Below, one piece after another: positions 1-64,000 of a stretch of 64,000 nucleotides of DNA. The notes under the pieces are model-generated. The model worked only from the letters and a program-made list of their open reading frames with translations. It was not told the origin of the DNA and made no database searches. Positions within the stretch are counted from its first letter, which is position 1; each line of letters starts with the position of its first letter. Made by a program: the position numbers and the translations under genes. This DNA is from Niallia sp. XMNu-256 (lineage in GTDB: Bacteria; Bacillota; Bacilli; Bacillales; Cytobacillaceae), in NCBI RefSeq assembly GCF_036670015.1, contig NZ_CP137636.1, positions 3,326,501 to 3,390,500 of the forward strand, given 5' to 3'.

Positions 1-60
1 CAAATTCGCCCTTTTAAATTTACATCCGGATTGTACAAAATCCGTGGCATCCGCCAGAGG

Positions 61-168
61 CTTTACTTCATTCAGCAAGACATTGAACCTATATTAAATC
101 AGTAGATCCTTTTAGCATCCATCTTCCACTTATAGAAGAAGGAGTCTTTTGCTGAATAGAGTTAATAA
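61..168. repeat. Dispersed ~100-bp inverted-repeat element inside the presumed pheS leader
   Basis: Arms ATTCAGCAAGAC (70-81) and GTCTTTTGCTGAAT (144-157) are inverted repeats with a two-base insertion. Outside the arms, CTTTACTTC on one side and GAGTTAAT on the other extend the symmetry. The same layout recurs at 4759-4859 between rpmI and rplT. A motif just left of it (37-55, AAAATCCGTGGCATCCGCC) recurs in part at 54449-54467. The element lies downstream of the Phe T-box stem I and may separate it from its antiterminator. Mobility is inferred, not shown. Confidence 0.5.
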
Positions 169-238
169 TCTCCACTCACTTCATTAAAAAATAACGGCTT
201 TATACCGGAGCATTTTTCAGATCAAATAAATGATCCTC

Positions 239-368
239 CCAATGTCGACTCAAGAGGTGAATTCGCTAGAGGCTTCCATAAAATGCTTTCAGTCACGGCA
301 TTTATTCCCTAAATGGTCGCTAGTCCTAGTTACTAGTCTCTATCACAGTCTTTTAATTATCAAATTCT
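239..368 (-). ncRNA. T-box leader stem I, phenylalanine type (pheS leader, partial)
   Basis: On the minus strand the segment has the T-box stem I layout: an AGTA S-turn, then AGCGA, AGGGA and GTGACTGAAAGC, then GAATTCACC followed by CTTGAGT. The triplet after GAA is TTC (259-261, minus strand), a Phe codon. In B. subtilis pheS lies immediately downstream of this position, which fits. The conserved T-box sequence and terminator are not seen between here and base 1; either they are off the window or the leader is disrupted by the repeat at 61-168. Confidence 0.6.
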
Positions 369-390
369 GTATGATTTTAAATTCTGTATT

Positions 391-419
391 ATTATAGTAC
401 AAAATGGTTCGGGATTCAA
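391..419 (-). promoter_or_regulatory. SigA promoter for the leftward pheS leader
   Basis: Minus-strand -35 TTGAAT (414-419) and -10 TATAAT (391-396) are separated by 17 bp. Transcription would start about ten bases further left and run through the T-box-like leader. The promoter sits just beyond the 3' end of ysgA, so the two transcription units abut. Confidence 0.75.
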
Positions 420-421
420 AT

Positions 422-1165
422 TCATTTCCGCAAATAATACATTAAAATACCTGCTGCAATCGCTACATTTAAGGATTCACTTTTTCCATAAATTGGTATG
501 TAGAGATTTTTTGTTGTTTTTTCCAAAAGGGCTTTGGAAACTCCTTGCCCTTCATTGCCAACAAGTAGTCCAAATTCATCAGCCGGTTCGACTTCATTGT
601 ACGGAAGTCCCCCATCTAAAGCGGTTCCGTAAATAGGAATATTGATTTCATCAATAAAATCCTCAAGTCGTGCTTTTACAATCGGCAAATGAAATAAACT
701 CCCTTGTGTAGAGCGAATCACTTTTGGATTGTATGGGTCTGCACACCCCTCTCCCAAAATTACCGCATCGATTCCTGCAGCATCTGCAGTTCGAATCATT
801 GTTCCAATATTCCCGGGATCTTGTACAGAATCGATTAACAAGAATTTCTTGCCTTCCATTGATGATAAATCCACTTTAGGCTTTTGACATACGGCCATAA
901 TTCCTTGTGGCGTTTCTGTATCACTTAATGCGATCATCACTTCATTCGTGACAACCACTACAGGGATGTCTCCATAATTCCAAGTGTGAGGGATATCCGT
1001 ATTTTCATGTAGAATCAAGTGCTGAATTAGATTCGCTTTTAGTGCTTCTTCAACTAAATGAAAGCCTTCAATTAGAAATAAACCTGATTTGTCTCTTTCC
1101 TTTTTCGTATAGAGTTTTTTCCACTCTTTAACCTGTCCATTTTTTACAGAAGTAATATGCTTCAA
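422..1165 (-). CDS. ysgA: TrmH/SpoU family 23S rRNA-type 2'-O-ribose methyltransferase YsgA
   Basis: A 247-residue SPOUT-class RNA methyltransferase that would transfer a methyl group from SAM to a ribose 2'-OH, probably in rRNA. An N-terminal substrate-binding domain (about 1-95) precedes the knotted SPOUT domain. The three family motifs are visible: DPGNIGTMIRT (116-126), GNEGQGVS (203-210) and SESLNVAIAAGI (229-240). The start codon is TTG, preceded by a purine-rich AAGGGAAG. It is a single gene between the pheS promoter on its left and divergent sspI on its right, the same order as in B. subtilis. The family is certain; the modified nucleotide cannot be read from sequence. Confidence 0.9.
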   Translation of the reverse strand: MKHITSVKNGQVKEWKKLYTKKERDKSGLFLIEGFHLVEEALKANLIQHLILHENTDIPHTWNYGDIPVVVVTNEVMIALSDTETPQGIMAVCQKPKVDLSSMEGKKFLLIDSVQDPGNIGTMIRTADAAGIDAVILGEGCADPYNPKVIRSTQGSLFHLPIVKARLEDFIDEINIPIYGTALDGGLPYNEVEPADEFGLLVGNEGQGVSKALLEKTTKNLYIPIYGKSESLNVAIAAGILMYYLRK

Positions 1166-1285
1166 TCAGGGTCTTCCCTTCTTCAAAATCTATCCATTTC
1201 CTTATTATATCGTAAGTAACAGGCATAATAAAATCAAATTTAGCAATCCTAAAAATGAATTCAAAATATGATAGGAGTGTCCTTG

Positions 1286-1492
1286 ATGAACTTAAATTTG
1301 CGTAATGCTATTATTCACAATGTGACTGGTAATACCCAAGAGCAACTTGAAGATACGATTGTGGATGCAATTGGAACAGGCGAAGAAAAAATGCTGCCTG
1401 GACTAGGAGTTTTATTTGAAGTCATTTGGAAGAATTCATCTGAACAAGATAAAAGGGAAATGTTACAAGCTTTAGAAAAGGGTTTAAAGTAA
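1286..1492 (+). CDS. sspI: Small acid-soluble spore protein SspI
   Basis: A 68-residue minor SASP closely resembling B. subtilis SspI, with the family signature [12 protein letters not shown] near the N-terminus and [14 protein letters not shown] in the middle. It is packed in the spore core and made in the forespore. The ATG at 1286 is chosen over the one at 1268 because AGGAG (1273-1277) lies 8 bp before it and this matches the family length. CATAATA at 1224-1230 resembles a SigG -10; no convincing -35 was found. It is divergent from ysgA and convergent with ysdC. Confidence 0.92.
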
Positions 1493-1500
1493 GATGCTTA

Positions 1501-1530
1501 AAAAGCACTCTCAAATTTGAGAGTGCTTTT
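1501..1530. terminator. Bidirectional terminator between sspI and ysdC
   Basis: A perfect 15-bp inverted repeat starting AAAAGCACTCTCAAA, with T-runs on both sides, lies between the convergent stop codons of sspI and ysdC. Confidence 0.9.
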
Positions 1531-1535
1531 CCTTT

Positions 1536-2621
1536 TTACTCATAAGTAATCCGATCAACCGTTTCACGATCTAACTTTTTAATCACTTCGACAACAAGTT
1601 TTACAGCATTTTCAAAGTCATCCCGATGAAGCATTGCTGCATGAGAGTGGATATAACGAGTCGCGATTCCAATTGACAAGGCAGGCACACCTCTTGCTGT
1701 TACATGAATAGAACCAGCATCTGTTCCTCCACCTGGCATCGAAGTGTATTGGTATGGAATGTTCAATTCCTCCGCAGTATCAACTACTAAATCGCGTAAG
1801 CCTTTATGAGAAACCATTGATGCGTCATAAAGAACGATTTGCGGACCGTCTCCCATTTTACTCATTGCTTCTTTTTCACTGATTCCAGGTGTGTCCCCAG
1901 CAATTCCAACATCAACGGCAAAGCCAATGTCTGGATCTACTTTAAATGTAGATGTTTTTGAACCTCTTAAACCTACTTCTTCTTGGACAGCACCAATGCC
2001 GTAAACTACGTTTGGATGCTGTATTCCTTGCAACTCTTTTAAGACATTAATTGCAATTCCGCAGCCAATTCGGTTATCCCATGCTTTAGCTAAAAGCATT
2101 TTTTCGTTATTCATAACGGTGAATTCAAAGTATGGGACAACCATATCTCCGGGACGAACGCCCCATTCTTCTGCTTCTTCCTTACTTGAAGCTCCAATAT
2201 CAATGAACATATCTTTAATTTCAAACGGTTTTTTCCTTGCTTCTGGTGATAAAATATGAGGTGGCTTCGACCCGATTACCCCAGTAATCTCACCTTTACG
2301 AGTCACAATCGTTACCCGCTGAGCCAGCATCACTTGCCCCCACCAGCCACCAACGGTTTGAAACTTTAAAAATCCTTTTTTATCGATTTGTGTGATCATA
2401 AAACCGATTTCATCTAAATGTCCTGTCACAACAATTTTCGGACCCTTTTCATCACCGGATTTTTTTGCAATCAAACTACCTAGATTATCGTATGTAATTT
2501 CATCTGCATAAGGAGTTATGTATTTCTTCATGACTTCACGCGGTTCCCTCTCATTCCCTGGGATCCCTTTGGCATCGGTTAATTCTTTAAGCATTGTTAA
2601 GGTTTCATCTAATTGCGCCAT
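1536..2621 (-). CDS. ysdC: M42 family aminopeptidase/endoglucanase-like metallopeptidase YsdC
   Basis: A 361-residue cytoplasmic dinuclear-metal peptidase of the M42 (FrvX/PepA/TET) family that trims N-terminal residues from peptides. Metal and catalytic residues are in place: H68 in [10 protein letters not shown]182 in AWDNRIG, the E214-E215 pair in [10 protein letters not shown]237 in DVGIAGD, and a C-terminal His in [10 protein letters not shown] longer reading to 2837 is open, but the ATG at 2621 follows AAGGAG at good spacing and gives the length of B. subtilis YsdC, so the extra 72 residues are rejected. It is divergent from ysdB. The natural substrate is unknown. Confidence 0.92.
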
Positions 2622-2787
2622 TTCTTCGACTCCTTTTCTCATTCTATTTTCTATTATACAAAAGGTAGTTGGTAATATACAAAAAATTAGCGAATGAACA
2701 GCTTGTTTCACACTTTCCCTCCAAGTGAAACTTTTATTGACGAGATTCGTACTTATAAGAATAACTACGATTGTGAGGTGGTTTCTA

Positions 2788-3186
2788 ATGCTCTGGGTCA
2801 TACGCTTAATCTTGCTCGTCATCATTTTATTTGCCATCTATCGAATCATTCTGTATTTATCCCATCCTAGACGTAAATTAGAACTTGCCCGTGAACAACA
2901 GCGATATTATTTTTACGATGATCCTACGAACGTAAGAAAAAACTTTCTCCTTACTTATAAAGGCGTTTTGTTTGAGGGTGAAAAATATTTAGACCCAATA
3001 AAGAAGTCCTTCAATGTTGTCTCAATATCGATGATCCCCCAACAAGTGATCGATTTAAGTAGTTTTATTCAGGATGACTTTCATCTTATTGAACAAAAAA
3101 TACACGAACAATATCCAAATGCGATTATTGATTGGAAAAGTCCAGTTAAGGAGTTCTTACACTCCCATTATAAAGGAAAAGGCTAA
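2788..3186 (+). CDS. ysdB: Sigma-W-regulated-type membrane-anchored protein YsdB
   Basis: A 132-residue protein with one N-terminal membrane segment (about residues 2-22), a basic PRRKLELAR stretch typical of YsdB, and a soluble cytoplasmic tail containing [11 protein letters not shown] and [10 protein letters not shown]. The ATG at 2788 has GAGGTGG seven bases upstream; the longer frame from 2725 lacks a site. B. subtilis ysdB belongs to the SigW envelope-stress regulon, but no SigW promoter was identified here. It is convergent with the TVP38 gene. The biochemical role is unknown. Confidence 0.85.
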
Positions 3187-3209
3187 CATCTGTAAGTTAG
3201 CCTCTTTTT
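3180..3209 (+). terminator. Terminator of ysdB
   Basis: The stem AGGCTAAC/GTTAGCCT has an 8-nt loop and is followed by CTTTTTA. It overlaps the end of the convergent TVP38 gene. Confidence 0.85.
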
Positions 3210-3781
3210 ATTTGATTCTCATTAAAGAAATCGGCCCATTTAATGACCGCCATTTTTTCCCTAAATAAATACGTTAGGATGAATAATGAAAATAAAATGA
3301 TGACAATGAGCTCGGGGGTAAAACCGCTGATAAATTCTCCAAATACAGAGTAAAAAAATGCGAGCGGTAAATTTGTTATAAAACTGTTTTTTAGATAAGC
3401 CTGATAGTTTTTATCTTTTTCGATTAGGCAGAAGTTGAGCAGGTGATAATGAATAAAAGGAATTAGCCTTAAAATCGCTGTTTGGGTAACGGTTAGATTT
3501 CGATATTCTCCAAACCATTTCCGTTTGAGATTGGATAGTTTATTATGCATTTTTGGAAGCTTCCCAATTAAAAAGTAAAACCCTAAGGAACAGAGCATTA
3601 AACCAACTAATGAATACACCGTCCCGAGAACAGCTCCAAAGAGAATCCCACCTGTCATGCAAACAAGGGTTACTGGAATAAATAAAAATTGACGAAAAAA
3701 ATGAAAGAAAATAAAAGCAATTGGAGCTAATAATCCACCAGCCTCCACCAAAATAAACAAGAGCGAAAGTCCGTCTCCCAT
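3197..3781 (-). CDS. TVP38/TMEM64 (DedA-like) family membrane protein
   Basis: A polytopic membrane protein of about 194 residues with four or five hydrophobic segments. It has the family pattern of a reentrant block (FFRQFLFIPVTLVCMTGG, then ILFGAVLGTVYSLVG) and a C-terminal hydrophobic pair. The family is related to DedA/VTT proteins, implicated in lipid scrambling and envelope homeostasis. The frame is open to an ATG at 3841, but the ATG at 3781 has AGGTG five bases upstream while the outer one has only a weak site; the start is uncertain. It lies between convergent ysdB and co-directional ysdA. No substrate can be inferred. Confidence 0.75.
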   Translation of the reverse strand: MGDGLSLLFILVEAGGLLAPIAFIFFHFFRQFLFIPVTLVCMTGGILFGAVLGTVYSLVGLMLCSLGFYFLIGKLPKMHNKLSNLKRKWFGEYRNLTVTQTAILRLIPFIHYHLLNFCLIEKDKNYQAYLKNSFITNLPLAFFYSVFGEFISGFTPELIVIILFSLFILTYLFREKMAVIKWADFFNENQIKRG

Positions 3782-3852
3782 TCTTTCACCTACTCTCTGC
3801 AATTTCTCGCTGTCTCTAAAGCTTATCAAAAACAATCCCATGTTATGCCTGA

Positions 3853-4113
3853 TTAATAGAAATAGATCAAGAGAACGATGTCAAGGATGGCCAAAATAGG
3901 AAGACCGACCTTAAAGATTAAATGTTTCGTTTTATGCCGAAAAAGGTTCATACCAATGGTAGAGCCGATCGCCCCACCTAAAATGGCAACGGTCCATAAA
4001 GTTTTTTCGCTAATTCGAAACTCTCGGTTTTTTGCCTTCTGTTTATCAGCTTTCATTACGAAAAAACCGACCAGATTGATGAATAAAAAGTATAGAATGA
4101 TGTATTCAAACAT
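3853..4113 (-). CDS. ysdA: DUF1294 family membrane protein YsdA
   Basis: An 86-residue integral membrane protein matching the DUF1294 family (B. subtilis YsdA). The signature MKADKQKAKNREFRISEKTL is followed by LLGG-like VAILGGAIGS and RHKTKH. There are three hydrophobic segments (about 2-20, 42-58, 66-85). The start is strongly supported by AGGAGGTG. It lies upstream of, and probably is transcribed with, the TVP38 gene (11 bp apart). Function is unknown. Confidence 0.85.
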   Translation of the reverse strand: MFEYIILYFLFINLVGFFVMKADKQKAKNREFRISEKTLWTVAILGGAIGSTIGMNLFRHKTKHLIFKVGLPILAILDIVLLIYFY

Positions 4114-4273
4114 TCTTACACCTCCTGTCTGTTTTTATAAAATTGAGATGCTTTCTTTGATAGAGAATAAGACGGCAAATAAGGAAATGAGCCGGAATGA
4201 GCTGGGATTGCACTAAAATTAAGGTTAATTGCACCAGTAATAGCTGGGATTTCACCTAATAACATTTCATCCC

Positions 4274-4305
4274 AAATAAAAAGCCATCCTCAATGAGAGA
4301 ATGGC
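4274..4305 (-). terminator. Terminator of the infC-rpmI-rplT operon
   Basis: Reading leftward, GCCATTCTC/GAGGATGGC (one G-U pair) is followed by TTTTTAT, 10 bases after the rplT stop codon. Confidence 0.85.
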
Positions 4306-4315
4306 GTAGTTAACA

Positions 4316-4675
4316 TTATTTGCTTAAGTTTGTTTTTGCAACAGATGCTAATTCAGCAAATGCTTTTTCGTCGCTAACTGCAAGGTCAGCTAGCATTTTA
4401 CGGTTTACTTCAATACCGGCAAGCTTTAATCCGTGCATTAAGTTGCTGTATGAAAGACCGTTCATACGTGCTGCTGCATTAATACGTGTAATCCATAGTT
4501 TACGGAAATCACGTTTTTTCTGACGACGATCTCTGTAAGCATATTGTAATGATTTCATTACCTGTTGATTTGCAACTTTATATAATGTATGTTTTGAACC
4601 GAAATAACCTTTAGCTAATTTAAGAACTTTTTTACGACGTCTGCGCGTAACTGTACCGCCTTTAACACGTGGCAT
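4316..4675 (-). CDS. rplT: 50S ribosomal protein L20
   Basis: A 119-residue L20 with the highly basic start [15 protein letters not shown] and the conserved [22 protein letters not shown] and [10 protein letters not shown] segments. L20 binds 23S rRNA early in assembly and, in Bacillus, represses its own operon through the leader RNA upstream of infC. It is the last gene of infC-rpmI-rplT. It is separated from rpmI by an unusually long 189-bp gap that holds a repeat element. Confidence 0.98.
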
Positions 4676-4758
4676 ATGGTTTCCCTCCTATAAATCAATC
4701 AAATTTGCTTGTGCCTAAGAGTAACACGTTCCATTAGGCTTCTAAAAAAATAGTTTTG

Positions 4759-4859
4759 CTTACCTTCAGCAAGTACGAACACTCAAAAAAATTGAAATTG
4801 TATCTACATTCACTCACTACATAGAAAGAGAAGCAGAATTTTGCTGAATTAAAGGTAAG
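4759..4859. repeat. Dispersed inverted-repeat element between rpmI and rplT
   Basis: CTTACCTTCAGCAA (4759-4772) faces TTGCTGAATTAAAGGTAAG (4841-4859) as interrupted inverted repeats. In reverse complement, ATTCAGCAAAA and the pyrimidine-rich segment after it align with the element at 61-168. rpmI and rplT are normally separated by only tens of bases, so this looks like an insertion into the operon. Confidence 0.6.
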
Positions 4860-4864
4860 TTTAC

Positions 4865-5062
4865 TTAAATGTTATCTAATAAATGACGAATACGTTTGTA
4901 GTCCCCGCTAGAAACTAGAGCACCTTTACGAAGTTTACGTTTTTGCTTTGTTGATTTATTAGCAAATAAGTGACTTGTATAAGCTTGACCACGTTTTAAT
5001 TTACCAGTTCCAGTTTTTTTGAAACGCTTTGCAGCGCCCCGGTGAGTTTTCATTTTTGGCAT
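4865..5062 (-). CDS. rpmI: 50S ribosomal protein L35
   Basis: A 65-residue L35, the family's usual length, with the signature start [20 protein letters not shown] followed by KRGQAYTSH and a basic C-terminus ending in RHLLDNI. It is part of the large ribosomal subunit. The start is preceded by AGGAGG, 15 bases after infC, consistent with one transcript. Confidence 0.98.
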
Positions 5063-5077
5063 TTGGTAGTCCTCCTC

Positions 5078-5593
5078 TTACTTTTCAGATTTTGGTGCTA
5101 ACACCATAAACATACTTCGGCCTTCCATTTTCGGATACGCCTCAACTGTTGCAATCTCTTTTGTTGCTTCAGCGAAACGATCTAAAACACGTTGACCAAT
5201 TTCTTTATGCGTGATGGCCCGTCCTTTAAAGCGAATCGATGCCTTCACTTTGTCACCTTTTTCAAGGAATTTTATCGCATTTCGAAGTTTTGTATTAAAG
5301 TCATGCTCATCAATCGACGGGCTTAAACGAACTTCTTTTGTAGTAATAACCTTTTGGTTTTTACGAGCCTCTTTATCCTTCTTCTGCTGTTCAAACTTAA
5401 ACTTTCCGTAGTCCATAATTCGACCTACAGGGGGTTTAGCGTTTGGAGCAACAAGAACAAGATCAAGATTTGCTCGAGCGGCTATTTCAAGAGCTTCATT
5501 TTTTGACTTAATTCCTAACTGTTCACCGTTTTGATCAATTAAACGTACTTCGCGGGCACGAATCCCTTCATTTAACAACACATCTTTGCTAAT
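5078..5593 (-). CDS. infC: Translation initiation factor IF-3 (AUU start codon)
   Basis: A 172-residue two-domain IF-3. The N-domain carries [14 protein letters not shown]-like sequence and the C-domain [28 protein letters not shown] and MVLAPK. It binds the 30S subunit and checks initiation complexes. The start is read as ATT at 5591-5593 because GGAGGTG lies 7 bases upstream and the next residues, SKDVLLNEG, match the family N-terminus; the upstream ATG at 5620 has no site. A non-AUG start is a known infC trait. The usual Cys in PPVCRIMDYGK is Gly here ([11 protein letters not shown]). Confidence 0.93.
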
Positions 5594-5620
5594 AGCAAAA
5601 CACCTCCAAATATTATCCAT

Positions 5621-5835
5621 AGATCCGAATACAAAAATTTAGGTCAGAGAATCACCTGTCACTGTTTTCAGGTATGATGAACCACAAAAAAGTGTGAGTG
5701 AATACACCCACACTTTACGAAACATTTCAAAAGTAAAAGTTTTCGTTAACCTGTCAACAGCCATTCTTGCGTCAATCAGGTGAGAAGCGGGTGCTTCTTC
5801 TTATCCTAAAAAAAGTATTCTATTTTCAACTGTTT
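5621..5835 (-). promoter_or_regulatory. L20-type autoregulatory leader with attenuator
   Basis: About 210 bases of untranslated leader lie between the infC promoter and start codon. Reading leftward, AAAGTGTG pairs with CACACTTT (5689-5716) and is followed by TTTTTG, an intrinsic terminator before infC. Position, length and operon match the Bacillus L20 leader, in which L20 binding promotes termination. I did not model the L20-binding fold, so the ligand is assigned by context. Confidence 0.7.
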
Positions 5836-5836
5836 A

Positions 5837-5866
5837 ACTATATCACAATTCATGTTGTTATGTCAA
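5837..5866 (-). promoter_or_regulatory. SigA promoter of infC-rpmI-rplT
   Basis: Minus-strand TTGACA (5861-5866) and TATAGT (5837-5842) are 18 bp apart, upstream of the leader. Confidence 0.75.
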
Positions 5867-5941
5867 AGTAGTGATGTTCTTTTATCGCAACGAATAAAAT
5901 CATACCAAATATTTTTTATTCATGCAACACTTTTTTGAAAA

Positions 5942-7873
5942 TTACTTTTTAACCTCATCCTTTAAGGCCTCAACAAATTGAGAAAATGGAACGGATTCTG
6001 ATTTTTGCTCGCCATATTTACGGACATTAACGGATTCGGTAGATACTTCTTGGTCCCCAACAACTAGCATATAAGGGATTTTTTGCATTTGCGCTTCACG
6101 TATTTTGTAGCCAATTTTTTCATTACGGCCATCTAATTCAACACGGAATCCTTGTGCTTTCAGCTGTTCTTGAACTTTTTTTGCATAATCAAAATGAACA
6201 TCTGGAGATACAGGGATAACTTGAACTTGTACAGGTGCAAGCCATGCTGGGAAAGCCCCTTTGTATTCTTCGATTAAGAACGCAACAAAGCGCTCCATTG
6301 TTGAAACAACGCCACGGTGAATGACGACTGGACGATGTGGCTTGCCATCTTCACCTACATATGTCAAATCAAAACGTTCAGGCAGTAAGAAGTCTAATTG
6401 AACCGTTGAAAGAGTTTCCTCTTTGCCTAGTGCTGTTTTTACTTGAACATCAAGCTTAGGACCGTAGAATGCCGCTTCTCCTTCTGCCTCATAGTATTCT
6501 ACACCCATTTCATCAATAACTTCTTTGAGCATCCCTTGTGCTTTTTCCCACATTTCATCATCATCGTAATATTTCTCCGTGTTTTCTGGATCACGGTAGG
6601 ATAAACGGAAGGAATAATTTTTAAAATTAAAATCCTTATAAACCTCCAATATTAATTCGACTACACGCTTAAATTCTTCCTTAATTTGATCCGGACGAAC
6701 AAAGACATGAGCATCGTTTAAGGTCATTCCGCGAACACGTTGTAATCCGGAAAGGGCTCCAGACATTTCATAACGGTGCATGGTTCCAAGTTCAGCAATT
6801 CGAATTGGCAATTCGCGGTAACTATGAATTCCGTTTTTATAGATCATCATATGGTGCGGACAGTTCATTGGACGAAGAACCAATTGTTCATTATCCATTT
6901 CCATCACTGGAAACATGTCTTCATGGTAATGATCCCAGTGTCCAGAAGTTTTGTACAACTCAACATTTGCCATAATTGGTGTATAAACGTGGTCATATCC
7001 CAATTTGACCTCTTTATCGACAATATATCGCTCAATAATACGGCGAATGGTCGCACCTTTTGGCATCCATAATGGCAAACCTTGTCCAACTTGTTGGGAA
7101 TGAGTAAATAGATTTAATTCTTTTCCAATTTTACGGTGATCACGTTCTTTTGCTTCTTCAAGAAGACGTAAATGCTCGTCTAAATCTTCTTTTTTGAAAA
7201 AGGCCGTTCCATAAATACGTTGCAACATTTTATTGTCGCTGTTTCCACGCCAGTAAGCACCGGCAATGCTAAGAAGCTTGATCTCACGGAGCTTTCCTGT
7301 TGATGGTACATGAACACCACGGCATAAATCAAAGAATTCACCTTGTTCATAAAGCGTTACCGTTTCATTTTCAGGAATCGCTTCAATGAGCTCAAGTTTA
7401 TACTCATCATCTATTTCTTTGTAAATTTGAATGGCTTCTTCACGACTTACTTCTTTACGAACAATCGGTAAATTTTCGTTAATAATTTTTTTCATTTCTT
7501 TTTCAATTAACGGTAAATCCTCTGGTGTTAGTGATTGTGGCATATCGATATCATAATAGAATCCACCTTCAATAACAGGACCAACACCTAATTTTACATC
7601 TTTGTATAAGCGTTTAACGGCTTGGGCCATTAAATGGGCAGAACTATGACGCAAAATTTCCAAAGCATCTGGTTGATCTTGCGTAATAATTTCAATCGAT
7701 CCATCTTCTTCGATTGGTCTTCTTAAATCATACATTTCTCCATTAAATTTTCCAGCAATCGCCTTCTTTTTTAAGCCAGAACTAATCGAACCAGCAATCT
7801 CTTCTGTCGTTGTTCCTTTTGAAAACTCCTTTATGGCTCCATCAGGAAAAGAAATTTTTACAACTTCTGACAT
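5942..7873 (-). CDS. thrS: Threonine-tRNA ligase
   Basis: A 643-residue class II synthetase charging tRNA-Thr. Domains in order are TGS (about 1-65), the editing/SAD domain with HSSAHLMAQ (about 75-83), the catalytic core with [10 protein letters not shown] (zinc-binding Cys and His, about 335) and the dimer motif R-rich GLQRVRGM, then the C-terminal anticodon-binding domain from about 540. The second ATG of MNMSEV is chosen because GGAGG is 7 bases before it but only one base before the first; this also gives the B. subtilis length. The T-box leader upstream points to control by uncharged tRNA-Thr. Confidence 0.96.
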
Positions 7874-7950
7874 GTTCATTCCTCCATTATTTATTTTTCA
7901 TACTGAGTTAAGAGTTTAACTCGTAGGTATTTTTGGTTTTTGGACAAAAT

Positions 7951-7980
7951 AAAAAGCCCATCCCGAAAAAGGGACGAGCT
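7951..7980 (-). terminator. T-box-regulated terminator of thrS
   Basis: Reading leftward, AGCTCGTCCC pairs with GGGATGGGCT (G-U pairs allowed) across a U-rich loop and is followed by TTTTTATTTT. It is the terminator half of the T-box switch, just before thrS. Confidence 0.9.
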
Positions 7981-8225
7981 ATTACACACGTGGTTCCACC
8001 CTACTTTATATTTTTACAATATGTATGTAAAAATAACTTTGTAGAAAGATAACGGTCTTAGGCCGTCTTCCGATAATTTAACGAGTCTAGTCGTTATTTC
8101 CCGGTTGAAGTTCAGAGGTGGTAAGTAATCCAATCGTGTTAGGAAGGTTCCAGCCTTGCCTTCCCTCTCTATAAACCGTAAATAGAATACCCTTGTCCTC
8201 ATCATTACTTTACTATCAAATTGCT
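7951..8225 (-). ncRNA. Threonyl T-box leader of thrS
   Basis: The conserved T-box sequence AGGGTGGAACCACGT is read on the minus strand at 7988-8002 and is followed by the terminator at 7951-7980. Upstream are a stem I with AGAGAGGGAAGGC and GGAACC distal-loop-like parts and the segment TTACCACCTC, in which ACC (Thr) is the likely specifier. Uncharged tRNA-Thr would pair through its CCA end and favour antitermination. The specifier is a best guess; the T-box itself is clear. Confidence 0.9.
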
Positions 8226-8235
8226 TATGTACGTT

Positions 8236-8264
8236 ATTATAGTAATTTATGATTTAGAAATCAA
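8236..8264 (-). promoter_or_regulatory. SigA promoter of thrS
   Basis: Minus-strand TTGATT (8259-8264) and TATAAT (8236-8241) are separated by 17 bp. The -35 overlaps the last codons of ytxC. Confidence 0.75.
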
Positions 8265-9142
8265 GGTGTATTATATTTTTTATTATTCAACGAATGTTTT
8301 ATTTCCTCGAAGGTACATGTATTTTCAACCCTCAATCTTTCTTCGAAAATATTACGGACTGTTCGAATGATCGGCTGATCGTGGTCAGAACTATACAGAA
8401 ATATCTTTTTCGGTGCAATGGATAGCAAGGGTGCAATGGTATTAGAATCAATATAAATCGGGTGATTAATCAGCAATTTTCGATCGACCATTTTGGCTAA
8501 TTCGGATCGTCTTATTTCCATAAAATCTTCATCAAAAAAGGTGATTTTCTCATCCTCAAATAATAAATGGAGCCTTTCCATTTTTGGCTCACGACCAATA
8601 AGGAAATCCCTAAGCATCTGGATAAACATCTGATATTCTTGTTCCATTCGATATTCATCCAACGATAAATCTACATATTTACGAAGCTCATTTAATAATG
8701 TACGCAACCTGAAAGTCATGAATGAATCAAACGAGAAAATCTTATGTTCTTGCAACCATTGACCCATTTGGTCCATGATATAATCCTTTATACCAAATTT
8801 TGGTAAAAAAACTGCTAATTCCTCATTTTTTCCTTCTAGAACAGAATGAATGATATCAATAATCTGCTGCTGTTCCACTTCATCACGGTAATGATAATTC
8901 GTTGATAAAATTTCTTTAAACCAATCATTTAACTTTATCTTCAAGATGTATTGGCAAATCGATTCTTGGACCCACTTTATGAATCTTTCTTTTTCATCAT
9001 GAACCATACATTCAATACGAACAGCATAAGTATCTTCTTTTTGAATCATATATGATGGACTAGACTCCATGTCTAGTAATTGATTTAAAAAAGTATATAA
9101 CCTTTTGGCATCATATTTATGCTGGAATTGGATTTCAATCAA
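8261..9142 (-). CDS. ytxC: Putative sporulation protein YtxC
   Basis: A 293-residue soluble, largely helical protein matching the YtxC family in position (between thrS and dnaI) and character; B. subtilis YtxC is slightly shorter. Segments such as FMTFRLRTLLNELRKYVD and RSELAKMVDRKLLINHPIYID are family-like. The TTG start follows a GGGGGGA site. No signal peptide or catalytic motif is seen. In B. subtilis it is annotated as a sporulation protein without known mechanism. ytxB, next to it in B. subtilis, is absent here. Confidence 0.8.
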   Translation of the reverse strand: MIEIQFQHKYDAKRLYTFLNQLLDMESSPSYMIQKEDTYAVRIECMVHDEKERFIKWVQESICQYILKIKLNDWFKEILSTNYHYRDEVEQQQIIDIIHSVLEGKNEELAVFLPKFGIKDYIMDQMGQWLQEHKIFSFDSFMTFRLRTLLNELRKYVDLSLDEYRMEQEYQMFIQMLRDFLIGREPKMERLHLLFEDEKITFFDEDFMEIRRSELAKMVDRKLLINHPIYIDSNTIAPLLSIAPKKIFLYSSDHDQPIIRTVRNIFEERLRVENTCTFEEIKHSLNNKKYNTP

Positions 9143-9281
9143 CCAAATCCCCCCTTACAATTCTCTAGTAATATATATGGGGGACCTTGCCAAATTAGAA
9201 GTAAGTCATAAAAAAAAGAATCATAATTGTTCATATTAGTACCAGCCTATAATAAAACTTAATTACACTTACCATAAAAAA

Positions 9282-9303
9282 GACCGACTGCACAAAGTCA
9301 GCC
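9282..9303 (-). terminator. Terminator of nrdR-dnaB-dnaI
   Basis: Reading leftward, GGCTGACT pairs with AGTCGGTC (with G-U pairs) across a 6-nt loop, then TTTTTT. It starts three bases after the dnaI stop. Confidence 0.8.
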
Positions 9304-9305
9304 GG

Positions 9306-10244
9306 CTAATTTCTTCGATTTCTTCCATTTACATACACAGGTTCTGCTAAATATTTGATGCGCTCCATAATCCGTCGCGCTTTTAACTTTTCTTCCTCTC
9401 CGCGTTGACTATATGTTAAATGGTGCTCAAGACCATCAAAGTCCATATTGGAGGTAAATAGAGTCGGTAAATTATCAAGCATCCGATATTGCAAAATCGG
9501 ACCTAGGATTTCATCTCTTACCCAACTAGACATCGTTTCTGCCCCAATATCATCCAGCATTAATATCGGCTCTTTCTTGATCGCCTCTAATTTTTCATTT
9601 AAGGTGGAATCTCCAATTGAACTTTTTAATTCGCGAAAAAGTTCAGGTACATACACAATCATCGAGCGAATATTCTTTTGTGCTAACTCATTTGCAATGG
9701 CTCCTAATAAATAAGATTTACCTACCCCAAACTGCCCATAAAGGTATAACCCTTTTGTCGTCTGGTTTTCACTATATCGCAACACAAATCCAAGTGCCTT
9801 TCCGATTGCATCTGTTCGTTCTTTATCCGTATCCATATCATCAAAAGACGCTTTTAAAATATCTTTTGGTACATATAAACTTTGAATTAACTTTTCATTT
9901 TTTCGCTTCTCGTCATCCATAATTTTACGTGGACATTTATCATAATGTACTTCAAGCGAACCTCGTGAAACCACTAATTGAGGATGGTATCCTTTCATGA
10001 TGTTAATACATCCTTCTAAAGAGTCACATTTATTGCATTCTTTGCTTTGGTTGGAATACTCATAAAGCTTGGAGAGATTCTTTTCAATTACTTCCGGACC
10101 CAATTCTTCTTCATTTTCCGTTAGAAAGGCTTTTATCTCTGGGTCATTTAAAATTCCGTTTCTCATTTGCTGAAATCTTTTTTGAAAGTTTTCATTTCCT
10201 GCTAACCGCTTTAATGTGTCATTAATTCTTTCCAACCCATTCAC
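9306..10244 (-). CDS. dnaI: Primosomal helicase loader DnaI
   Basis: A 312-residue AAA+ ATPase that loads the replicative helicase DnaC onto DNA at oriC and at restarted forks. The N-terminal zinc-binding domain shows CNKC, a further C in LEGC and C in DKCPRK (about 68-110). The ATPase core has Walker A GQFGVGKS (about 172) and Walker B LMLDDIGAE (about 235). It sits 3 bp after dnaB, with which it acts, in the conserved nrdR-dnaB-dnaI operon. Confidence 0.96.
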   Translation of the reverse strand: MNGLERINDTLKRLAGNENFQKRFQQMRNGILNDPEIKAFLTENEEELGPEVIEKNLSKLYEYSNQSKECNKCDSLEGCINIMKGYHPQLVVSRGSLEVHYDKCPRKIMDDEKRKNEKLIQSLYVPKDILKASFDDMDTDKERTDAIGKALGFVLRYSENQTTKGLYLYGQFGVGKSYLLGAIANELAQKNIRSMIVYVPELFRELKSSIGDSTLNEKLEAIKKEPILMLDDIGAETMSSWVRDEILGPILQYRMLDNLPTLFTSNMDFDGLEHHLTYSQRGEEEKLKARRIMERIKYLAEPVYVNGRNRRN

Positions 10245-10247
10245 CTC

Positions 10248-11657
10248 CTATGATCGAATTTTTTTCAACATTGCTTCGATTTCCTGCTTCTTAAGCTCTT
10301 GATCCCCATTGTCCTTAGGTTGATTTTTCGTTTTCGCACTTTCAGATTTCTCACCATTGTTATCAAACCACTCTGGCAATCGTTCCGTTCGAATCGGCTT
10401 TTTTCTAGAATTACCTTGTTTTGGTTTATTCTTTCCTTCCGCCCATTCTAAATATTGTCGATGTTCTTGTTTCGCAAGATCCATCGCTTCAATCACGGTT
10501 TTAATATTTTTTCTCGCCCAGTGGCCGGCAATTTTTTCTACATAGTTCTTTGTAAGTTTCATATCTGTTTTTCGCAAAACATTATCTATTAACACATTTA
10601 CTACACCAGGATTTAATTGCTGGCTAAACATGACATCTTCAATAATTTTAATGTCTGCCTTTGAGGGCTCTGCCCCACCGCCAATGTCTTTTAAGTATTG
10701 CATAGGCGATGTCGTCTCAAAATAATGAATTAACTTCTCCTCTTGCGTTTCAGGCTGCTTATTAACTGTTTGATAAATAACAGGCTGTGTTTTTTCAACA
10801 AGGGACGGAAGTTGATCATAGTGTTGGTATTGATACCAATCACGAGCTGACTTTCGTAACTCTTCAATATCAATTTCATTATTTTCCGTCATGGCACTAA
10901 GAACGATATTCTTCATTTGCAAAGCATCGATTCCGTACAAAAAGGCTAGACTGCTAATAGCGTCCATAACCTTTTTATTAAAAGCTTCTTTTGAAACTAA
11001 ATTTTCATTCAGCCCAGCAAAAAGCAATTCAAAGTTAAATTCATTAGGCACTACTTTAATTTCCGTTCCTTGTCGGTGACCAATAAACTGCTCACCTTCT
11101 GAAGCATCAAGCTCTTGTTTCGTATCATCATCATAAGATAGGAGGTTTCCATGGCCAGATGTGAAAACATCTTGAAATGCTCTTGTTACATCCTCGAATT
11201 CTGAAGGATTTATTGCTTTATCACTAAAAAATCGCTTGACTCTGGCAAATTGCGCTCGACCAATTTTTCGATATAAATAAATATTAAGCATCCCATCTGA
11301 TAAGAACTGTTCAGCTGTTAACGGTGGCTGTAGTTCATAAATAAAGAGACGATGTCCCTCTCCTTGTTTAACAAAGGTCTTTAGTAGTCCGATTGCTTCT
11401 AGTTTTAAGCGCTTATCGTAGATCTCTTTTAAGTTCATATCCATGAAATTCATTAAGCTATGATGGGAATGGGAATCAGACCAGAGTCGGTTTTCCTCTA
11501 ACTCTGCCCAAAGGGTCATATACAAACTTAAACACCCTGCACCAATTAAAGGCTGATACAAAAAGGTAAGGATTTTTCGATCATAATCATGGATAAGTCC
11601 ATTGGCAGTGGCGACATAATGATCAATGGGTAATAGTTCTCGCCAATGTTGTGTCAT
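10248..11657 (-). CDS. dnaB: Replication initiation and membrane attachment protein DnaB
   Basis: A 469-residue Gram-positive DnaB (unrelated to E. coli DnaB helicase) that recruits the DnaI-DnaC loader complex to oriC and contacts the membrane. It has the family N-terminal winged-helix region (HWRELLPIDHYVA, then LTFLYQPLIGAG) and the DnaB/DnaD C-terminal domain around residues 300-400 containing ADIKIIEDVM and NYVEKIAGHW. An upstream ATG at 11696 has its site too close; the ATG at 11657, preceded by AAAGGG, matches B. subtilis. It lies between nrdR and dnaI. Confidence 0.93.
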   Translation of the reverse strand: MTQHWRELLPIDHYVATANGLIHDYDRKILTFLYQPLIGAGCLSLYMTLWAELEENRLWSDSHSHHSLMNFMDMNLKEIYDKRLKLEAIGLLKTFVKQGEGHRLFIYELQPPLTAEQFLSDGMLNIYLYRKIGRAQFARVKRFFSDKAINPSEFEDVTRAFQDVFTSGHGNLLSYDDDTKQELDASEGEQFIGHRQGTEIKVVPNEFNFELLFAGLNENLVSKEAFNKKVMDAISSLAFLYGIDALQMKNIVLSAMTENNEIDIEELRKSARDWYQYQHYDQLPSLVEKTQPVIYQTVNKQPETQEEKLIHYFETTSPMQYLKDIGGGAEPSKADIKIIEDVMFSQQLNPGVVNVLIDNVLRKTDMKLTKNYVEKIAGHWARKNIKTVIEAMDLAKQEHRQYLEWAEGKNKPKQGNSRKKPIRTERLPEWFDNNGEKSESAKTKNQPKDNGDQELKKQEIEAMLKKIRS

Positions 11658-11735
11658 GACATTTTCAACCCTTTCTATTGAACCATCATCATTCACCTGA
11701 AAAAAGAGCCAAAGAAAAATACTCTCTAGCTCTAA

Positions 11736-12194
11736 TCATTGTTCCTTTTTTATTAAATCTTTCAACTCGTCAATAAAAACATTAATATCCTTAAACTGGC
11801 GGTAGACCGATGCAAAACGAACATAGGCGACCTCATCAAGATTGGCAAGTCTGTCCATGACCATTTCACCGATGTCTTCACTTTTAATTTCTGAAATTCC
11901 TTGACTTCGAATTTCCTTCTCAATGCTCGCTGTAATATCTTCTAATTCTTTTAAGGCAACAGGCCTTTTTTCACAAGCCCTTAATAAACCTCGTAACATT
12001 TTTTCACGACTAAATTCTTCTCTTGTACCTTCTTTTTTCACGACAACGAGAGGTGATTCCTCGACCTTTTCGAAGGTCGTAAACCGATAACTACATTCTT
12101 CGCATTCTCTTCTTCGACGAATAGAACGGCCTTCGTCAACCGGACGAGAATCAACTACACGAGAATGATTATGTTGGCATGAAGGACATCTCAT
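11736..12194 (-). CDS. nrdR: Transcriptional repressor NrdR
   Basis: A 152-residue zinc-ribbon/ATP-cone repressor of ribonucleotide reductase genes. CPSC (3-6) and CEEC (31-34) form the zinc ribbon. The basic [17 protein letters not shown] lies between them and the ATP-cone follows (about 49-139). It senses nucleotide (dATP/ATP) status and binds NrdR boxes. It is the first gene of the operon with dnaB and dnaI. speD, adjacent in B. subtilis, is absent. Confidence 0.97.
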
Positions 12195-12310
12195 AACGAT
12201 CAGCTCCGACTTTAGTTTCCTATCTTCTATCTTATTAAAAAGATTGGGTCAGTACAAGTTATTATTAAATTATTTTCACATACCTTTAATGTTGTAAAGG
12301 AGACAAAGGA

Positions 12311-12340
12311 AAAGAGGCTACCAAATACTGGTAACCTCTT
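12311..12340 (-). terminator. Terminator of gapB
   Basis: Reading leftward, AAGAGGTTACCA pairs with TGGTAGCCTCTT, followed by TTCC. It lies 30 bases past the gapB stop. Confidence 0.8.
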
Positions 12341-12370
12341 AAGTATAAAGTAATAGATTCAATGGCAAAT

Positions 12371-13396
12371 TTAAGCTTTCACAATTGATTTTTGCATTTC
12401 TTGTACAACATATTTTGTTAAATCAACAACGCGGCAAGAATAGCCCCATTCATTGTCATACCAAGCTAGTACTTTTACTTTGTTTGAACCAATTACCATT
12501 GTAGTTAAACTATCGATAATTGCAGAATGTTCATTTGTCGTAAAGTCTATAGATACTAATGGTTCGTCAGTAATGTCTAAAATTCCTTTTAACTCACCTT
12601 GTGAAGCTTGTGCAAAAGCTTCGTTAACTTCGTCAATGGTCACATCACGTTTTAAATCTACTACTAAATCAACAAGTGATACATTTGGTGTTGGTACACG
12701 CAATGACATTCCGTGCAGTTTTCCTTCTAATTGTGGCAGCACTAATGATAGTGCCTTTGCTGCACCTGTAGAAGTTGGAATGATTGATTGACCACATGCA
12801 CGTGCTCTTCTTAAGTCTTTATGTGGATTGTCAATATTTTTTTGATCATTTGTATAAGCATGAACCGTTGTCATTAGACCATTTTCAATTCCAAACTTTT
12901 CTTCAAGAACTTTTGCGACAGGAGCTAAGCAATTGGTTGTACAAGAAGCGTTTGAAATGACATCATGTTGTTCAACATTTAATACGCTTTCATTTACACC
13001 CATTACAATCGTTACATCTTCGTTTTTCCCTGGAGCAGTTAAAATAACTTTCTTAGCTCCTGCATTTAGATGTAAAGCTGCCTTTTCGCGAGAATTAAAT
13101 TTCCCTGTTGCTTCGATGACAATATCAACGCCAAGCTCTTTCCAAGGTAACTCCTCTGGATTACGGTTGCTTAATAATTTTACTCTTTTGCCGTTTACAA
13201 CCATAGCATTCTCTTCAGCGGTAACTTCACCATTGAATTGACCATGAATGGAATCATATTTAATAAGGTGTGCAAGTGTTGATGCAGGATAACTTGCATT
13301 CACCGCTACTATTTCAAGACTATCATCAAGAATTGCTTTTCTAAATACCATCCGTCCAATTCTTCCAAATCCGTTAATTGCAATTTTCGCCTTCAT
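12371..13396 (-). CDS. gapB: NADP-dependent gluconeogenic glyceraldehyde-3-phosphate dehydrogenase GapB
   Basis: A 341-residue GAPDH with the Rossmann start INGFGRIGR and the catalytic motif SNASCTTNC (Cys about 152). The segment ASYPASTLAHLIKYDS has no acidic Asp after the second beta strand, and this region is typical of GapB, which prefers NADP and runs in the gluconeogenic direction. Its place next to coaE matches B. subtilis gapB rather than gapA. The inverted repeat over its promoter suggests CcpN-type glucose repression. Confidence 0.93.
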   Translation of the reverse strand: MKAKIAINGFGRIGRMVFRKAILDDSLEIVAVNASYPASTLAHLIKYDSIHGQFNGEVTAEENAMVVNGKRVKLLSNRNPEELPWKELGVDIVIEATGKFNSREKAALHLNAGAKKVILTAPGKNEDVTIVMGVNESVLNVEQHDVISNASCTTNCLAPVAKVLEEKFGIENGLMTTVHAYTNDQKNIDNPHKDLRRARACGQSIIPTSTGAAKALSLVLPQLEGKLHGMSLRVPTPNVSLVDLVVDLKRDVTIDEVNEAFAQASQGELKGILDITDEPLVSIDFTTNEHSAIIDSLTTMVIGSNKVKVLAWYDNEWGYSCRVVDLTKYVVQEMQKSIVKA

Positions 13397-13422
13397 TAAT
13401 CCGGCCCCTTTCCAAACTATAT

Positions 13423-13459
13423 GTTATACTTTTTGTGAATCACATGGCAATAGTATAAC
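13423..13459 (-). promoter_or_regulatory. gapB promoter with inverted repeat (CcpN-like operator)
   Basis: GTTATACT (13423-13430) and AGTATAAC (13452-13459) form a perfect 8-bp inverted repeat. On the minus strand the upstream arm contains the -10 TATACT, with TTACAT 16 bp further up as a possible -35; the other arm falls just past the start site. B. subtilis gapB is repressed by CcpN through paired sites at this place. The protein is inferred. Confidence 0.55.
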
Positions 13460-13575
13460 ACATTTAATGAGTAATGTAAGATGTCAATTGCACAAATTTA
13501 TAACTTTTTTATAATTTTATTACCTTAGTAATTTTAATAATGTTGTTTAATAGATATACAAAGAAGAAGTGCTCA

Positions 13576-14184
13576 TCACACTTCTTTTACAAATCCGAAT
13601 TGATTTAAAATCATCATTAATTGTTCCTCTGTTTGTGGGATATCTCCATTATTATCAATAATAAAGTCAGAGCGCTGCTTCTTATCTTTTAACGGCATTT
13701 GTGATCGAATTCTAGCAAGTGCCTCTGATTCCGAATATTGATTTCGTTTCATTAATCGCTCGAGTTGAACATCTTCATCTACATAGACGAGAATGATTTT
13801 ATCTACTAAACCTGTTAATTCACTTTCAAATAGAAGAGGGATATCGAGGACGACCAGCATTTCTCCATGGTTTATTGCTGTCTCTTTTTTCTCAAGCATC
13901 CTTTTCCTTACCGCTGGATGGACAATCCTATTTAGGACGTTCCTCTCTCCCTCGTTATTAAAAATAATTTCTCCGAGTTTCTTCCTGTTAATTGAGCCAT
14001 CATCAAGGAGGATTTCATTTCCAAAGTGTTGCACAATTTGATTGTAGGCATCTTCTCCAGGCTCTACTACCTGTCTAGCCTCAATATCTGCATCAATAAC
14101 GGTAATTCCTAATGATTTTAGCATATTTGAAACGGTACTTTTACCACTGGCAATCCCACCTGTTAATCCTACGATCATTGACAT
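13576..14184 (-). CDS. coaE: Dephospho-CoA kinase
   Basis: A 202-residue P-loop kinase catalysing the last step of coenzyme A synthesis, phosphorylation of the 3'-OH of dephospho-CoA. The P-loop GLTGGIASGKST is at 6-17. The CoA-domain residues VVLDIPLLFES (about 100) and the lid helix RLMKRNQYSESEA follow. It ends the polA-mutM-ytaF-coaE string, 19 bp after ytaF. Confidence 0.97.
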   Translation of the reverse strand: MSMIVGLTGGIASGKSTVSNMLKSLGITVIDADIEARQVVEPGEDAYNQIVQHFGNEILLDDGSINRKKLGEIIFNNEGERNVLNRIVHPAVRKRMLEKKETAINHGEMLVVLDIPLLFESELTGLVDKIILVYVDEDVQLERLMKRNQYSESEALARIRSQMPLKDKKQRSDFIIDNNGDIPQTEEQLMMILNQFGFVKEV

Positions 14185-14203
14185 CTCTTTTTCCTTCCTG
14201 CTT

Positions 14204-14839
14204 CTAAAATTTCCAAACTCCGATAATGATTAGTACAATCCCAGGCAAAAAAGATAGCTTTTGTAACCAAGATTTTGCAGATAATACTGCCCCTAATTTC
14301 ATTCCTGCGAATACAAGTCCTGTACTAAGGAGTGAAACTGCTAGACTTAAGTATAAAGGTGAAAATCCAAGCATGGCAGCCCCAATTCCAGCACCGAAGG
14401 AATCCAGGGAAAGTGCTAGACCTAACATGAAAGCTTCAACACCTGTGATTGTTCCAGACTTATCAAAGTCTGCTACCATCGGTTTCTTTAAGATATTGAT
14501 CACAATTCCAAGCGATTTAATTTCAAAATTAAGGATAACCTTTTCATGAGGCATAACCTCTTGCTCTTTCTCTGACCGAAAAAATTGGTAAATGACCCAG
14601 CCACCTAGACCAATGAGGATGATTCCCCCCACCTTTTCGGCAAATTCAGGGGATATTAATTGTTGTAGCAAATGCCCTAGTAACATGGCTGTGATTAACG
14701 TGACGGCCGTACAGCATGCAATAATCACAATTGACTTTATCGGGATACGCATTTTCCTTAGTCCGTAAGTAAATCCTACGCTGAAGCTGTCTAAGCTGAC
14801 AGCCAATGCTAATAAGAGTAGTGAGAATAAATGTCCCAT
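14204..14839 (-). CDS. ytaF: Sporulation membrane protein YtaF (MntP-like)
   Basis: A 211-residue membrane protein with six predicted helices in two repeats. Each repeat contains the acidic motif A-x-SLDSF (about 12-18 and 138-145), as in MntP/CadD-type transporters. The start at 14839 follows AAGGAG and matches the B. subtilis N-terminus; the longer frame to 14860 has no site. B. subtilis YtaF is a sporulation protein, and metal export is inferred only from the fold. Confidence 0.87.
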   Translation of the reverse strand: MGHLFSLLLLALAVSLDSFSVGFTYGLRKMRIPIKSIVIIACCTAVTLITAMLLGHLLQQLISPEFAEKVGGIILIGLGGWVIYQFFRSEKEQEVMPHEKVILNFEIKSLGIVINILKKPMVADFDKSGTITGVEAFMLGLALSLDSFGAGIGAAMLGFSPLYLSLAVSLLSTGLVFAGMKLGAVLSAKSWLQKLSFLPGIVLIIIGVWKF

Positions 14840-14931
14840 GAACCTGTGCTCCTTCCTCATTACAACTACAATAGTTTATGAAGAAGGCACTTCCGATGTT
14901 AATCCTATCGAATTCATCCATAAGTGTATAA

Positions 14932-15759
14932 TTATATTTTTTGACAGGCAGGGCAATAAACGGTCCCACGTCCACCAACTACCGTTCTAATTAACGGTGT
15001 TTGGCAAAGCTTGCAATCTTCCCCTTTACGTCCATACACATAATGCTCTAATTGAAACATTCCCATCTCCCCTTGGGAGTTCACATACGTTCTTACCGTA
15101 CTTCCGCCCTTATCGACTGCTTCAGTGAGAGTTTCAATAATTTTTTCGTATAGAACATGAATTTCCTCTGATGTCAGAGATTGGGAGGATCTTTCCGGAT
15201 GTATTCGAGCTTTGAACAAAGCTTCATCAACATAAATATTTCCTAATCCGACCACTACTGTTTGATCAAGCAGAGTAGATTTAATATTTCTTGTTGTTTT
15301 TGCCAACTTTTGTGCAAACTCAACTTTATCAAAGGTTTCATCTAACGGTTCTGGGCCAAGTTGTGAAAGGGGAAGTGAGGTAAACTCGTCCCCTTTCTTA
15401 AAAAGATGCATTGTTCCAAATTTACGAACGTCCTTGTAGCGCAATTCTGTCCCGTCTGTAAAGTGGAAAATAACATGTGTATGCTTTTCCACAGGGTCTT
15501 CCCCTTGATAAAGGGTATAACGTCCTTCCATTCGTAAATGGGAAACAAGGGCATAAGTTTCTGTATAAAAAACAAGAAACTTTCCTCTTCGGTTAATATC
15601 AATAATACTCTGTCCTACCAATGCATCTATGAACTGCTCCATTACTTCTGGCTTTTTGATCATTTTCGGCCAGAATACAGATACCGATTGGATTTTTTTA
15701 TTTAAGACTAATCTCTTTAATGTTCGTCGAATCGTTTCAACTTCTGGAAGCTCTGGCAA
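14932..15759 (-). CDS. mutM: Formamidopyrimidine-DNA glycosylase
   Basis: A 275-residue Fpg that excises 8-oxoguanine and nicks abasic sites. It has the N-terminal catalytic PELPEVETIRR (Pro after the initiator Met is the nucleophile), the H2TH region near NIYVDEALF, and a C-terminal zinc finger with C-x2-C (DCKLC) and C-x2-C (YCPAC). The length is normal. In B. subtilis mutM follows polA directly; here 794 bp with a 52-bp tandem repeat separate them, so transcription from polA would cross the repeat. Confidence 0.97.
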   Translation of the reverse strand: MPELPEVETIRRTLKRLVLNKKIQSVSVFWPKMIKKPEVMEQFIDALVGQSIIDINRRGKFLVFYTETYALVSHLRMEGRYTLYQGEDPVEKHTHVIFHFTDGTELRYKDVRKFGTMHLFKKGDEFTSLPLSQLGPEPLDETFDKVEFAQKLAKTTRNIKSTLLDQTVVVGLGNIYVDEALFKARIHPERSSQSLTSEEIHVLYEKIIETLTEAVDKGGSTVRTYVNSQGEMGMFQLEHYVYGRKGEDCKLCQTPLIRTVVGGRGTVYCPACQKI

Positions 15760-15807
15760 TCATAAAACCTTCTTTCAAATAACCTTAAAAGTCCAAACTA
15801 AGCTTCA

Positions 15808-16525
15808 TTCGGACAGGAGAGAGAACTTTTATGCCTCCCTGTCCGAAATTGGGCCCTGCGGACTGGATCGCGCTCATTTGTTGATTACTTGTCCGTATTT
15901 GCACCCTATTCGGACTGGATCGGGCCCGTTTGATATCTTTCTGGCCGAATCGGAACCCTGTTCGGACTGGATCGAGCCCGTTTGTTGACTTCTTGTCCGA
16001 ATCGGAACCCTATTCGGACTGGATCGTGCCCGTTTGAGGGCTTTCTGGCCGAATCGGAACCCTGTTCGGACTGGATCGGGCTCATTTGTTGACTTCCTGT
16101 CCGAATCGGAACCCTGTTCGGACTGGATCATGCTCGTTTGTTGACTTCTTGTCCGAACCGGAACCCTGTTCGGACTGGATCATGCTCGTTTGTTGACTTC
16201 TTGTCCGAACCGGAACCCTGTTCGGACTGGATCGCGCTCGTTTGTTGACTTCTTGTCCGAATTGGAACCCTGTTCGGACTGGATCGCACTCATTTGATAT
16301 CTTTCTGTCCGAATCGGAACCCTGTTCGGACTGGATCGCGCTCGTTTGATATCTTTCTGTCCGAATCGGAACCCTGTTCGGACTGGATCATGCTCGTTTG
16401 TTGACTTCTTGTCCGATATGGAACCCTGTTCGGACTGGATCGTGCTCGTTTGTTGACTTCTTGTCCGAACTCGAAACCCATTCAGGTTCTTATTCAATTC
16501 CACTTCGTTTGTCCGAATTCACCTA
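15808..16525. repeat. Tandem array of 52-bp units between polA and mutM
   Basis: Twelve consecutive units of exactly 52 bp begin at 15857, 15909, 15961, 16013, 16065, 16117, 16169, 16221, 16273, 16325, 16377 and 16429. Degenerate units lie at both ends (15808 and 16481). Each unit begins TTCGGACTGGATC and carries GTCCGAA about 33 bases later, so the ends can pair as a 7-bp stem. GTCCGAA can alternatively pair with the next unit's TTCGGAC. The middle is mosaic: GTTGACTTCTT, GATATCTTTCT or GAGGGCTTTCT. Units 16117 and 16169 are identical. Open frames of 85 and 107 codons on the minus strand follow from the lack of stops in the unit and are not considered genes. Confidence 0.95.
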
Positions 16526-16553
16526 ATAACATTTTATAAAATGTAGCATCTAT

Positions 16554-19196
16554 CTATTTCGAGTCATACCAAGTTGGACCGTAGGCATAGTCTACTTTTA
16601 ACGGTACTTTTAGTTCGATGGCATTTTCCATGACATCTGGGACAATTTCTTTCAAGATCTCTATTTCTTCTGGCGGTGCCTCAAAGATCAATTCATCATG
16701 TACTTGCAGCAATAATCTTGTTTGTAATCCTTCACGTTTCAAGCGTTCGGCCATATCAACCATCGCTTTTTTAATAATATCGGCTGCACTTCCCTGAATA
16801 GGGGTATTCATCGCGGTTCGCTCCGCAAAGCTGCGCAGATTAAAATTACGGCTTGTGATTTCTGGTAAATAGCGGCGGCGATGCATTAAGGTAGAAACAT
16901 ACCCTTTTAACTTGGCATCTTTTACTATTTCATCGATATATTCCTTCACCCCTGGATAGCTGGCAAAATAGCGGTCAATAAACTCCCCCGCTTCTTTTCG
17001 TGAAATCTTTAGACTTTGACTAAGTCCATAATCACTAATTCCGTATACGATTCCGAAGTTTACGGCTTTCGCATGACGACGCATATTTGATGTTACTTCC
17101 TCTTTTGATACATGGAAAACATCCATTGCTGTTTTCGTATGAATATCCATTCCTTCACTGAAAGCTGAGATTAGTTTCTCATCCCCTGCAATATGAGCTA
17201 ACACCCGCAATTCAATCTGGGAATAGTCAGCTGCAAAAATAAGCCAGTCTTTCTCAGAAGGGACAAAGGCTTTGCGAATTTTTCTTCCTTCTTCTAAGCG
17301 TATCGGGATATTTTGCAAATTCGGATCCGTTGAGCTTAATCGTCCGGTTTGCGTTAATGCTTGATTAAAAATCGTATGGACCTTGTCAGTTTTTGGATGA
17401 ATGAACTTTACTAAGCCATCAATATAAGTGGATTTTAATTTCCCTAACTGGCGATACATGAGTATATGTTCAATAATCTCATGACTGCTTTCTAGTTTTT
17501 CTAAAACATCCGCTGAAGTGGAATAGCCTGTTTTCGTTTTCTTAATAACCGGTAAACCTAATTTTTCAAATAAAATAACTCCTAACTGCTTTGGAGAATT
17601 GATATTAAAGGTTTCACCTGCGGCCTCATAAATTTTTTCTTCTAACTGAGCTAATCGACCCTTTAATTCTTCTCCCATTGCTAGCAAACCATCTTTATCC
17701 ACTTTCACCCCTATGGATTCCATATCTGCAAGGATAATGGAGAGTGGCAATTCTAAATCATGATACAATTCAAGCTGTTGGTTTTCTTTAAGTTCAGACT
17801 CCAATTTATCCTCTAAATCTTCTAACACTAATGCCTTCCGGACGAGATGCTGTGCAAGCTCTGCCGAATCAGGAACCTTTCTTTTGGCACCTTTTCCATA
17901 AAAATTCTCATCCGATTGAATCGATGAAAAACCATATCGTTTTGCAATGGATGCAACGTCCTCAATTGTTTCTGAAGGATTTGCTAAGTAAGAAGCGATT
18001 AATAAATCAAAGGTAACTCCGTTTAAATGGATTCCATGATGTCTTAGCGAAACTTCCGACCGCTTTGCATCATATACAACTTTTTTCTTACTGTCATCCT
18101 CTGCCCAAGTTTTAAAAATAGGAGACTCTAGAGCCTTATCCGTAGCTATATAAAAATGACCTTTGTCATTTACGAGGGAAAAACCAATAATATCACTATA
18201 ATGGTAGTTGCCGTCTAATACTTCTACATAGAAAGCATTATGGTCTGAAAAAATAGACTCATTGACCTCTTCCACAATTTCAAAGTCGATGTCTTCCAAA
18301 ACCTCTGGCTCTTCCGTTTGAAGATCTCCACCCATTTTCTCCAATAAGGATTGAAACCCTAATTCCTTAAATAGACCCACCAATTTTTCATGATCAAATC
18401 CATTGTATTCAATGTTTTCTAATTGAACATCAATCGGTGCTTCCCTCATAATTGTTGCCAGCTCCTTGCTCATAATAGCCTGGTCTTTATACGTTTCTAG
18501 CTTTTCCTTTAATTTCGCACCGCTTACTTTTTCAATTGAGGATAATAACTCTTCTACCGTATGAAATTCTTTTAATAGCTTAATGGCTGTCTTCTCACCT
18601 ACACTAGGAACGCCTGGGATATTATCAGATTTATCGCCCATAAGTCCTTTCATATCGATAATTTGTTCTGGACTTAGCCCATACTTTTCTTGGATATGTT
18701 CTGGAGTATATTCCTCAATATCTGTAATCCCTTTACGAGTAATCCCGATAGTGGTCTTAGGAGAACTTAGTTGAGTTAAGTCTTTGTCTCCAGTAATTAC
18801 TTTAATTTCAAAGCCCTCTTTTTCCGCCTGTACGGTTAGAGTTCCGATAATATCATCCGCTTCATAGTTTTCAAGTTCATAGGTTGAAATTCCATAGACC
18901 TTAAGCAATTCACGAATATAAGGAAATTGTTCCGATAATTCAGATGGAGTCTTCTGCCTGCCACCTTTATATTCACTAAAGGTTTGATGACGAAAGGTCG
19001 TTTTACCAGCATCGAACGCCACCAACATATGGGACGGCTTCTCGTCTTCAAGAATTTTCATTAACATCATCGTGAATCCATAAACAGCATTGGTATGTAT
19101 TCCTTTATCATTATTCAATAGCGGCAAAGCAAAAAAAGCACGATAGGCTATGCTATTTCCGTCAATTAGAACCAGCTTTTTTGTCAAATCCAACAC
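16554..19196 (-). CDS. polA: DNA polymerase I
   Basis: An 880-residue family A polymerase for repair and Okazaki-fragment processing. The N-terminal 5' nuclease (about 1-290) contains DGNSIAYRAFF and the H3TH block GLMGDKSDNIPG. The central 3'-5' exonuclease fold lacks the catalytic DxE (FYVEVLD instead), as is usual in Bacillus. The polymerase domain has DYSQIELRVLAHIAGD, RRHAKAVNFGIVYG and QVHDELIFE. The start is TTG; another TTG two codons on has better spacing from GGGGTG. mutM lies downstream beyond the tandem array. Confidence 0.97.
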   Translation of the reverse strand: MLDLTKKLVLIDGNSIAYRAFFALPLLNNDKGIHTNAVYGFTMMLMKILEDEKPSHMLVAFDAGKTTFRHQTFSEYKGGRQKTPSELSEQFPYIRELLKVYGISTYELENYEADDIIGTLTVQAEKEGFEIKVITGDKDLTQLSSPKTTIGITRKGITDIEEYTPEHIQEKYGLSPEQIIDMKGLMGDKSDNIPGVPSVGEKTAIKLLKEFHTVEELLSSIEKVSGAKLKEKLETYKDQAIMSKELATIMREAPIDVQLENIEYNGFDHEKLVGLFKELGFQSLLEKMGGDLQTEEPEVLEDIDFEIVEEVNESIFSDHNAFYVEVLDGNYHYSDIIGFSLVNDKGHFYIATDKALESPIFKTWAEDDSKKKVVYDAKRSEVSLRHHGIHLNGVTFDLLIASYLANPSETIEDVASIAKRYGFSSIQSDENFYGKGAKRKVPDSAELAQHLVRKALVLEDLEDKLESELKENQQLELYHDLELPLSIILADMESIGVKVDKDGLLAMGEELKGRLAQLEEKIYEAAGETFNINSPKQLGVILFEKLGLPVIKKTKTGYSTSADVLEKLESSHEIIEHILMYRQLGKLKSTYIDGLVKFIHPKTDKVHTIFNQALTQTGRLSSTDPNLQNIPIRLEEGRKIRKAFVPSEKDWLIFAADYSQIELRVLAHIAGDEKLISAFSEGMDIHTKTAMDVFHVSKEEVTSNMRRHAKAVNFGIVYGISDYGLSQSLKISRKEAGEFIDRYFASYPGVKEYIDEIVKDAKLKGYVSTLMHRRRYLPEITSRNFNLRSFAERTAMNTPIQGSAADIIKKAMVDMAERLKREGLQTRLLLQVHDELIFEAPPEEIEILKEIVPDVMENAIELKVPLKVDYAYGPTWYDSK

Positions 19197-19313
19197 CCCA
19201 TTCCATTGACAAGTGTTATATTGTCAACCTATTTTTCCTTTCTAGTTTATCATGATTGCCAATGGAAAGGAAAATAACCGAATGGTTTCGATACCGGATC
19301 TCATACAAAAAAG

Positions 19314-19366
19314 AACCAAATAAAAAAGGCGGAAAGCGATAAGCAATCCACCTTTTTTATTTGGTT
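19314..19366. terminator. Terminator after phoR
   Basis: AACCAAATAAAAAAGGCGG pairs with CCACCTTTTTTATTTGGTT with one mismatch across a 15-nt loop. Leftward it is followed by CTTTTTTG. The rest of 19197-19469 shows only a possible polA promoter region and nothing else recognisable. Confidence 0.85.
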
Positions 19367-19469
19367 CCTTGGATGAAGGGGTATTTCACTTTTGATTATA
19401 GCAACGAATTGTTAATTCACCACAAACATAATGTTAATCTATTGTAAAAAATATCCTTTTTCATTCTAA

Positions 19470-21239
19470 TCATTTTCGTGGGAACTTCTTTGACAGTTCA
19501 ATGCTAAAAACCGTCCCTTGTCCAAGTTTACTTTTAACTTTAACTGTCCCTTTGTGAGCTTCCATTAAATGTTTAACAATCGCTAAACCAAGCCCAGTAC
19601 CACCTGAATTACGGTCCCTTGCCTTATCCACCCGATAAAAGCGTTCAAAAATTCTTGGGATTTCCTTCTTCTCGATTCCCATTCCCGTATCTTCTACATG
19701 TACGGTTACTTTTTTAGCACTTTCCTCCATGGAGATTACTACTTTTCCGTCATTAGGTGTGTAAGATACGGCATTCGATATAATATTAATGAAAACTTGC
19801 TTTAGTCGATAAGCGTCCCCTTCAATAAGGAATTTGTCAGAAGCTTTATCAAACTTAATCATAATGTTCTTTTTTGTTGCTCTTCCAGCGACTATGCTAA
19901 TTGATTCCTCAAGGATGAGGTTTAAATTAACTGGTTGAATAGTCAAGGAGAATCCTTCATTTTCAATTTTGGACAGTTCTAATAAATCGTAGATGAGCGA
20001 CTGAAGTCTGTCACTCTCTTTTAAAATAATTGATAAAAATGATTCCAATGTTTCCTTGTCTTCCATTGCACCATCTAATAAAGTTTCCGCAAAACCTTTA
20101 ATCGATGTAACAGGCGTTTTTAATTCATGAGAGACATTAGCAACAAAGTCTTTTCTTGTTTGTTCCAATTTTTTAATTTCTGTAATATCATGAAAAACAA
20201 GGAGAATTCCTTTCCACACATCATTGGTGCCTAAAATCGGTACACCGTAAACTTCAAAATGACGCCGTTCAATTTTTAACGGAATCACAAGCTGCTTTCT
20301 GACCTTTTGTTCCGTCATAAAAATATCTTCAATGATTTTATTAATTTCCTTATGTTTAATAACCTCATAATAGAGCTTGTACAAGTATTGTGATGATTTT
20401 ACATCAAATATTTCTTTATATGTACGATTGACTAAGTTGATGTACCCATGCCCATCAATTAAAATTAATCCGCTCCCCATATTTTCAATCAAGGTACTTA
20501 AACGATCTTTTTGCATCTCATGCGCTTTCATCATATCTTGTAAATTACGAGCGAGAATATTTAAAGAGGAGTTCAGCATGCCAATTTCACCATTTTGATC
20601 TTCAAAAGTCCGAGCATGGTAATTTCCCTTTGCTAATTCAAATGCTAATTTCGTAGCCCGTTCAATAGGTCTAGTATAACGATTCATAATATTGCGACCA
20701 AGAATGACAATCACAATAAAAGCAAAACTGAAGCTAATGGTCAATAGCCACCAAATTTGCGAATAAGCATGTTTAAGTTCGTCCGTCTTGGAGCTAACCA
20801 ACACAAACCCTTGTTTTGAACCATCGGTATGAATAGGCTCCCAAAAATACTGGACAGTCACATTTTTCATCCAGGTATAATCCGATTTTGGATTTGTTTG
20901 ATTTGCAAACATATTTGTTAATGCTGTTTCATATTCTGCTTGATCTTCTTCGATGACTTCTCCACTTTCAAGCACGATATTTCCATTCCGATCGAAAATG
21001 GTAATTCTTGCATCTAATTCATGACTAAACTCTGAAATTCTATTCTCATTAAATGAATGGATCCCACCAGCGCCTTCTATATATGAGGAGACTAGTCTAG
21101 TTTCTTTGACTAAGTGTTCATCAAAGTTTTTTAAATAAAAAGTATTAAAGATTTGTCCTAATATAATGCCCATGACGATTAGGACAATAATAAGTAGAGC
21201 TAATAGAGCAAAAAGAATTTTTGAACGAAACTTGATCAT
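19470..21239 (-). CDS. phoR: Phosphate-regulon sensor histidine kinase PhoR
   Basis: A 589-residue membrane kinase. TM1 (about 8-30), an extracytoplasmic domain and TM2 (about 163-183) are followed by HAMP, a PAS domain starting near LIENMGSGLILID, a HisKA domain with the phospho-accepting His in NVSHELKTP, and an HATPase with NIISNAVSYTPND, DTGMGI and GGTGLGLAI. It phosphorylates PhoP under phosphate starvation. The start codon overlaps the phoP stop by four bases, so the pair is translationally coupled. Confidence 0.96.
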   Translation of the reverse strand: MIKFRSKILFALLALLIIVLIVMGIILGQIFNTFYLKNFDEHLVKETRLVSSYIEGAGGIHSFNENRISEFSHELDARITIFDRNGNIVLESGEVIEEDQAEYETALTNMFANQTNPKSDYTWMKNVTVQYFWEPIHTDGSKQGFVLVSSKTDELKHAYSQIWWLLTISFSFAFIVIVILGRNIMNRYTRPIERATKLAFELAKGNYHARTFEDQNGEIGMLNSSLNILARNLQDMMKAHEMQKDRLSTLIENMGSGLILIDGHGYINLVNRTYKEIFDVKSSQYLYKLYYEVIKHKEINKIIEDIFMTEQKVRKQLVIPLKIERRHFEVYGVPILGTNDVWKGILLVFHDITEIKKLEQTRKDFVANVSHELKTPVTSIKGFAETLLDGAMEDKETLESFLSIILKESDRLQSLIYDLLELSKIENEGFSLTIQPVNLNLILEESISIVAGRATKKNIMIKFDKASDKFLIEGDAYRLKQVFINIISNAVSYTPNDGKVVISMEESAKKVTVHVEDTGMGIEKKEIPRIFERFYRVDKARDRNSGGTGLGLAIVKHLMEAHKGTVKVKSKLGQGTVFSIELSKKFPRK

Positions 21240-21955
21240 TCCACTTTTGGCTCCTCAAGCTTATAGCCTAATCCCCTTATCGTTTTAATATAAACTGGTT
21301 TTTTTGTGTTATGTTCAATTTTTTCACGTAAATGACTAATATGAACGTCGACAATTCTCGTATCTCCGGCAAAATCATAATTCCAAACCGCACTTAATAA
21401 TTGATCACGAGTTAATACCCTGCCCTTATTCTTTGCTAGGTATAAAAGCAATTCAAATTCCTTTGGTGTGAGTTCTAGTAATTTCTCACCATAATAAGCC
21501 TCATATTGCTCTGGATAAATCGATAAGTTGCTGATAACCAATTGCTCTAATTCCTTTTGTTCCGCCTGTTCTGCAGAATCATCTTGGATTTGTGATCTTC
21601 TTAAAATCGCCTTGACACGAGCAACGACCTCTCGAGGGCTAAATGGCTTTGTCATATAATCATCCGCACCGAGTTCTAGTCCAAGAACTTTATCAAATTC
21701 ATCATCTTTTGCTGTCAACATTAAAATTGGTGTAAAGTTTTTTTGTTGTCGAAGTTCCTTACAAACTTCTAAACCATCCATGGAAGGTAACATCAAATCA
21801 AGTATAATTAAATCAGGATTTTCCCTCAAGGCCGTGTTTTTTCCGTCTTCTCCGTCCATTTCAGTGATAACTTCATAACCAGCCTGTTTTAAATTATACT
21901 GAAGTAATGTTACGATTGACTTTTCATCATCAACAACAAGTACTTTTTTCCCCAT
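21236..21955 (-). CDS. phoP: Phosphate-regulon response regulator PhoP
   Basis: A 239-residue OmpR-family regulator. The receiver domain has VVDDEKS (acidic pocket), the phospho-acceptor Asp in LIILDLMLPSMDG, and Lys in YMTKPFSPRE. The C-terminal winged helix ends in TRIVDVHISHLREKIE and TIRGLGYKLE. The ATG at 21955 follows GGAGG and matches B. subtilis; the longer frame to 22003 is rejected. Upstream, TTTACA, ATTACA and TTACAC at 22034-22063 (11- to 13-bp phase) could be Pho boxes, weakly. Confidence 0.96.
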   Translation of the reverse strand: MGKKVLVVDDEKSIVTLLQYNLKQAGYEVITEMDGEDGKNTALRENPDLIILDLMLPSMDGLEVCKELRQQKNFTPILMLTAKDDEFDKVLGLELGADDYMTKPFSPREVVARVKAILRRSQIQDDSAEQAEQKELEQLVISNLSIYPEQYEAYYGEKLLELTPKEFELLLYLAKNKGRVLTRDQLLSAVWNYDFAGDTRIVDVHISHLREKIEHNTKKPVYIKTIRGLGYKLEEPKVE

Positions 21956-22088
21956 TTTAGCCTCCGTTTGAAAAGAAATATTTACCCCGTTACATATATC
22001 CAAAGTTCCTTAATTTATACTATACACATAATATTTACAGTTGTACATTACAAAAAATTACACGATTTGCATAGAATGAGGAAAATTA

Positions 22089-22121
22089 AAAAATTCGAGG
22101 ATCTACTCCTCGAATTTTTTT
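22089..22121. terminator. Terminator of citZ-icd-mdh
   Basis: AAAATTCGAGGA pairs with TCCTCGAATTTT across a 5-base loop with T-runs both ways, seven bases past the mdh stop. Confidence 0.9.
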
Positions 22122-22127
22122 ACCCAT

Positions 22128-23066
22128 TTAAGCTAATACAGCCATCACATTCTTTACAGCTTCGACTGAACGATCAAGTGCTGTCTTTTCAGCATCTGTT
22201 AATTCTAGTTGAATAACTTTTTCAAGACCATTTCCGCCAATAATCGTTGGTACCCCTAGATAAATCCCGTTGTACCCATACTCCCCTTCAAGGTAAGCAA
22301 TCGTTGGTAATACACGACGTTGATCTTTAACAATCGCTTCTACCATTTCTGTTAATGCAGCTGCAGGCGCATAATAGGCACTTCCATTGCCTAATAGGTT
22401 AACAATTTCTCCGCCGCCTTTACGAGTACGCTCTACAATTGCTTCTAGTCGGTCCTCAGGAATTAGTGCTTCTAATGGAATTCCACCTGCATAAGAGTAA
22501 CGAACAAGTGGTACCATGTCATCTCCATGACCACCTAACACAAAGCCTGTAATGTCTTTAACTGAAAGGTTTAACTCTTGGGCAACAAATGTCCGGAACC
22601 GGGCTGTATCTAGTACTCCTGATTGTCCAATCACACGATTTTTCGGAAAGCCTGACTCTTTATATACGGTGTAAGTCATCGCATCTACTGGATTTGTTAA
22701 CACGATAATATAACAATTCGGAGAGTACTTAACGATTTCTTTTGTGACAGACTTCATAATTTTTTGGTTTGTTTGAACTAAATCATCACGACTCATGCCT
22801 GGCTTACGTGCGATTCCAGCTGTAATAATAACAATGTCAGAGTCCTTTGTATCTTCATAGTTGGAGGTTCCAATAATATTAGCATCAAACCCTTGAACAG
22901 GACTAGCTTCCAACATATCTAATGCTTTCCCTTTTGTTGGATTTTCCATTTGTGGAATATCAACTAAAACGACATCCCCCAATTCCTTTTGTCCGATGAA
23001 AAGTGCTGTTGTAGCTCCCGTAAAACCACTGCCGATAATTGAAATTTTCTTACGCTTAATCCCCAT
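22128..23066 (-). CDS. mdh: Malate dehydrogenase
   Basis: A 312-residue NAD-dependent, LDH-like malate dehydrogenase converting malate to oxaloacetate. [11 protein letters not shown] (11-21) is the nucleotide-binding loop, DIPQ supplies the NAD-selective acidic residue, and catalytic D/H are in [11 protein letters not shown] and [10 protein letters not shown]. It is the last gene of the citZ-icd-mdh cluster and lies before phoP, as in B. subtilis. Confidence 0.97.
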
Positions 23067-23217
23067 CGTTCAATCTCTCCCCTATTGATCTTATAATTTG
23101 ATACTACTATGAAACAACTTGTTATTGAAAAATAAAGCATTGTCGTTTTATTAGATGTATATAAATTTAATTTATTTAAAAGAATTTGAATATTAAGTCT
23201 ACAATTGTTAAAAAGAA

Positions 23218-23260
23218 TGGTCTAATTTCGTCAGTTTAAACTGACGAAACATTAGACCAT
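23218..23260. terminator. Hairpin after icd
   Basis: ATGGTCTAATTTCGTCAGTTT pairs almost perfectly with the following AAACTGACGAAACATTAGACC. Leftward it is followed by CTTTTT. It may reduce read-through from icd to mdh or stabilise the icd mRNA end. Confidence 0.85.
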
Positions 23261-23279
23261 CTTTTTAAAATCATGATTA

Positions 23280-24545
23280 TTACATGTTTTTAATTAACTC
23301 ATTACCAAATTCAGAACATTTAACTTCAGTTGCTCCATCCATTAAGCGAGCAAAATCATAAGTAACGATTTTTGAAGCAATTGTTTTTTCCATTGATTTC
23401 GTGATTAAGTCTGCTGCTTCATTCCAGCCAAGGTGTTCTAACATTAATACTCCTGAAAGAATAACAGAAGATGGATTTACTTTGTCTAGGCCTGCATATT
23501 TTGGAGCTGTACCATGTGTAGCTTCAAAAATAGCATGTCCAGTTACATAGTTAATGTTAGCACCAGGTGCAATTCCGATTCCGCCGACTTGTGCTGCTAA
23601 AGCATCGGAGATATAGTCTCCATTTAAGTTCATTGTTGCTACAACTTCAAATTCGCTTGGACGAGTTAAGATTTGTTGTAAGAAGATATCTGCAATGGAA
23701 TCTTTCACAATGATTTTACCCGCTGCTTCTGCTTCAGCTTGCGCTTTGTTTGCTGCATCTACACCTTGTTCTTCCTTAATGCGATCATACTGATTCCAAG
23801 TAAACACTTTATCAGCATATTCTTTTTCAGCTACTTCATAACCCCATTTTTTAAATCCGCCTTCCGTATACTTCATAATGTTACCTTTATGAACCAATGT
23901 TACGGATTTTCTACCTTCCTTGATGGCATAATCAATGGCAGCACGTACTAGACGGCTTGTCCCTTCTTCTGATACCGGCTTAATTCCGATCCCTGAAGTT
24001 TCTGGGAAACGAATTTTGTCTACACCAAATTCATTTTGTAAAATGCTGATTAATTTTTTTGCATTTTCTGAACCCATTTCATATTCAATACCAGCATAAA
24101 TATCTTCAGTGTTTTCACGGAAAATAGCCATGTTTGTATCTTGAGGGCGTTTGACCGGTGATGGAACCCCTTCAAACCAACGTACTGGACGTAAACATAC
24201 ATAAAGATCCAATTCTTGGCGAAGTGCTACGTTTAGAGAACGAATCCCCCCACCAACTGGAGTTGTTAATGGTCCTTTAATCGCAATTAAATACTCGCGG
24301 ATTAGATCAAGTGTTTCTTTAGGAAGCCACTCACCCGTTTGGTTGAATGCCTTCTCCCCTGCAAGTACCTCTTTCCACTGTATCTTACGTTCGCCATTAT
24401 AAGCCTTTTCAACTGCTGCATCTAATACCTTTGAAGCAGCTGCCCAAATATCGGGACCTGTTCCATCACCTTCAATAAATGGAACGATTGGATTGTTTGG
24501 TACATTTAATACTCCGTTTGTTACTGTGATTTTTTCTCCTGTCAT
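23280..24545 (-). CDS. icd: NADP-dependent isocitrate dehydrogenase
   Basis: A 421-residue Icd oxidatively decarboxylating isocitrate to 2-oxoglutarate in the TCA cycle. It is almost collinear with B. subtilis Icd: [13 protein letters not shown] at the N-terminus, the substrate serine region [13 protein letters not shown], the metal-binding [13 protein letters not shown], and the NADP loop [11 protein letters not shown]. The start at 24545 follows GGAGAGG. It lies 138 bp after citZ and is probably cotranscribed with it. Confidence 0.98.
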
Positions 24546-24683
24546 GTTAACCTCTCCTCCATGTCTGCACTTAATATGTAAGACTAGAGGCTATACAAGA
24601 AAATCCTGAACAGCCTCTAATACAACATAACAAATTTAAACATCTTCTTTATCATATATTCTTGAGAGACCGTTGCGCTTTAA

Positions 24684-25802
24684 TTAGGCACGTCTTTCAA
24701 TGGAAACATATTCTTGCATTCCAGGGCCCGTGTACTCAGCACGTGGACGAATTAAGCGATTATTTTCATATTGTTCTAGAATATGTGCTAACCAACCTGA
24801 AACGCGACTAATTGCAAATATAGGTGTAAATAAATCATGGTCGATTCCTAAACTATGATATACAGATGCTGAGTAAAAGTCCACATTTGGCGGCAACTTC
24901 TTTTCACCTGTGACAATCTTTTCAATTTTAATGGACATGTCGTAGTACTGCGGCTGACCTGTTAAGGTTGTTAATTTCAGCGACATTTCCTTTAAGTGTT
25001 TGGCACGAGGGTCCCCGTTTTTGTATACACGATGACCAAATCCCATGATTTTCTCTTTCTTGATTAACTTTTCACGTATATATGTTTCAACGTTATTAGG
25101 CGTACCGATTTCCATCAGCATTTTCATAACTGCTTCATTTGCCCCGCCATGTAACGGACCTTTTAATGCACCAATCGCTGCTGTAATCCCTGAATAAATA
25201 TCAGATAGTGTAGCAACACAAACCCTAGCTGTGAATGTAGATGCATTTAATTCATGATCAGCATGCAAAATCAAGGCTTTATCCATTGCTTCGATTGCAA
25301 TAGGATCAGGCTCTTTTCCTGATAACATATATAAAAAATTTGCAGCAAAACTTAATTCTTCTCTTGGTGGGACAGGCTCCAACCCTTTACGAATGCGCGC
25401 AAAGGCTGCCACGATTGTTGGGATTTGAGCTTGCAAGCGAATGGCTTTATGATAATTGGCTTCTGGATCCATTTTATCTGCTTCAGAATCATATAGCGCT
25501 AATTGAGATACAGCTGTTCTAAGTGCTGCCATCGGATGAACTCGATCAATTGGATATGTTTTGAATCCATCAAGGACTTCATGAGGTAGTTGGGCGCTCG
25601 AGCTGAGTTGCTGCTTTAATTGGTCTAATTGAGGTGCTGTAGGTAACTTTCGATGCCATAATAAGTAGATTACTTCTTCAAAACTAGCATTCTCTGTTAA
25701 GTCATCAATATTATAGCCTACATATGTTAATGTATCATTAATGATTGAACTTACGGAAGAAGTAGCTGCCACAACCCCTTCAAGGCCACGCGTAACTGTC
25801 AT
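24684..25802 (-). CDS. citZ: Citrate synthase
   Basis: A 372-residue hexameric-type citrate synthase condensing acetyl-CoA and oxaloacetate. Catalytic residues are visible: His in GPLHGGANEAV, His in MGFGHRVYK and Asp in NVDFYSASVY. The start at 25802 is preceded by AGGAGAGG. It heads the citZ-icd-mdh cluster. A promoter lies about 270 bp upstream, with a cre-like site just downstream of it, consistent with carbon catabolite repression. Confidence 0.98.
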   Translation of the reverse strand: MTVTRGLEGVVAATSSVSSIINDTLTYVGYNIDDLTENASFEEVIYLLWHRKLPTAPQLDQLKQQLSSSAQLPHEVLDGFKTYPIDRVHPMAALRTAVSQLALYDSEADKMDPEANYHKAIRLQAQIPTIVAAFARIRKGLEPVPPREELSFAANFLYMLSGKEPDPIAIEAMDKALILHADHELNASTFTARVCVATLSDIYSGITAAIGALKGPLHGGANEAVMKMLMEIGTPNNVETYIREKLIKKEKIMGFGHRVYKNGDPRAKHLKEMSLKLTTLTGQPQYYDMSIKIEKIVTGEKKLPPNVDFYSASVYHSLGIDHDLFTPIFAISRVSGWLAHILEQYENNRLIRPRAEYTGPGMQEYVSIERRA

Positions 25803-26023
25803 ATAAATTCCTCTCCTTTTTATGAATATTCCCCATGAAAATGAAATCCCCCATGCTCAAAGTACATTATTAGTTTATTCAATTAACTAGGAATTATCAG
25901 AAATAATTTTCTGAATCTTATTAAATAATTATGCAGGTTATACAAAAATAGATCTTAGATACATATATCTGGTAAGGTGATAGTCGAAAGATGAATTGAG
26001 CGGATGTTCAATTATAAACGAAA

Positions 26024-26037
26024 AGAAAATGCTTTCA
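26024..26037. promoter_or_regulatory. Candidate cre (CcpA) site upstream of citZ
   Basis: On the minus strand TGAAAGCATTTTCT fits the cre consensus (TGAAAGCGNTTTCA type) with two differences. It lies about 25 bases past the expected start site of the promoter at 26069-26097, a position suited to blocking transcription. B. subtilis citZ is CcpA-repressed. Confidence 0.5.
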
Positions 26038-26068
26038 TAATTGTAAAAAACATATTTTTACATTTTTC

Positions 26069-26097
26069 ATTATATACAATTATCTGATTTTGCACAA
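26069..26097 (-). promoter_or_regulatory. SigA promoter of citZ
   Basis: Minus-strand TTGTGC (26092-26097) and TATAAT (26069-26074) are separated by 17 bp. The remaining 334-bp gap between citZ and ytwI is AT-rich with nothing else recognisable. Confidence 0.65.
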
Positions 26098-26136
26098 TTT
26101 TAAAAACTTGAAAACAGGATAAAAATTATTAATCGA

Positions 26137-26595
26137 TTAAAAGAATTGCATGATTTTCATGGCTAAATAAGCAATCCCTGCCCCAATTAATGGGCCTACA
26201 GCTACCCCTTTAAATAGTGCCACCGAGATAATGGTTCCTAGTACTAGAGCTGTTGTTATATGTGGATCCTTCGCTAAAAGGGTAACTCCACCTTTAGCGA
26301 GAAGAGCAACTGCGATACCGGATATAAGAGCAATCCATGCATAGGAAGATTTAAAGGCACCGAGTAAATCCTTAAAGCCGATATCCCCACTTGCAATGGG
26401 TGCTAAAACAGCGATGGTAATGACCGTTACTCCCCAATTAATCCCCTTTGTCTGTATAACAGAGAAAACTTTAGAATCTAAACCGCTTAATTTTAAAATC
26501 ATTAAGAAAACAACCGCAATGGTTAATGATTGGTTTTTGGCAACAAGGCCAATCACTAATAGTAATAATAAAAATAATGTAGCTTGCGAGAACAA
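26137..26595 (-). CDS. ytwI: DUF441 family membrane protein YtwI
   Basis: A 152-residue, very hydrophobic protein of the DUF441/UPF0756 family with about five membrane segments and the family motifs GINWGVTVITIAVLAPIASG and GVTLLAKDPH, then GVAVGPLIGAGIAYL. The start is TTG with AGGGAG eight bases upstream. It lies between citZ and divergent ytvI as in B. subtilis. Function is unknown. Confidence 0.88.
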   Translation of the reverse strand: MFSQATLFLLLLLVIGLVAKNQSLTIAVVFLMILKLSGLDSKVFSVIQTKGINWGVTVITIAVLAPIASGDIGFKDLLGAFKSSYAWIALISGIAVALLAKGGVTLLAKDPHITTALVLGTIISVALFKGVAVGPLIGAGIAYLAMKIMQFF

Positions 26596-26771
26596 GGAAA
26601 AAGCTCCCTTCTGTCTAATATTTTATCATACCTGTTTATCCTCATAAAAGCGTTTTTATTAAAAATCACATGACCTATATTTGATTTTGTTTACAAGTTA
26701 CATATCTTGCTTTATGTTCAAAGTAGAAGGTTTCTTTTGACCATAGTTCTAATAAAGGCAGGTGTTATCAT

Positions 26772-27893
26772 TTGAACCGGATTTATTTCAATCGGATGTT
26801 AAGATTTTTATTCGTTGTTGGAATTACCATTTTTTCACTCTTATGTATTTTTTACCTAACAAAAGTTACTTATCCATTCATTATTGGACTAGCCATTGCT
26901 TTTTTTATTAACCCACTCGTTAATTTTTTTCACAGAAAGTGTAAAATGCCTAGGTCCCTCTCTGTCATTTTAGTTTTAATGATTGTATTTGCTGTTTTTG
27001 CTGGATTGATTACACTATTAATCGCTGAAATTGTTTCTGGAGCTGAGTATTTAGCAAAAGTAGTTCCTCACCAACTAGAAACATTAATTACCCACTTGGA
27101 GTATTTATTTGTTTCACAAATTATTCCGCTTTATAATCAGGTTGAAAACCTTGTTGATAACTTGGGGAGCGACGGACAAGAGACCATTGTTAACAATATT
27201 CAAAATGTAGGCAACACCATCGGAAGTTCACTCGGAGGGTTTATCCAGAAGTTTTTTGAATTTATTCCGACTATCATTTCTTGGTTTCCAAATGCTGCAA
27301 CAGTTTTAATCTTTTCCTTACTCGCCACTTTTTTTATCAGTAAAGATTGGGACAGATTGTCGAGGCTCGGAGTCAAATTAGTACCAAAACAGGTGAAAAA
27401 AAGCGGGAAAACGGTCTTTATTGATTTAAAAAAAGCCTTATTCGGTTTTTTAAAAGCCCAGGTAACACTAATCTCGATTACAACAGTTATTATCCTGATA
27501 GGTTTAATCATTTTACGTGTGGACTATGCCATAACGATTGCCCTTATTACCGGTTTTGTCGATGTGTTGCCTTATTTAGGGACGGGATTAATTTTTGTTC
27601 CTTGGATCGTATATGAGATGATTACTGGTAATACCGCAATGGCGCTTGGTCTAGGTGTTTTATACCTTGTTGTTCTTGTACAAAGGCAAGTCATGGAACC
27701 AAAAGTTCTTTCAGCCAATATAGGAATGGACCCACTCGCAACACTCATCTCTTTATTTGTCGGTTTTAAATTAATTGGTTTTTTAGGCTTAATCATCGGA
27801 CCTGTTACCCTTGTCATCCTAACGACCTTACATAAAGCAAATGTATTTCGCGATTTATGGACATATATTAAAGGTGAGGAGATTCATCCTTAA
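26772..27893 (+). CDS. ytvI: AI-2E/PerM family permease YtvI
   Basis: A 373-residue membrane protein of the AI-2E transporter (PerM) family with about eight helices. There is a pair near 12-45, one near 60-85, a soluble segment (about 90-145), and a C-terminal cluster with DVLPYLGTGLIFVPW and the family-typical DPLATLISLFVGFKLIGFLGLIIGP. The B. subtilis orthologue YtvI has been linked to sporulation and export, without a defined substrate. The start is TTG after AGGTG. It is convergent with pyk through a shared terminator. Confidence 0.85.
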   Translation: MNRIYFNRMLRFLFVVGITIFSLLCIFYLTKVTYPFIIGLAIAFFINPLVNFFHRKCKMPRSLSVILVLMIVFAVFAGLITLLIAEIVSGAEYLAKVVPHQLETLITHLEYLFVSQIIPLYNQVENLVDNLGSDGQETIVNNIQNVGNTIGSSLGGFIQKFFEFIPTIISWFPNAATVLIFSLLATFFISKDWDRLSRLGVKLVPKQVKKSGKTVFIDLKKALFGFLKAQVTLISITTVIILIGLIILRVDYAITIALITGFVDVLPYLGTGLIFVPWIVYEMITGNTAMALGLGVLYLVVLVQRQVMEPKVLSANIGMDPLATLISLFVGFKLIGFLGLIIGPVTLVILTTLHKANVFRDLWTYIKGEEIHP

Positions 27894-27915
27894 TCAAAAC
27901 ATCATAAAATAAAAA

Positions 27916-27952
27916 AAGGAGGCTGTGTTCATAGGTTGTATACAGCCCCCTT
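27916..27952. terminator. Shared terminator between ytvI and pyk
   Basis: AAGGAGGCTGT pairs with ACAGCCCCCTT (one mismatch), with A-rich and T-rich flanks usable in the pyk direction. Confidence 0.8.
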
Positions 27953-27965
27953 CACAACTATTATT

Positions 27966-29726
27966 TTAGATTACACTTGCATGCCCGTTATAAATAACGC
28001 CTCTTTGCGGATCTACTGTAATTTCTTGACCATCTTTTAAGATCTTTGTTGCATCTTCTACCCCAACCAATACAGGAATACCTAAATTCAAGCCCACTAC
28101 CGCTCCGTGACTTGTAAGTCCACCTTCTTCAGTAATTAGAGCTACGCATTTCTCAATGGCAGGAACCATTTCCTTGTCCGTACCTTTTACGACTAAAATC
28201 GAACCTTCTTTAACTTTCGATAATGCTTCTTCTAGATTATTTGCAACTACTGTTTTTCCATAAGCGGATTTACGTCCAATTCCTTGAGCTTTTGCTAAAA
28301 TATCTCCTACTACATGGATTTTCATTAAGTTTGTTGTACCTGATTCACTTACAGGAACTCCAGCAGAAATGATCACTAAATCGCCATGTGAAATATACCC
28401 GCTGTTCAAACTTTCATCTACTGCATTATCAAGCATTTCATCAGTAGAGTTAGATGTACCTCCAAGAACTGGATAAACCCCAGAAACTAACGCTAAGCGT
28501 CTTAAAACAAATTCATGAGGTGTAACAGCGACAATCGGAGACTTTGGACGATACTTAGAAACCATTCGAGCCGTATAACCGCTTTCTGTAGCTGTAATAA
28601 TAGCTTTAGCCCCCAGATTTAATGCTGTATGAGCAACAGATTGTCCAATTGCATCTGTGATCGAATAATCAATGTCCTTACTATGTGAAGATAAAATCTT
28701 CTTATGATCTACAGCAGATTCAGTCCGTGAAGCAATATTATGCATTGTTTGTACTGCTTCGACTGGATAACTACCTGCAGCTGTTTCTCCTGAAAGCATA
28801 ATTGCATCTGTTCCATCCAAAATAGCATTCGCTACGTCACTTGCCTCTGCGCGAGTTGGACGAGGGTTGCGCTGCATGGAATCCAACATTTGCGTTGCTG
28901 TAATAACCGGCTTACCATATTTATTACATTTCTTAATTAAATTCTTTTGCACAAGCGGCACTTCTTCTGCAGGAATTTCCACACCAAGATCTCCACGAGC
29001 AACCATTAATCCTTGGGACACTTCTAGGATTTCATCAATATTATCGACCCCTTCTTGATTTTCAATCTTAGGGATAATTTGAATATAATCCGCATTATTT
29101 TCTTCAAGTAATCGTCTGATTTCAAGCACATCAGAAGCTCTACGAACAAAAGAAGCTGCGATAAAGTCTACTTGTTGTTCGATTCCGAATAAAATATCTT
29201 TGGCATCCTTTTCTGTTATTCCTGGTAATCTTACGGATACACCTGGTACGTTTACCCCTTTTTTATTTTTTAAGGTTCCACTATTTAAAACCTTAACATG
29301 GATATGACCTTTGTCTGTATCAATTTTTTCAACTTCAAGACCGATTAATCCGTCATCAAGAAGAATTTTGGAGCCAATATGAACATCTTCAATTAAGCCT
29401 TCATATGTAATGGAGAACATCTCCGGTGTACCTTCTACTTCTGTCATCGAAATAATTGTAGATTGTCCTGATGTCAATTCGATGGAACCGTTCACCATAT
29501 TATGTGTACGAATTTCTGGTCCCTTTGTGTCTAATAGAATCCCCACATTTTTCCCAGTTTGCTTTGCTGCTTCACGGATGTTCTTGATTCGCGCGGCATG
29601 TTCATCATGATCCCCATGTGAAAAGTTTAACCGGGCTACATTCATTCCAGCTTCCATTAGCGAAACTAATTTTTCTAAGCTTTCACTAGCCGGTCCAATC
29701 GTACAGACAATTTTTGTTTTACGCAT
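27966..29726 (-). CDS. pyk: Pyruvate kinase with C-terminal PEP-utilizer-like domain
   Basis: A 586-residue pyruvate kinase making pyruvate and ATP from PEP and ADP. The N-terminal part has [10 protein letters not shown], the active-site segment [13 protein letters not shown] and TATQMLDSM. The extra C-terminal domain (about 475-586) carries [17 protein letters not shown], the PEP-utilizer mobile-domain motif, as in Bacillus/Geobacillus enzymes. It is cotranscribed with pfkA, 21 bp upstream. Confidence 0.98.
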
Positions 29727-29747
29727 TATTTATCCTCCTGTATCCAA

Positions 29748-30722
<975 letters not shown>

Positions 30723-30986
30723 TCATCCATTCAGTCAAAATATGTATAATACACTAAATATAAGGATTATCTATAAAATAGCATGAAGAAATTATTATCT
30801 CAACTAAGTGACGAATAGACGAAATTGTTATTAAACTGAAACCGTTTTATTCATTACCAATATCACATAACCACTGTGTTAACTGAAGAATGGTTCACTT
30901 GCAACTATATTAATTGTTATAGTTAAAATTTTGGCTGAGATCCCAATTTTTGCCAAACTTATCTCTCATTCTAACCCCAAAAAGAA

Positions 30987-31010
30987 AAACGTACTAGAAA
31001 CAGTACGTTT
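30987..31010 (-). terminator. Terminator of accDA
   Basis: AAACGTACT pairs with AGTACGTTT, followed leftward by TTCTTTTT. It begins one base past the accA stop. Confidence 0.9.
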
Positions 31011-31988
31011 TTAATTTACCCCTATAATATCTTTTAATAACGAGATTTCGCCTATTTTTTTAAATTTTTCATACCGATGGGCTACAAGCTGTTCACCGTT
31101 CATCGTTAATAAATCTTTTAAAGAATTCTTTAATACAGCATCCATTTTGACAGCTTGCTCATTTACGTCTTTATGAGCGCCACCCTTTACTTCAGGTATC
31201 ACTTCATCGACTATCTCTAATTCTTTTAAATCAGGTGCAGTAATTTTCATGGATTCTGCAGCTTGTTTTGCATGAGAAGAATCCTTCCATAATATTGATG
31301 CTGCTCCTTCAGGCGAAATGACCGAGTAAGTAGAGTTCTCAAGCATTAATATATGGTTGCCGACCCCTAATGCAAGAGCTCCACCGCTACCACCTTCGCC
31401 TATAACAACACAAATAATTGGAACTGTAAAGCCGCCCATTTCAAATAAATTACGAGCGATCGCCTCACTTTGTCCTCTTTCCTCTGCTGACTTTCCTGGG
31501 TATGCTCCCTTTGTATCAATAAAACAAATGATTGGACGACCGAACTTATCGGCTTGTTTCATTAACCTTAGTGCTTTACGATAGCCTTCTGGATGGGGCA
31601 TTCCAAAATTACGGCGTATATTCTCCTTTGTGTCTTTCCCGCGTTGGTGTCCAATAACCGTCACTGGTAATCCGTGATACTTAGCAATTCCACCTACAAT
31701 CGCTTCATCATCACCAAATGTACGATCCCCATGACACTCAAAGAAATCGGTAAATAATATAGAAATATAATCGAGTGTAGTTGGTCGATTCGGATGTCGT
31801 GCAATTTGCACTCGATCCCAAGGCTTTATATTGCTATAAATATCCTTCTCCAACTTGCCAAGACGGGATTCAAGCTTTTCGATTTCGGATGTTAAATCCA
31901 CATCTGATTCTTTCGTGAATACTTTTAAATCAGCAATTTTTTGCCTTAACTCAATAATCGGTTTTTCAAATCCTAATTCTCCTACCAC
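31011..31988 (-). CDS. accA: Acetyl-CoA carboxylase carboxyltransferase subunit alpha
   Basis: A 325-residue alpha subunit of the carboxyltransferase that transfers CO2 from biotin to acetyl-CoA to form malonyl-CoA. Crotonase-fold motifs are visible: RDTFGDDEA-like [49 protein letters not shown] and [12 protein letters not shown]. Its start overlaps accD by seven bases, keeping the alpha/beta pair coupled. Confidence 0.97.
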
Positions 31989-32848
31989 TCGGGAACCTCC
32001 TTTGGTTGGTGAATATCCAAAATTGTCGTGACTTGATCCTTTAATTCAAGTCGTGGGATAACAGCGTCTAATTGACCATGGTTTAACTGGAACTCTGCTG
32101 TCTGGAAATCCTCAGGCAGTTCTTCGCGAATGGTTTGCTCAATAACCCGTTTGCCGGCAAATCCGATTAATGCACCAGGTTCAGCAAGGTTATAGTCACC
32201 TAACGAAGCAAAACTAGCTGACACCCCTCCAGTTGTTGGCTGTGTCATAAAAGAAATAAACAAGCCGCCATGATCACTAAATCTTTTCAGTGCTACACTT
32301 GTTTTCGCCATTTGCATCAAACTTAAAATTCCTTCTTGCATTCTCGCACCACCTGAAGCCGTGAAAATTATAAAAGGAAGCGATAATTCGTCCGCTTTTT
32401 CAACCGCTAAGGTAATTTTTTCTCCTACGACCGACCCCATGCTGGCCATCCGAAAATGAGAATCCATTACAGCCACAACAACTTTTATTCCATTCACATT
32501 TCCAATTCCTGTGATGATGGCCTCATTAAGTCCTGTTTTCTGTTGATCTTTTTCAATTTTTTCTTCATATCCTGGAAATTGCAGTGGGTTTCCGGAAACC
32601 ATGCCTGCATTAATTTCCTCAAATGTATCTTCATCAATAAATGACTGAATTCTTTCCCATGCCTTCATTGGATAATGATATTCACAGTGCAAGCAGACTT
32701 TTAAGTTTTTATTCAATTCTCTCGTATACATGATTTTTTTGCAATTCGGGCATTTCGTCATGATTCCTTCAGGAACTTCCTGCTTGGATTTTTCTGAAGG
32801 AATGGTGGCATATTTTTTCTTTTGCTTTGTAAAAATATCCTTAAGCAA
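31982..32848 (-). CDS. accD: Acetyl-CoA carboxylase carboxyltransferase subunit beta
   Basis: A 288-residue beta subunit with the N-terminal zinc ribbon C33-x2-C36 and C52-x2-C55, then the crotonase-type core with [31 protein letters not shown] and [11 protein letters not shown]. It pairs with AccA for malonyl-CoA synthesis. It is downstream of the GntR regulator and malic enzyme genes on the same strand, suggesting a shared operon. Confidence 0.97.
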
Positions 32849-32992
32849 AGTAGAACCTCCCTTGTTATTAAAATTGAACTCACTTCTAAAGGAAGCTCGT
32901 TTTAGGCGTTGTAGCTAGACCTTGATCTAAGTTCAAAAAATGATTATTAGTAAACTATAAAGGAACTTGTCTAAAATCTTTGCTGGAATTTG

Positions 32993-33637
32993 TCAGTCTT
33001 TATTCGACAATCCTCTAACCTTTTCATACGCTTTAAAGACTTTTTCTTGATCCTTTAAAGTTAAAGCTTTAATCAGATCTACATAGTCCTCTTTTCTCGG
33101 CTTATACTCTTTAAACCCGAGTGTATGATAGTAATCCTTTAAAATAAGCCAAATTCTTAAAACCAAGTTATTATTAGCCAACTCAATCATCTTCACCATA
33201 AAATCATCAAATGACTGCTCTTCATCCATTTGTGCAATGACATTTGCTAATTGACTATCAGAAACCTTTTTATCCATAATGAGGGTTAAACAATCTTTTT
33301 CAATTAAAGTTTTAGTTTCAACCACATCTTGTTTGGACTTATCCTCTTGTAAAATGAACGTCCCTAATAACGGAATTAACTGATGGTCCCTAAAATTTCG
33401 TATATACGTGCCTTCGCCTCTTTTTGTTTCAATTAATCCCAGTAATTCTAACGCCCTTAATGCTTCACGAACAGAAGAGCGTCCTACATGAAGACGCTCA
33501 GATAGTTCACGTTCAGAAGGCAATCGATCACCAGGATTTAATCTATTCTGTTCGATTATGCCTTTAAGTTGTTTGACGATTTCAAGATAAACCTTTGAAT
33601 TTGCCTGTGAAACATTCACTTGTGCTTCATCACTCAC
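32993..33637 (-). CDS. GntR/FadR-subfamily transcriptional regulator
   Basis: A 214-residue regulator with an N-terminal winged helix (about 15-82: GDRLPSERELSERLHVGRSSVREALRALE reads as the GntR helix-turn-helix, shown in pieces: PSERELSERL, VGRSSVREAL, GEGTYI) and a helical FadR/FCD-like C-domain that would bind an acyl or organic-acid effector. The GTG start is one base past the ytsJ stop. It lies between malic enzyme and accDA, a common Bacillaceae arrangement. Control of this operon through the palindrome at 34946-34958 is inferred. Confidence 0.85.
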   Translation of the reverse strand: MSDEAQVNVSQANSKVYLEIVKQLKGIIEQNRLNPGDRLPSERELSERLHVGRSSVREALRALELLGLIETKRGEGTYIRNFRDHQLIPLLGTFILQEDKSKQDVVETKTLIEKDCLTLIMDKKVSDSQLANVIAQMDEEQSFDDFMVKMIELANNNLVLRIWLILKDYYHTLGFKEYKPRKEDYVDLIKALTLKDQEKVFKAYEKVRGLSNKD

Positions 33638-33638
33638 C

Positions 33639-34868
33639 TTACCGAATACTAGAAAGCTGGCGCGTTTTTTCTTTTACCTCATCTGGGTTCACTTTGATTC
33701 GCGCAACCCCTGTTTCCATGGCAGCCTTTGCTACTGCTGCAGCAACAGCTGGTGCGACTCGGGGGTCAAATGGCCCTGGTATCACATAGTCTGCATGAAG
33801 ATCTTCAATGTTAATCAAATCTGCAATTGCCTGGACAGCTGCAATTTTCATTTTTTCGTTAATATGTGTCGCTCTTACATCAAGAGCTCCTCTGAAAATT
33901 CCTGGAAAAGCAAGAACATTATTAACTTGATTAGGAAAATCAGAGCGACCGGTTCCAATCACTGCTGCTCCCGCTTCCTTTGCTAAATCTGGGAGAATTT
34001 CAGGGTTTGGATTGGCCATCGCAAAAATGATCGGATCTTGATTCATGGATTTGACCATCTCACTCGTTAACGCTCCTTCAGCAGAAACCCCAATGAACAC
34101 ATCTGCTCCTACAATTATATCTTTTAGACTGCCTTCTTGGTTTTTTGCATTCGTAAACTTAGCAACTTCATTCTTAACAACATTCATACCAACAGGGCGC
34201 CCCTCATAGATCGCACCTTTTGTATCACACATGATAATATCACGAACACCGAAGCTGTGAAGTAATTTGATAATTGCAATTCCAGCAGCTCCTGCGCCAT
34301 TAGCCACCACTTTTATTTCCGTTATTTTTTTATTAACTAATTTCAACGAATTCATTAAGCCAGCAGCCGTCACGATAGCTGTACCGTGCTGGTCATCATG
34401 AAAAATCGGAATATTGGTTTCCTTTTTCAATCTTTCTTCTATAACAAAACAATTAGGTGCAGCAATATCTTCTAGATTTACTCCTCCGAAAGTCGGCTCT
34501 AACATTTTAACAGTTTCAATGATTTTTTCAACATCAGTTGTGTTTAAACAAATTGGAAATGCATCTACCCCGGCGAAACTTTTAAATAAAACAGCTTTTC
34601 CCTCCATAACAGGCAAAGCAGCTTCAGGTCCAATATTTCCCAGTCCTAAAACAGCCGTTCCATCTGTTACAACAGCAACCATATTCCCTTTCATCGTATA
34701 ATCATATACTGTTTCAGGCTTTTCGTATATTTCTTTACAAGGCTCTGCAACCCCTGGGGAGTACGCCAAACTTAGATCTTTCGCATTTCGAACTTGAACT
34801 TTTGATTTTGATTCAAGCTTTCCTTTATTTTGGCTATGCATATGCAAGGCTTCTTCTCTCAATGACAT
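33639..34868 (-). CDS. ytsJ: NAD(P)-dependent malic enzyme (YtsJ type)
   Basis: A 409-residue short bacterial malic enzyme decarboxylating malate to pyruvate. The catalytic region SLAYSPGVAEPC is near 33-44, the metal-binding FHDDQHGTAIV near 158, the dinucleotide fold VVANGAGAAGIAII near 190, and MANPNPEILP near 285. The length suits the NADP-type YtsJ group. It is the first gene of a proposed ytsJ-gntR-accD-accA operon, linking pyruvate and NADPH supply with malonyl-CoA synthesis. Confidence 0.93.
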   Translation of the reverse strand: MSLREEALHMHSQNKGKLESKSKVQVRNAKDLSLAYSPGVAEPCKEIYEKPETVYDYTMKGNMVAVVTDGTAVLGLGNIGPEAALPVMEGKAVLFKSFAGVDAFPICLNTTDVEKIIETVKMLEPTFGGVNLEDIAAPNCFVIEERLKKETNIPIFHDDQHGTAIVTAAGLMNSLKLVNKKITEIKVVANGAGAAGIAIIKLLHSFGVRDIIMCDTKGAIYEGRPVGMNVVKNEVAKFTNAKNQEGSLKDIIVGADVFIGVSAEGALTSEMVKSMNQDPIIFAMANPNPEILPDLAKEAGAAVIGTGRSDFPNQVNNVLAFPGIFRGALDVRATHINEKMKIAAVQAIADLINIEDLHADYVIPGPFDPRVAPAVAAAVAKAAMETGVARIKVNPDEVKEKTRQLSSIR

Positions 34869-34945
34869 CTTCCCACTCCCTCAAGGATTTAATTTTTCTA
34901 TAACCTTTAAAACAATCACCCTTAGCCTTTAGTGTCATCTATCCA

Positions 34946-34958
34946 CTGGTCTGACCAG
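34946..34958. promoter_or_regulatory. FadR/GntR-type operator upstream of ytsJ
   Basis: CTGGTCTGACCAG is a perfect 6+1+6 palindrome, the TGGTC-N-GACCA core bound by FadR/PdhR-like GntR proteins. It lies 78 bp before ytsJ, downstream of a possible TATATT -10. The regulator encoded two genes down is the obvious candidate ligand. Confidence 0.6.
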
Positions 34959-35040
34959 CAAAAGTTCTTTTAAACAATATATCATACTGTTAAATTATTT
35001 AGAAGAAAAAATCAAGGTCCACGAAAAAATGTTATGTTGA

Positions 35041-38000
35041 TTATTCGTGCTTTTCAATCATTTCATCTATGTCTTGTGCTAGTTTCATGATCAATTGCTC
35101 TTTCCCATTTCTAACTTCCACTTTTCCGCCAACAAGGATGATTTTTCCCTTTTGAAGCAAGGGGGCCGTTGTTTTTAAGACGTTTGGAAAAACGACTACT
35201 TCCATCTCTCCACTTTGGTCACTGACCGTTAAAAACGCCATTTGTTCTCCTCTTTTTGTGCGGATTTTCTTTACTTCGCTAATGTAAGCAACGGATCTTC
35301 GAAAAGGAGTTTGGTCCTGATAATCATATAATGGAGCAGCCTTTAATGACTGAAACCATCTTTCATAAATCGAGACCGGGTGGTTGGATAAGTAAAAGCC
35401 TAATACCTCTTTTTCTAACCTTAGCTTATCTTCTTCCCTAATTGGTTCAACCTCCATATATTTAGGTCGAATGGAGAATTCAACATCGATAAACAAGTCT
35501 CCTTGATCCTCATCAACGGGTTTCACTAAGGCCGCATGATCTAAAGCTACATCAATACTCGCTAATAAAACAGCACGATCCTCGCCGAATTCATCAAAAC
35601 AACCCGCATAAACAAGAGATTCAAGCGTTTTTCGATTGATTGCCTTTTGTGAAACCCTTATACAAAAGTCAAATAAATCGGTAAAGTGTTTCTCTTTTCG
35701 CGCTCGGAAGATTTCTCTTAATGCAACCATTCCGACCCCTTTAATTCCTGCTAAGCTGTAACGTATCCCAGCTTTTTCCGGATAAAAGGAATAACCGCTT
35801 TTATTAATAGAAGGAGGTAAAATCGCCATGCCCATTTGCTTCATTTCACTTATGTACTGGCTGATCTTGTTTTCATTTCCTGTTACAGAAGTTAAAAGTG
35901 CAGCCATAAAGTGAACAGGATAATGAGTTTTTAAATAGGCGAGTTGATAAGCAATCATACTATAGGCGACAGCATGACTGCGATTAAATCCGTAGTTTGC
36001 AAACTTAACAATTAAATCATAAATCGAATGGGCTTGCTCGTTTTCGTATCCTAACTTTTTGGCACCTTCAATAAAATGTGCCCGCTCCCGATCAAGAACT
36101 TCCTTTTGTTTTTTACTAACCGCTCTTCTTAATAGATCTGCTTCACCAAGCGAAAACCCCGCCATAACCGATGCGATTTGCATGATCTGCTCTTGATAAA
36201 CGATCACCCCGTATGTGTTTTCAAGAATCGGTTGTAATTGTGGGTGTGGATAGACAACCTTTTCTTGCCCATGTTTTCGATTAATAAACTGGGGAATATT
36301 TTCCATTGGGCCTGGACGATAGAGTGCATTCACAGCGACAATATCTTCAAAGCGGGTAGGCTTTAGTTTTGTTAATACATTTCGCATTCCTTCTGACTCA
36401 AGCTGGAAAATACCTGTTGTCTGTCCTCGGCTAATAAGCTGATATGTCTCTTTATCATCCATTGGAATAGTTTTTATATCTAATTTCACTCTTGATGTTC
36501 GCTCGATCGACGATAATATATTTTCAATGAGCGTCAAATTTCTTAAGCCAAGAAAGTCGATTTTCAAAAGCCCTAATTCCTCTAAATATTCCATTGAATA
36601 TTGGGTTAAATAGATGCCGTTTTGCCCTTCCCCAATAGGAATAATGTTAACAAGCGGCTCTTCACTAATGACAACACCTGCCGCGTGGGTGGATGTATGC
36701 CTCGGGAGTCCTTCTATTTGTAAAGCCGTTTGAAATAAACGCTTATTTTGCTGCGATTCGTTAACAAAATTACGCAATGACTGTGATTCCTTATAAGCAT
36801 CCCGAAGGTTAATCCCCAGTCTATGAGGAATCATTCTTGATAGCTGGTCTAATTCTTTTGTATTTAAGCCAAAAACCCGGCCCACATCCCGTAATGCCGC
36901 CTTTGTGGCAAATGTCCCAAACGTAATAATTTGTGCCACATGGAGTTGTCCATATTTCCCGGCCACATATTGTATGACTTCATCTCTGCGATGGTCTGGA
37001 AAGTCGAGATCAATATCAGGCATTGAAACCCGTTCAGGATTTAAAAACCGCTCAAAAAGAAGTCCATGTTGAATCGGATCTACATCCGTAATATATAAAG
37101 TAAAAGCAACTAAAGAACCTGCCGCAGAACCTCTTCCTGGCCCAGTTAAAATTCCTGATTCTCTCGCAAATTTCATAAAATCCCAAACGATCAGGAAATA
37201 GTCACTAAATTGCATATTTTTAATGACCGTTAATTCATACTGTAAGCGCTCCTTGATTTCTTTCGTTTGCTCTGAGTACCGTTCTGTTAAGCCTTGCTGA
37301 CATAGCTTTTCGAGTAACGCATCTGCTGACATCCCATTTTCAGTTGGATATTTTGGCAACTTTGTCTTTTGTAACTCAATCATAACATTACAGTCATCCG
37401 CAATTTCCAGCGTATTTTGAAGGGCGTCAGGAAGTGCAGAAAACAGTTCTGTCATTTCTTGAGATGTCTTTAAATAATACTGATCACTTAAAAGTCGCTC
37501 ATGAGTCTCATCCTGTAATTTTTGTCCATTTTTAATCGCCAATAAACATTCATGACTGAAAGAATCTTCTTGGTTTAAATAATAGACACTGTTTGTGGCG
37601 ACTACTTTAACTTTGTTGCTCTCTGCAATATGGATTAATTTTTCATTTAGTTGAACTTCCTCTGAAATGTGGTGATTTTGCAGACTTATATAAAAAGAGT
37701 TACCAAATAACTGTTGATATAAAGTTAAAATTTGATCCATCGACTGCTCATCTTGCTGGAGAACAGCCTGTTCCAATTCTCCTTCCATTCCAGGTGTGAT
37801 AGCAAATAGTCCTTCGCTATAATGCTTTAACCACTTAACAGGAATTCCCGCTGGCGATTTTGTTTGAACAGCACTGGTGATTTTCAGCAGATTTTGTAAT
37901 CCGATTTGATTTTTGGCTAAGAGCACTAGAGGAAAAGCCTTATTTTGCTGTAGTTCACTTATGATATCTACAGTTAAACCGATAATCGGCTTTATTCCGT

Positions 38001-38169
38001 GCTTTAAACATTGTTTATAAAAAGATACAGCCCCGTACATCACATTTCGGTCTGTTAATGCAATTGCTTTGAACCCTTTTTTCTTCGCATCCAATACAAG
38101 TTTTTCCACAGATGCGGTACTATTTAATAAACTATACGCGCTATATACATGTAGGTGGATAAAAGACAC
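35041..38169 (-). CDS. dnaE: DNA polymerase III subunit alpha DnaE
   Basis: A 1042-residue DnaE, the error-prone lagging-strand/primer-extension polymerase of Firmicutes. It has an N-terminal PHP domain (FIHLHVYSAYSLLN, then ALTDRNVMYGAV), the polymerase catalytic motif MPDIDLDFPDHRRD (about 405), the finger region YGFNRSHAVAYSMIAYQLAYLK, and a C-terminal OB fold (RSVAYISEVKKIRTKRGEQMAF). It is shorter than B. subtilis DnaE (1115 residues), mainly at the C-terminus. The GTG at 38169 gives the family start MSF and better site spacing than the GTG at 38178. Confidence 0.95.
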   Translation of the reverse strand: MSFIHLHVYSAYSLLNSTASVEKLVLDAKKKGFKAIALTDRNVMYGAVSFYKQCLKHGIKPIIGLTVDIISELQQNKAFPLVLLAKNQIGLQNLLKITSAVQTKSPAGIPVKWLKHYSEGLFAITPGMEGELEQAVLQQDEQSMDQILTLYQQLFGNSFYISLQNHHISEEVQLNEKLIHIAESNKVKVVATNSVYYLNQEDSFSHECLLAIKNGQKLQDETHERLLSDQYYLKTSQEMTELFSALPDALQNTLEIADDCNVMIELQKTKLPKYPTENGMSADALLEKLCQQGLTERYSEQTKEIKERLQYELTVIKNMQFSDYFLIVWDFMKFARESGILTGPGRGSAAGSLVAFTLYITDVDPIQHGLLFERFLNPERVSMPDIDLDFPDHRRDEVIQYVAGKYGQLHVAQIITFGTFATKAALRDVGRVFGLNTKELDQLSRMIPHRLGINLRDAYKESQSLRNFVNESQQNKRLFQTALQIEGLPRHTSTHAAGVVISEEPLVNIIPIGEGQNGIYLTQYSMEYLEELGLLKIDFLGLRNLTLIENILSSIERTSRVKLDIKTIPMDDKETYQLISRGQTTGIFQLESEGMRNVLTKLKPTRFEDIVAVNALYRPGPMENIPQFINRKHGQEKVVYPHPQLQPILENTYGVIVYQEQIMQIASVMAGFSLGEADLLRRAVSKKQKEVLDRERAHFIEGAKKLGYENEQAHSIYDLIVKFANYGFNRSHAVAYSMIAYQLAYLKTHYPVHFMAALLTSVTGNENKISQYISEMKQMGMAILPPSINKSGYSFYPEKAGIRYSLAGIKGVGMVALREIFRARKEKHFTDLFDFCIRVSQKAINRKTLESLVYAGCFDEFGEDRAVLLASIDVALDHAALVKPVDEDQGDLFIDVEFSIRPKYMEVEPIREEDKLRLEKEVLGFYLSNHPVSIYERWFQSLKAAPLYDYQDQTPFRRSVAYISEVKKIRTKRGEQMAFLTVSDQSGEMEVVVFPNVLKTTAPLLQKGKIILVGGKVEVRNGKEQLIMKLAQDIDEMIEKHE

Positions 38170-38354
38170 ATCAATCACTTCCCCTTACAAAAGAAACTAT
38201 ATTCCTAATTATAAAGCTAATAGCCTAAAAAGAAAGTATGTTCCCTTTTCGTTTAATCAAAAATCCGAATGTTCTCTGTCCCTTTAATCATAAATTCCTT
38301 AACTTGTCCATATGTTTATAGGGATAACACTTATACTCATAAGGATGGGATGGC

Positions 38355-38693
38355 ATGCAGGAACAACCCTTTATTACGCTTTTTTTCCAAAGTTATTTCA
38401 TAGCCTTAGGTGTATTAATCGGCGGATCAATCGTTGGCGGTTTGGCCTCTTTCTTGACAGGGAAACCACCCCTAACTGAAATTTACCGCCTTTCTAATAT
38501 GATTCATATTTGGGCGATTGTTACAGCAATCGGCGGAACATTTGATGCTGTCTCAACTTTTGAGAGAGGTTTGCTTGAAGGACAAACAAAAGATTTATTT
38601 AAGCAAATCCTCCTAATACTGTCTGCCTTAGGCGGTGCTCAAACTGGATCATTAATCATCCAGTGGCTGACACAGGAGCATACCACTCTATGA
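38355..38693 (+). CDS. ytrH: Sporulation membrane protein YtrH
   Basis: A 112-residue membrane protein with three helices, nearly collinear with B. subtilis YtrH: SYFIALGVLIGGSIVGG, then KPPLTEIYRLSNMIHIWAI, GGTFDAVSTFERG and the C-terminal GGAQTGSLIIQWLTQEH. In B. subtilis ytrHI is a SigE-dependent pair needed for efficient sporulation. It is divergent from dnaE; the stop codon overlaps the ytrI start (ATGA). Confidence 0.9.
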   Translation: MQEQPFITLFFQSYFIALGVLIGGSIVGGLASFLTGKPPLTEIYRLSNMIHIWAIVTAIGGTFDAVSTFERGLLEGQTKDLFKQILLILSALGGAQTGSLIIQWLTQEHTTL

Positions 38694-39190
38694 GAATCCC
38701 ACCTTACTATCGTAAATCAACTTGGCAGCAATTCTTTGCAGGGTCAGTTATCGGTGGACTCATAAGTTGGTTTATCTTTTTATATATTTTTGGAGTTTGG
38801 CAGGAGGATTATAGTAAAGAAATTCAAAAGCAAAGAGATCGAATTTCTGAATTGATCGATGAGAAAAAGATCTGGCAAGAAGAGTTCAATAAGCTGAACA
38901 AGGAAAATCAGGAAATACTAACCGTACAATCGATCTATATTAAAATTACAAACAAGGAAAAATATTCTCTTGATCCGGTTAGTGTTTTGGAGATGGAGGA
39001 TAAAGTTCGCGAAGACCTAAGAATTATGATAGCAAAAGATATTGAAACAGTCTATAACAGCCGTGAATTGATCAGAAGAACAGTTGAAAACAAAACAATA
39101 AAAGTAACGAATAAACGATTTAAATTTAAAGTAACGGAAATGACCATATATACGACGCTATCGCTTGAACTAGAAATTGAAATCGAATAA
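38690..39190 (+). CDS. ytrI: Sporulation membrane protein YtrI
   Basis: A 166-residue protein with one N-terminal membrane helix (about 14-35), a coiled-coil-like stretch (KEIQKQRDRISELIDEKKIW and on, about 45-75) and a C-terminal domain with KVREDLRIMIAKDIETVYNS. It aligns well with B. subtilis YtrI, which is sporulation-specific. The ATG at 38690 overlaps the ytrH stop; the longer frame from 38663 lies within ytrH and is rejected. Confidence 0.9.
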   Translation: MRIPPYYRKSTWQQFFAGSVIGGLISWFIFLYIFGVWQEDYSKEIQKQRDRISELIDEKKIWQEEFNKLNKENQEILTVQSIYIKITNKEKYSLDPVSVLEMEDKVREDLRIMIAKDIETVYNSRELIRRTVENKTIKVTNKRFKFKVTEMTIYTTLSLELEIEIE

Positions 39191-39191
39191 T

Positions 39192-39238
39192 AAAAAGGTG
39201 CCCGACATTATCATAAAAACAATGTCTGACACCTTTTT
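39192..39238. terminator. Terminator between ytrI and nrnA
   Basis: AAAAAGGTG pairs with CACCTTTTT and GACATT with AATGTC inside it, with T-runs for the plus direction. Confidence 0.85.
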
Positions 39239-39294
39239 TGAATCGTACTGAAAATTGAGATGTAAATTCAGTCAGCCAATTTAATTTCATTTCA

Positions 39295-40242
39295 TTAGCT
39301 AAGGACATACCCCGCACATAATTCTTCTACTTCATGAACCACATCATCTGCCTTATCCCAAGAGTAGATGGATGCACCAGCTGCTAGAGGATGGCCTCCC
39401 CCTTTAAAATTACGGGCAATCGTATTAATCACGGGTCCTTTTGAACGTAATCTTACTCTTATTTGATCTGCTTCTTCAATAAAGAATACCCAAGCCAAAA
39501 TGCCTTTAATATTCCCCAAAGCACCAACCAATAATGAGGCTTCTGACGGTTTTGCATCAAACTTATGAAGTAATTCTTTCGTTAATTTAATATGAGCCAC
39601 TCCATGCGCTCCAGTCACATAGTTTTGTAAAATATATCCATTCAATTTCACAATATTCGGGCTTAAGTTATACATTCCCTCATAGATTTCAGGTCGTGAA
39701 AATTGATAATGAATTAACTCCCCTGCATAAGCAAATGTTTTCTCACTTGTACTCGGAAACAAAAAGCGTCCTGTATCTCCGACAATCCCGGCATATAATA
39801 ATCTAGCTGCCTGATCGGACATTTTCAGCCCTTTATCTTTTCCATTTAAATAGAATTCATAAATCATCTCGCTCGTTGAACTTGCATTTGTATCGACCCA
39901 TAACAAATTCCCATATTGATCTACATTTGGATGATGATCAATTTTAATTAATTGATCTCCTAATTTATATCTTTGATCATCAATTCTCGCTTCATTTGCG
40001 GTATCACAAACAATAACTAAGGCCCCTTGATAAGTTTTATCAGAAATCACATCAAGCCTTCGTAAGTAATGGAGGGTTTCTTCCTCCTTTCCAACTGTAT
40101 AAATGTTTTTCTCAGGAAATGAAGCCTTTAATACTTCTGCTAACCCTCCCTGTGAACCATAGGCATCAGGATCAGGTCTGACATGACGGTGGATAATAAT
40201 TGTTTCGTATTCCTTAATAGTTTGGAGTATTTTATCTTTCAT
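39295..40242 (-). CDS. nrnA: DHH family nanoRNase/pAp phosphatase NrnA
   Basis: A 315-residue DHH-DHHA1 phosphoesterase that degrades 2-5 nt RNAs and dephosphorylates pAp. Metal ligands are seen in IHRHVRPDPDAYGSQ (about 18), VCDTANE (about 84), KIDHHPNVD (the DHH motif, about 106) and VGDTGRF (about 157). The C-terminal DHHA1 motif FKGGGHPLAAGAS is near 283. It is divergent from ytpI, as in B. subtilis (ytqI locus). Confidence 0.95.
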   Translation of the reverse strand: MKDKILQTIKEYETIIIHRHVRPDPDAYGSQGGLAEVLKASFPEKNIYTVGKEEETLHYLRRLDVISDKTYQGALVIVCDTANEARIDDQRYKLGDQLIKIDHHPNVDQYGNLLWVDTNASSTSEMIYEFYLNGKDKGLKMSDQAARLLYAGIVGDTGRFLFPSTSEKTFAYAGELIHYQFSRPEIYEGMYNLSPNIVKLNGYILQNYVTGAHGVAHIKLTKELLHKFDAKPSEASLLVGALGNIKGILAWVFFIEEADQIRVRLRSKGPVINTIARNFKGGGHPLAAGASIYSWDKADDVVHEVEELCAGYVLS

Positions 40243-40399
40243 TTGATCTCCCTCTTTATTTATCGATATCTAATTAATAGCATAAAAAATGAGAAAGAAA
40301 AAGATTATAAGCTCATTTTTAGCAATTTTCAAACAAAGCCGGTAAAATAGTTATGGATATGAACTAGATATTAAGCCTATTAATAATGGGGGAATGGGA

Positions 40400-40702
40400 A
40401 TGCCAATTTTTGTTATTTTAATTGTTTTTTCACTGGTCTTCTATCTTTTTTATAAAACAAAATATTTTAGAAGTAAGCTTCCAGCAGAAAAACGTTGGCT
40501 GTCTGCTAAATCAAGTATTGCACTAGGTTCATTTGTCGGTTTATTTGGGATTAATCAATTATTTCTCTACCAAACAACGGTTACCTATATTATTGCCGGT
40601 ATATTTATCGTACTAGGTGCAATAAATGTTCGGGCTGGCATCAAAGCTTATAAATATTTTTTACCTTTAGCAGCAGAAGAAGTCCGAGAAACACAAAAAT
40701 AA
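40400..40702 (+). CDS. ytpI: YtpI family membrane protein
   Basis: A 100-residue protein with three hydrophobic helices (about 2-18, 42-58, 64-80), FYLFYKTKYFRSKLPAEKRW after the first, and NVRAGIKAYKYF before the end, as in the YtpI family. The second of two nearby ATGs is used because GGGGGA is six bases before it and adjacent to the first. Function is unknown. It is convergent with ytoI. Confidence 0.85.
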   Translation: MPIFVILIVFSLVFYLFYKTKYFRSKLPAEKRWLSAKSSIALGSFVGLFGINQLFLYQTTVTYIIAGIFIVLGAINVRAGIKAYKYFLPLAAEEVRETQK

Positions 40703-40729
40703 GAAAGAGTTTGACCTCTTTCTTATTTT
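40696..40729. terminator. Shared terminator between ytpI and ytoI
   Basis: AAAATAAGAAAGAG pairs perfectly with CTCTTTCTTATTTT across a 6-base loop. Confidence 0.9.
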
Positions 40730-40736
40730 TACTAAA

Positions 40737-42062
40737 TTATCTATCAATATGCTGACACATCAGCAACGCTTTTCCGACTAGGTTTCCTTCGTTAAAGACT
40801 TCGATATCGATCTTTCCAAATTTACGTCCAACTTCTAATACCTTTGGTTGAATCTCTATGATACTGTCAATTTGAACTGGCCTTAAAAAGTAGATGGTAA
40901 TATTTTCTAGAACAAGATCTCCTTTTTTATGGCCTTTTAAGGCTTGGTTAGCCGCTTCATAAACAATAGAGGTAAAGACCCCATAGGAAATGGTACCTAA
41001 ATGATTGGTCATTTGTGGAGTAACTTCAAAACGAAAGACGTCATCAGATTTGGTTTTACCTTTCATGACATTAATTCCATTGGAAATGATATCATCAATG
41101 GTTTCACCTGCTTGCGGCTGTCTTTGGTTGACTTGTAATGCCTTCAATACATCTTGACGACTGATTAATCCTTCCAATCGATTTGATTCATTGACAACCG
41201 GTAGGATTTCAATACTTTCCCATACCATCATATGAGCAGTAGAGGCAACACTTGTATTCATATTAACCGTCATCGGATTTTTCGTCATCACTTTTTCAAG
41301 AGATACACTCCGCTCTACCCCAATAATATCTTTTGAGGTAATCATCCCTTGTACCTTTAAATTCTGATCGACAACTGGAAATCTACTATGACCGGTCTCT
41401 TGGTTCAATTCATACCAAGCAGCAAGCGTATCAGATGTTCGTAAGTAAAATACCTTATCTAATGGGGTTAATACATCTTCAACAAGAATAATTTCTTTTT
41501 TAATCAATTGGTCATCAATCGCCCGATTAATCATCGTCGCAGTCGTGAATGTGTCGTAGCTTGTTGATATAACAGGCATATCTAATTCATCTGCTAGTTT
41601 TTTAACTTTATCATTTGTATCAAATCCACCCGTAATGAGAACGGCTGCACCTGCTGTCAAAGCTAATTCATGGGCGTCGGAACGGTTTCCAACAATTAAT
41701 AGACTTCCCGCATCAATATAACGCATCATGGCATCCAACTGCATGGCACCGATTACAAATTTATTTAATGTTTTATGTAAACCTGAGCGACCACCGAGAA
41801 CTTGACCATCAACGATTTTAACTACCTCTGCGAAAGTTAGTTTTTCAATGTTTTCCTTTTTCTTCTTTTCAATCCGAATCGTTCCTACTCTTTCGATCGT
41901 ACTAACGAACCCTTTATTCTCAGCCTCCTTGATCGCACGGTAAGCTGTTCCTTCACTCACTTCTAAGGCCTTGGCTATCTGTCTTACTGAAATTTTTTCC
42001 CCAACGGGTAAATCACCAATATATTGTAAAATTTGTTCATGTTTTGTGGCCAAGAGTCTCAC
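40737..42062 (-). CDS. ytoI: HTH-DRTGG-CBS-hotdog protein YtoI
   Basis: A 441-residue multidomain regulator-like protein. It has an N-terminal helix-turn-helix (about 8-70, VRQIAKALEVSEGTAYRAIK), a DRTGG domain (about 80-185, AVLITGGF), two CBS repeats (about 195-310, DSRFPVVDQ-like HSRFPVVD and EILPVVNES) and a C-terminal hotdog thioesterase-like domain (about 330-435). CBS domains usually bind adenine nucleotides. In B. subtilis its role is not established. It is the same order as in B. subtilis beside ytpI. Confidence 0.88.
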   Translation of the reverse strand: MRLLATKHEQILQYIGDLPVGEKISVRQIAKALEVSEGTAYRAIKEAENKGFVSTIERVGTIRIEKKKKENIEKLTFAEVVKIVDGQVLGGRSGLHKTLNKFVIGAMQLDAMMRYIDAGSLLIVGNRSDAHELALTAGAAVLITGGFDTNDKVKKLADELDMPVISTSYDTFTTATMINRAIDDQLIKKEIILVEDVLTPLDKVFYLRTSDTLAAWYELNQETGHSRFPVVDQNLKVQGMITSKDIIGVERSVSLEKVMTKNPMTVNMNTSVASTAHMMVWESIEILPVVNESNRLEGLISRQDVLKALQVNQRQPQAGETIDDIISNGINVMKGKTKSDDVFRFEVTPQMTNHLGTISYGVFTSIVYEAANQALKGHKKGDLVLENITIYFLRPVQIDSIIEIQPKVLEVGRKFGKIDIEVFNEGNLVGKALLMCQHIDR

Positions 42063-42156
42063 CCTTTATCTAAATTTGAAAACGTTCAATACTTTTTCTA
42101 CTAGCTCTATTATAAAGGTCTTGGCCACCTGTTTCAATTTTTGTTCATCATCTGTT

Positions 42157-42402
42157 CTAATTATAATTTCTGGCTTTGACCTGTTTTCTTCCACGGTGGC
42201 CCAACGGCTGTTGCTTTTTCTTTTTACTTGGAGTATATAACAACGCAGTTAAATTTCCTGCTATCACCATTAAAGCAAATAACAGCCAACTGATTGTAAA
42301 GTACCCTTCTAAACCTGGGCTGTTAATCGTTAGACGCGGAACGGCATAGTACAGGAGGATCCCACTTACTAATAAACAGATTAAATAACGATTTTTATTC
42401 AA
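42157..42402 (-). CDS. Small two-helix membrane protein, function unknown
   Basis: An 81-residue protein with two hydrophobic helices (about 5-20 and 33-55) and a strongly basic tail (SKKKKQQPLGHRGRKQVKA). The TTG at 42402 is chosen because AGGGGTGG lies five bases upstream; the upstream ATG at 42429 has no site. It lies between ytoI and ytkL on the same strand. I do not recognise a family. The topology suggests a cytoplasmic, nucleic-acid- or phospholipid-attracted tail. Confidence 0.65.
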   Translation of the reverse strand: MNKNRYLICLLVSGILLYYAVPRLTINSPGLEGYFTISWLLFALMVIAGNLTALLYTPSKKKKQQPLGHRGRKQVKARNYN

Positions 42403-42469
42403 ATTTTCCACCCCTTTTCTTACTATCAATCTATGCGTACAAGCTTGAAATAATCCTTTAAAAAATTAA

Positions 42470-42505
42470 AAAATCGTGTGAAATGTAATGATTTCACACG
42501 ATTTT
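42470..42505. terminator. Terminator of ytkL
   Basis: AAAATCGTGTGAAAT pairs with ATTTCACACGATTTT across a 6-base loop, just past the ytkL stop. Confidence 0.9.
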
Positions 42506-42518
42506 CAGTATTGTTTAG

Positions 42519-43199
42519 TTATAATTCAATAGAATCACCAGGGTTTAGAACTTTCCCGTTACCCGCTTCAAGAAGTTTAATAAACTCATTTGGGTCCTGT
42601 TTGATTGGTGGGAACGTATTATAATGGATTGGCACCACTGTTTTAGCACCTAGCAGTTTGGCTGCATATGCGGCATCCTCTGGACCCATCGTGAAGTTGT
42701 CACCAATCGGTAAAAACGCTAAATCAATTGGATGACGGTCACCAATTAATTTCATATCTGAAAAGAGTGCAGTGTCTCCAGCGTGGTAAATGGTTTTACC
42801 TTCTGCCATAAATAAAATTCCAGCTGGCATTCCTGTATAAATAATCTGCTTGTCTTCAGTTTCTAAACCAGTGCCATGAAAGGCAGGTGTTAACTTTACT
42901 TTTCCAAAGTCAAATTGATAAGCACCACCGATATGCATCGGATGAGTTTTCAATCCTTGCCAGCTTAAATAGACGGCAAGCTCATTATTTGTCACAACTA
43001 AAGCATCATGTTTTTTCGCTAATTGTACCGTATCTCCAACATGATCATTATGACCATGGGTTAGTAAAATGACATCCGGTTTTACATCCTCTACTGTTAA
43101 ATCGGTTAATGGATTTCCAGTAATAAATGGGTCAAAAAGAATCGACTTCCCATCTGTTTCTACTTTTACAACCGAATGACCGTGATAACTAACTTTCAT
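42519..43199 (-). CDS. ytkL: UPF0173 metallo-beta-lactamase-fold hydrolase YtkL
   Basis: A 226-residue metal-dependent hydrolase of the UPF0173 group. Metal ligands: [10 protein letters not shown] (His-x-His-x-Asp-His, about 47-56), [16 protein letters not shown] and the final His in [10 protein letters not shown]. It starts [13 protein letters not shown], typical of the group. The start follows AGGAGGAGAGG. The next gene upstream is yhfI, a second MBL-fold gene only 12 bp away, so the two are probably cotranscribed. The substrate is unknown. Confidence 0.92.
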
Positions 43200-43211
43200 T
43201 TTCCTCTCCTC

Positions 43212-43946
43212 CTACGGTTTTAAAGTTAAGCCTGATTGCGCTAATAAAATCGGGCCGTTAAAAAGGGTCGCTGCCTCTTCTTCCAATTGTTCCAACCTTC
43301 CATAATGAGGCAAATGAGTGAGTACTAACCTTTTCACATTTGCTCGGCTGGCCAATTTACCAGCATCAAAACTTGTCATATGCCCTGCATTTGCACCATT
43401 TTGTTCTCCATAAAAGTTACACTCACAAAGAAGTAAATTAGCGTTTTGCGCAAATGAAACGAGTTCTTCCTTAAAAGCTGTATCTGCTGTATAAACCATT
43501 GAGCGTCCGCCAGCTTCAAATCTCATCGCATAGCATTCAACAGGATGGTTTGTTTTTTGAAAGGTAATGGAAAATGGCCCCACTTGTAATACTTCTCCAG
43601 GGTGGTAAGGAATTCCTTTCGTCACCTCTTTATAAGTAAGAACCTTAAATTCCTGTGCATTTAGATCATGGGCATAGATTGGCAAGTTCCCCATCTTTTT
43701 TCCTAAAAATCCTTGAATCAATCTGGCGTGTTGTAATACACCAATGTCTGCAATATGGTCGGCATGATAATGGGAAATAATTACTCCATCAAGCTTCTCA
43801 GGCTCAATGAAATTTTGTAGTTTTGCTAAGACACCGCTTCCACAATCAATTAATAAATGGTAGCCCTCGTGTTGAAGCAAGTACCCTGCACTCGCTTCAT
43901 TGACTTTTGGATACCCTCCCCAAGGACCAATAATTGTTAATTCCAA
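43212..43946 (-). CDS. yhfI: Metallo-beta-lactamase-fold hydrolase YhfI
   Basis: A 244-residue RNase Z-like MBL-fold protein. It starts MELTIIGPWGGYPKVNEAS, the YhfI/phosphodiesterase-like type. Metal ligands include SHYHADHIADI (about 59-69), TNHPVEC, YTADTAF and the late His in LTHLPHYG. The start is TTG with GGAGG seven bases upstream. In B. subtilis yhfI lies near yhfH and the hem genes, far from ytkL; the present neighbour relation is a rearrangement junction. Confidence 0.9.
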   Translation of the reverse strand: MELTIIGPWGGYPKVNEASAGYLLQHEGYHLLIDCGSGVLAKLQNFIEPEKLDGVIISHYHADHIADIGVLQHARLIQGFLGKKMGNLPIYAHDLNAQEFKVLTYKEVTKGIPYHPGEVLQVGPFSITFQKTNHPVECYAMRFEAGGRSMVYTADTAFKEELVSFAQNANLLLCECNFYGEQNGANAGHMTSFDAGKLASRANVKRLVLTHLPHYGRLEQLEEEAATLFNGPILLAQSGLTLKP

Positions 43947-44009
43947 GTTAAAACCTCCAATATATTAGACTTAATATGCTATTATAGGAAAATTTTGGTA
44001 TATATATAA

Positions 44010-44391
44010 AGTGAAACTTCCAACAGTGGGGGTTCTTTTATCTCCCATTAACGGAAAGCTTTAGGCCACAGCATGCTAGTCATTTAGACATTGCCGTAGA
44101 CGTATTTAGTCAGTGTTCAACTTCCGCACGGGGCATTTGTTTCCCCACCTATCTTTTTTTTATTTGGGCTCTTTTCTCAGACATCGGATGTTCGGCATAA
44201 TTTCTCACTGTGTATCAAGTTTTATCAGAAGAGAAAAGAGCTGCAAACTGAATTAAGTCCAAAAATAGATATGTCCACGTTAAAATTAGCCTTTAAATTT
44301 TAACAACAAACTTTACGAAGACAACCTTTATTTTTACCCAGAATCTTGAGGTGGGGTCTTACTGCCCGGTAAGCCTGATAAAGTAAAGTGA
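44010..44391 (-). repeat. Long dispersed structured element, copy B (with nested insertion)
   Basis: Read on the minus strand, this copy aligns with 56352-56553 in three blocks: TTACCGGGCAGTAAGAC with CCACCTCAAGATTCT (44341-44374), GACTAAATACG with CGGCAA (near 44085-44110), and GGGAGATAAAAGAACCCCC with GGAAGTTTCAC (44011-44050). About 200 bp between the first two blocks is absent from the other copy. That insert contains an 11-bp inverted repeat, GCTCTTTTCTC (44168-44178) and GAGAAAAGAGC (44231-44241). The whole 43947-44508 gap otherwise holds only the yhfH promoter. Confidence 0.75.
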
Positions 44392-44434
44392 TTATTACTA
44401 TTTTCACTTTATTAAAGTTGTATTAAAACAACTG

Positions 44435-44464
44435 TTGACAATTCCACTACTGTTATATTACAAT
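44435..44464 (+). promoter_or_regulatory. SigA-like promoter of yhfH
   Basis: TTGACA (44435-44440) and TACAAT (44459-44464) are 18 bp apart, 44 bp before the yhfH start. Confidence 0.65.
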
Positions 44465-44508
44465 GAAAACAATAAATTAGTAATCATTCAAATTTTGGAG
44501 GGATACAA

Positions 44509-44643
44509 ATGATTAAAAATATTCTTGAATTCTTTAGAAACTTACCTTCTAAACAGTGTACAAAATGTGGTCAGGAGATCGAAGAACAAGCAGACTGCTA
44601 CGGAAATACTTGTAACCATTGCCTAGGGATGCATGACCTTTAA
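44509..44643 (+). CDS. yhfH: YhfH-like small zinc-finger protein
   Basis: A 44-residue protein too short for standard ORF cut-offs. It starts MIKNILEFFRNLPSKQC and contains two CxxC pairs, CTKC and CNHC, with CYGNTC between them, as expected for a zinc ribbon of the YhfH family. GGAGGG lies seven bases before the ATG, and a promoter and terminator frame it. In B. subtilis yhfH is next to yhfI, as here. Function is unknown. Confidence 0.85.
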   Translation: MIKNILEFFRNLPSKQCTKCGQEIEEQADCYGNTCNHCLGMHDL

Positions 44644-44698
44644 AATTTAATTGATTCATTATATCTATAAAATTTTCAAATAACCTTCAACTATGATT

Positions 44699-44727
44699 CC
44701 AGCCGATTATATCAGCTGGTTTTTTTG
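44699..44727 (+). terminator. Terminator of yhfH
   Basis: CCAGCCGAT pairs with ATCAGCTGG (one bulge) followed by eight T residues. Confidence 0.9.
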
Positions 44728-44749
44728 TTATATAGTGTTAGAAAATAAA

Positions 44750-44786
44750 AGAACCGGATCATCCTTATGACAGGATGTCCGGTTCT
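44750..44786 (-). terminator. Terminator of hemEH
   Basis: Reading leftward, AGAACCGGACATCC pairs with GGATGATCCGGTTCT with a one-base bulge, followed by TTTATTTTC, just past the hemH stop. Confidence 0.9.
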
Positions 44787-44792
44787 CTCTGC

Positions 44793-45725
44793 TTAAATAG
44801 CCTCTAATTTTCTCAAAATAACGGTTGCTAAGGCGTCAATAAATAGCGGATTAACATTTGGCATTTCAGGCCTGTAGTAAGATGCCCCAATTTCGTCAGT
44901 TACAACTTTACACTCATAGTCATTGTCATACAGAACTTCCAAATGATCAGCAACAAAACCGACTGGGAGATAGATAAAAGCTTTATACCCTTTTTCCTCA
45001 TATAACTGCCTTGTCAGATCTTGAACATCCGGCTCCAGCCATGGTTCAGGTGTGTTTCCAGCACTTTGCCAGCCAAGCGCATAATGCCTTGCACCTGTTT
45101 GTTGTATAATGAGCTGAGCCGTCTCCTTTAACTGTTCTGGGTACGGATCGCCCATTGAAATAATTTTTTCCGGTAAGCTATGCGCGGATACAATGACGAT
45201 AAAATTCTTTTTCTCTTCTTCTGGTAACTTGTCGATTGTTAATTCAAGCTGTTCAACCCAATATTGAATGAATTTTGGCTCGTCATACCAGCTTTCAAGA
45301 CTCGTTATGCGAGGACTGCCCAGCTTTTCCGCCGCTTCTTTTGCTCTTCCGTTATAAGACTTAATACTAAACGTAGAAAAATGCGGTGCAAGCACAATGC
45401 TAACAGCCTCTTCAATGCCGTCCTCATGCATTTGGGTTACGGCATCTTCAATAAATGGTTCAATATGTTTTAATCCTAAATACATCTTAAATTCATATTG
45501 CTCCTGTGATGTATTTAGTTGTTCTTCTAATCTTCTCGCCTGTGCCAGTGTAATTTCTGCTAATGGAGAGCTTCCACCAATGGCCTTGTATCTTCTTTTT
45601 AAATCTTCAAGCGCTTCGTCAGAAGGTCTACGTCCGCGTCGAATATGTGTATAATAACATTCAATATCGGTTTCTTTATAAGGTGTTCCATAGGCCATAA
45701 CAAGAAGACCCATTTTCTTTTTCAT
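44793..45725 (-). CDS. hemH: Coproporphyrin III ferrochelatase HemH (CpfC)
   Basis: A 310-residue ferrochelatase inserting Fe2+ into the porphyrin; in Gram-positives this acts on coproporphyrin III. The conserved His lies in [10 protein letters not shown] (about 183), the acidic metal-relay Glu in [11 protein letters not shown] (about 264), and [10 protein letters not shown] is near the start. The length equals B. subtilis HemH. It follows hemE by 28 bp. The oxidase gene hemY, which normally follows, is not here; a terminator and yhfH come instead. Confidence 0.96.
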
Positions 45726-45753
45726 GAAATATCATCCCTTCACTGCAACCAAG

Positions 45754-46803
45754 TTAGTTTCCTGCCCTTTTTGAAGCAGAGTAATCATGGATAAAGGCTG
45801 TTAATCGTTTCAATGTTTCTGGATTTACTTCTGGGAACACTCCATGACCTAGATTAAAAATATAACCATCCTTTTCCATCCCTTGGTCCAGTATCTCTTT
45901 AGCTCGTTCTTCGATCACTTCCCATGGTGCGACAAGGAAAGCAGGGTCTAAATTCCCTTGTATGGTCTTCGTAACACCTAGGTTCCGTGCCTCCCGGATA
46001 GGTAGACGCCAGTCTAATCCGACAACATCAACAGGCAAATCATTCCACTCGAGCGCTAAATGACTTGCTCCAACTCCATGGATGATCATAGGAACATCTT
46101 CTTCTTTTAGTGCAGAGAAAATCCGATTCATTACTGGTTTAATAAAGTAACGATAATCCGCTACATTTAGAGCTCCTACCCAAGAATCAAAGACTTGAAT
46201 CGCTTTTGCACCTGCTTTGATTTGAGATTTTAAGTATGTAATTGACATATCACCCAGCTTATCCATGAGCGCAAACCAAGCTTTTGGTTCAGAATACATG
46301 AACGCTTTTGTTTTTATGTAGTTTTTCGATGGTCCACCTTCAATCATATAGCTAGCAAGCGTAAAAGGAGCACCAGCAAATCCGATTAACGGGACATTCA
46401 ACTGTTCCTTCGTTAAAATTTTAATGGTTTCAAGAATATATGGAATATCTTCTTCTGGATTGAGTTCACCTAACTTATCAACATCAGCGATAGACCTAAT
46501 CGGATTATCAATAACCGGACCAACCCCTGATTTGATTTCAACATCTACACCCATGGCAGGAAGTGGGGTCATAATGTCTTTATAGAGAATAGCTGCGTCC
46601 ACCCCATAATTTTCAACCGGTAATCGAGTTACATAAGCAGATAATTCTGGTTGATGGGTAATTTCAAATAAAGAATATTTTTGTTTAATCTCTAGGTATT
46701 CAGGCTGAGAACGACCAGCTTGTCTCATATACCAAACCGGTACATGATCTGTTTTCTCTCCCCTTGCTGCTTTTAAAAAGGTGTTGTTCATCTTTCTTTC
46801 CAT
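45754..46803 (-). CDS. hemE: Uroporphyrinogen decarboxylase
   Basis: A 349-residue HemE decarboxylating uroporphyrinogen III to coproporphyrinogen III. Signature [15 protein letters not shown] is near residue 22, [17 protein letters not shown] is near 143, and the active-site Asp lies in YKDIMTPL. It is close to identical in layout to B. subtilis HemE. The first ATG is used; MNNTFLK four codons later is an alternative. It is cotranscribed with hemH and divergent from hmoB. Confidence 0.96.
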
Positions 46804-47022
46804 TGTTATTAATACCCCTTTCCTTTTCTCACATATACTTAGTGTAATATATATAAATGCATTAAATACAATAATAAACGTACAATTCTATGACAATTAA
46901 CATGATACCTGTTTCCTTTCTCAAAGTATAGTTTCTCGCTTTTCCTATCTAAAAAATGCTATGTGCGTTCGTTTGAGATTTATTGTGTTAGTGAGGTATA
47001 CTGAAGGAAAGAGGTGATCGGG

Positions 47023-47523
47023 ATGTTTATGTATTTTACAGGTGGCACAGAGGATTATTTAAAAAAGTTTTTTGCTGATAATCCGCAAGAAACCTTTGCA
47101 CTAATGCATAGTGACGATGTATTTATGCTAGCACATGAGACGGAGGGGAGTTCACTTTTCAATGAACCGAAAAAGTATGAAGTGATTGATGCCTCTGGTA
47201 CACTTCATGTACCTTCTGGGTTTGTCGTCTGCAATCATATACCAGTATCAGATGAAGGCCGGCCATTATTTGAATATCGTTTTAAAAATCGAGCTAGATT
47301 AATAGAAAAAGAGCCAGGTTTTTTAGCGATCCGTGTTTTACGCCCTTTAAGATATGATACGTATATGATTTTGACAATTTGGACGGGTGAAGCAGCTTAT
47401 AATCAATGGAAGAAGTCTAAATCATACTCAGACGCCCACTCAAAAGGAGAATTTGGCGCTCCAAACATGTTTCCACGCCCATCCTTTGCAACAAGATATA
47501 AAATCTATGAAGAAGATGAATAA
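47023..47523 (+). CDS. hmoB: Heme-degrading monooxygenase HmoB (YhgC)
   Basis: A 166-residue protein of the antibiotic-biosynthesis-monooxygenase (ABM) fold. The C-terminal ABM domain (about 65-160) has VLRPLRYDTYMILTIW, the YNQWKKSKSY segment and AHSKGEFGAPNMFPRP. The orthologue HmoB of B. subtilis opens heme to release iron. The ATG at 47023 is preceded by AGGTG at six bases; the frame's GTG at 47014 is within that site. It is divergent from hemE, so heme synthesis and breakdown are adjacent. Confidence 0.88.
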   Translation: MFMYFTGGTEDYLKKFFADNPQETFALMHSDDVFMLAHETEGSSLFNEPKKYEVIDASGTLHVPSGFVVCNHIPVSDEGRPLFEYRFKNRARLIEKEPGFLAIRVLRPLRYDTYMILTIWTGEAAYNQWKKSKSYSDAHSKGEFGAPNMFPRPSFATRYKIYEEDE

Positions 47524-47528
47524 TAAAA

Positions 47529-47564
47529 AGCTGACTGGAATAACCACCCTTTCCAGTCAGCTTT
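47529..47564. terminator. Shared terminator between hmoB and the PAP2 gene
   Basis: AGCTGACTGGAA pairs with TTCCAGTCAGCT across a 10-base loop between the convergent genes. Confidence 0.9.
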
Positions 47565-47571
47565 AATTGTT

Positions 47572-48228
47572 TTATTCTTCTCTGCTTTTCATCCTGCGAG
47601 CACCTAGACGGCTATACACAACATTGTAGAGCGTTACCCATAAAATGGACCAAATAATCCCCAGCGCAAAGCCCCCTAACACATCTGTTGGATGATGATC
47701 TTGTAAAACAATCCGGCTGATCCCAATCAATAGTACGATGATAAACGAAATAATGGCAATTCCCCATTTTAGGGTAAGTGATTTACTAGTAGAAATCAGT
47801 AGATAAGATAATATAAAATACAAGATTAACCCAACCATGGCATGACCACTTGGAAAGCTGAGAGATTCGGCTGCCCCCGCTGTTTCAGGCCGTTCTCTCC
47901 CAACAACTTCTTTTAACCATTTGCTCATTTCATTTCCTAACGCAACTGCCAAAACCAAAATAACCATTCCTGTGAAATCGCGCTTTTTAACCCCTAGCCA
48001 AACAAGTATAATAAATACAACAATGGCAATCCCTATCGTGTCTCCAAGCTTGGTAATCACTTGAAAGATAGGGTGACTACCTTCTGTAAAAATAGATAAC
48101 ACCCATTGATTAAGAGCATGATCGAACCCTAATTCTGCTCCACTCTTTATTACTCCAACAATAAGAAAAACCGATGTCACAACCGCAATGATCAGCAAAA
48201 GAGTCATCCATTTTGTTGTTTTAGCCAT
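47572..48228 (-). CDS. PAP2 family membrane phosphatase
   Basis: A 218-residue membrane phosphatase of the PAP2 superfamily with six helices. All three active-site motifs are present: KEVVGRERP (K-x6-RP, about 105), SFPSGHAM (PSGH, about 125) and SRIVLQDHHPTDVLGG (SR-x5-H-x3-D, about 170). Members dephosphorylate undecaprenyl diphosphate or phosphatidyl phosphates; which applies is not decidable. It sits between hmoB and ecsC, where B. subtilis has other genes. Confidence 0.9.
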   Translation of the reverse strand: MAKTTKWMTLLLIIAVVTSVFLIVGVIKSGAELGFDHALNQWVLSIFTEGSHPIFQVITKLGDTIGIAIVVFIILVWLGVKKRDFTGMVILVLAVALGNEMSKWLKEVVGRERPETAGAAESLSFPSGHAMVGLILYFILSYLLISTSKSLTLKWGIAIISFIIVLLIGISRIVLQDHHPTDVLGGFALGIIWSILWVTLYNVVYSRLGARRMKSREE

Positions 48229-48277
48229 ATCGCCATCCCCTTTTATAATCTCCCTTTTAAATTACAGGAAAATTAAA

Positions 48278-49000
48278 CTATATCAAAGGAGGCGTTGTTA
48301 ATAACCGAAGTCGATAACAATTTTGTGCCGTTTCACCGAGCTGATCAAGCAGATTATAATTTGCATAAGCACCCACAACGGCTCCAATTCCGGGTACGAG
48401 TTGAAGCATTTTCACAAAGTCAATATAATCTCGATATTCTTGCTGAAATTCTTGCCAATTTAACTCCTTTAATTCCGATTTGTATTCTTCCCAGTTCTCA
48501 ATTAGCTCCATCGTTTCTCTTCTTTTTTCACTACTTGAAAAAGCTAATTGAAACACTAACAAAATAAAAATTCGCTCTTCATATTTTTTCGTATCATACC
48601 CATATAGATTGGCCGCATCAAATAAAAATTTCATTTTAATTGAAAGAAGAAGTGGGAAGTCGGCAAGTCCTAATAAGATTCCACCCGCCCCTGTTCCCGC
48701 TCCTTCAATGACAGCAGATTTACGATAAACCGATAGTTTTTCAGCAAAAATTTCATCACGCTCTTGCAAAGAAAGATAGGATTCCTCCACTCTTCTCGTC
48801 GTAATTTGCGAGCCGGTTAAGGTTAGTTTAACAAAGTTTTTAATTCCGTCTGTGATGATTTCATGTGCTTTTTCCGGGATTTTTTCGTTGATTTTTTCTT
48901 GCATTTGTTTCGTCATTCGTTGGAACATTTTGGGCTTTTTCAAAATTCTCCGCTTCCATTCTAAAATTTCATCGTAAGCTCGTTCCTCGTATTGGCCCAT
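48278..49000 (-). CDS. ecsC: EcsC family protein
   Basis: A 240-residue protein of the EcsC family: GAGTGAGGILLGLADFPLLLSIKMKF forms the hydrophobic hallmark (about 100-125; shown as LGLADFPLLLSIK), followed by FDAANLYGYDTK and LVPGIGAVVGAYANYNLLDQLGE near the C-terminus. AAAGGAG precedes the ATG. EcsC is the least understood member of the ecsABC locus. It is separated from ecsB by 138 bp. Confidence 0.93.
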   Translation of the reverse strand: MGQYEERAYDEILEWKRRILKKPKMFQRMTKQMQEKINEKIPEKAHEIITDGIKNFVKLTLTGSQITTRRVEESYLSLQERDEIFAEKLSVYRKSAVIEGAGTGAGGILLGLADFPLLLSIKMKFLFDAANLYGYDTKKYEERIFILLVFQLAFSSSEKRRETMELIENWEEYKSELKELNWQEFQQEYRDYIDFVKMLQLVPGIGAVVGAYANYNLLDQLGETAQNCYRLRLLTTPPLI

Positions 49001-49138
49001 TGATGCAAATCTCTCCTTTAAGGATGATCATCCATTTATCATTTATCTGATCCTATATTGCTAAACAGAGCTTATATTACCCACTTTTCCATTAGGCATA
49101 ACTTTTTCGGTGTTAGATGAATATTACTCTTAAATTGT

Positions 49139-50350
49139 TTATCCGTTAATCTTTCTCTTGCTATAAAAATAAACAAAATAGAGAGTAAAGATTCCTCCAG
49201 CAAGTACAGCAATGACGGCTGCGAGCCAGTCGCCTTTTATTAAAATGATGACAGATAGTACAATCACTTGTAGGACTAACACATTTCGTAAAATCTTTAA
49301 AAAAGATTCTTTTTTATTTTTATCGCTTATTGGAAACAACTCAAGCATGGCATGATTTTGGTGATGTTTCCAGAGAGGTATTAATTGAAATCCTGTTAAA
49401 TATAGAAAAAGAATCATAAGGATAATTTGTCCGATCCCAAATGTAAGGAAGTAAATCATAATCGCCCCGATAGCGGTCAAACGTATAAATAAACCGAAAT
49501 AGTCACCAGAACGTAAAAAAGTCCGTCCTAATAAATAGGAAAAAGTCTGTTCTTGTTGAAACGGAATTCTTGCAAGGAGCGCATCCAACCATTTTCTCCG
49601 CTTCACTTTATTTTTCAGCTTAGGAACATCGGTAAATAAATTAGCCAAGCGATAAAAACCCGTCATCCGCCTCTCATCTTGTTCAATTAAAAACTCCCAT
49701 TTTAATCCTTTGTTTTTCGATTGATTATGATAATAAAAAAGTAATCCCACTAAAAGAATGATGGGAACCCCAATTAAATAAACCGAAGCATTTGAAAATA
49801 AAAAAAGGAGGAAAACAAAATTGACTAATAATCGAATAATGGAATCAACCCAATGTCCTCGAACCTCGCCATCGTACTGAACAAACCAGCGTATCCATAA
49901 ATTAAGCGCCTTTGCCACGAGAATGATAACGAGAAATGGAATAAAGGAATTAAACCTTCCCTCATTCACAGCAGCATACATCGGCATGAGCACCGCCAAC
50001 CCGACAAGTAACAAATAAACTTGCATAAAAAAGCTAATGAGAATCGATTTTTTAAAAAAATTATTCAGTTTCGTTTCTAATGGAAGCAAAAAAATGCGAT
50101 CTGCATCAGACATAAAGGTATATATCGGACTATAAGTTAATAGCAGTGACATAATTACAGCCATAATTACCCCAGCCGGAAAGGTTTCAGGTATCATTTT
50201 TAGCCACTCCTGATAATAAAAAGCGGCAGTTCCAATTAGAAAGATAAAAACGATTACGAGATGACCGTTAAAAATATAACGAAGGTAACGAGAAAGCTCC
50301 TTGCTCGTCCGACTAAAACGTTCTTTCCATAATATCTTCTCATCAAACAT
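49139..50350 (-). CDS. ecsB: ABC transporter permease EcsB
   Basis: A 403-residue permease with about ten membrane helices and a basic N-terminal segment (ILWKERFSRTSKELSRYLRY-like). With EcsA it forms the Ecs transporter, needed in B. subtilis for secretion, competence and the clearance of intramembrane peptide fragments. Family traits include the YSPIYTFMSDADRIFLLPLE segment and LELFPISDKNKKESF. The start overlaps the ecsA stop by eight bases, so the pair is coupled. Confidence 0.94.
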   Translation of the reverse strand: MFDEKILWKERFSRTSKELSRYLRYIFNGHLVIVFIFLIGTAAFYYQEWLKMIPETFPAGVIMAVIMSLLLTYSPIYTFMSDADRIFLLPLETKLNNFFKKSILISFFMQVYLLLVGLAVLMPMYAAVNEGRFNSFIPFLVIILVAKALNLWIRWFVQYDGEVRGHWVDSIIRLLVNFVFLLFLFSNASVYLIGVPIILLVGLLFYYHNQSKNKGLKWEFLIEQDERRMTGFYRLANLFTDVPKLKNKVKRRKWLDALLARIPFQQEQTFSYLLGRTFLRSGDYFGLFIRLTAIGAIMIYFLTFGIGQIILMILFLYLTGFQLIPLWKHHQNHAMLELFPISDKNKKESFLKILRNVLVLQVIVLSVIILIKGDWLAAVIAVLAGGIFTLYFVYFYSKRKING

Positions 50351-51083
50351 GATCTTCTTCCTTTGTCAATTGAATGTATAGATCGTCTAGTGTCGCATTT
50401 GGCATATTGAAATCCTGTCGTAACTGGTCCATCGTTCCTTGAGCTTTTACTTTGCCTTCGTGTAATATAATAAATCGGTCACAATACCGTTCAGCGGTTG
50501 CTAAAATATGGGTGGACATGAGTATGCCTGCGCCGCTTTCCTTCATTTTCTCCATCAAGTCAAGTAAGGACTGAATTCCAAGAGGATCGAGGCCAACAAA
50601 AGGCTCATCTACAATATACAAAGATGGCTGAACTAAAAAAGCACACATAATCATAACCTTTTGCTTCATTCCTTTTGAAAAATGGGCTGGAAACCACTTC
50701 AATCTCTTTTCCATCCGAAACTCTTTCAATAATTTCCCTACTCGTTCTTTATAAAGGTTTTCCTCCATTCCATAAGCCATCGCTGTCAGCCTTAAATGTT
50801 CATCCAAAGTCAGTTCTTCATAAAGGACAGGTGTCTCTGGTACAAATGTAAATTGCTTTCGATATGTTTCTCGATCATCATCAATATTTTTTTTATTGAT
50901 GGTAATCTCCCCTTGATGCGGTTCCATTAATCCAATAATATGCTTAATCGTTGTACTTTTACCTGCCCCATTTAAGCCGATAAGCCCAACTAATTCTCCG
51001 GAATTAACCGAAAAAGAAACATCTTTTAATACAGGATTTCTTGTGTATCCACCTGTTAAATGTTTTATCTCCAATAAAGACAT
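50343..51083 (-). CDS. ecsA: ABC transporter ATP-binding protein EcsA
   Basis: A 246-residue ABC ATPase: Walker A GLNGAGKSTT (about 37), Q-loop near FVPETP, signature FSKGMKQKV (LSGGQ variant, about 135), Walker B LYIVDEPFVGLDP (about 158) and the H-loop in STHILATAE. It powers EcsB. It is divergent from hit across a 692-bp region with repeats. Confidence 0.96.
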   Translation of the reverse strand: MSLLEIKHLTGGYTRNPVLKDVSFSVNSGELVGLIGLNGAGKSTTIKHIIGLMEPHQGEITINKKNIDDDRETYRKQFTFVPETPVLYEELTLDEHLRLTAMAYGMEENLYKERVGKLLKEFRMEKRLKWFPAHFSKGMKQKVMIMCAFLVQPSLYIVDEPFVGLDPLGIQSLLDLMEKMKESGAGILMSTHILATAERYCDRFIILHEGKVKAQGTMDQLRQDFNMPNATLDDLYIQLTKEEDHV

Positions 51084-51270
51084 TCATAACGCCCTTCCTA
51101 GTTCAGATTTACTTACATTAATTGTAAGAAATGTGTGATGACCTTGTCCAGTTTAACAAGTTTCAACGGAAATCAAAAACTTTTTAAAAAAGGAAGTATA
51201 TATATTTCAAAAAGCGGACATTCTAATTTATGTAGGGGAAACAACCTTGATGATGAAAATCATCAAAAAT

Positions 51271-51634
51271 TGAAATGAGGTGTCTGTAAAAGACAATTGT
51301 TTCGATTGACCCATATGCTTTATAAAACGTTCCAAATAAGGGGATGGTTGTAATGCACAAGTTGTATGAAAACCAAGAGGATTCCTGTCACCGAAGTTCA
51401 AATTAAATTTGAAAATGAGGTGTTTGTCAAAGATAACGTTGCCTAGTGATTATAATGTTTTGTAAAAAACTTATAAGAATAGGGGATGGTTAGCTTGAAC
51501 AAAGGATCTGAAATTACCCAATAAACACAACCATTTTACTAATAAATGAGGTGTTTATCGCAGAACAGTATCTGTAAGTGAATGAGCACATACATTTTAC
51601 AATAAATGAGGTGTTTGTCGCAGAACAGTATCTG
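51271..51634 (+). repeat. Four direct repeats of an AAATGAGGTGTTTGTC motif upstream of hit
   Basis: Copies begin at 51274, 51413, 51544 and 51604. The first two also share a later AGGGGATGGTT block 141 bp apart, so they are copies of a ~140-bp unit. The last two share about 50 of 60 bases, including GCAGAACAGTATCTGTA. The array lies between ecsA and hit and ends about 40 bp before the hairpin at 51671. Short frames in it differ between copies and are not called as genes. Confidence 0.75.
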
Positions 51635-51670
51635 TAGTGAACGAAAGTATATGAATGATTCCCCTGCATT

Positions 51671-51705
51671 AGGGTGGGATTCCATGCGAATCCTGCCCTT
51701 TTTGT
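51671..51705 (+). terminator. Plus-strand terminator before hit, with no gene upstream
   Basis: AGGGTGGGATTC pairs fully (with two G-U pairs) with GAATCCTGCCCT, followed by TTTTTG. It would end a plus-strand transcript from the repeat region, although no coding gene is seen there. Confidence 0.75.
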
Positions 51706-51775
51706 TTGCTTGTTTTGAAAAGGTTACCAATATGTTACAATTATTCATAACTTATGATGAAAGGGTTGAAACATA

Positions 51776-52195
51776 ATGAGTGATTGTATTTTTTGTAAAA
51801 TTATTAATGGAGATATCCCCTCAGCAAAGGTTTTTGAAAACGAAAATGTCGTTGCGTTTCTCGATATAAGCCAAGTCACAAAAGGACATACGTTAATTAT
51901 TCCAAAAGTACATAAAGAAAACATTTATGAATTAACTCCAGAAATGGCGAAAGATATTTTTGAAGTTGCTCCTGAGATTGCTAAGGCTCTAAAAACAACA
52001 TACAACCCAGTCGGATTAAATGTTGTTAATAATAACGGTGAAAAAGCAGGTCAATCTGTATTCCACTTTCATATGCATTTAATCCCCCGTTACGGTGAAG
52101 GTGATGGATTTGGTGCAGTTTGGAAAAACAACGGAAGTGACTACACTTCACTAGACCTTCAACAAATGGCAGCGGATATAAAAAGTCATTTTTAA
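51776..52195 (+). CDS. hit: HIT family hydrolase
   Basis: A 139-residue histidine-triad nucleotide hydrolase. It has the N-terminal zinc pair DCIFCKIINGDIPS and the catalytic triad FHFHMHLIPRY (about 98-108). Such proteins cleave adenosine phosphoramidates. The ATG follows AAAGGG at nine bases; TTGAAA and TACAAT 15 bp apart at 51715-51741 may be its promoter. It is divergent from ecsA as in B. subtilis. Confidence 0.93.
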   Translation: MSDCIFCKIINGDIPSAKVFENENVVAFLDISQVTKGHTLIIPKVHKENIYELTPEMAKDIFEVAPEIAKALKTTYNPVGLNVVNNNGEKAGQSVFHFHMHLIPRYGEGDGFGAVWKNNGSDYTSLDLQQMAADIKSHF

Positions 52196-52198
52196 TAA

Positions 52199-52226
52199 AA
52201 AATTCTCCCTATGGAGAATTTTTTTA
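52199..52226 (+). terminator. Terminator of hit
   Basis: AAAATTCTCC pairs with GGAGAATTTT across a 4-base loop, then TTTATT. Confidence 0.85.
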
Positions 52227-52353
52227 TTATTTCACAAAATTACTTATGTACAATTCGACAAATTCTAAGGTACTATAAAGAAGAAGAAACTATTTTTATA
52301 TTTATTTGAAATTTCAAAATGGCCTATCACAAAAATTCTAGGAGGTTGTCTAA

Positions 52354-53436
52354 ATGAGTCGTGCACTGAATTTTAATGCGGGTCCCGCTGCTTTACCTGA
52401 AGCAGCACTTAAACAAGCCCAAAGTGAATTGTTGAATTTTAGAGGTACGGGAATGTCAGTCATGGAATTGAGTCACAGAAGTAAAGATTATGAAGCGGTC
52501 CACAACGCTGCGATTGCCTCTTTACGTTCTTTACTTTCCATTTCAGATGATTACGAGGTGCTATTTTTACAAGGTGGGGCTAGTTTACAATTTTCAATGG
52601 TACCGATGAACTTGCTACAAGCAGGTCAAACTGCTTATTATGCATTAACTGGTGCATGGTCTGAAAAAGCTTTAAAAGAAGCAAAGAAAGTTGGAAAAAC
52701 GGAAATCGTCAGTTCAAGTAAAGATAATCAATACAAAAACATACCAGCTTTAGATCCAGCAATGGTAGCTAATAACGCTGCTTATTTGCATATTACAAGC
52801 AATAATACCATCTACGGTACACAATGGCATAAATTCCCAACAGGATTACAAGTTCCTCTTGTGGCTGATATGTCCAGCGATATTTTATGTAAACCATTAA
52901 ATATGGATCAATTCGATCTTATTTATGCAGGCGCACAGAAAAACTTAGGCCCATCTGGGGTAACCGTTGTTATTATCAAGAAAGATTTATTAACCCGCTC
53001 ATCTGATGATTTACCAACGATGTTAAATTACAACACTCACGTGAAAAATAATTCTTTATATAATACACCACCAACCTTTGGAATTTATTTATTGTCGCTT
53101 GTCCTTGAATGGATTGAAGAGCAAGGCGGTGTCCAAGCGATCGAAAAAATAAATGAGCAAAAGGCGAAGCTTCTTTATGATGAGATCGACGAAAGTAATG
53201 GCTTCTATAGTGGACATGCTACACCAGACAGCCGTTCAACAATGAATGTCACTTTCACATTACAATCTGAAGAAGCAACAAAGAGCTTTTTATCCCAGGC
53301 AAAAGAAGCTGGGTTTGTTGGTTTGGCTGGTCATCGTTCAGTTGGTGGCTGCAGGGCCTCTATTTATAATGCTGTACCTCTTGAAAATGTAGAGCGACTC
53401 GCTCAGTTTATGAGAGAGTTCAGAAAAAATTATTAA
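52354..53436 (+). CDS. serC: Phosphoserine aminotransferase
   Basis: A 360-residue class V PLP aminotransferase converting 3-phosphohydroxypyruvate to phosphoserine. It starts NFNAGPAALPE (the SerC hallmark). The PLP-lysine lies in YAGAQKNLGPSG (about 190), and phosphate-binding residues are in SHRSKDY and GHRSVGGCRASIYNA. AGGAGG precedes the ATG by seven bases. It is followed by the trpP control region. Confidence 0.97.
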   Translation: MSRALNFNAGPAALPEAALKQAQSELLNFRGTGMSVMELSHRSKDYEAVHNAAIASLRSLLSISDDYEVLFLQGGASLQFSMVPMNLLQAGQTAYYALTGAWSEKALKEAKKVGKTEIVSSSKDNQYKNIPALDPAMVANNAAYLHITSNNTIYGTQWHKFPTGLQVPLVADMSSDILCKPLNMDQFDLIYAGAQKNLGPSGVTVVIIKKDLLTRSSDDLPTMLNYNTHVKNNSLYNTPPTFGIYLLSLVLEWIEEQGGVQAIEKINEQKAKLLYDEIDESNGFYSGHATPDSRSTMNVTFTLQSEEATKSFLSQAKEAGFVGLAGHRSVGGCRASIYNAVPLENVERLAQFMREFRKNY

Positions 53437-53524
53437 TAAAAGGATTCTTTAAACTCTGCTTTTGTGCTATAATAATAGAAACTTTTCGCTGCAGGCAACG
53501 AGTGCACTGTAGGAAAAGCGATTT

Positions 53525-53557
53525 TAGTCAAGATGAGATGAGGAGAGATGAGAAGTG
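53525..53557 (+). promoter_or_regulatory. TRAP-binding-type (U/G)AG repeat over the trpP ribosome binding site
   Basis: Triplets at 5-base spacing run TAG 53525, AAG 53530, GAG 53535, GAG 53540, GAG 53545, GAG 53550, GTG 53555 (the start codon). In B. subtilis TRAP (MtrB) bound to tryptophan blocks trpP translation at such a repeat over the ribosome binding site. The same layout here implies the same control. Confidence 0.8.
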
Positions 53558-54085
53558 AATACTAAAAAACTAGTGGCCATTGCTCTTTTAATTGGTATGG
53601 GGACGGTCTTACACGCAGTTGTTCCTGGGTTTGTGTTCGGAATGAAGCCTGATATGATGCTAACGATGATGTTTTTAGGTATTATTCTTTTTCCAGATAC
53701 GAAAAGTGTCCTATTAGTAGGACTTGCAACAGGAATTATTTCAGGAATTACAACTTCAATGCCAGGGGGATTTTTCCCAAATATTATCGATAAATTCATT
53801 ACAGCATTCGTCTTTTTAGGATTATTTATGCTACTAGGAAAGCTTAATAAATCGATTATCTCAGTCGCTGTTCTAACAGCAATTGGAACATTGATTTCAG
53901 GAGCCATTTTCTTAGCTGCAGCATCCTTTATTGTTGGATTACCAGGACAATTTGCAGCAATGTTTGCCGCAGCCGTATTACCAGCAGCAGCGGTCAATAC
54001 TATTGTCATGATTGTTTTATATCCAGTCGCGACAACAATTATGAAAAAAACAACATTTACTGGTCAACAGACAATCAGTCAATAA
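53555..54085 (+). CDS. trpP: Tryptophan transporter TrpP (YhaG)
   Basis: A 176-residue membrane protein with five or six helices, of the TrpP family (ECF-like S-component appearance). VVPGFVFGMKPDMMLTMMFL and MPGGFFPNIIDKFITAF are family segments. It would import tryptophan. The start is GTG at 53555. It is preceded by TRAP-type repeats and followed by a clear terminator. An antisense reading frame over most of it is a shadow. Confidence 0.93.
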   Translation: MNTKKLVAIALLIGMGTVLHAVVPGFVFGMKPDMMLTMMFLGIILFPDTKSVLLVGLATGIISGITTSMPGGFFPNIIDKFITAFVFLGLFMLLGKLNKSIISVAVLTAIGTLISGAIFLAAASFIVGLPGQFAAMFAAAVLPAAAVNTIVMIVLYPVATTIMKKTTFTGQQTISQ

Positions 54086-54092
54086 CTGTTTG

Positions 54093-54119
54093 AAACCCGT
54101 CTCGATTGACGGGTTTTTC
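54093..54119 (+). terminator. Terminator of trpP
   Basis: AAACCCGTC pairs with GACGGGTTT followed by TTCTTTC. Confidence 0.85.
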
Positions 54120-54126
54120 TTTCTAA

Positions 54127-54306
54127 CTAAAACAACATTAACACAATGGTAATAAGCAAAAACATGATACTACTTAGACCCATGATTTGTAACCGTTTTT
54201 TAAGCAAGTATTTGGGCGGATAAGCAGACGGCCTCTTCCAGGCTAAAAAGTAAAAAAGATAGAGTGAACCTGTTATAAGGCATAAAAGTAAAAAAAATAT
54301 GCTCAT
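54127..54306 (-). CDS. Small membrane protein, function unknown
   Basis: A 59-residue protein below usual ORF cut-offs, with AGGGGTG five bases before the ATG. It has two hydrophobic helices (MSIFFLLLCLITGSLYLFYF and the C-terminal IMFLLITIVLMLF) joined by a basic linker WKRPSAYPPKYLLKKRL. It is convergent with trpP and sits on the other side of its terminator. I do not recognise a family. The good site and amphiphilic layout support it as real. Confidence 0.6.
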   Translation of the reverse strand: MSIFFLLLCLITGSLYLFYFLAWKRPSAYPPKYLLKKRLQIMGLSSIMFLLITIVLMLF

Positions 54307-54319
54307 GATGTCACCCCTA

Positions 54320-54500
54320 GAATTAAATTCGCCCGTCGAATTTGCGCGCCTGGATTCTTTATCACGTTACAGAGCGCCACAACCTTATTTCTAGCCTGAC
54401 TAGGACATCATGTCCCTCTCATCGAGCTACTCGGTACGGCACCCTAAGAAAATCCGTGACTACCGCTGAATAAAGTTAACAGACAAGCATAATTAAGTTT
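54320..54500. repeat. GC-richer repeat-like segment upstream of yhaH
   Basis: AAAATCCGTGACTACCGCT (54449-54467) resembles 37-55, and the adjoining GCTGAATAAAGTTAAC resembles 151-166 (GCTGAATAGAGTTAAT), so both ends of the left-edge element are represented here in altered order. A 6+1+6 palindrome GGACATCATGTCC lies near 54403-54415. No open frame with a ribosome site is seen. Confidence 0.4.
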
Positions 54501-54570
54501 ATGCATCATGAATGAGGGATATAACACACAAGGGAACGATTCATACTAATTGTAATTGGAGGAGAAGATC

Positions 54571-54924
54571 ATGAAAGGGAAGTCATACCTCGCTGGATTA
54601 TTTGTTGGAGCCACTTTATCTAGTTTAATCACGTTACTAACCACTCCTAATTCTGGTAAGGAAACTCGTATAGTCGTTAAAAATACAGCACAACCGTTTA
54701 TACACCAACTCTCAGAGATTCAATCTCATTTACGTGATTTAAAGAAGAGTCTGGCAACTGCAACTCAAGAAGGAAAAGAAAACATTCATTCTTTCGTCTT
54801 GGATTTAAAAAAGTCGGTCACTGAATGGAAAGATGAGATTCGTCCTCACCAACGACATTTGCAAGAAGAAATTGCTTCGCTTGAAAAAACAATTGCTGAA
54901 TTTGAGAGACATTTAAATAAATAG
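54571..54924 (+). CDS. yhaH: YtxH-domain protein YhaH
   Basis: A 117-residue protein with one N-terminal membrane helix (about 5-23, SYLAGLFVGATLSSLITLL, followed by TTPNSGKETR, the YtxH signature) and a long coiled-coil-like charged helix to the end. The ATG at 54571 is preceded by GGAGGAG; the longer frame from 54556 is not used. It lies between trpP and hpr as in B. subtilis. Function is unknown; YtxH proteins are often stress-associated. Confidence 0.85.
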   Translation: MKGKSYLAGLFVGATLSSLITLLTTPNSGKETRIVVKNTAQPFIHQLSEIQSHLRDLKKSLATATQEGKENIHSFVLDLKKSVTEWKDEIRPHQRHLQEEIASLEKTIAEFERHLNK

Positions 54925-55154
54925 TATGTAAATTCTGACATTTTTCAAAAAAATACGTGAAAAAAGCAGGATTTTCTCGTCTCATAATCGAAAACAGATA
55001 TATTGCGATAGCAGGATGAACCTTCACACAATAACATAAGACTATACATGGTATTTGCACAAATTCTAATAATTTAGCAAATTACTATCTTTATTAATCT
55101 TTACTTTATTGGCATAATAATAATTAAGAGAGATACGAAAAGGGGTATAAGAGG

Positions 55155-55730
55155 ATGGAAGAAAAAGATTTTTCCGCAAAGGAAGCGATGCTTTATACTC
55201 AGAGAATTGCTCAACTAAGTAAAGCATTATGGAAATCTGTTGAGAAAGACTGGCAACAATGGATAAAACCGTATGATTTGAATATTAATGAACATCATAT
55301 CCTGTCAATTGCTTACCATTTAAATGGTGCTTCCATCTCAGATGTAGCAAAATTTGGAGTTATGCATGTTTCTACCGCCTTTAATTTTTCCAAAAAGTTA
55401 GAGGAGCGGGGCTTTCTGGAATTTTCGAAAAAGGAAAATGACAAACGTAATACGTATATTAAACTGACAGAAAAAGGGGAAAAAGTGTTTTTAGATTCTT
55501 TATCTGCTTATGATGGGACTCAAACCTCTGTCTACACAGGCTCCTTACCGTTAAAAGATATTTATGGAAAATTCCCAGAGATTATGGAACTAATGGCGAT
55601 TGTTCGAAATATTTATGGGGATGACTTTATGGAAATTTTCGAAACTTCTTTTAACAATATCAACCAGGACTTTATCGAAGATGATGGGAAAATCATTAAA
55701 AAGGCCAATTTAGAAAAAGAATTCATTTAG
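55155..55730 (+). CDS. hpr: MarR family transition-state regulator Hpr (ScoC)
   Basis: A 191-residue winged-helix repressor. The N-terminal DNA-binding part includes [19 protein letters not shown] and [20 protein letters not shown] (about 38-88), followed by the wing [14 protein letters not shown]. In B. subtilis ScoC/Hpr represses extracellular protease genes, sinIR and peptide permeases. The length is slightly less than in B. subtilis (203). It is convergent with yhaI, with a 4-bp gap. Confidence 0.93.
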
Positions 55731-55734
55731 ATGA

Positions 55735-56070
55735 TCATAAATATTTTTTGAATTCGGTCATTAAGGAAACATATAACCCCTGTCTTAAACAAGCTATGAT
55801 TACTTCTTGAGCCGAAAGTTTCGGATGAAGATGAGCAATAAATTTTTCGTAAAGCGGATGAAAATAAACAAAACCTTCCGCTTTTTGTTCTTCGAAAATT
55901 TTGCTCAATCTTTCACATTTTTTATGGAATTGTCCTACTTCTTCTTCTGATAGTGATTTTTCAATGATTAGTTTGTAAAAGGCTTCAGTCGATGATTGAT
56001 TCATTTTCAACAAAAGTGATTGGTGGTACTCCAATTTATTAATTTTCTCTAATATCGCTTGTAAATCCAT
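55735..56070 (-). CDS. yhaI: DUF1878 family protein YhaI
   Basis: A 111-residue soluble helical protein of the DUF1878 (YhaI) family, starting MDLQAILEKINKLEYHQSLL and containing EEVGQFHKKCERLSKIFEEQKAEGF and VYFHPLYEKFIAHLHPKLSAQEVI-like segments (shown in pieces: FHPLYEKFIAHL, EVIIACLRQGLY). The ATG at 56070 has GGGGAAAG just upstream; the longer frame from 56118 is rejected. Neighbour of hpr as in B. subtilis. Function is unknown. Confidence 0.85.
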   Translation of the reverse strand: MDLQAILEKINKLEYHQSLLLKMNQSSTEAFYKLIIEKSLSEEEVGQFHKKCERLSKIFEEQKAEGFVYFHPLYEKFIAHLHPKLSAQEVIIACLRQGLYVSLMTEFKKYL

Positions 56071-56351
56071 ATCTTTCCCCACTTTATTTTGCATTATCCT
56101 TAATGTTAATCTATCCATTTTACTATTGATTTTTTATTACTTTCATCGTAAATTTACATAAGTAGTCTATAATAAATGGATATAATTATTACAACATGTA
56201 CACTATTTTACCATTTCTACAGCTTTTCAGGTAGGCATATGATTAACAAGAATGCCTTATTTTTGTTTTATTCACTCATTTATAGGCATATATATATAAG
56301 AATGATCTTCAATTACATTAATGGCTTTTTAAAATCGTGATTCCGTATTGA

Positions 56352-56553
56352 TTTTTATCAGCTTAACGGGCAGTAAGACTTCCACCTCAAGATTCTAGTA
56401 TAATGTGGGGGATTAACTGACCGTAAAGCTCGGGAAGTTAATCACAGACTAAATACGCTTACGGCAACGTATGCGTGACCAGCATTCTTTGGCCGCGGGC
56501 TTTCCATCAGCGAGGGATAAAAGACCTCCCATTGATGGAAGTTACACTTTATT
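56352..56553 (+). repeat. Long dispersed structured element, copy A
   Basis: This copy aligns with the reverse complement of 44010-44391. Shared blocks: GGGCAGTAAGAC/CCACCTCAAGATTCT (56361-56396), GACTAAATACG (56448-56458), and the terminal segment 56505-56545, which can fold as CCATCA/TGATGG around a GGGAGG stem. Several paired bases differ between copies in a way that keeps pairing. It lies between yhaI and a small membrane-protein gene. The rest of 56071-56350 is AT-rich without recognisable features, apart from a weak AGGCAT/ATGCCT hairpin near 56231-56262. Confidence 0.75.
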
Positions 56554-56593
56554 CACGAGACCGAATCAGCCTCTCAAAAGGAGGAATAATGAC

Positions 56594-56779
56594 TTGTTAA
56601 TTTTTTATATTTTATTTGCCTTTTTTATATTATTGCATATTAATAGGCTCACCAACTTACTTTGTCTACAAAAAGAGATTCCAGAAGAAAAGCAATCAAA
56701 CATATTTAGAACCATCAATATTCTTGTTACCATCCTACTCATCTCTTCATATGTTGAGATATTAGTAGCTATTACGTAA
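56594..56779 (+). CDS. Small membrane protein, function unknown
   Basis: A 61-residue protein starting at TTG 56594 with AAAGGAGGA eight bases upstream. Two hydrophobic helices (LLIFYILFAFFILLHI and ILVTILLISSYVEILVA) are joined by a polar linker QKEIPEEKQSNIF. The frame is open further upstream into the repeat element, but the strong site argues for this start. A terminator follows. It is not recognisably YhaL, which occupies a similar place in B. subtilis. Confidence 0.6.
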   Translation: MLIFYILFAFFILLHINRLTNLLCLQKEIPEEKQSNIFRTINILVTILLISSYVEILVAIT

Positions 56780-56783
56780 GCAC

Positions 56784-56820
56784 GACAAAGAAGCGGTGAT
56801 ATTCTCACCGCTTCTTTGTC
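56784..56820. terminator. Bidirectional hairpin between the small membrane gene and the YjcZ pair
   Basis: GACAAAGAAGCGGTGA pairs perfectly with TCACCGCTTCTTTGTC across a 5-base loop, between convergent genes. Confidence 0.8.
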
Positions 56821-56836
56821 ATCTATTATCTCAATC

Positions 56837-56920
56837 TTATAACCATGCTGCTCCAACGATGATTAATAAGATGAAAAGAACTACGATTAACGCGAATCCT
56901 CCACCGTAAGCTTGACCCAT
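56837..56920 (-). CDS. YjcZ family sporulation micropeptide 1
   Basis: A 27-residue peptide with MGQAYGGG followed by a single membrane helix FALIVVLFILLIIVGAAWL, the YjcZ/YhaL-type sporulation micropeptide pattern. GGAGGTG lies six bases before the ATG. It is a near-copy of the peptide at 56998-57081: the central segment FALIVVLFILLIIVGA is identical. It is far below ORF-calling cut-offs but very well supported. Such peptides accumulate in sporulating cells; the role is unknown. Confidence 0.88.
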   Translation of the reverse strand: MGQAYGGGFALIVVLFILLIIVGAAWL

Positions 56921-56997
56921 ACTTAACACCTCCTAGAATGAAATTATCTGTATTTCTATATGGTATTCCGCAAACATTTTAGGTTTTAAACTATTTC

Positions 56998-57081
56998 TTA
57001 GTAGAAGGAAGCTCCAACGATAATTAGTAAGATGAACAATACTACGATTAACGCGAAACCTCTGTTATGAAAATGTCCCAT
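56998..57081 (-). CDS. YjcZ family sporulation micropeptide 2
   Basis: A 27-residue peptide starting MGHFHNRG, then the same hydrophobic helix FALIVVLFILLIIVGA and ending SFY. AAAGGAGG precedes the ATG. It is the upstream member of a tandem pair 77 bp apart, with the first eight residues diverged (His-rich here, Gly-rich in the partner), consistent with duplication followed by change at the N-terminus. Confidence 0.88.
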   Translation of the reverse strand: MGHFHNRGFALIVVLFILLIIVGASFY

Positions 57082-57191
57082 ACTTTTTTACCTCCTTTCT
57101 CTTACGATGTATCATATGTACGAAGGACGAATATGTAATGGACATTTACCTAGTTTTTTGAAAAAAATCTTAAAAAACCTTTCCAATTAAT

Positions 57192-57219
57192 TTGTTAGCG
57201 GACAAATTTATGTTATAGT
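57192..57219 (+). promoter_or_regulatory. Candidate promoter of prsA
   Basis: TTGTTA (57192-57197) and TATAGT (57214-57219) are 16 bp apart. About 120 bases of leader follow before prsA, including CTTCAGCAAAGAC, which resembles an end of the dispersed inverted-repeat element. Confidence 0.5.
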
Positions 57220-57347
57220 TATCATTGTTGTTTGTACGAGATTAAACTTCAGCAAAGACAACTGTATGAAATTAAGCCTCCGATGGGCCTTTAGTTTTTT
57301 AGGCGTAAATCAGGCAGGCGAATTTGATCAATAGGAGTGTTAAATAC

Positions 57348-58211
57348 GTGAAAAAATGGATATTGCCAATTACGATGGCAGTCGGAATCCTCTCTTTAAC
57401 AGCTTGTAATAATGGAGATGGATCAGATCTCATTGTAGAATCAAAAGCGGGAAATATAACTAAAGATGAATTTTATGCTGAAATGAAGGATATGGCCGGA
57501 CAACCTGTCTTGCAGCAAATGGTTTATGAAAAGGTTTTAGCAGATAAATATGAGGTTTCAAATAAAGAATTAGATGAAAAAGTTACGGAAATGAAGGAAC
57601 AGTACGGAGATACATTTTTCCTTCAGTATGGTTTCGAAAGTGAAGAATCCTTTAGAGATGACTATTTAAGACTAAATCTTTTATTAGAGAAAGCCGTTAG
57701 TTCAGATATTACAGATAAAGATGTAAAGAAGTATTATGAGGAAGAATACCGTCCTGACATTAAAGCAAGACATATTCTTGTTGAAGATGAAGAGAAGGCT
57801 AAAGAAGTTAAATCGAAGCTTGATGCTGGTGAGAAGTTCGAGGATTTAGCAAAGGAATACTCAACAGATGGAACAGCTGAAAAAGGCGGAGATCTTGGTT
57901 GGTTTGGACCAGGAGCAATGGTGCCTGAATTTGAAGAAGCCGCTTATGCTTTAGATGTGAATGAAATCAGCGAGCCCGTCCAATCACAATTTGGATTTCA
58001 CATCATTCAAGTAACGGATAAAAAGGAAAAAGAACCTTTTGAAGAGGTTAAAGGTAAAATGAAAGAAAACCTTTTGAACTCTCGGTTATCGGATATGGAA
58101 ACCATTCAATCTGTCATTGATCGTGAGCTGAAAGACGCTGGCGTTGAGGTTAAGGATAAAGATCTTCAAGGGATCTTAGGCACTACAGAAGAAAAAGCTG
58201 AAGAAAAATAA
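57348..58211 (+). CDS. prsA: Foldase lipoprotein PrsA (peptidyl-prolyl isomerase)
   Basis: A 287-residue membrane-anchored PPIase assisting the folding of exported proteins. The signal peptide ends in a lipobox LTAC with Cys20 as the lipidated residue. A parvulin-type PPIC domain (about 133-222) contains ARHILVEDEEKA, GGDLGWFGPGAMVPEFEEAA and QFGFHIIQV. The GTG at 57348 after AGGAGTG gives a normal signal peptide; the longer frame from 57324 would not. Conserved next to the hpr region as in B. subtilis. Confidence 0.95.
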   Translation: MKKWILPITMAVGILSLTACNNGDGSDLIVESKAGNITKDEFYAEMKDMAGQPVLQQMVYEKVLADKYEVSNKELDEKVTEMKEQYGDTFFLQYGFESEESFRDDYLRLNLLLEKAVSSDITDKDVKKYYEEEYRPDIKARHILVEDEEKAKEVKSKLDAGEKFEDLAKEYSTDGTAEKGGDLGWFGPGAMVPEFEEAAYALDVNEISEPVQSQFGFHIIQVTDKKEKEPFEEVKGKMKENLLNSRLSDMETIQSVIDRELKDAGVEVKDKDLQGILGTTEEKAEEK

Positions 58212-58231
58212 CTTTTTCTATATAATGTCAT

Positions 58232-58260
58232 AAAAAAACACACGACTTCGTGTGTTTTTT
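58232..58260. terminator. Shared terminator between prsA and pucB-like gene
   Basis: AAAAAACACACGA pairs with TCGTGTGTTTTTT across a 3-base loop. Confidence 0.9.
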
Positions 58261-58265
58261 TATGA

Positions 58266-58889
58266 TTAAAAGTGAAATCCTTTCAAAGCCAATTTTGCCT
58301 TTTCATATGCTTCAGGCGTATCAATGTCAGATAGAATTCCTTCGTCTTCGACTTCAATCGTCATTTGATGAGAAATCTGCTTCATGATCATCTTCCCTCC
58401 ATGATCTCCTTGAAGACTCGAAAATAATTTTACTTGTAATCTTCCGAAAAATACGGGATGTCCTTTGATGTCATTATATTGAGGACGAATCACAAAAGGC
58501 TCGTTGAATATACTAAGTTGTTTCTGTCCCATTTCATAGACCCTTTTAATGGTTGAGCATGAAACAAATGGCAGATCTCCAAGAAAAACCATAACATTAC
58601 GATCAGTTTCTTTTAAATTCTGGAATCCACATCGTAAGGATGAGCTCTGACCTGATCGATACTCAGTATTCTCCACCCAACGTATACGCTCATCTGTAAA
58701 CGCTATTCTCCTTTTAATATTTTTGCTTTCATAACCAATTACTACAATAATTTCGGAAAAATCCTCAGCGGTTACTTTATCGATTACATGTTTCAATAAA
58801 GGTTTATTGCCAAGTGGCAGAAGTTGCTTTACAGATCCCATTCTTGAAGAGGTTCCTGCGGCAAGAATGATGGCACTAATATTATTCAT
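58266..58889 (-). CDS. Molybdenum cofactor nucleotidyltransferase (MocA/PucB-like)
   Basis: A 207-residue GT-A fold nucleotidyltransferase that would attach CMP to molybdopterin for a xanthine-oxidase-family enzyme. The nucleotide-binding LAAGTSSRMGSVKQLLPLGNKP starts at about 9 (AAGTSSRMG, KQLLP), and VFLGDLPFVS and GHPVFFG (about 140) follow. Its start overlaps the stop of the xdhC gene (TAATG), a sign of coupling. It is the last gene of the molybdenum-hydroxylase operon. Confidence 0.88.
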   Translation of the reverse strand: MNNISAIILAAGTSSRMGSVKQLLPLGNKPLLKHVIDKVTAEDFSEIIVVIGYESKNIKRRIAFTDERIRWVENTEYRSGQSSSLRCGFQNLKETDRNVMVFLGDLPFVSCSTIKRVYEMGQKQLSIFNEPFVIRPQYNDIKGHPVFFGRLQVKLFSSLQGDHGGKMIMKQISHQMTIEVEDEGILSDIDTPEAYEKAKLALKGFHF

Positions 58890-60016
58890 TAGTTAACTAT
58901 TCCATGGATTCTCTGAGAACCTTGAAGAAATCCTCCATGATGACCTGTTCTGACAGCAATAATCTCTGCTAGAATACTAATGGCAATCTCTTCAGGTGTC
59001 ACAGAACCAATATCCAGGCCAATTGGACTATGTAGTTTAGCAAGCTTATTGTCGGAAACCCTGATTCCTTCAGTTTCAATTGCATGAATTAGTTTGTTTC
59101 CTCGGGATCGCGGTCCAAGCAGACCTATATATGCAGCGTTTGAAGGTAAAACAAACTTCAATGTTTCAATATCTCTATCAATATGATGATTCATAATTAC
59201 AATATAGGTGCGATTCGTTATTTTGATTTGTTCGTTAAATTTAGCTGGATTGATAACCAACCTTTTCATACCTGGAAATCGTTCTTCGTTGTTAAATGCA
59301 GGACGCTGATCGACCACAACTGTTCTCATCCCTAATGAAACACCTAATTTAGCTACTGGAAGGGCATCATGACCTGCGCCAAAAATCAACAAGGTAACAG
59401 GCGGGATATATACATCCAAAAACACAAGAAGTTCCACTCCGTCACTTCTTGTCATTAAAATGCTTTCTGACTTAGGATTCGATTCATTTAATTTAGCTAA
59501 TCCAATCGTGGCTGCCTTTTCATTTAAGAAGCGATCACCAAGTGAACCAATTGGACTTCCTTCCTTAGGTATAAACATTCTGCCCCCATCAGCATATCCT
59601 TCCGTTTGAAGAATGGTTACCAAAACTCCTTCTTCTTGATTTTTTACACAATCAAGCCAACGATTAAAAGATCGACATTCAGTCATTTCATCCCTTGTTG
59701 GAACAGGTTCGATATAAATGTCTACGATTCCAGGACACCCAAGACCTAGTCCCCATACAAGATCTTCATCCAAATCATACGTTTTGAGAATAGGTTGTCC
59801 GGAAACTATAACCTCTTTTGCTGTTTCTGCAACATCTGATTCAAGGCAACCACCCGAAATCATTCCTGTTGTTTTTTCAGCTCCATCTATAAGCATCATG
59901 GCACCTTCACGACGATAAGCAGACCCCTTTACGCTTACAACTGTAGCTAAAGCCGCTTTTATACTAGATTCTTGCGCTTTCTTAATCGCTTCCATCACTA
60001 ATGCATTTTCAGACAT
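58889..60016 (-). CDS. XdhC/CoxI family molybdenum-enzyme maturation protein
   Basis: A 375-residue protein binding molybdenum cofactor and aiding its sulfuration before insertion into the hydroxylase. The N-terminal XdhC domain has GSAYRREGAMMLI and MISGGCLESDVAE (about 50-62). The C-terminal Rossmann part has IFGAGHDALPVAKL (about 210). The ATG at 60016 has GAGGTG eight bases upstream; the ATG at 60022 is too close to it. It lies between the coxD/coxE remnant and the MocA gene, where XdhC is expected. Confidence 0.9.
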   Translation of the reverse strand: MSENALVMEAIKKAQESSIKAALATVVSVKGSAYRREGAMMLIDGAEKTTGMISGGCLESDVAETAKEVIVSGQPILKTYDLDEDLVWGLGLGCPGIVDIYIEPVPTRDEMTECRSFNRWLDCVKNQEEGVLVTILQTEGYADGGRMFIPKEGSPIGSLGDRFLNEKAATIGLAKLNESNPKSESILMTRSDGVELLVFLDVYIPPVTLLIFGAGHDALPVAKLGVSLGMRTVVVDQRPAFNNEERFPGMKRLVINPAKFNEQIKITNRTYIVIMNHHIDRDIETLKFVLPSNAAYIGLLGPRSRGNKLIHAIETEGIRVSDNKLAKLHSPIGLDIGSVTPEEIAISILAEIIAVRTGHHGGFLQGSQRIHGIVN

Positions 60017-60049
60017 TCCCATTCACCTCGAAATTTATACTCTTTTTGC

Positions 60050-60424
60050 CTACCTTTGGAAGGATTCAGCCTTATATGCCTCCATAAACAGATCAATATA
60101 CGGAAGCGCCGCCTTCATCCCTCTCGCCTCTGCTCATATCCTGAAATAGAGAGCAATGGATTCAACCAAATAACATCGGATGAACGATGTTGAATTTCTT
60201 TCATGGCCCAATCCATGTTGGATAAGTCCCCTGTATCTAGACCATCACTGAAAATCGTGACGACCGTGTGCGAGTACTTTAGTTAACTCTGTTTTTCCAA
60301 CTCCTGCAGGTCCCTCAATCAATAAGGGTTTTTGCAAGGCTTGGACAAGGTGCAAGGCGATAACGGTCGGCTGGTCTGTAATATAGCCGTTTTGTTCAAA
60401 ATTGTCTTGTATGGACCTCCTCAT
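60050..60424 (-). pseudogene. Fused remnant of coxD-like (MoxR AAA+) and coxE-like (VWA) genes
   Basis: The first part (ATG at 60424) encodes the N-terminus of a MoxR/CoxD ATPase: EQNGYITDQPTVIALHL, then the P-loop IEGPAGVGKTELTKVLA. It breaks after about 53 codons. In another frame follows the C-terminus of a VWA/CoxE protein, TVVTIFSDGLDTGDLSNMDW, then VIWLNPLLSISGYE. A second frameshift leads to GMKAALPYIDLF and a stop at 60050-60052. Some 1.5-2 kb of coding sequence is missing. Position between coxM and xdhC is the normal place of coxDE. Confidence 0.8.
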
Positions 60425-60511
60425 ATTAACGTTAATTTCTAATCACCTCTCTTAAGTTTTATGTATTTATGAGTGGATGGAGGTTAAACTCAACGGGCGA
60501 ATTGGAATAAT

Positions 60512-60558
60512 AATGAAACATGGGGCCAGCTCACTTCACTGGTCCCACATGATTCATT
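60512..60558 (-). terminator. Hairpin after coxM-like gene
   Basis: AATGAATCATGTGGGACCAG pairs with CTGGCCCCATGTTTCATT with small bulges, followed leftward by ATTATTATTCC. It lies 32 bp past the coxM-like stop, ahead of the pseudogene, and may now end or weaken transcription toward xdhC. Confidence 0.55.
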
Positions 60559-60589
60559 TTCTAAAAACTATTATAAATATTATGAAATT

Positions 60590-61447
60590 TTATAATAGTA
60601 CACTACTTAAAGCGCGTTCCGTATACACTTTACATAAATTTTCCCGATATTCTGCTGAAGCAAATAAATCACTGCCCATTTCAGCTCCTTCTGCTGCAAG
60701 CTTGGATGCCTCATGAATCAACGCTTGTGTTGGCTTTTGGCCTAAAAGGGTTTGTTCAACAGCTTCTGCACGAAACGCCACATCCCCTACGCCAGTAACC
60801 CCGATTTTGACGTAATCAATCGTACCATCTTTATCTACACCCGCTACGGCTGCCACGCCGACAACTGGATAGCCCGAGGCAGGGTGGAAATACTTCAAAT
60901 AAACCGATTTCGTATGGGATGGAGGGATTTGGAACGATACAGACTTTACGATGCTATCTTCAGGTAAAGCAGTAATAAGCGGCCCAATAATAAAGCTATG
61001 GACATCCATTGTGTCTACGCCATCCTCACTAATCATTTCAATTTCCGCATCTAGAGCCACAGCTGCTGCTGGTATGTCTGCTGCCGGGTCTGCATGGGCA
61101 ATATTTCCTCCGACTGTGCCACGATTACGAATTTGTATATCCCCAATTTGGCGTACGGTATCAGCAAGTACCGGAATATACTCTTTAATGATCGGATCGT
61201 TTGCGGCCTCATAATGAGTAGTTAAAGCCCCAACTACGATACGATCTCCTTCCTTATTGATCCCCTTTAGTTCACTAACTCGACTAATATCAATGAGTAC
61301 ACTTGGTTCTGTTAATCTAAATTTCATTAACGGCAATAAGCTATGGCCGCCGGCAATTAACTTGCCCTCTCCGTCACTTTCTTGCAGTAACTTAATCGCT
61401 TGTTGGATTGATTCTGCATGTACATAATCAAATTTGACAGGTATCAT
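60590..61447 (-). CDS. FAD-binding medium subunit of a xanthine dehydrogenase/CoxM-family enzyme
   Basis: A 285-residue flavoprotein subunit that passes electrons from the 2Fe-2S subunit to FAD. FAD-contact motifs are present: IAGGHSLLPLMKFRL (about 42) and RNRGTVGGNIAHADPAAD (about 105). The C-domain (about 175-285) is the CO-dehydrogenase flavoprotein type. The ATG at 61447 follows GGAGG and overlaps the stop of the large-subunit gene. The family is certain; the substrate is not. Confidence 0.92.
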   Translation of the reverse strand: MIPVKFDYVHAESIQQAIKLLQESDGEGKLIAGGHSLLPLMKFRLTEPSVLIDISRVSELKGINKEGDRIVVGALTTHYEAANDPIIKEYIPVLADTVRQIGDIQIRNRGTVGGNIAHADPAADIPAAAVALDAEIEMISEDGVDTMDVHSFIIGPLITALPEDSIVKSVSFQIPPSHTKSVYLKYFHPASGYPVVGVAAVAGVDKDGTIDYVKIGVTGVGDVAFRAEAVEQTLLGQKPTQALIHEASKLAAEGAEMGSDLFASAEYRENLCKVYTERALSSVLL

Positions 61448-63792
61448 TCGTTCTCCTCCCCACTTTGAATCACACGCCAAACTTTTTCTGGTGTAATTGG
61501 CATTTCAACATCTGTTACATCGTATGGAGCTAATGCATCAATAACAGCATTTGCTACAGCTGCAATAGAAGCCGTTGTGCCTGTTTCACCAACTCCTTTT
61601 GACCCGATTGGATTTACTGTTGTAGGAGTTACTGTAAACTCTGACTCAATATGTGGGAAGAAACGTGCTTTTGGTAATGCATAATCCATTAACGTTCCAG
61701 TTAACAGCTGTCCTTCTTCACTGAAAATAGCCCCTTCCCATAAAGCTTGCCCAACACCTTGTGCAATTCCTCCATGTACTTGTCCTTCAGCAGTTAAGGG
61801 ATTAATTACATTTCCTACATCATCCACACATACATAACGTTTTAACTCAATTTCACCTGTTTGCTTATCAATTTCTAGGACAACAATATGTGTACCGAAC
61901 GGATAAACAAAATTCTCAGGATCAAAGAATGATTGCCCTTCTAGAGAAGGCTCCATCCCTTCGGGTAAATTCCATGCATAGTTAGCACTTCTAGCAACCT
62001 CTTGGAATGTACGTTGATGACCTGGCACTCCTTTTAATTGGAAAATTCCATTTTCAAATACAATATCTTCCTCTGCTGCTTCTAATTCATGGGCAGCAAT
62101 TTTCTTTGCTTTTTCAACAACACGATCCGCAGCATAAGCAATAGCCCCACCTCCGACTGCAGTGGAACGAGAACCATATGTGCCCCATCCCATCGATACT
62201 GATTTTGTATCACTGAAAACAAACTCGATATCATCTAATGGGATGCCAAGCTTATCTGCTACGATTTGGCCAAATGTTGTAGCATGTCCTTGACCGTGTG
62301 GTGAAGTTCCACAAAAAACAGTTGCTTTTCCAGACGGATGAATCCGAACCGTTGCATTCTCCCAAACACCGCCTTGGAAACCGATAGCCCCTGCCACCTT
62401 TGAAGGTCCAAATCCGCATAACTCTACATAGGTTGAAAAGCCAATTCCAATTAATTTCCCTAGTTTCCTTAATTTCTCTTGCTCTTTACGTAAGCTCTCA
62501 TAATTAATGATGTCTAAAGCTCTTTGCAGCGGCTTTTCATAATCTCCACTGTCATAAAGTAACCCTTGCGCATTTGTATAAGGAAAAGCCTCTTTTTTCA
62601 CGAAATTCTTTCTTCTAATTTCAACCGGGTCCATAGCTATTTTCTTAGCAAATAAATCAATCATCCTTTCAATTTGATAAGTCGCCTCTGGCTTACCTGC
62701 CCCACGATATGCATCAATTGGAGTTGTGTTTGTATAAACACCGATCGTTTCACATGAGGCATGCGGGATATCATAAGCTCCAGTAATCATTAAACCAAAG
62801 TCAATCGTCGGACACCCTGGACCAAACGTAGATAAATAAGCACCTAAATTAGCTGTGTTTTTCACCCGAATGGCAGTAAGGGTCCCATCTTTTTTTCCAG
62901 CAAGTTCAACGTCAATGATCTCATCCCGTCCAGCATTTGCCGCAATAAAGTTTTCACTTCTAAGCTCAATCCATTTAACTGGTCTGTTAAGATCACGAGC
63001 AGCATAACCAACTAACGCTTCATCAGGGTGTACGCCAATTTTACCACCAAACCCTCCCCCCATATCTGGAGCTATTACGCGCAGCTTTGATTCTGGAATG
63101 TTCAGTACCTCTGATAATACCATTCTATGAATATGTGGATTTTGGGAAGAGCACCAAAGGGTTAAATCACCACTACCTGCATCATATTGTCCGATTGCGG
63201 CACGAGTTTCAATAGCACTAGGAAAAACCCGCTGCAAATTAAAGCTTTCTCGAACAACCACTTCAGCACTTTCAATCAGTTCATCTGCTACTTCACCCGC
63301 TTTCCAGTGAAGGGCAATATTATTTTCAATATCCTCATGAATGACTAGTTGATTGTCTTTAATTGCCTCTTTTTGACGGACAACAGCAGGAAGAACTTCA
63401 TAGTCTACTTCAATTAAATCGACTGCATCACGAACGGTATAACGGTCATCAGCAATAACTAATACAACTCCATCACCAACATAACGCACAGTATCACTAG
63501 CTAATGGATAATGTGGTGCCTCTTTTAAATTACAGCCAGGTACACGCCAGGTTGTTGGAATTGGACCGATTTTTCCTTCTAGATCCTTCCCTGTATAGAT
63601 GGCAACAACGCCTTCTAACCTCAATGCATCGTCGATTAGAATATTTTTAATCTTTGCGTGGGCATGAGGACTTCTTATGACTGTTGCATATAACATACCT
63701 GGTAATTGAATATCATCGGCAAATCTTCCATTTCCCGTTAATAGCCGAGGATCTTCTTTTCGTTTTACTGGAGTACCAACTATTTTAGCCAT
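61444..63792 (-). CDS. Molybdopterin-binding large subunit, xanthine dehydrogenase/CoxL family
   Basis: A 782-residue catalytic subunit. The N-terminal hammerhead domain starts VGTPVKRKEDPRLLTGNGRFADD. Molybdopterin-binding motifs GGGFGGKIG (about 246), GQGHATTFGQIVADKLG (about 500) and the catalytic Glu in GVGETG (about 745) are seen. The active-site loop reads DAYRGAGKPE, not the AYRCSFR of true form I CO dehydrogenases, so CO oxidation is unlikely; a purine, aldehyde or N-heterocycle hydroxylase is more probable. Gene overlaps on both sides show a tight operon. Confidence 0.93.
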   Translation of the reverse strand: MAKIVGTPVKRKEDPRLLTGNGRFADDIQLPGMLYATVIRSPHAHAKIKNILIDDALRLEGVVAIYTGKDLEGKIGPIPTTWRVPGCNLKEAPHYPLASDTVRYVGDGVVLVIADDRYTVRDAVDLIEVDYEVLPAVVRQKEAIKDNQLVIHEDIENNIALHWKAGEVADELIESAEVVVRESFNLQRVFPSAIETRAAIGQYDAGSGDLTLWCSSQNPHIHRMVLSEVLNIPESKLRVIAPDMGGGFGGKIGVHPDEALVGYAARDLNRPVKWIELRSENFIAANAGRDEIIDVELAGKKDGTLTAIRVKNTANLGAYLSTFGPGCPTIDFGLMITGAYDIPHASCETIGVYTNTTPIDAYRGAGKPEATYQIERMIDLFAKKIAMDPVEIRRKNFVKKEAFPYTNAQGLLYDSGDYEKPLQRALDIINYESLRKEQEKLRKLGKLIGIGFSTYVELCGFGPSKVAGAIGFQGGVWENATVRIHPSGKATVFCGTSPHGQGHATTFGQIVADKLGIPLDDIEFVFSDTKSVSMGWGTYGSRSTAVGGGAIAYAADRVVEKAKKIAAHELEAAEEDIVFENGIFQLKGVPGHQRTFQEVARSANYAWNLPEGMEPSLEGQSFFDPENFVYPFGTHIVVLEIDKQTGEIELKRYVCVDDVGNVINPLTAEGQVHGGIAQGVGQALWEGAIFSEEGQLLTGTLMDYALPKARFFPHIESEFTVTPTTVNPIGSKGVGETGTTASIAAVANAVIDALAPYDVTDVEMPITPEKVWRVIQSGEENE

Positions 63793-64000
63793 TCATTGAT
63801 CCCTCCCCAACTAGTGCATTTCCGTTTTGTAATTGGTCTCTTTCAGCCATAATCTTGGCTGCTTTTTGAACAGCACTGACGATAAACTGATAACCTGTAC
63901 AGCGACAAATGACTCCTTCCATCCCCTCTCGAATCTCTTCCTCTGTCGGATTTGGGTTATCTTTTAATATAGCAATCATGGCCATCATGACTCCCGGTGT
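63785..64000 (-). CDS. 2Fe-2S small subunit of molybdenum hydroxylase (partial, 5' end off window)
   Basis: The C-terminal 71 codons of a CoxS/XdhC-type iron-sulfur subunit. The visible part begins TPGVMMAMIAIL, the segment after the C-terminal-domain Cys, and contains GVICRCTGYQ with two cluster ligands. The frame is open to base 64000, so the gene continues beyond the right edge. It overlaps the large subunit gene by eight bases. Confidence 0.9.
   Translation of the reverse strand, partial: TPGVMMAMIAILKDNPNPTEEEIREGMEGVICRCTGYQFIVSAVQKAAKIMAERDQLQNGNALVGEGSMNG

Follow-up and report, generated by a model that had tools for sequence, protein, structure and literature searches.

A 52-bp tandem array between polA and mutM of Niallia sp. 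XMNu-256 belongs to a widespread class of noncoding repeats and is a candidate platform for a protein that reads inverted half-sites

The array that separates polA from mutM in Niallia sp. XMNu-256 is a member of the class of 52-nt noncoding tandem repeats described in Bacillus (Subirana and Messeguer, 2021; PMC8161180), and it is a local gain in this genome. Each unit carries two half-sites, TGTCCGAA and TTCGGAC, as an inverted pair with centre-to-centre distances of 18 and 34 bp, which add up to 52. The sequence and spacing of these half-sites are nearly constant over many genera, and the spacers between them are almost random. The reading that we favour, to which we give somewhat less than an even chance, is that the array could be a binding platform for a putative protein that would read the inverted half-sites in duplex DNA every five helical turns. 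An interpretation of the array in terms of the repair operon that surrounds it is unneeded.

We analysed a 64,000-nt stretch of the chromosome, referred to below as the window. Over the whole window, TRF reports a single array (15859-16479; period 52, 11.9 copies, 87% matches, 0% indels), and the first-pass annotation, which had described twelve exact 52-bp units with degenerate edges, is upheld by TRF and by direct reading of the units, where "exact" applies to their length only and not to their sequence. The array and the genes on either side of it are laid out as follows.

14932-15759, minus strand: mutM, DNA-formamidopyrimidine glycosylase, with a TTG start (NCBIfam equivalog)
15791-15856: degenerate left edge, with GTCCAAA-N10-TTCGGAC at 15791-15814 and TTCGGAC-N26-GTCCGAA at 15808-15847
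15857-16480: core array of 12 units, each exactly 52 bp (TRF and unit table)
15995-16383: stretch with seven exact GTCCGAA-N11-TTCGGAC sites (motif search of the contig)
16117-16168 and 16169-16220: adjacent pair of identical units (unit table)
16481-16517: degenerate unit at the right edge, closed by GTCCGAA at 16511-16517
16554-19196, minus strand: polA, DNA polymerase I (NCBIfam equivalog)

With its degenerate edges the array occupies 15791-16517, the outermost recognisable arms being the GTCCAAA that begins at 15791 and the GTCCGAA that closes the right edge. The seven exact sites lie at 15995-16019, 16099-16123, 16151-16175, 16203-16227, 16255-16279, 16307-16331 and 16359-16383. TTCGGAC occurs 23 times in the window when both strands are counted, against 4.6 expected (a five-fold excess that is reached in 0 of 100 shuffles), and 22 of these 23 copies lie in the array, in keeping with the unit ends that had been described. 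Two further features noticed at first sight, mosaic unit middles of three types and a pair of identical neighbours, are both present in the unit table: the middle type TTGACTTCTT and its near variants make up eight of the 12 units, GATATCTTTCT is found in the units at 15909, 16273 and 16325, and GAGGGCTTTCT in the unit at 16013. Reading frames across the array are short and made of the repeat itself, so the array is noncoding and fills the intergenic gap between mutM and polA. Elsewhere in the window, a T-box leader (7967-8214, minus strand) and a ribosomal protein L20 leader (5680-5808, minus strand) reach the Rfam gathering score.

The adjacency of polA and mutM is general, as the first-pass annotation had stated for Bacillus, with polA directly upstream of mutM at all 80 of the 80 mutM loci from named species. 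The gap between the two genes measures 794 bp here versus 11-381 bp (median 28.5) in these 80 relatives, where TRF detects no 52-nt array in the gap at a score of at least 60. Four congeners from the genome collection, with MutM proteins 74-78% identical, likewise have gaps of less than 100 bp and no array; two of the four coincide in sequence with Niallia endozanthoxylica and Bacillus sp. V3B, already counted among the 80, which leaves 82 distinct relatives (the 80 and two further congeners). Because 0 of the 82 has a 52-nt array at this place, we conclude that the array was gained between polA and mutM in this genome, as had been suggested; the opposite case, an array fixed in all relatives, did not arise. 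Repeats of other kinds occur at or near the same place. In Paenibacillus oryzae the gap holds a 17-nt repeat (L103, 3816-3936), for which TRF also gives a period of 51 with 2.4 copies, and a 52-nt array (L103, 4989-5293) lies just downstream of mutM, that is, on its other side. The gap of Anaerobacillus arseniciselenatis holds a 27-nt repeat in two copies. The mutM start codon of XMNu-256 is TTG (15757-15759), and it is ATG in the six relatives inspected (L031-L036).

A search for the unit in the rest of the genome located 68 sites of the form GTCCGAA-N11-TTCGGAC and, besides the array between polA and mutM, at least six further arrays of the same kind. Their approximate positions on the contig, C1, are these.

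306.6k: array between a MazF/PemK-type gene and a Tex gene
532.6k: array
632.5k: array
3342k: the array of the window
3514k: array between rlmN and a serA-like gene
3635.7k: array
3929k: two-unit remnant, to which the isolated site L284 was traced
3955k: array

A ZMP/ZTP riboswitch above the Rfam gathering score (L112, 720-802, minus strand) stands between the array at 3514k and the serA-like gene, and a Y1 transposase relic with several stops (C1:528724-529062) is found about 3.5 kb away from the array at 532.6k.

The same pattern extends through the family. GTCCGAA-N11-TTCGGAC was found in 73 of the 151 family genomes sampled, which are spread over 14 of 25 genera and reach a maximum of 185 sites in one genome; the reversed-pattern control gave 0-2. 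Site counts within one genus, g17, run from 0 to 185 per genome, so the arrays are dispensable. A phylum-wide sample of 398 genomes yielded three with a match, namely the genome studied here, another member of the family, and a genome that has just one site. Such sites are also abundant in one genome, G032, from a different family within the order; two of its arrays, on different contigs (L113 and L117), share one 150-bp flank at 98% identity. That such arrays recur at six or more other places on this chromosome, and that about half of the family genomes sampled have them, speaks against a repair-operon device specific to the polA-mutM locus, which is how the array had first been read. We also considered a phage origin and a plasmid origin and rejected both: the 62 viral stretches with a match, all from viral contigs, carry a single site each, and one BLAST of plasmids with the window array gave no match. 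Isolated single sites number at least 14 among those listed, and we rejected the idea that they are operators of a regulator; L284, the one that we followed, is the two-unit remnant listed above, and none was recognised as an operator.

Tandem repeats of 52 nt have been reported in about 30% of Bacillus species, with a constant length, a species-specific sequence and no explained function (Subirana and Messeguer, 2021; PMC8161180). Short characteristic sequences, often accompanied by their reverse, were recognised within the repeats, and it was proposed either that a protein polymerises on the DNA, perhaps stabilising the nucleoid, or that the repeats give rise to small RNAs (PMC8161180). The window array resembles this class in its period and copy number (51-53 nt and at least four copies mostly of equal length in the class; 12 units of 52 bp here), in being noncoding and intergenic, in sharing its chromosome with several arrays of the same period and different sequence, and in the presence of a short word and its reverse in every unit. 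Indeed, the repeat 79_52_5 of B. oceanisediminis in Table 1 of that study has both arms the same as those of the window array, and 71_52_7 of B. alkalitelluris has the same arms with one substitution; both are unremarked there, and the GTCCGAA/TTCGGAC arms are not listed among the signals of Table 2 (PMC8161180). The authors regard the sequences as species-specific and unconserved, whereas here the arms recur in 14 of the 25 genera sampled with a fixed 18/34 geometry. We found no other treatment of the GTCCGAA/TTCGGAC motif in the literature searched, most subscription journals lying outside its reach.

Inverted repeats are frequent in this class. Table 1 prints 27 consensuses, none being given for species marked "Many"; each was compared with 100 mononucleotide shuffles, and 15 of them contain an inverted repeat at p <= 0.05, these being different sequences from families that are not independent; seven of the 15 have an outer span of 25-29 bp. 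The window array gives p 0.05 in the same test. In the genome of Paenibacillus oryzae, TTTGTA-N(6-16)-TACAAA occurs at 245 sites (control, 10), with a 10-nt loop in 47 of the 50 sites listed, which are mostly 52 bp apart. An inverted repeat is not universal, because it is weak in the 52-nt array of Ornithinibacillus halophilus (p 0.28) and absent from that of Evansella (p 0.87). A contig of Evansella tamaricis (L061, 1-325) contains a nested tandem repeat with periods of 35, 54 and 89 nt, 96-100% alike.

The arrays that share the half-sites of the window array are strict in their geometry. In 75 loci chosen by the motif, the loop is 11 nt in 596 of 604 sites with at most one mismatch. Successive exact sites in 47 array-rich genomes (46 family genomes with at least 16 sites, and G032) are 51-53 bp apart in 2323 cases and at other spacings of 26-84 bp in eight (six at 26-50 and two at 54-84), counts to be read in the light of the fact that units of an array are not mutually independent and that duplication copies their spacing. 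B-DNA has 10.4 bp per turn, so that 52 bp make five turns. The eight irregular spacings (40, 47, 48, 50, 50, 50, 57 and 84 bp) do not cluster at whole helical turns, in a sample of just these eight. We built a profile from the 51 arrays, out of 80 chains, that have at least two consecutive exact 52-bp units. Identity among their consensuses is 97% in the arms versus 36% in the N11 and 39% in the N27 spacer (26% and 30% for shuffled composition); arm positions come near two bits each, and most other positions hold little information. The exceptions lie close to the arms: T precedes GTCCGAA in 49 of the 51 arrays, A or T follows TTCGGAC in 49, and a T-run stands 12-16 nt after TTCGGAC, with TTT within positions 36-43 in 32. 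That the spacers have diverged with almost no change in length argues for a constraint on length, imposed by selection or by the copying mechanism.

From conserved half-sites held in a register of about five turns, we infer that a protein may recognise the same face of the helix throughout. Such a protein would read TGTCCGAA and TTCGGAC in double-stranded DNA and, with 52 bp close to five turns of B-DNA, would sit on one face in every unit, making the array a platform, for example for nucleoid organisation. Ordinary recombination or slippage would add, remove and mix copies, arrays would occasionally arise at new intergenic places, and the position between polA and mutM would be incidental, although the array might have a polar effect on mutM. 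We count in favour of this proposal the use of an unrelated half-site at the same period in Paenibacillus oryzae. We count against it that the arrays are dispensable, as the range within g17 attests, that no binding protein or lone operator site was recognised, that the irregular spacings do not fall at whole turns, that both strands of the array fold better than shuffles, and that the inverted repeats in 15 of the 27 published consensuses are also predicted by a pairing model. BldC offers a likeness in type of mechanism only: in the accessible part of its description, a cooperative multimer reads regular short repeats, there direct repeats bound head to tail and here inverted half-sites in long arrays (PMC5859096).

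A serious rival, which we hold to be quite possible, is that the arrays are neutral or selfish satellites with no host function, which would expand through slippage and unequal exchange and reach new places through errors of copying or the action of an enzyme, their constant length and arms being a product of the copying mechanism or of descent. Their patchy presence among close species fits such an origin, as does the lack of an array at the orthologous place in all relatives examined. So do two near-identical sister arrays in one genome (G124), which are 89-90% identical over about 1.58 kb, run in opposite orientations and are separated by about 980 kb. At the start of the array at 1681k stands an exact 56-bp copy (L290, 1521-1576) of an internal part (L289, 701-756) of the fumarase-type lyase gene (PF00206) that lies beside its sister at 702k; the array is inverted relative to this piece, and the flanks of the two arrays are otherwise unrelated. 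This looks like template-switch copying more than clean transposition, in one case for which an assembly error is possible, and it slightly strengthens the rival, without changing the weight that we give to it. A comparison of array flanks from five genomes with a few loci gave no second copied edge piece. Linkage within arrays declines smoothly with distance and drops slightly across an arm (r2 is 0.295 inside one segment; 0.247 and 0.275 across arms, at 8-19 bp), so that mixing looks like ordinary recombination, which again fits a neutral satellite. A MITE-like element would have terminal inverted repeats at the array ends; of 95 array edges, 51 end in an outward arm, where random breaks should give 35% (p 1e-4 in a simple model), and the other 44 do not. 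What a neutral satellite explains with difficulty is a spacer identity of 36-39% together with stable length and arms, a combination that could hardly last unless selection or an enzyme specific for the sequence maintained it; no enzyme of that sort is known here, and six of 22 array-rich genomes lack Y1 transposases.

The first-pass annotation had proposed that the leftward polA-mutM transcript carries the array as a series of alternative hairpins that lower mutM expression, a model that we now consider improbable. It has in its favour that the array lies between co-directional and normally tightly packed genes, and that a search for a separate mutM promoter found no sigma-A-like site in 15600-16700 (1.2 expected), which makes read-through from polA into mutM plausible. 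Three terminator-like sites between the genes, versus 1.5 expected, are all on the strand opposite to them. Being palindromic, the array folds better than its shuffles on either strand (z -5.7 and -6.1, the latter for the minus strand), which leaves room for RNA effects, and the 52-nt repeats of B. coagulans are reported as transcribed (PMC8161180, PMC8625621).

The arms themselves do not behave like RNA stems, and this part of the earlier proposal is not supported. In 4319 arm-pair cells (617 in-register units from 58 of the 75 loci) there are 279 one-sided changes, three two-sided complementary changes and seven two-sided non-complementary ones; since arrays were found through exact arms, jointly drifted arms are invisible and the one-sided count leans to the reading of DNA recognition. 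Of the 169 distinct changes 148 have a known orientation, and these include 40 of G-U-compatible types and 42 of the mirror-image types. Bases 8 and 18, just inside the arms, are T-A, which would pair, in 29 of 58 loci, G-G in ten and C-C in eight, and a mismatched arm is found in most units of two arrays of the genome studied here (GGCCGAA in L236 and GTCCGTA in L285). The supposed tie to the leftward transcript fares no better. Simple reading-frame heuristics, applied to 49 loci with at least three sites, place 28 arrays between co-directional, eight between convergent and one between divergent genes (12 unclassified), the excess of convergent over divergent places, 8:1, having p 0.02 one-sided in a small sample; the 27 oriented arrays between co-directional genes (one such locus is without orientation) show no preference, with 13 versus 14. 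Rfam gives nothing at the gathering score in the window array (two implausible matches up to E 1) and no match in six other arrays of this genome. Moreover, the same arrays adjoin unrelated genes, and relatives lack an array between polA and mutM. We therefore rejected RNA pairing as the main constraint, on the rarity of compensatory changes and the lack of a G-U bias, and likewise a structured RNA regulator, for which compensatory upkeep, a fixed orientation and an Rfam family match are all missing. One-sided arm changes, the absence of a G-U bias and the absence of orientation together favour recognition of the half-sites in duplex DNA.

Much less credible, and already weakened, is an element of the REP or BIME type that a REP-associated (Y1) transposase would mobilise. 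The arrays are palindromic and intergenic and lie in co-directional and convergent places far more than in divergent ones, as REPs do in the accessible part of their description, and they differ from REPs in that here there is no GTAG/CGTC tag, no constant Y1 transposase, and a strict tandem period of 52 (PMC3733652). Counted anywhere in the unit, GTAG/CTAC occurs in 11 and CGTC/GACG in one of the 51 consensuses. PF01797, the Y1 transposase, is about as frequent in array-rich as in array-free genomes (16 of 22 versus 19 of 24), and it is not required, because the other six array-rich genomes have none. With the tag rare and a cognate RAYT transposase not constant, we rejected membership in REP/BIME.

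Sites of a recombinase that swaps modules at the arms are the least credible origin and likewise already weakened: the units are mosaic, and two inverted arms with 11 bp between them have the general look of a recombinase core site, but linkage shows no sharp break at the arms.

The 52-nt satellites have been an open puzzle of constant length, variable sequence and unexplained function. The window array leads from this puzzle to one conserved word in a fixed geometry, shared by about half of the species sampled in the family, and the common half-site and register, the most useful result of the analysis, make the question of function testable. Arrays of TGTCCGAA-N11-TTCGGACA are a usable bait for seeking the binding protein, if one exists. 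There is also a caution, in that one such array should not be read as a device of the gene that it adjoins. We suggest tentatively, as a wider view that we regard as less likely than not, that bacilli may have satellite-binding systems, in which a lineage-specific protein would read a pair of inverted half-sites recurring at five-turn intervals and form a regular nucleoprotein fibre along dozens of intergenic arrays that are mobile and dispensable, and in which related bacteria would use unrelated half-sites (TGTCCGAA here, TTTGTA in Paenibacillus oryzae) at the same 52 bp, so that length, and not sequence, would be what is conserved.
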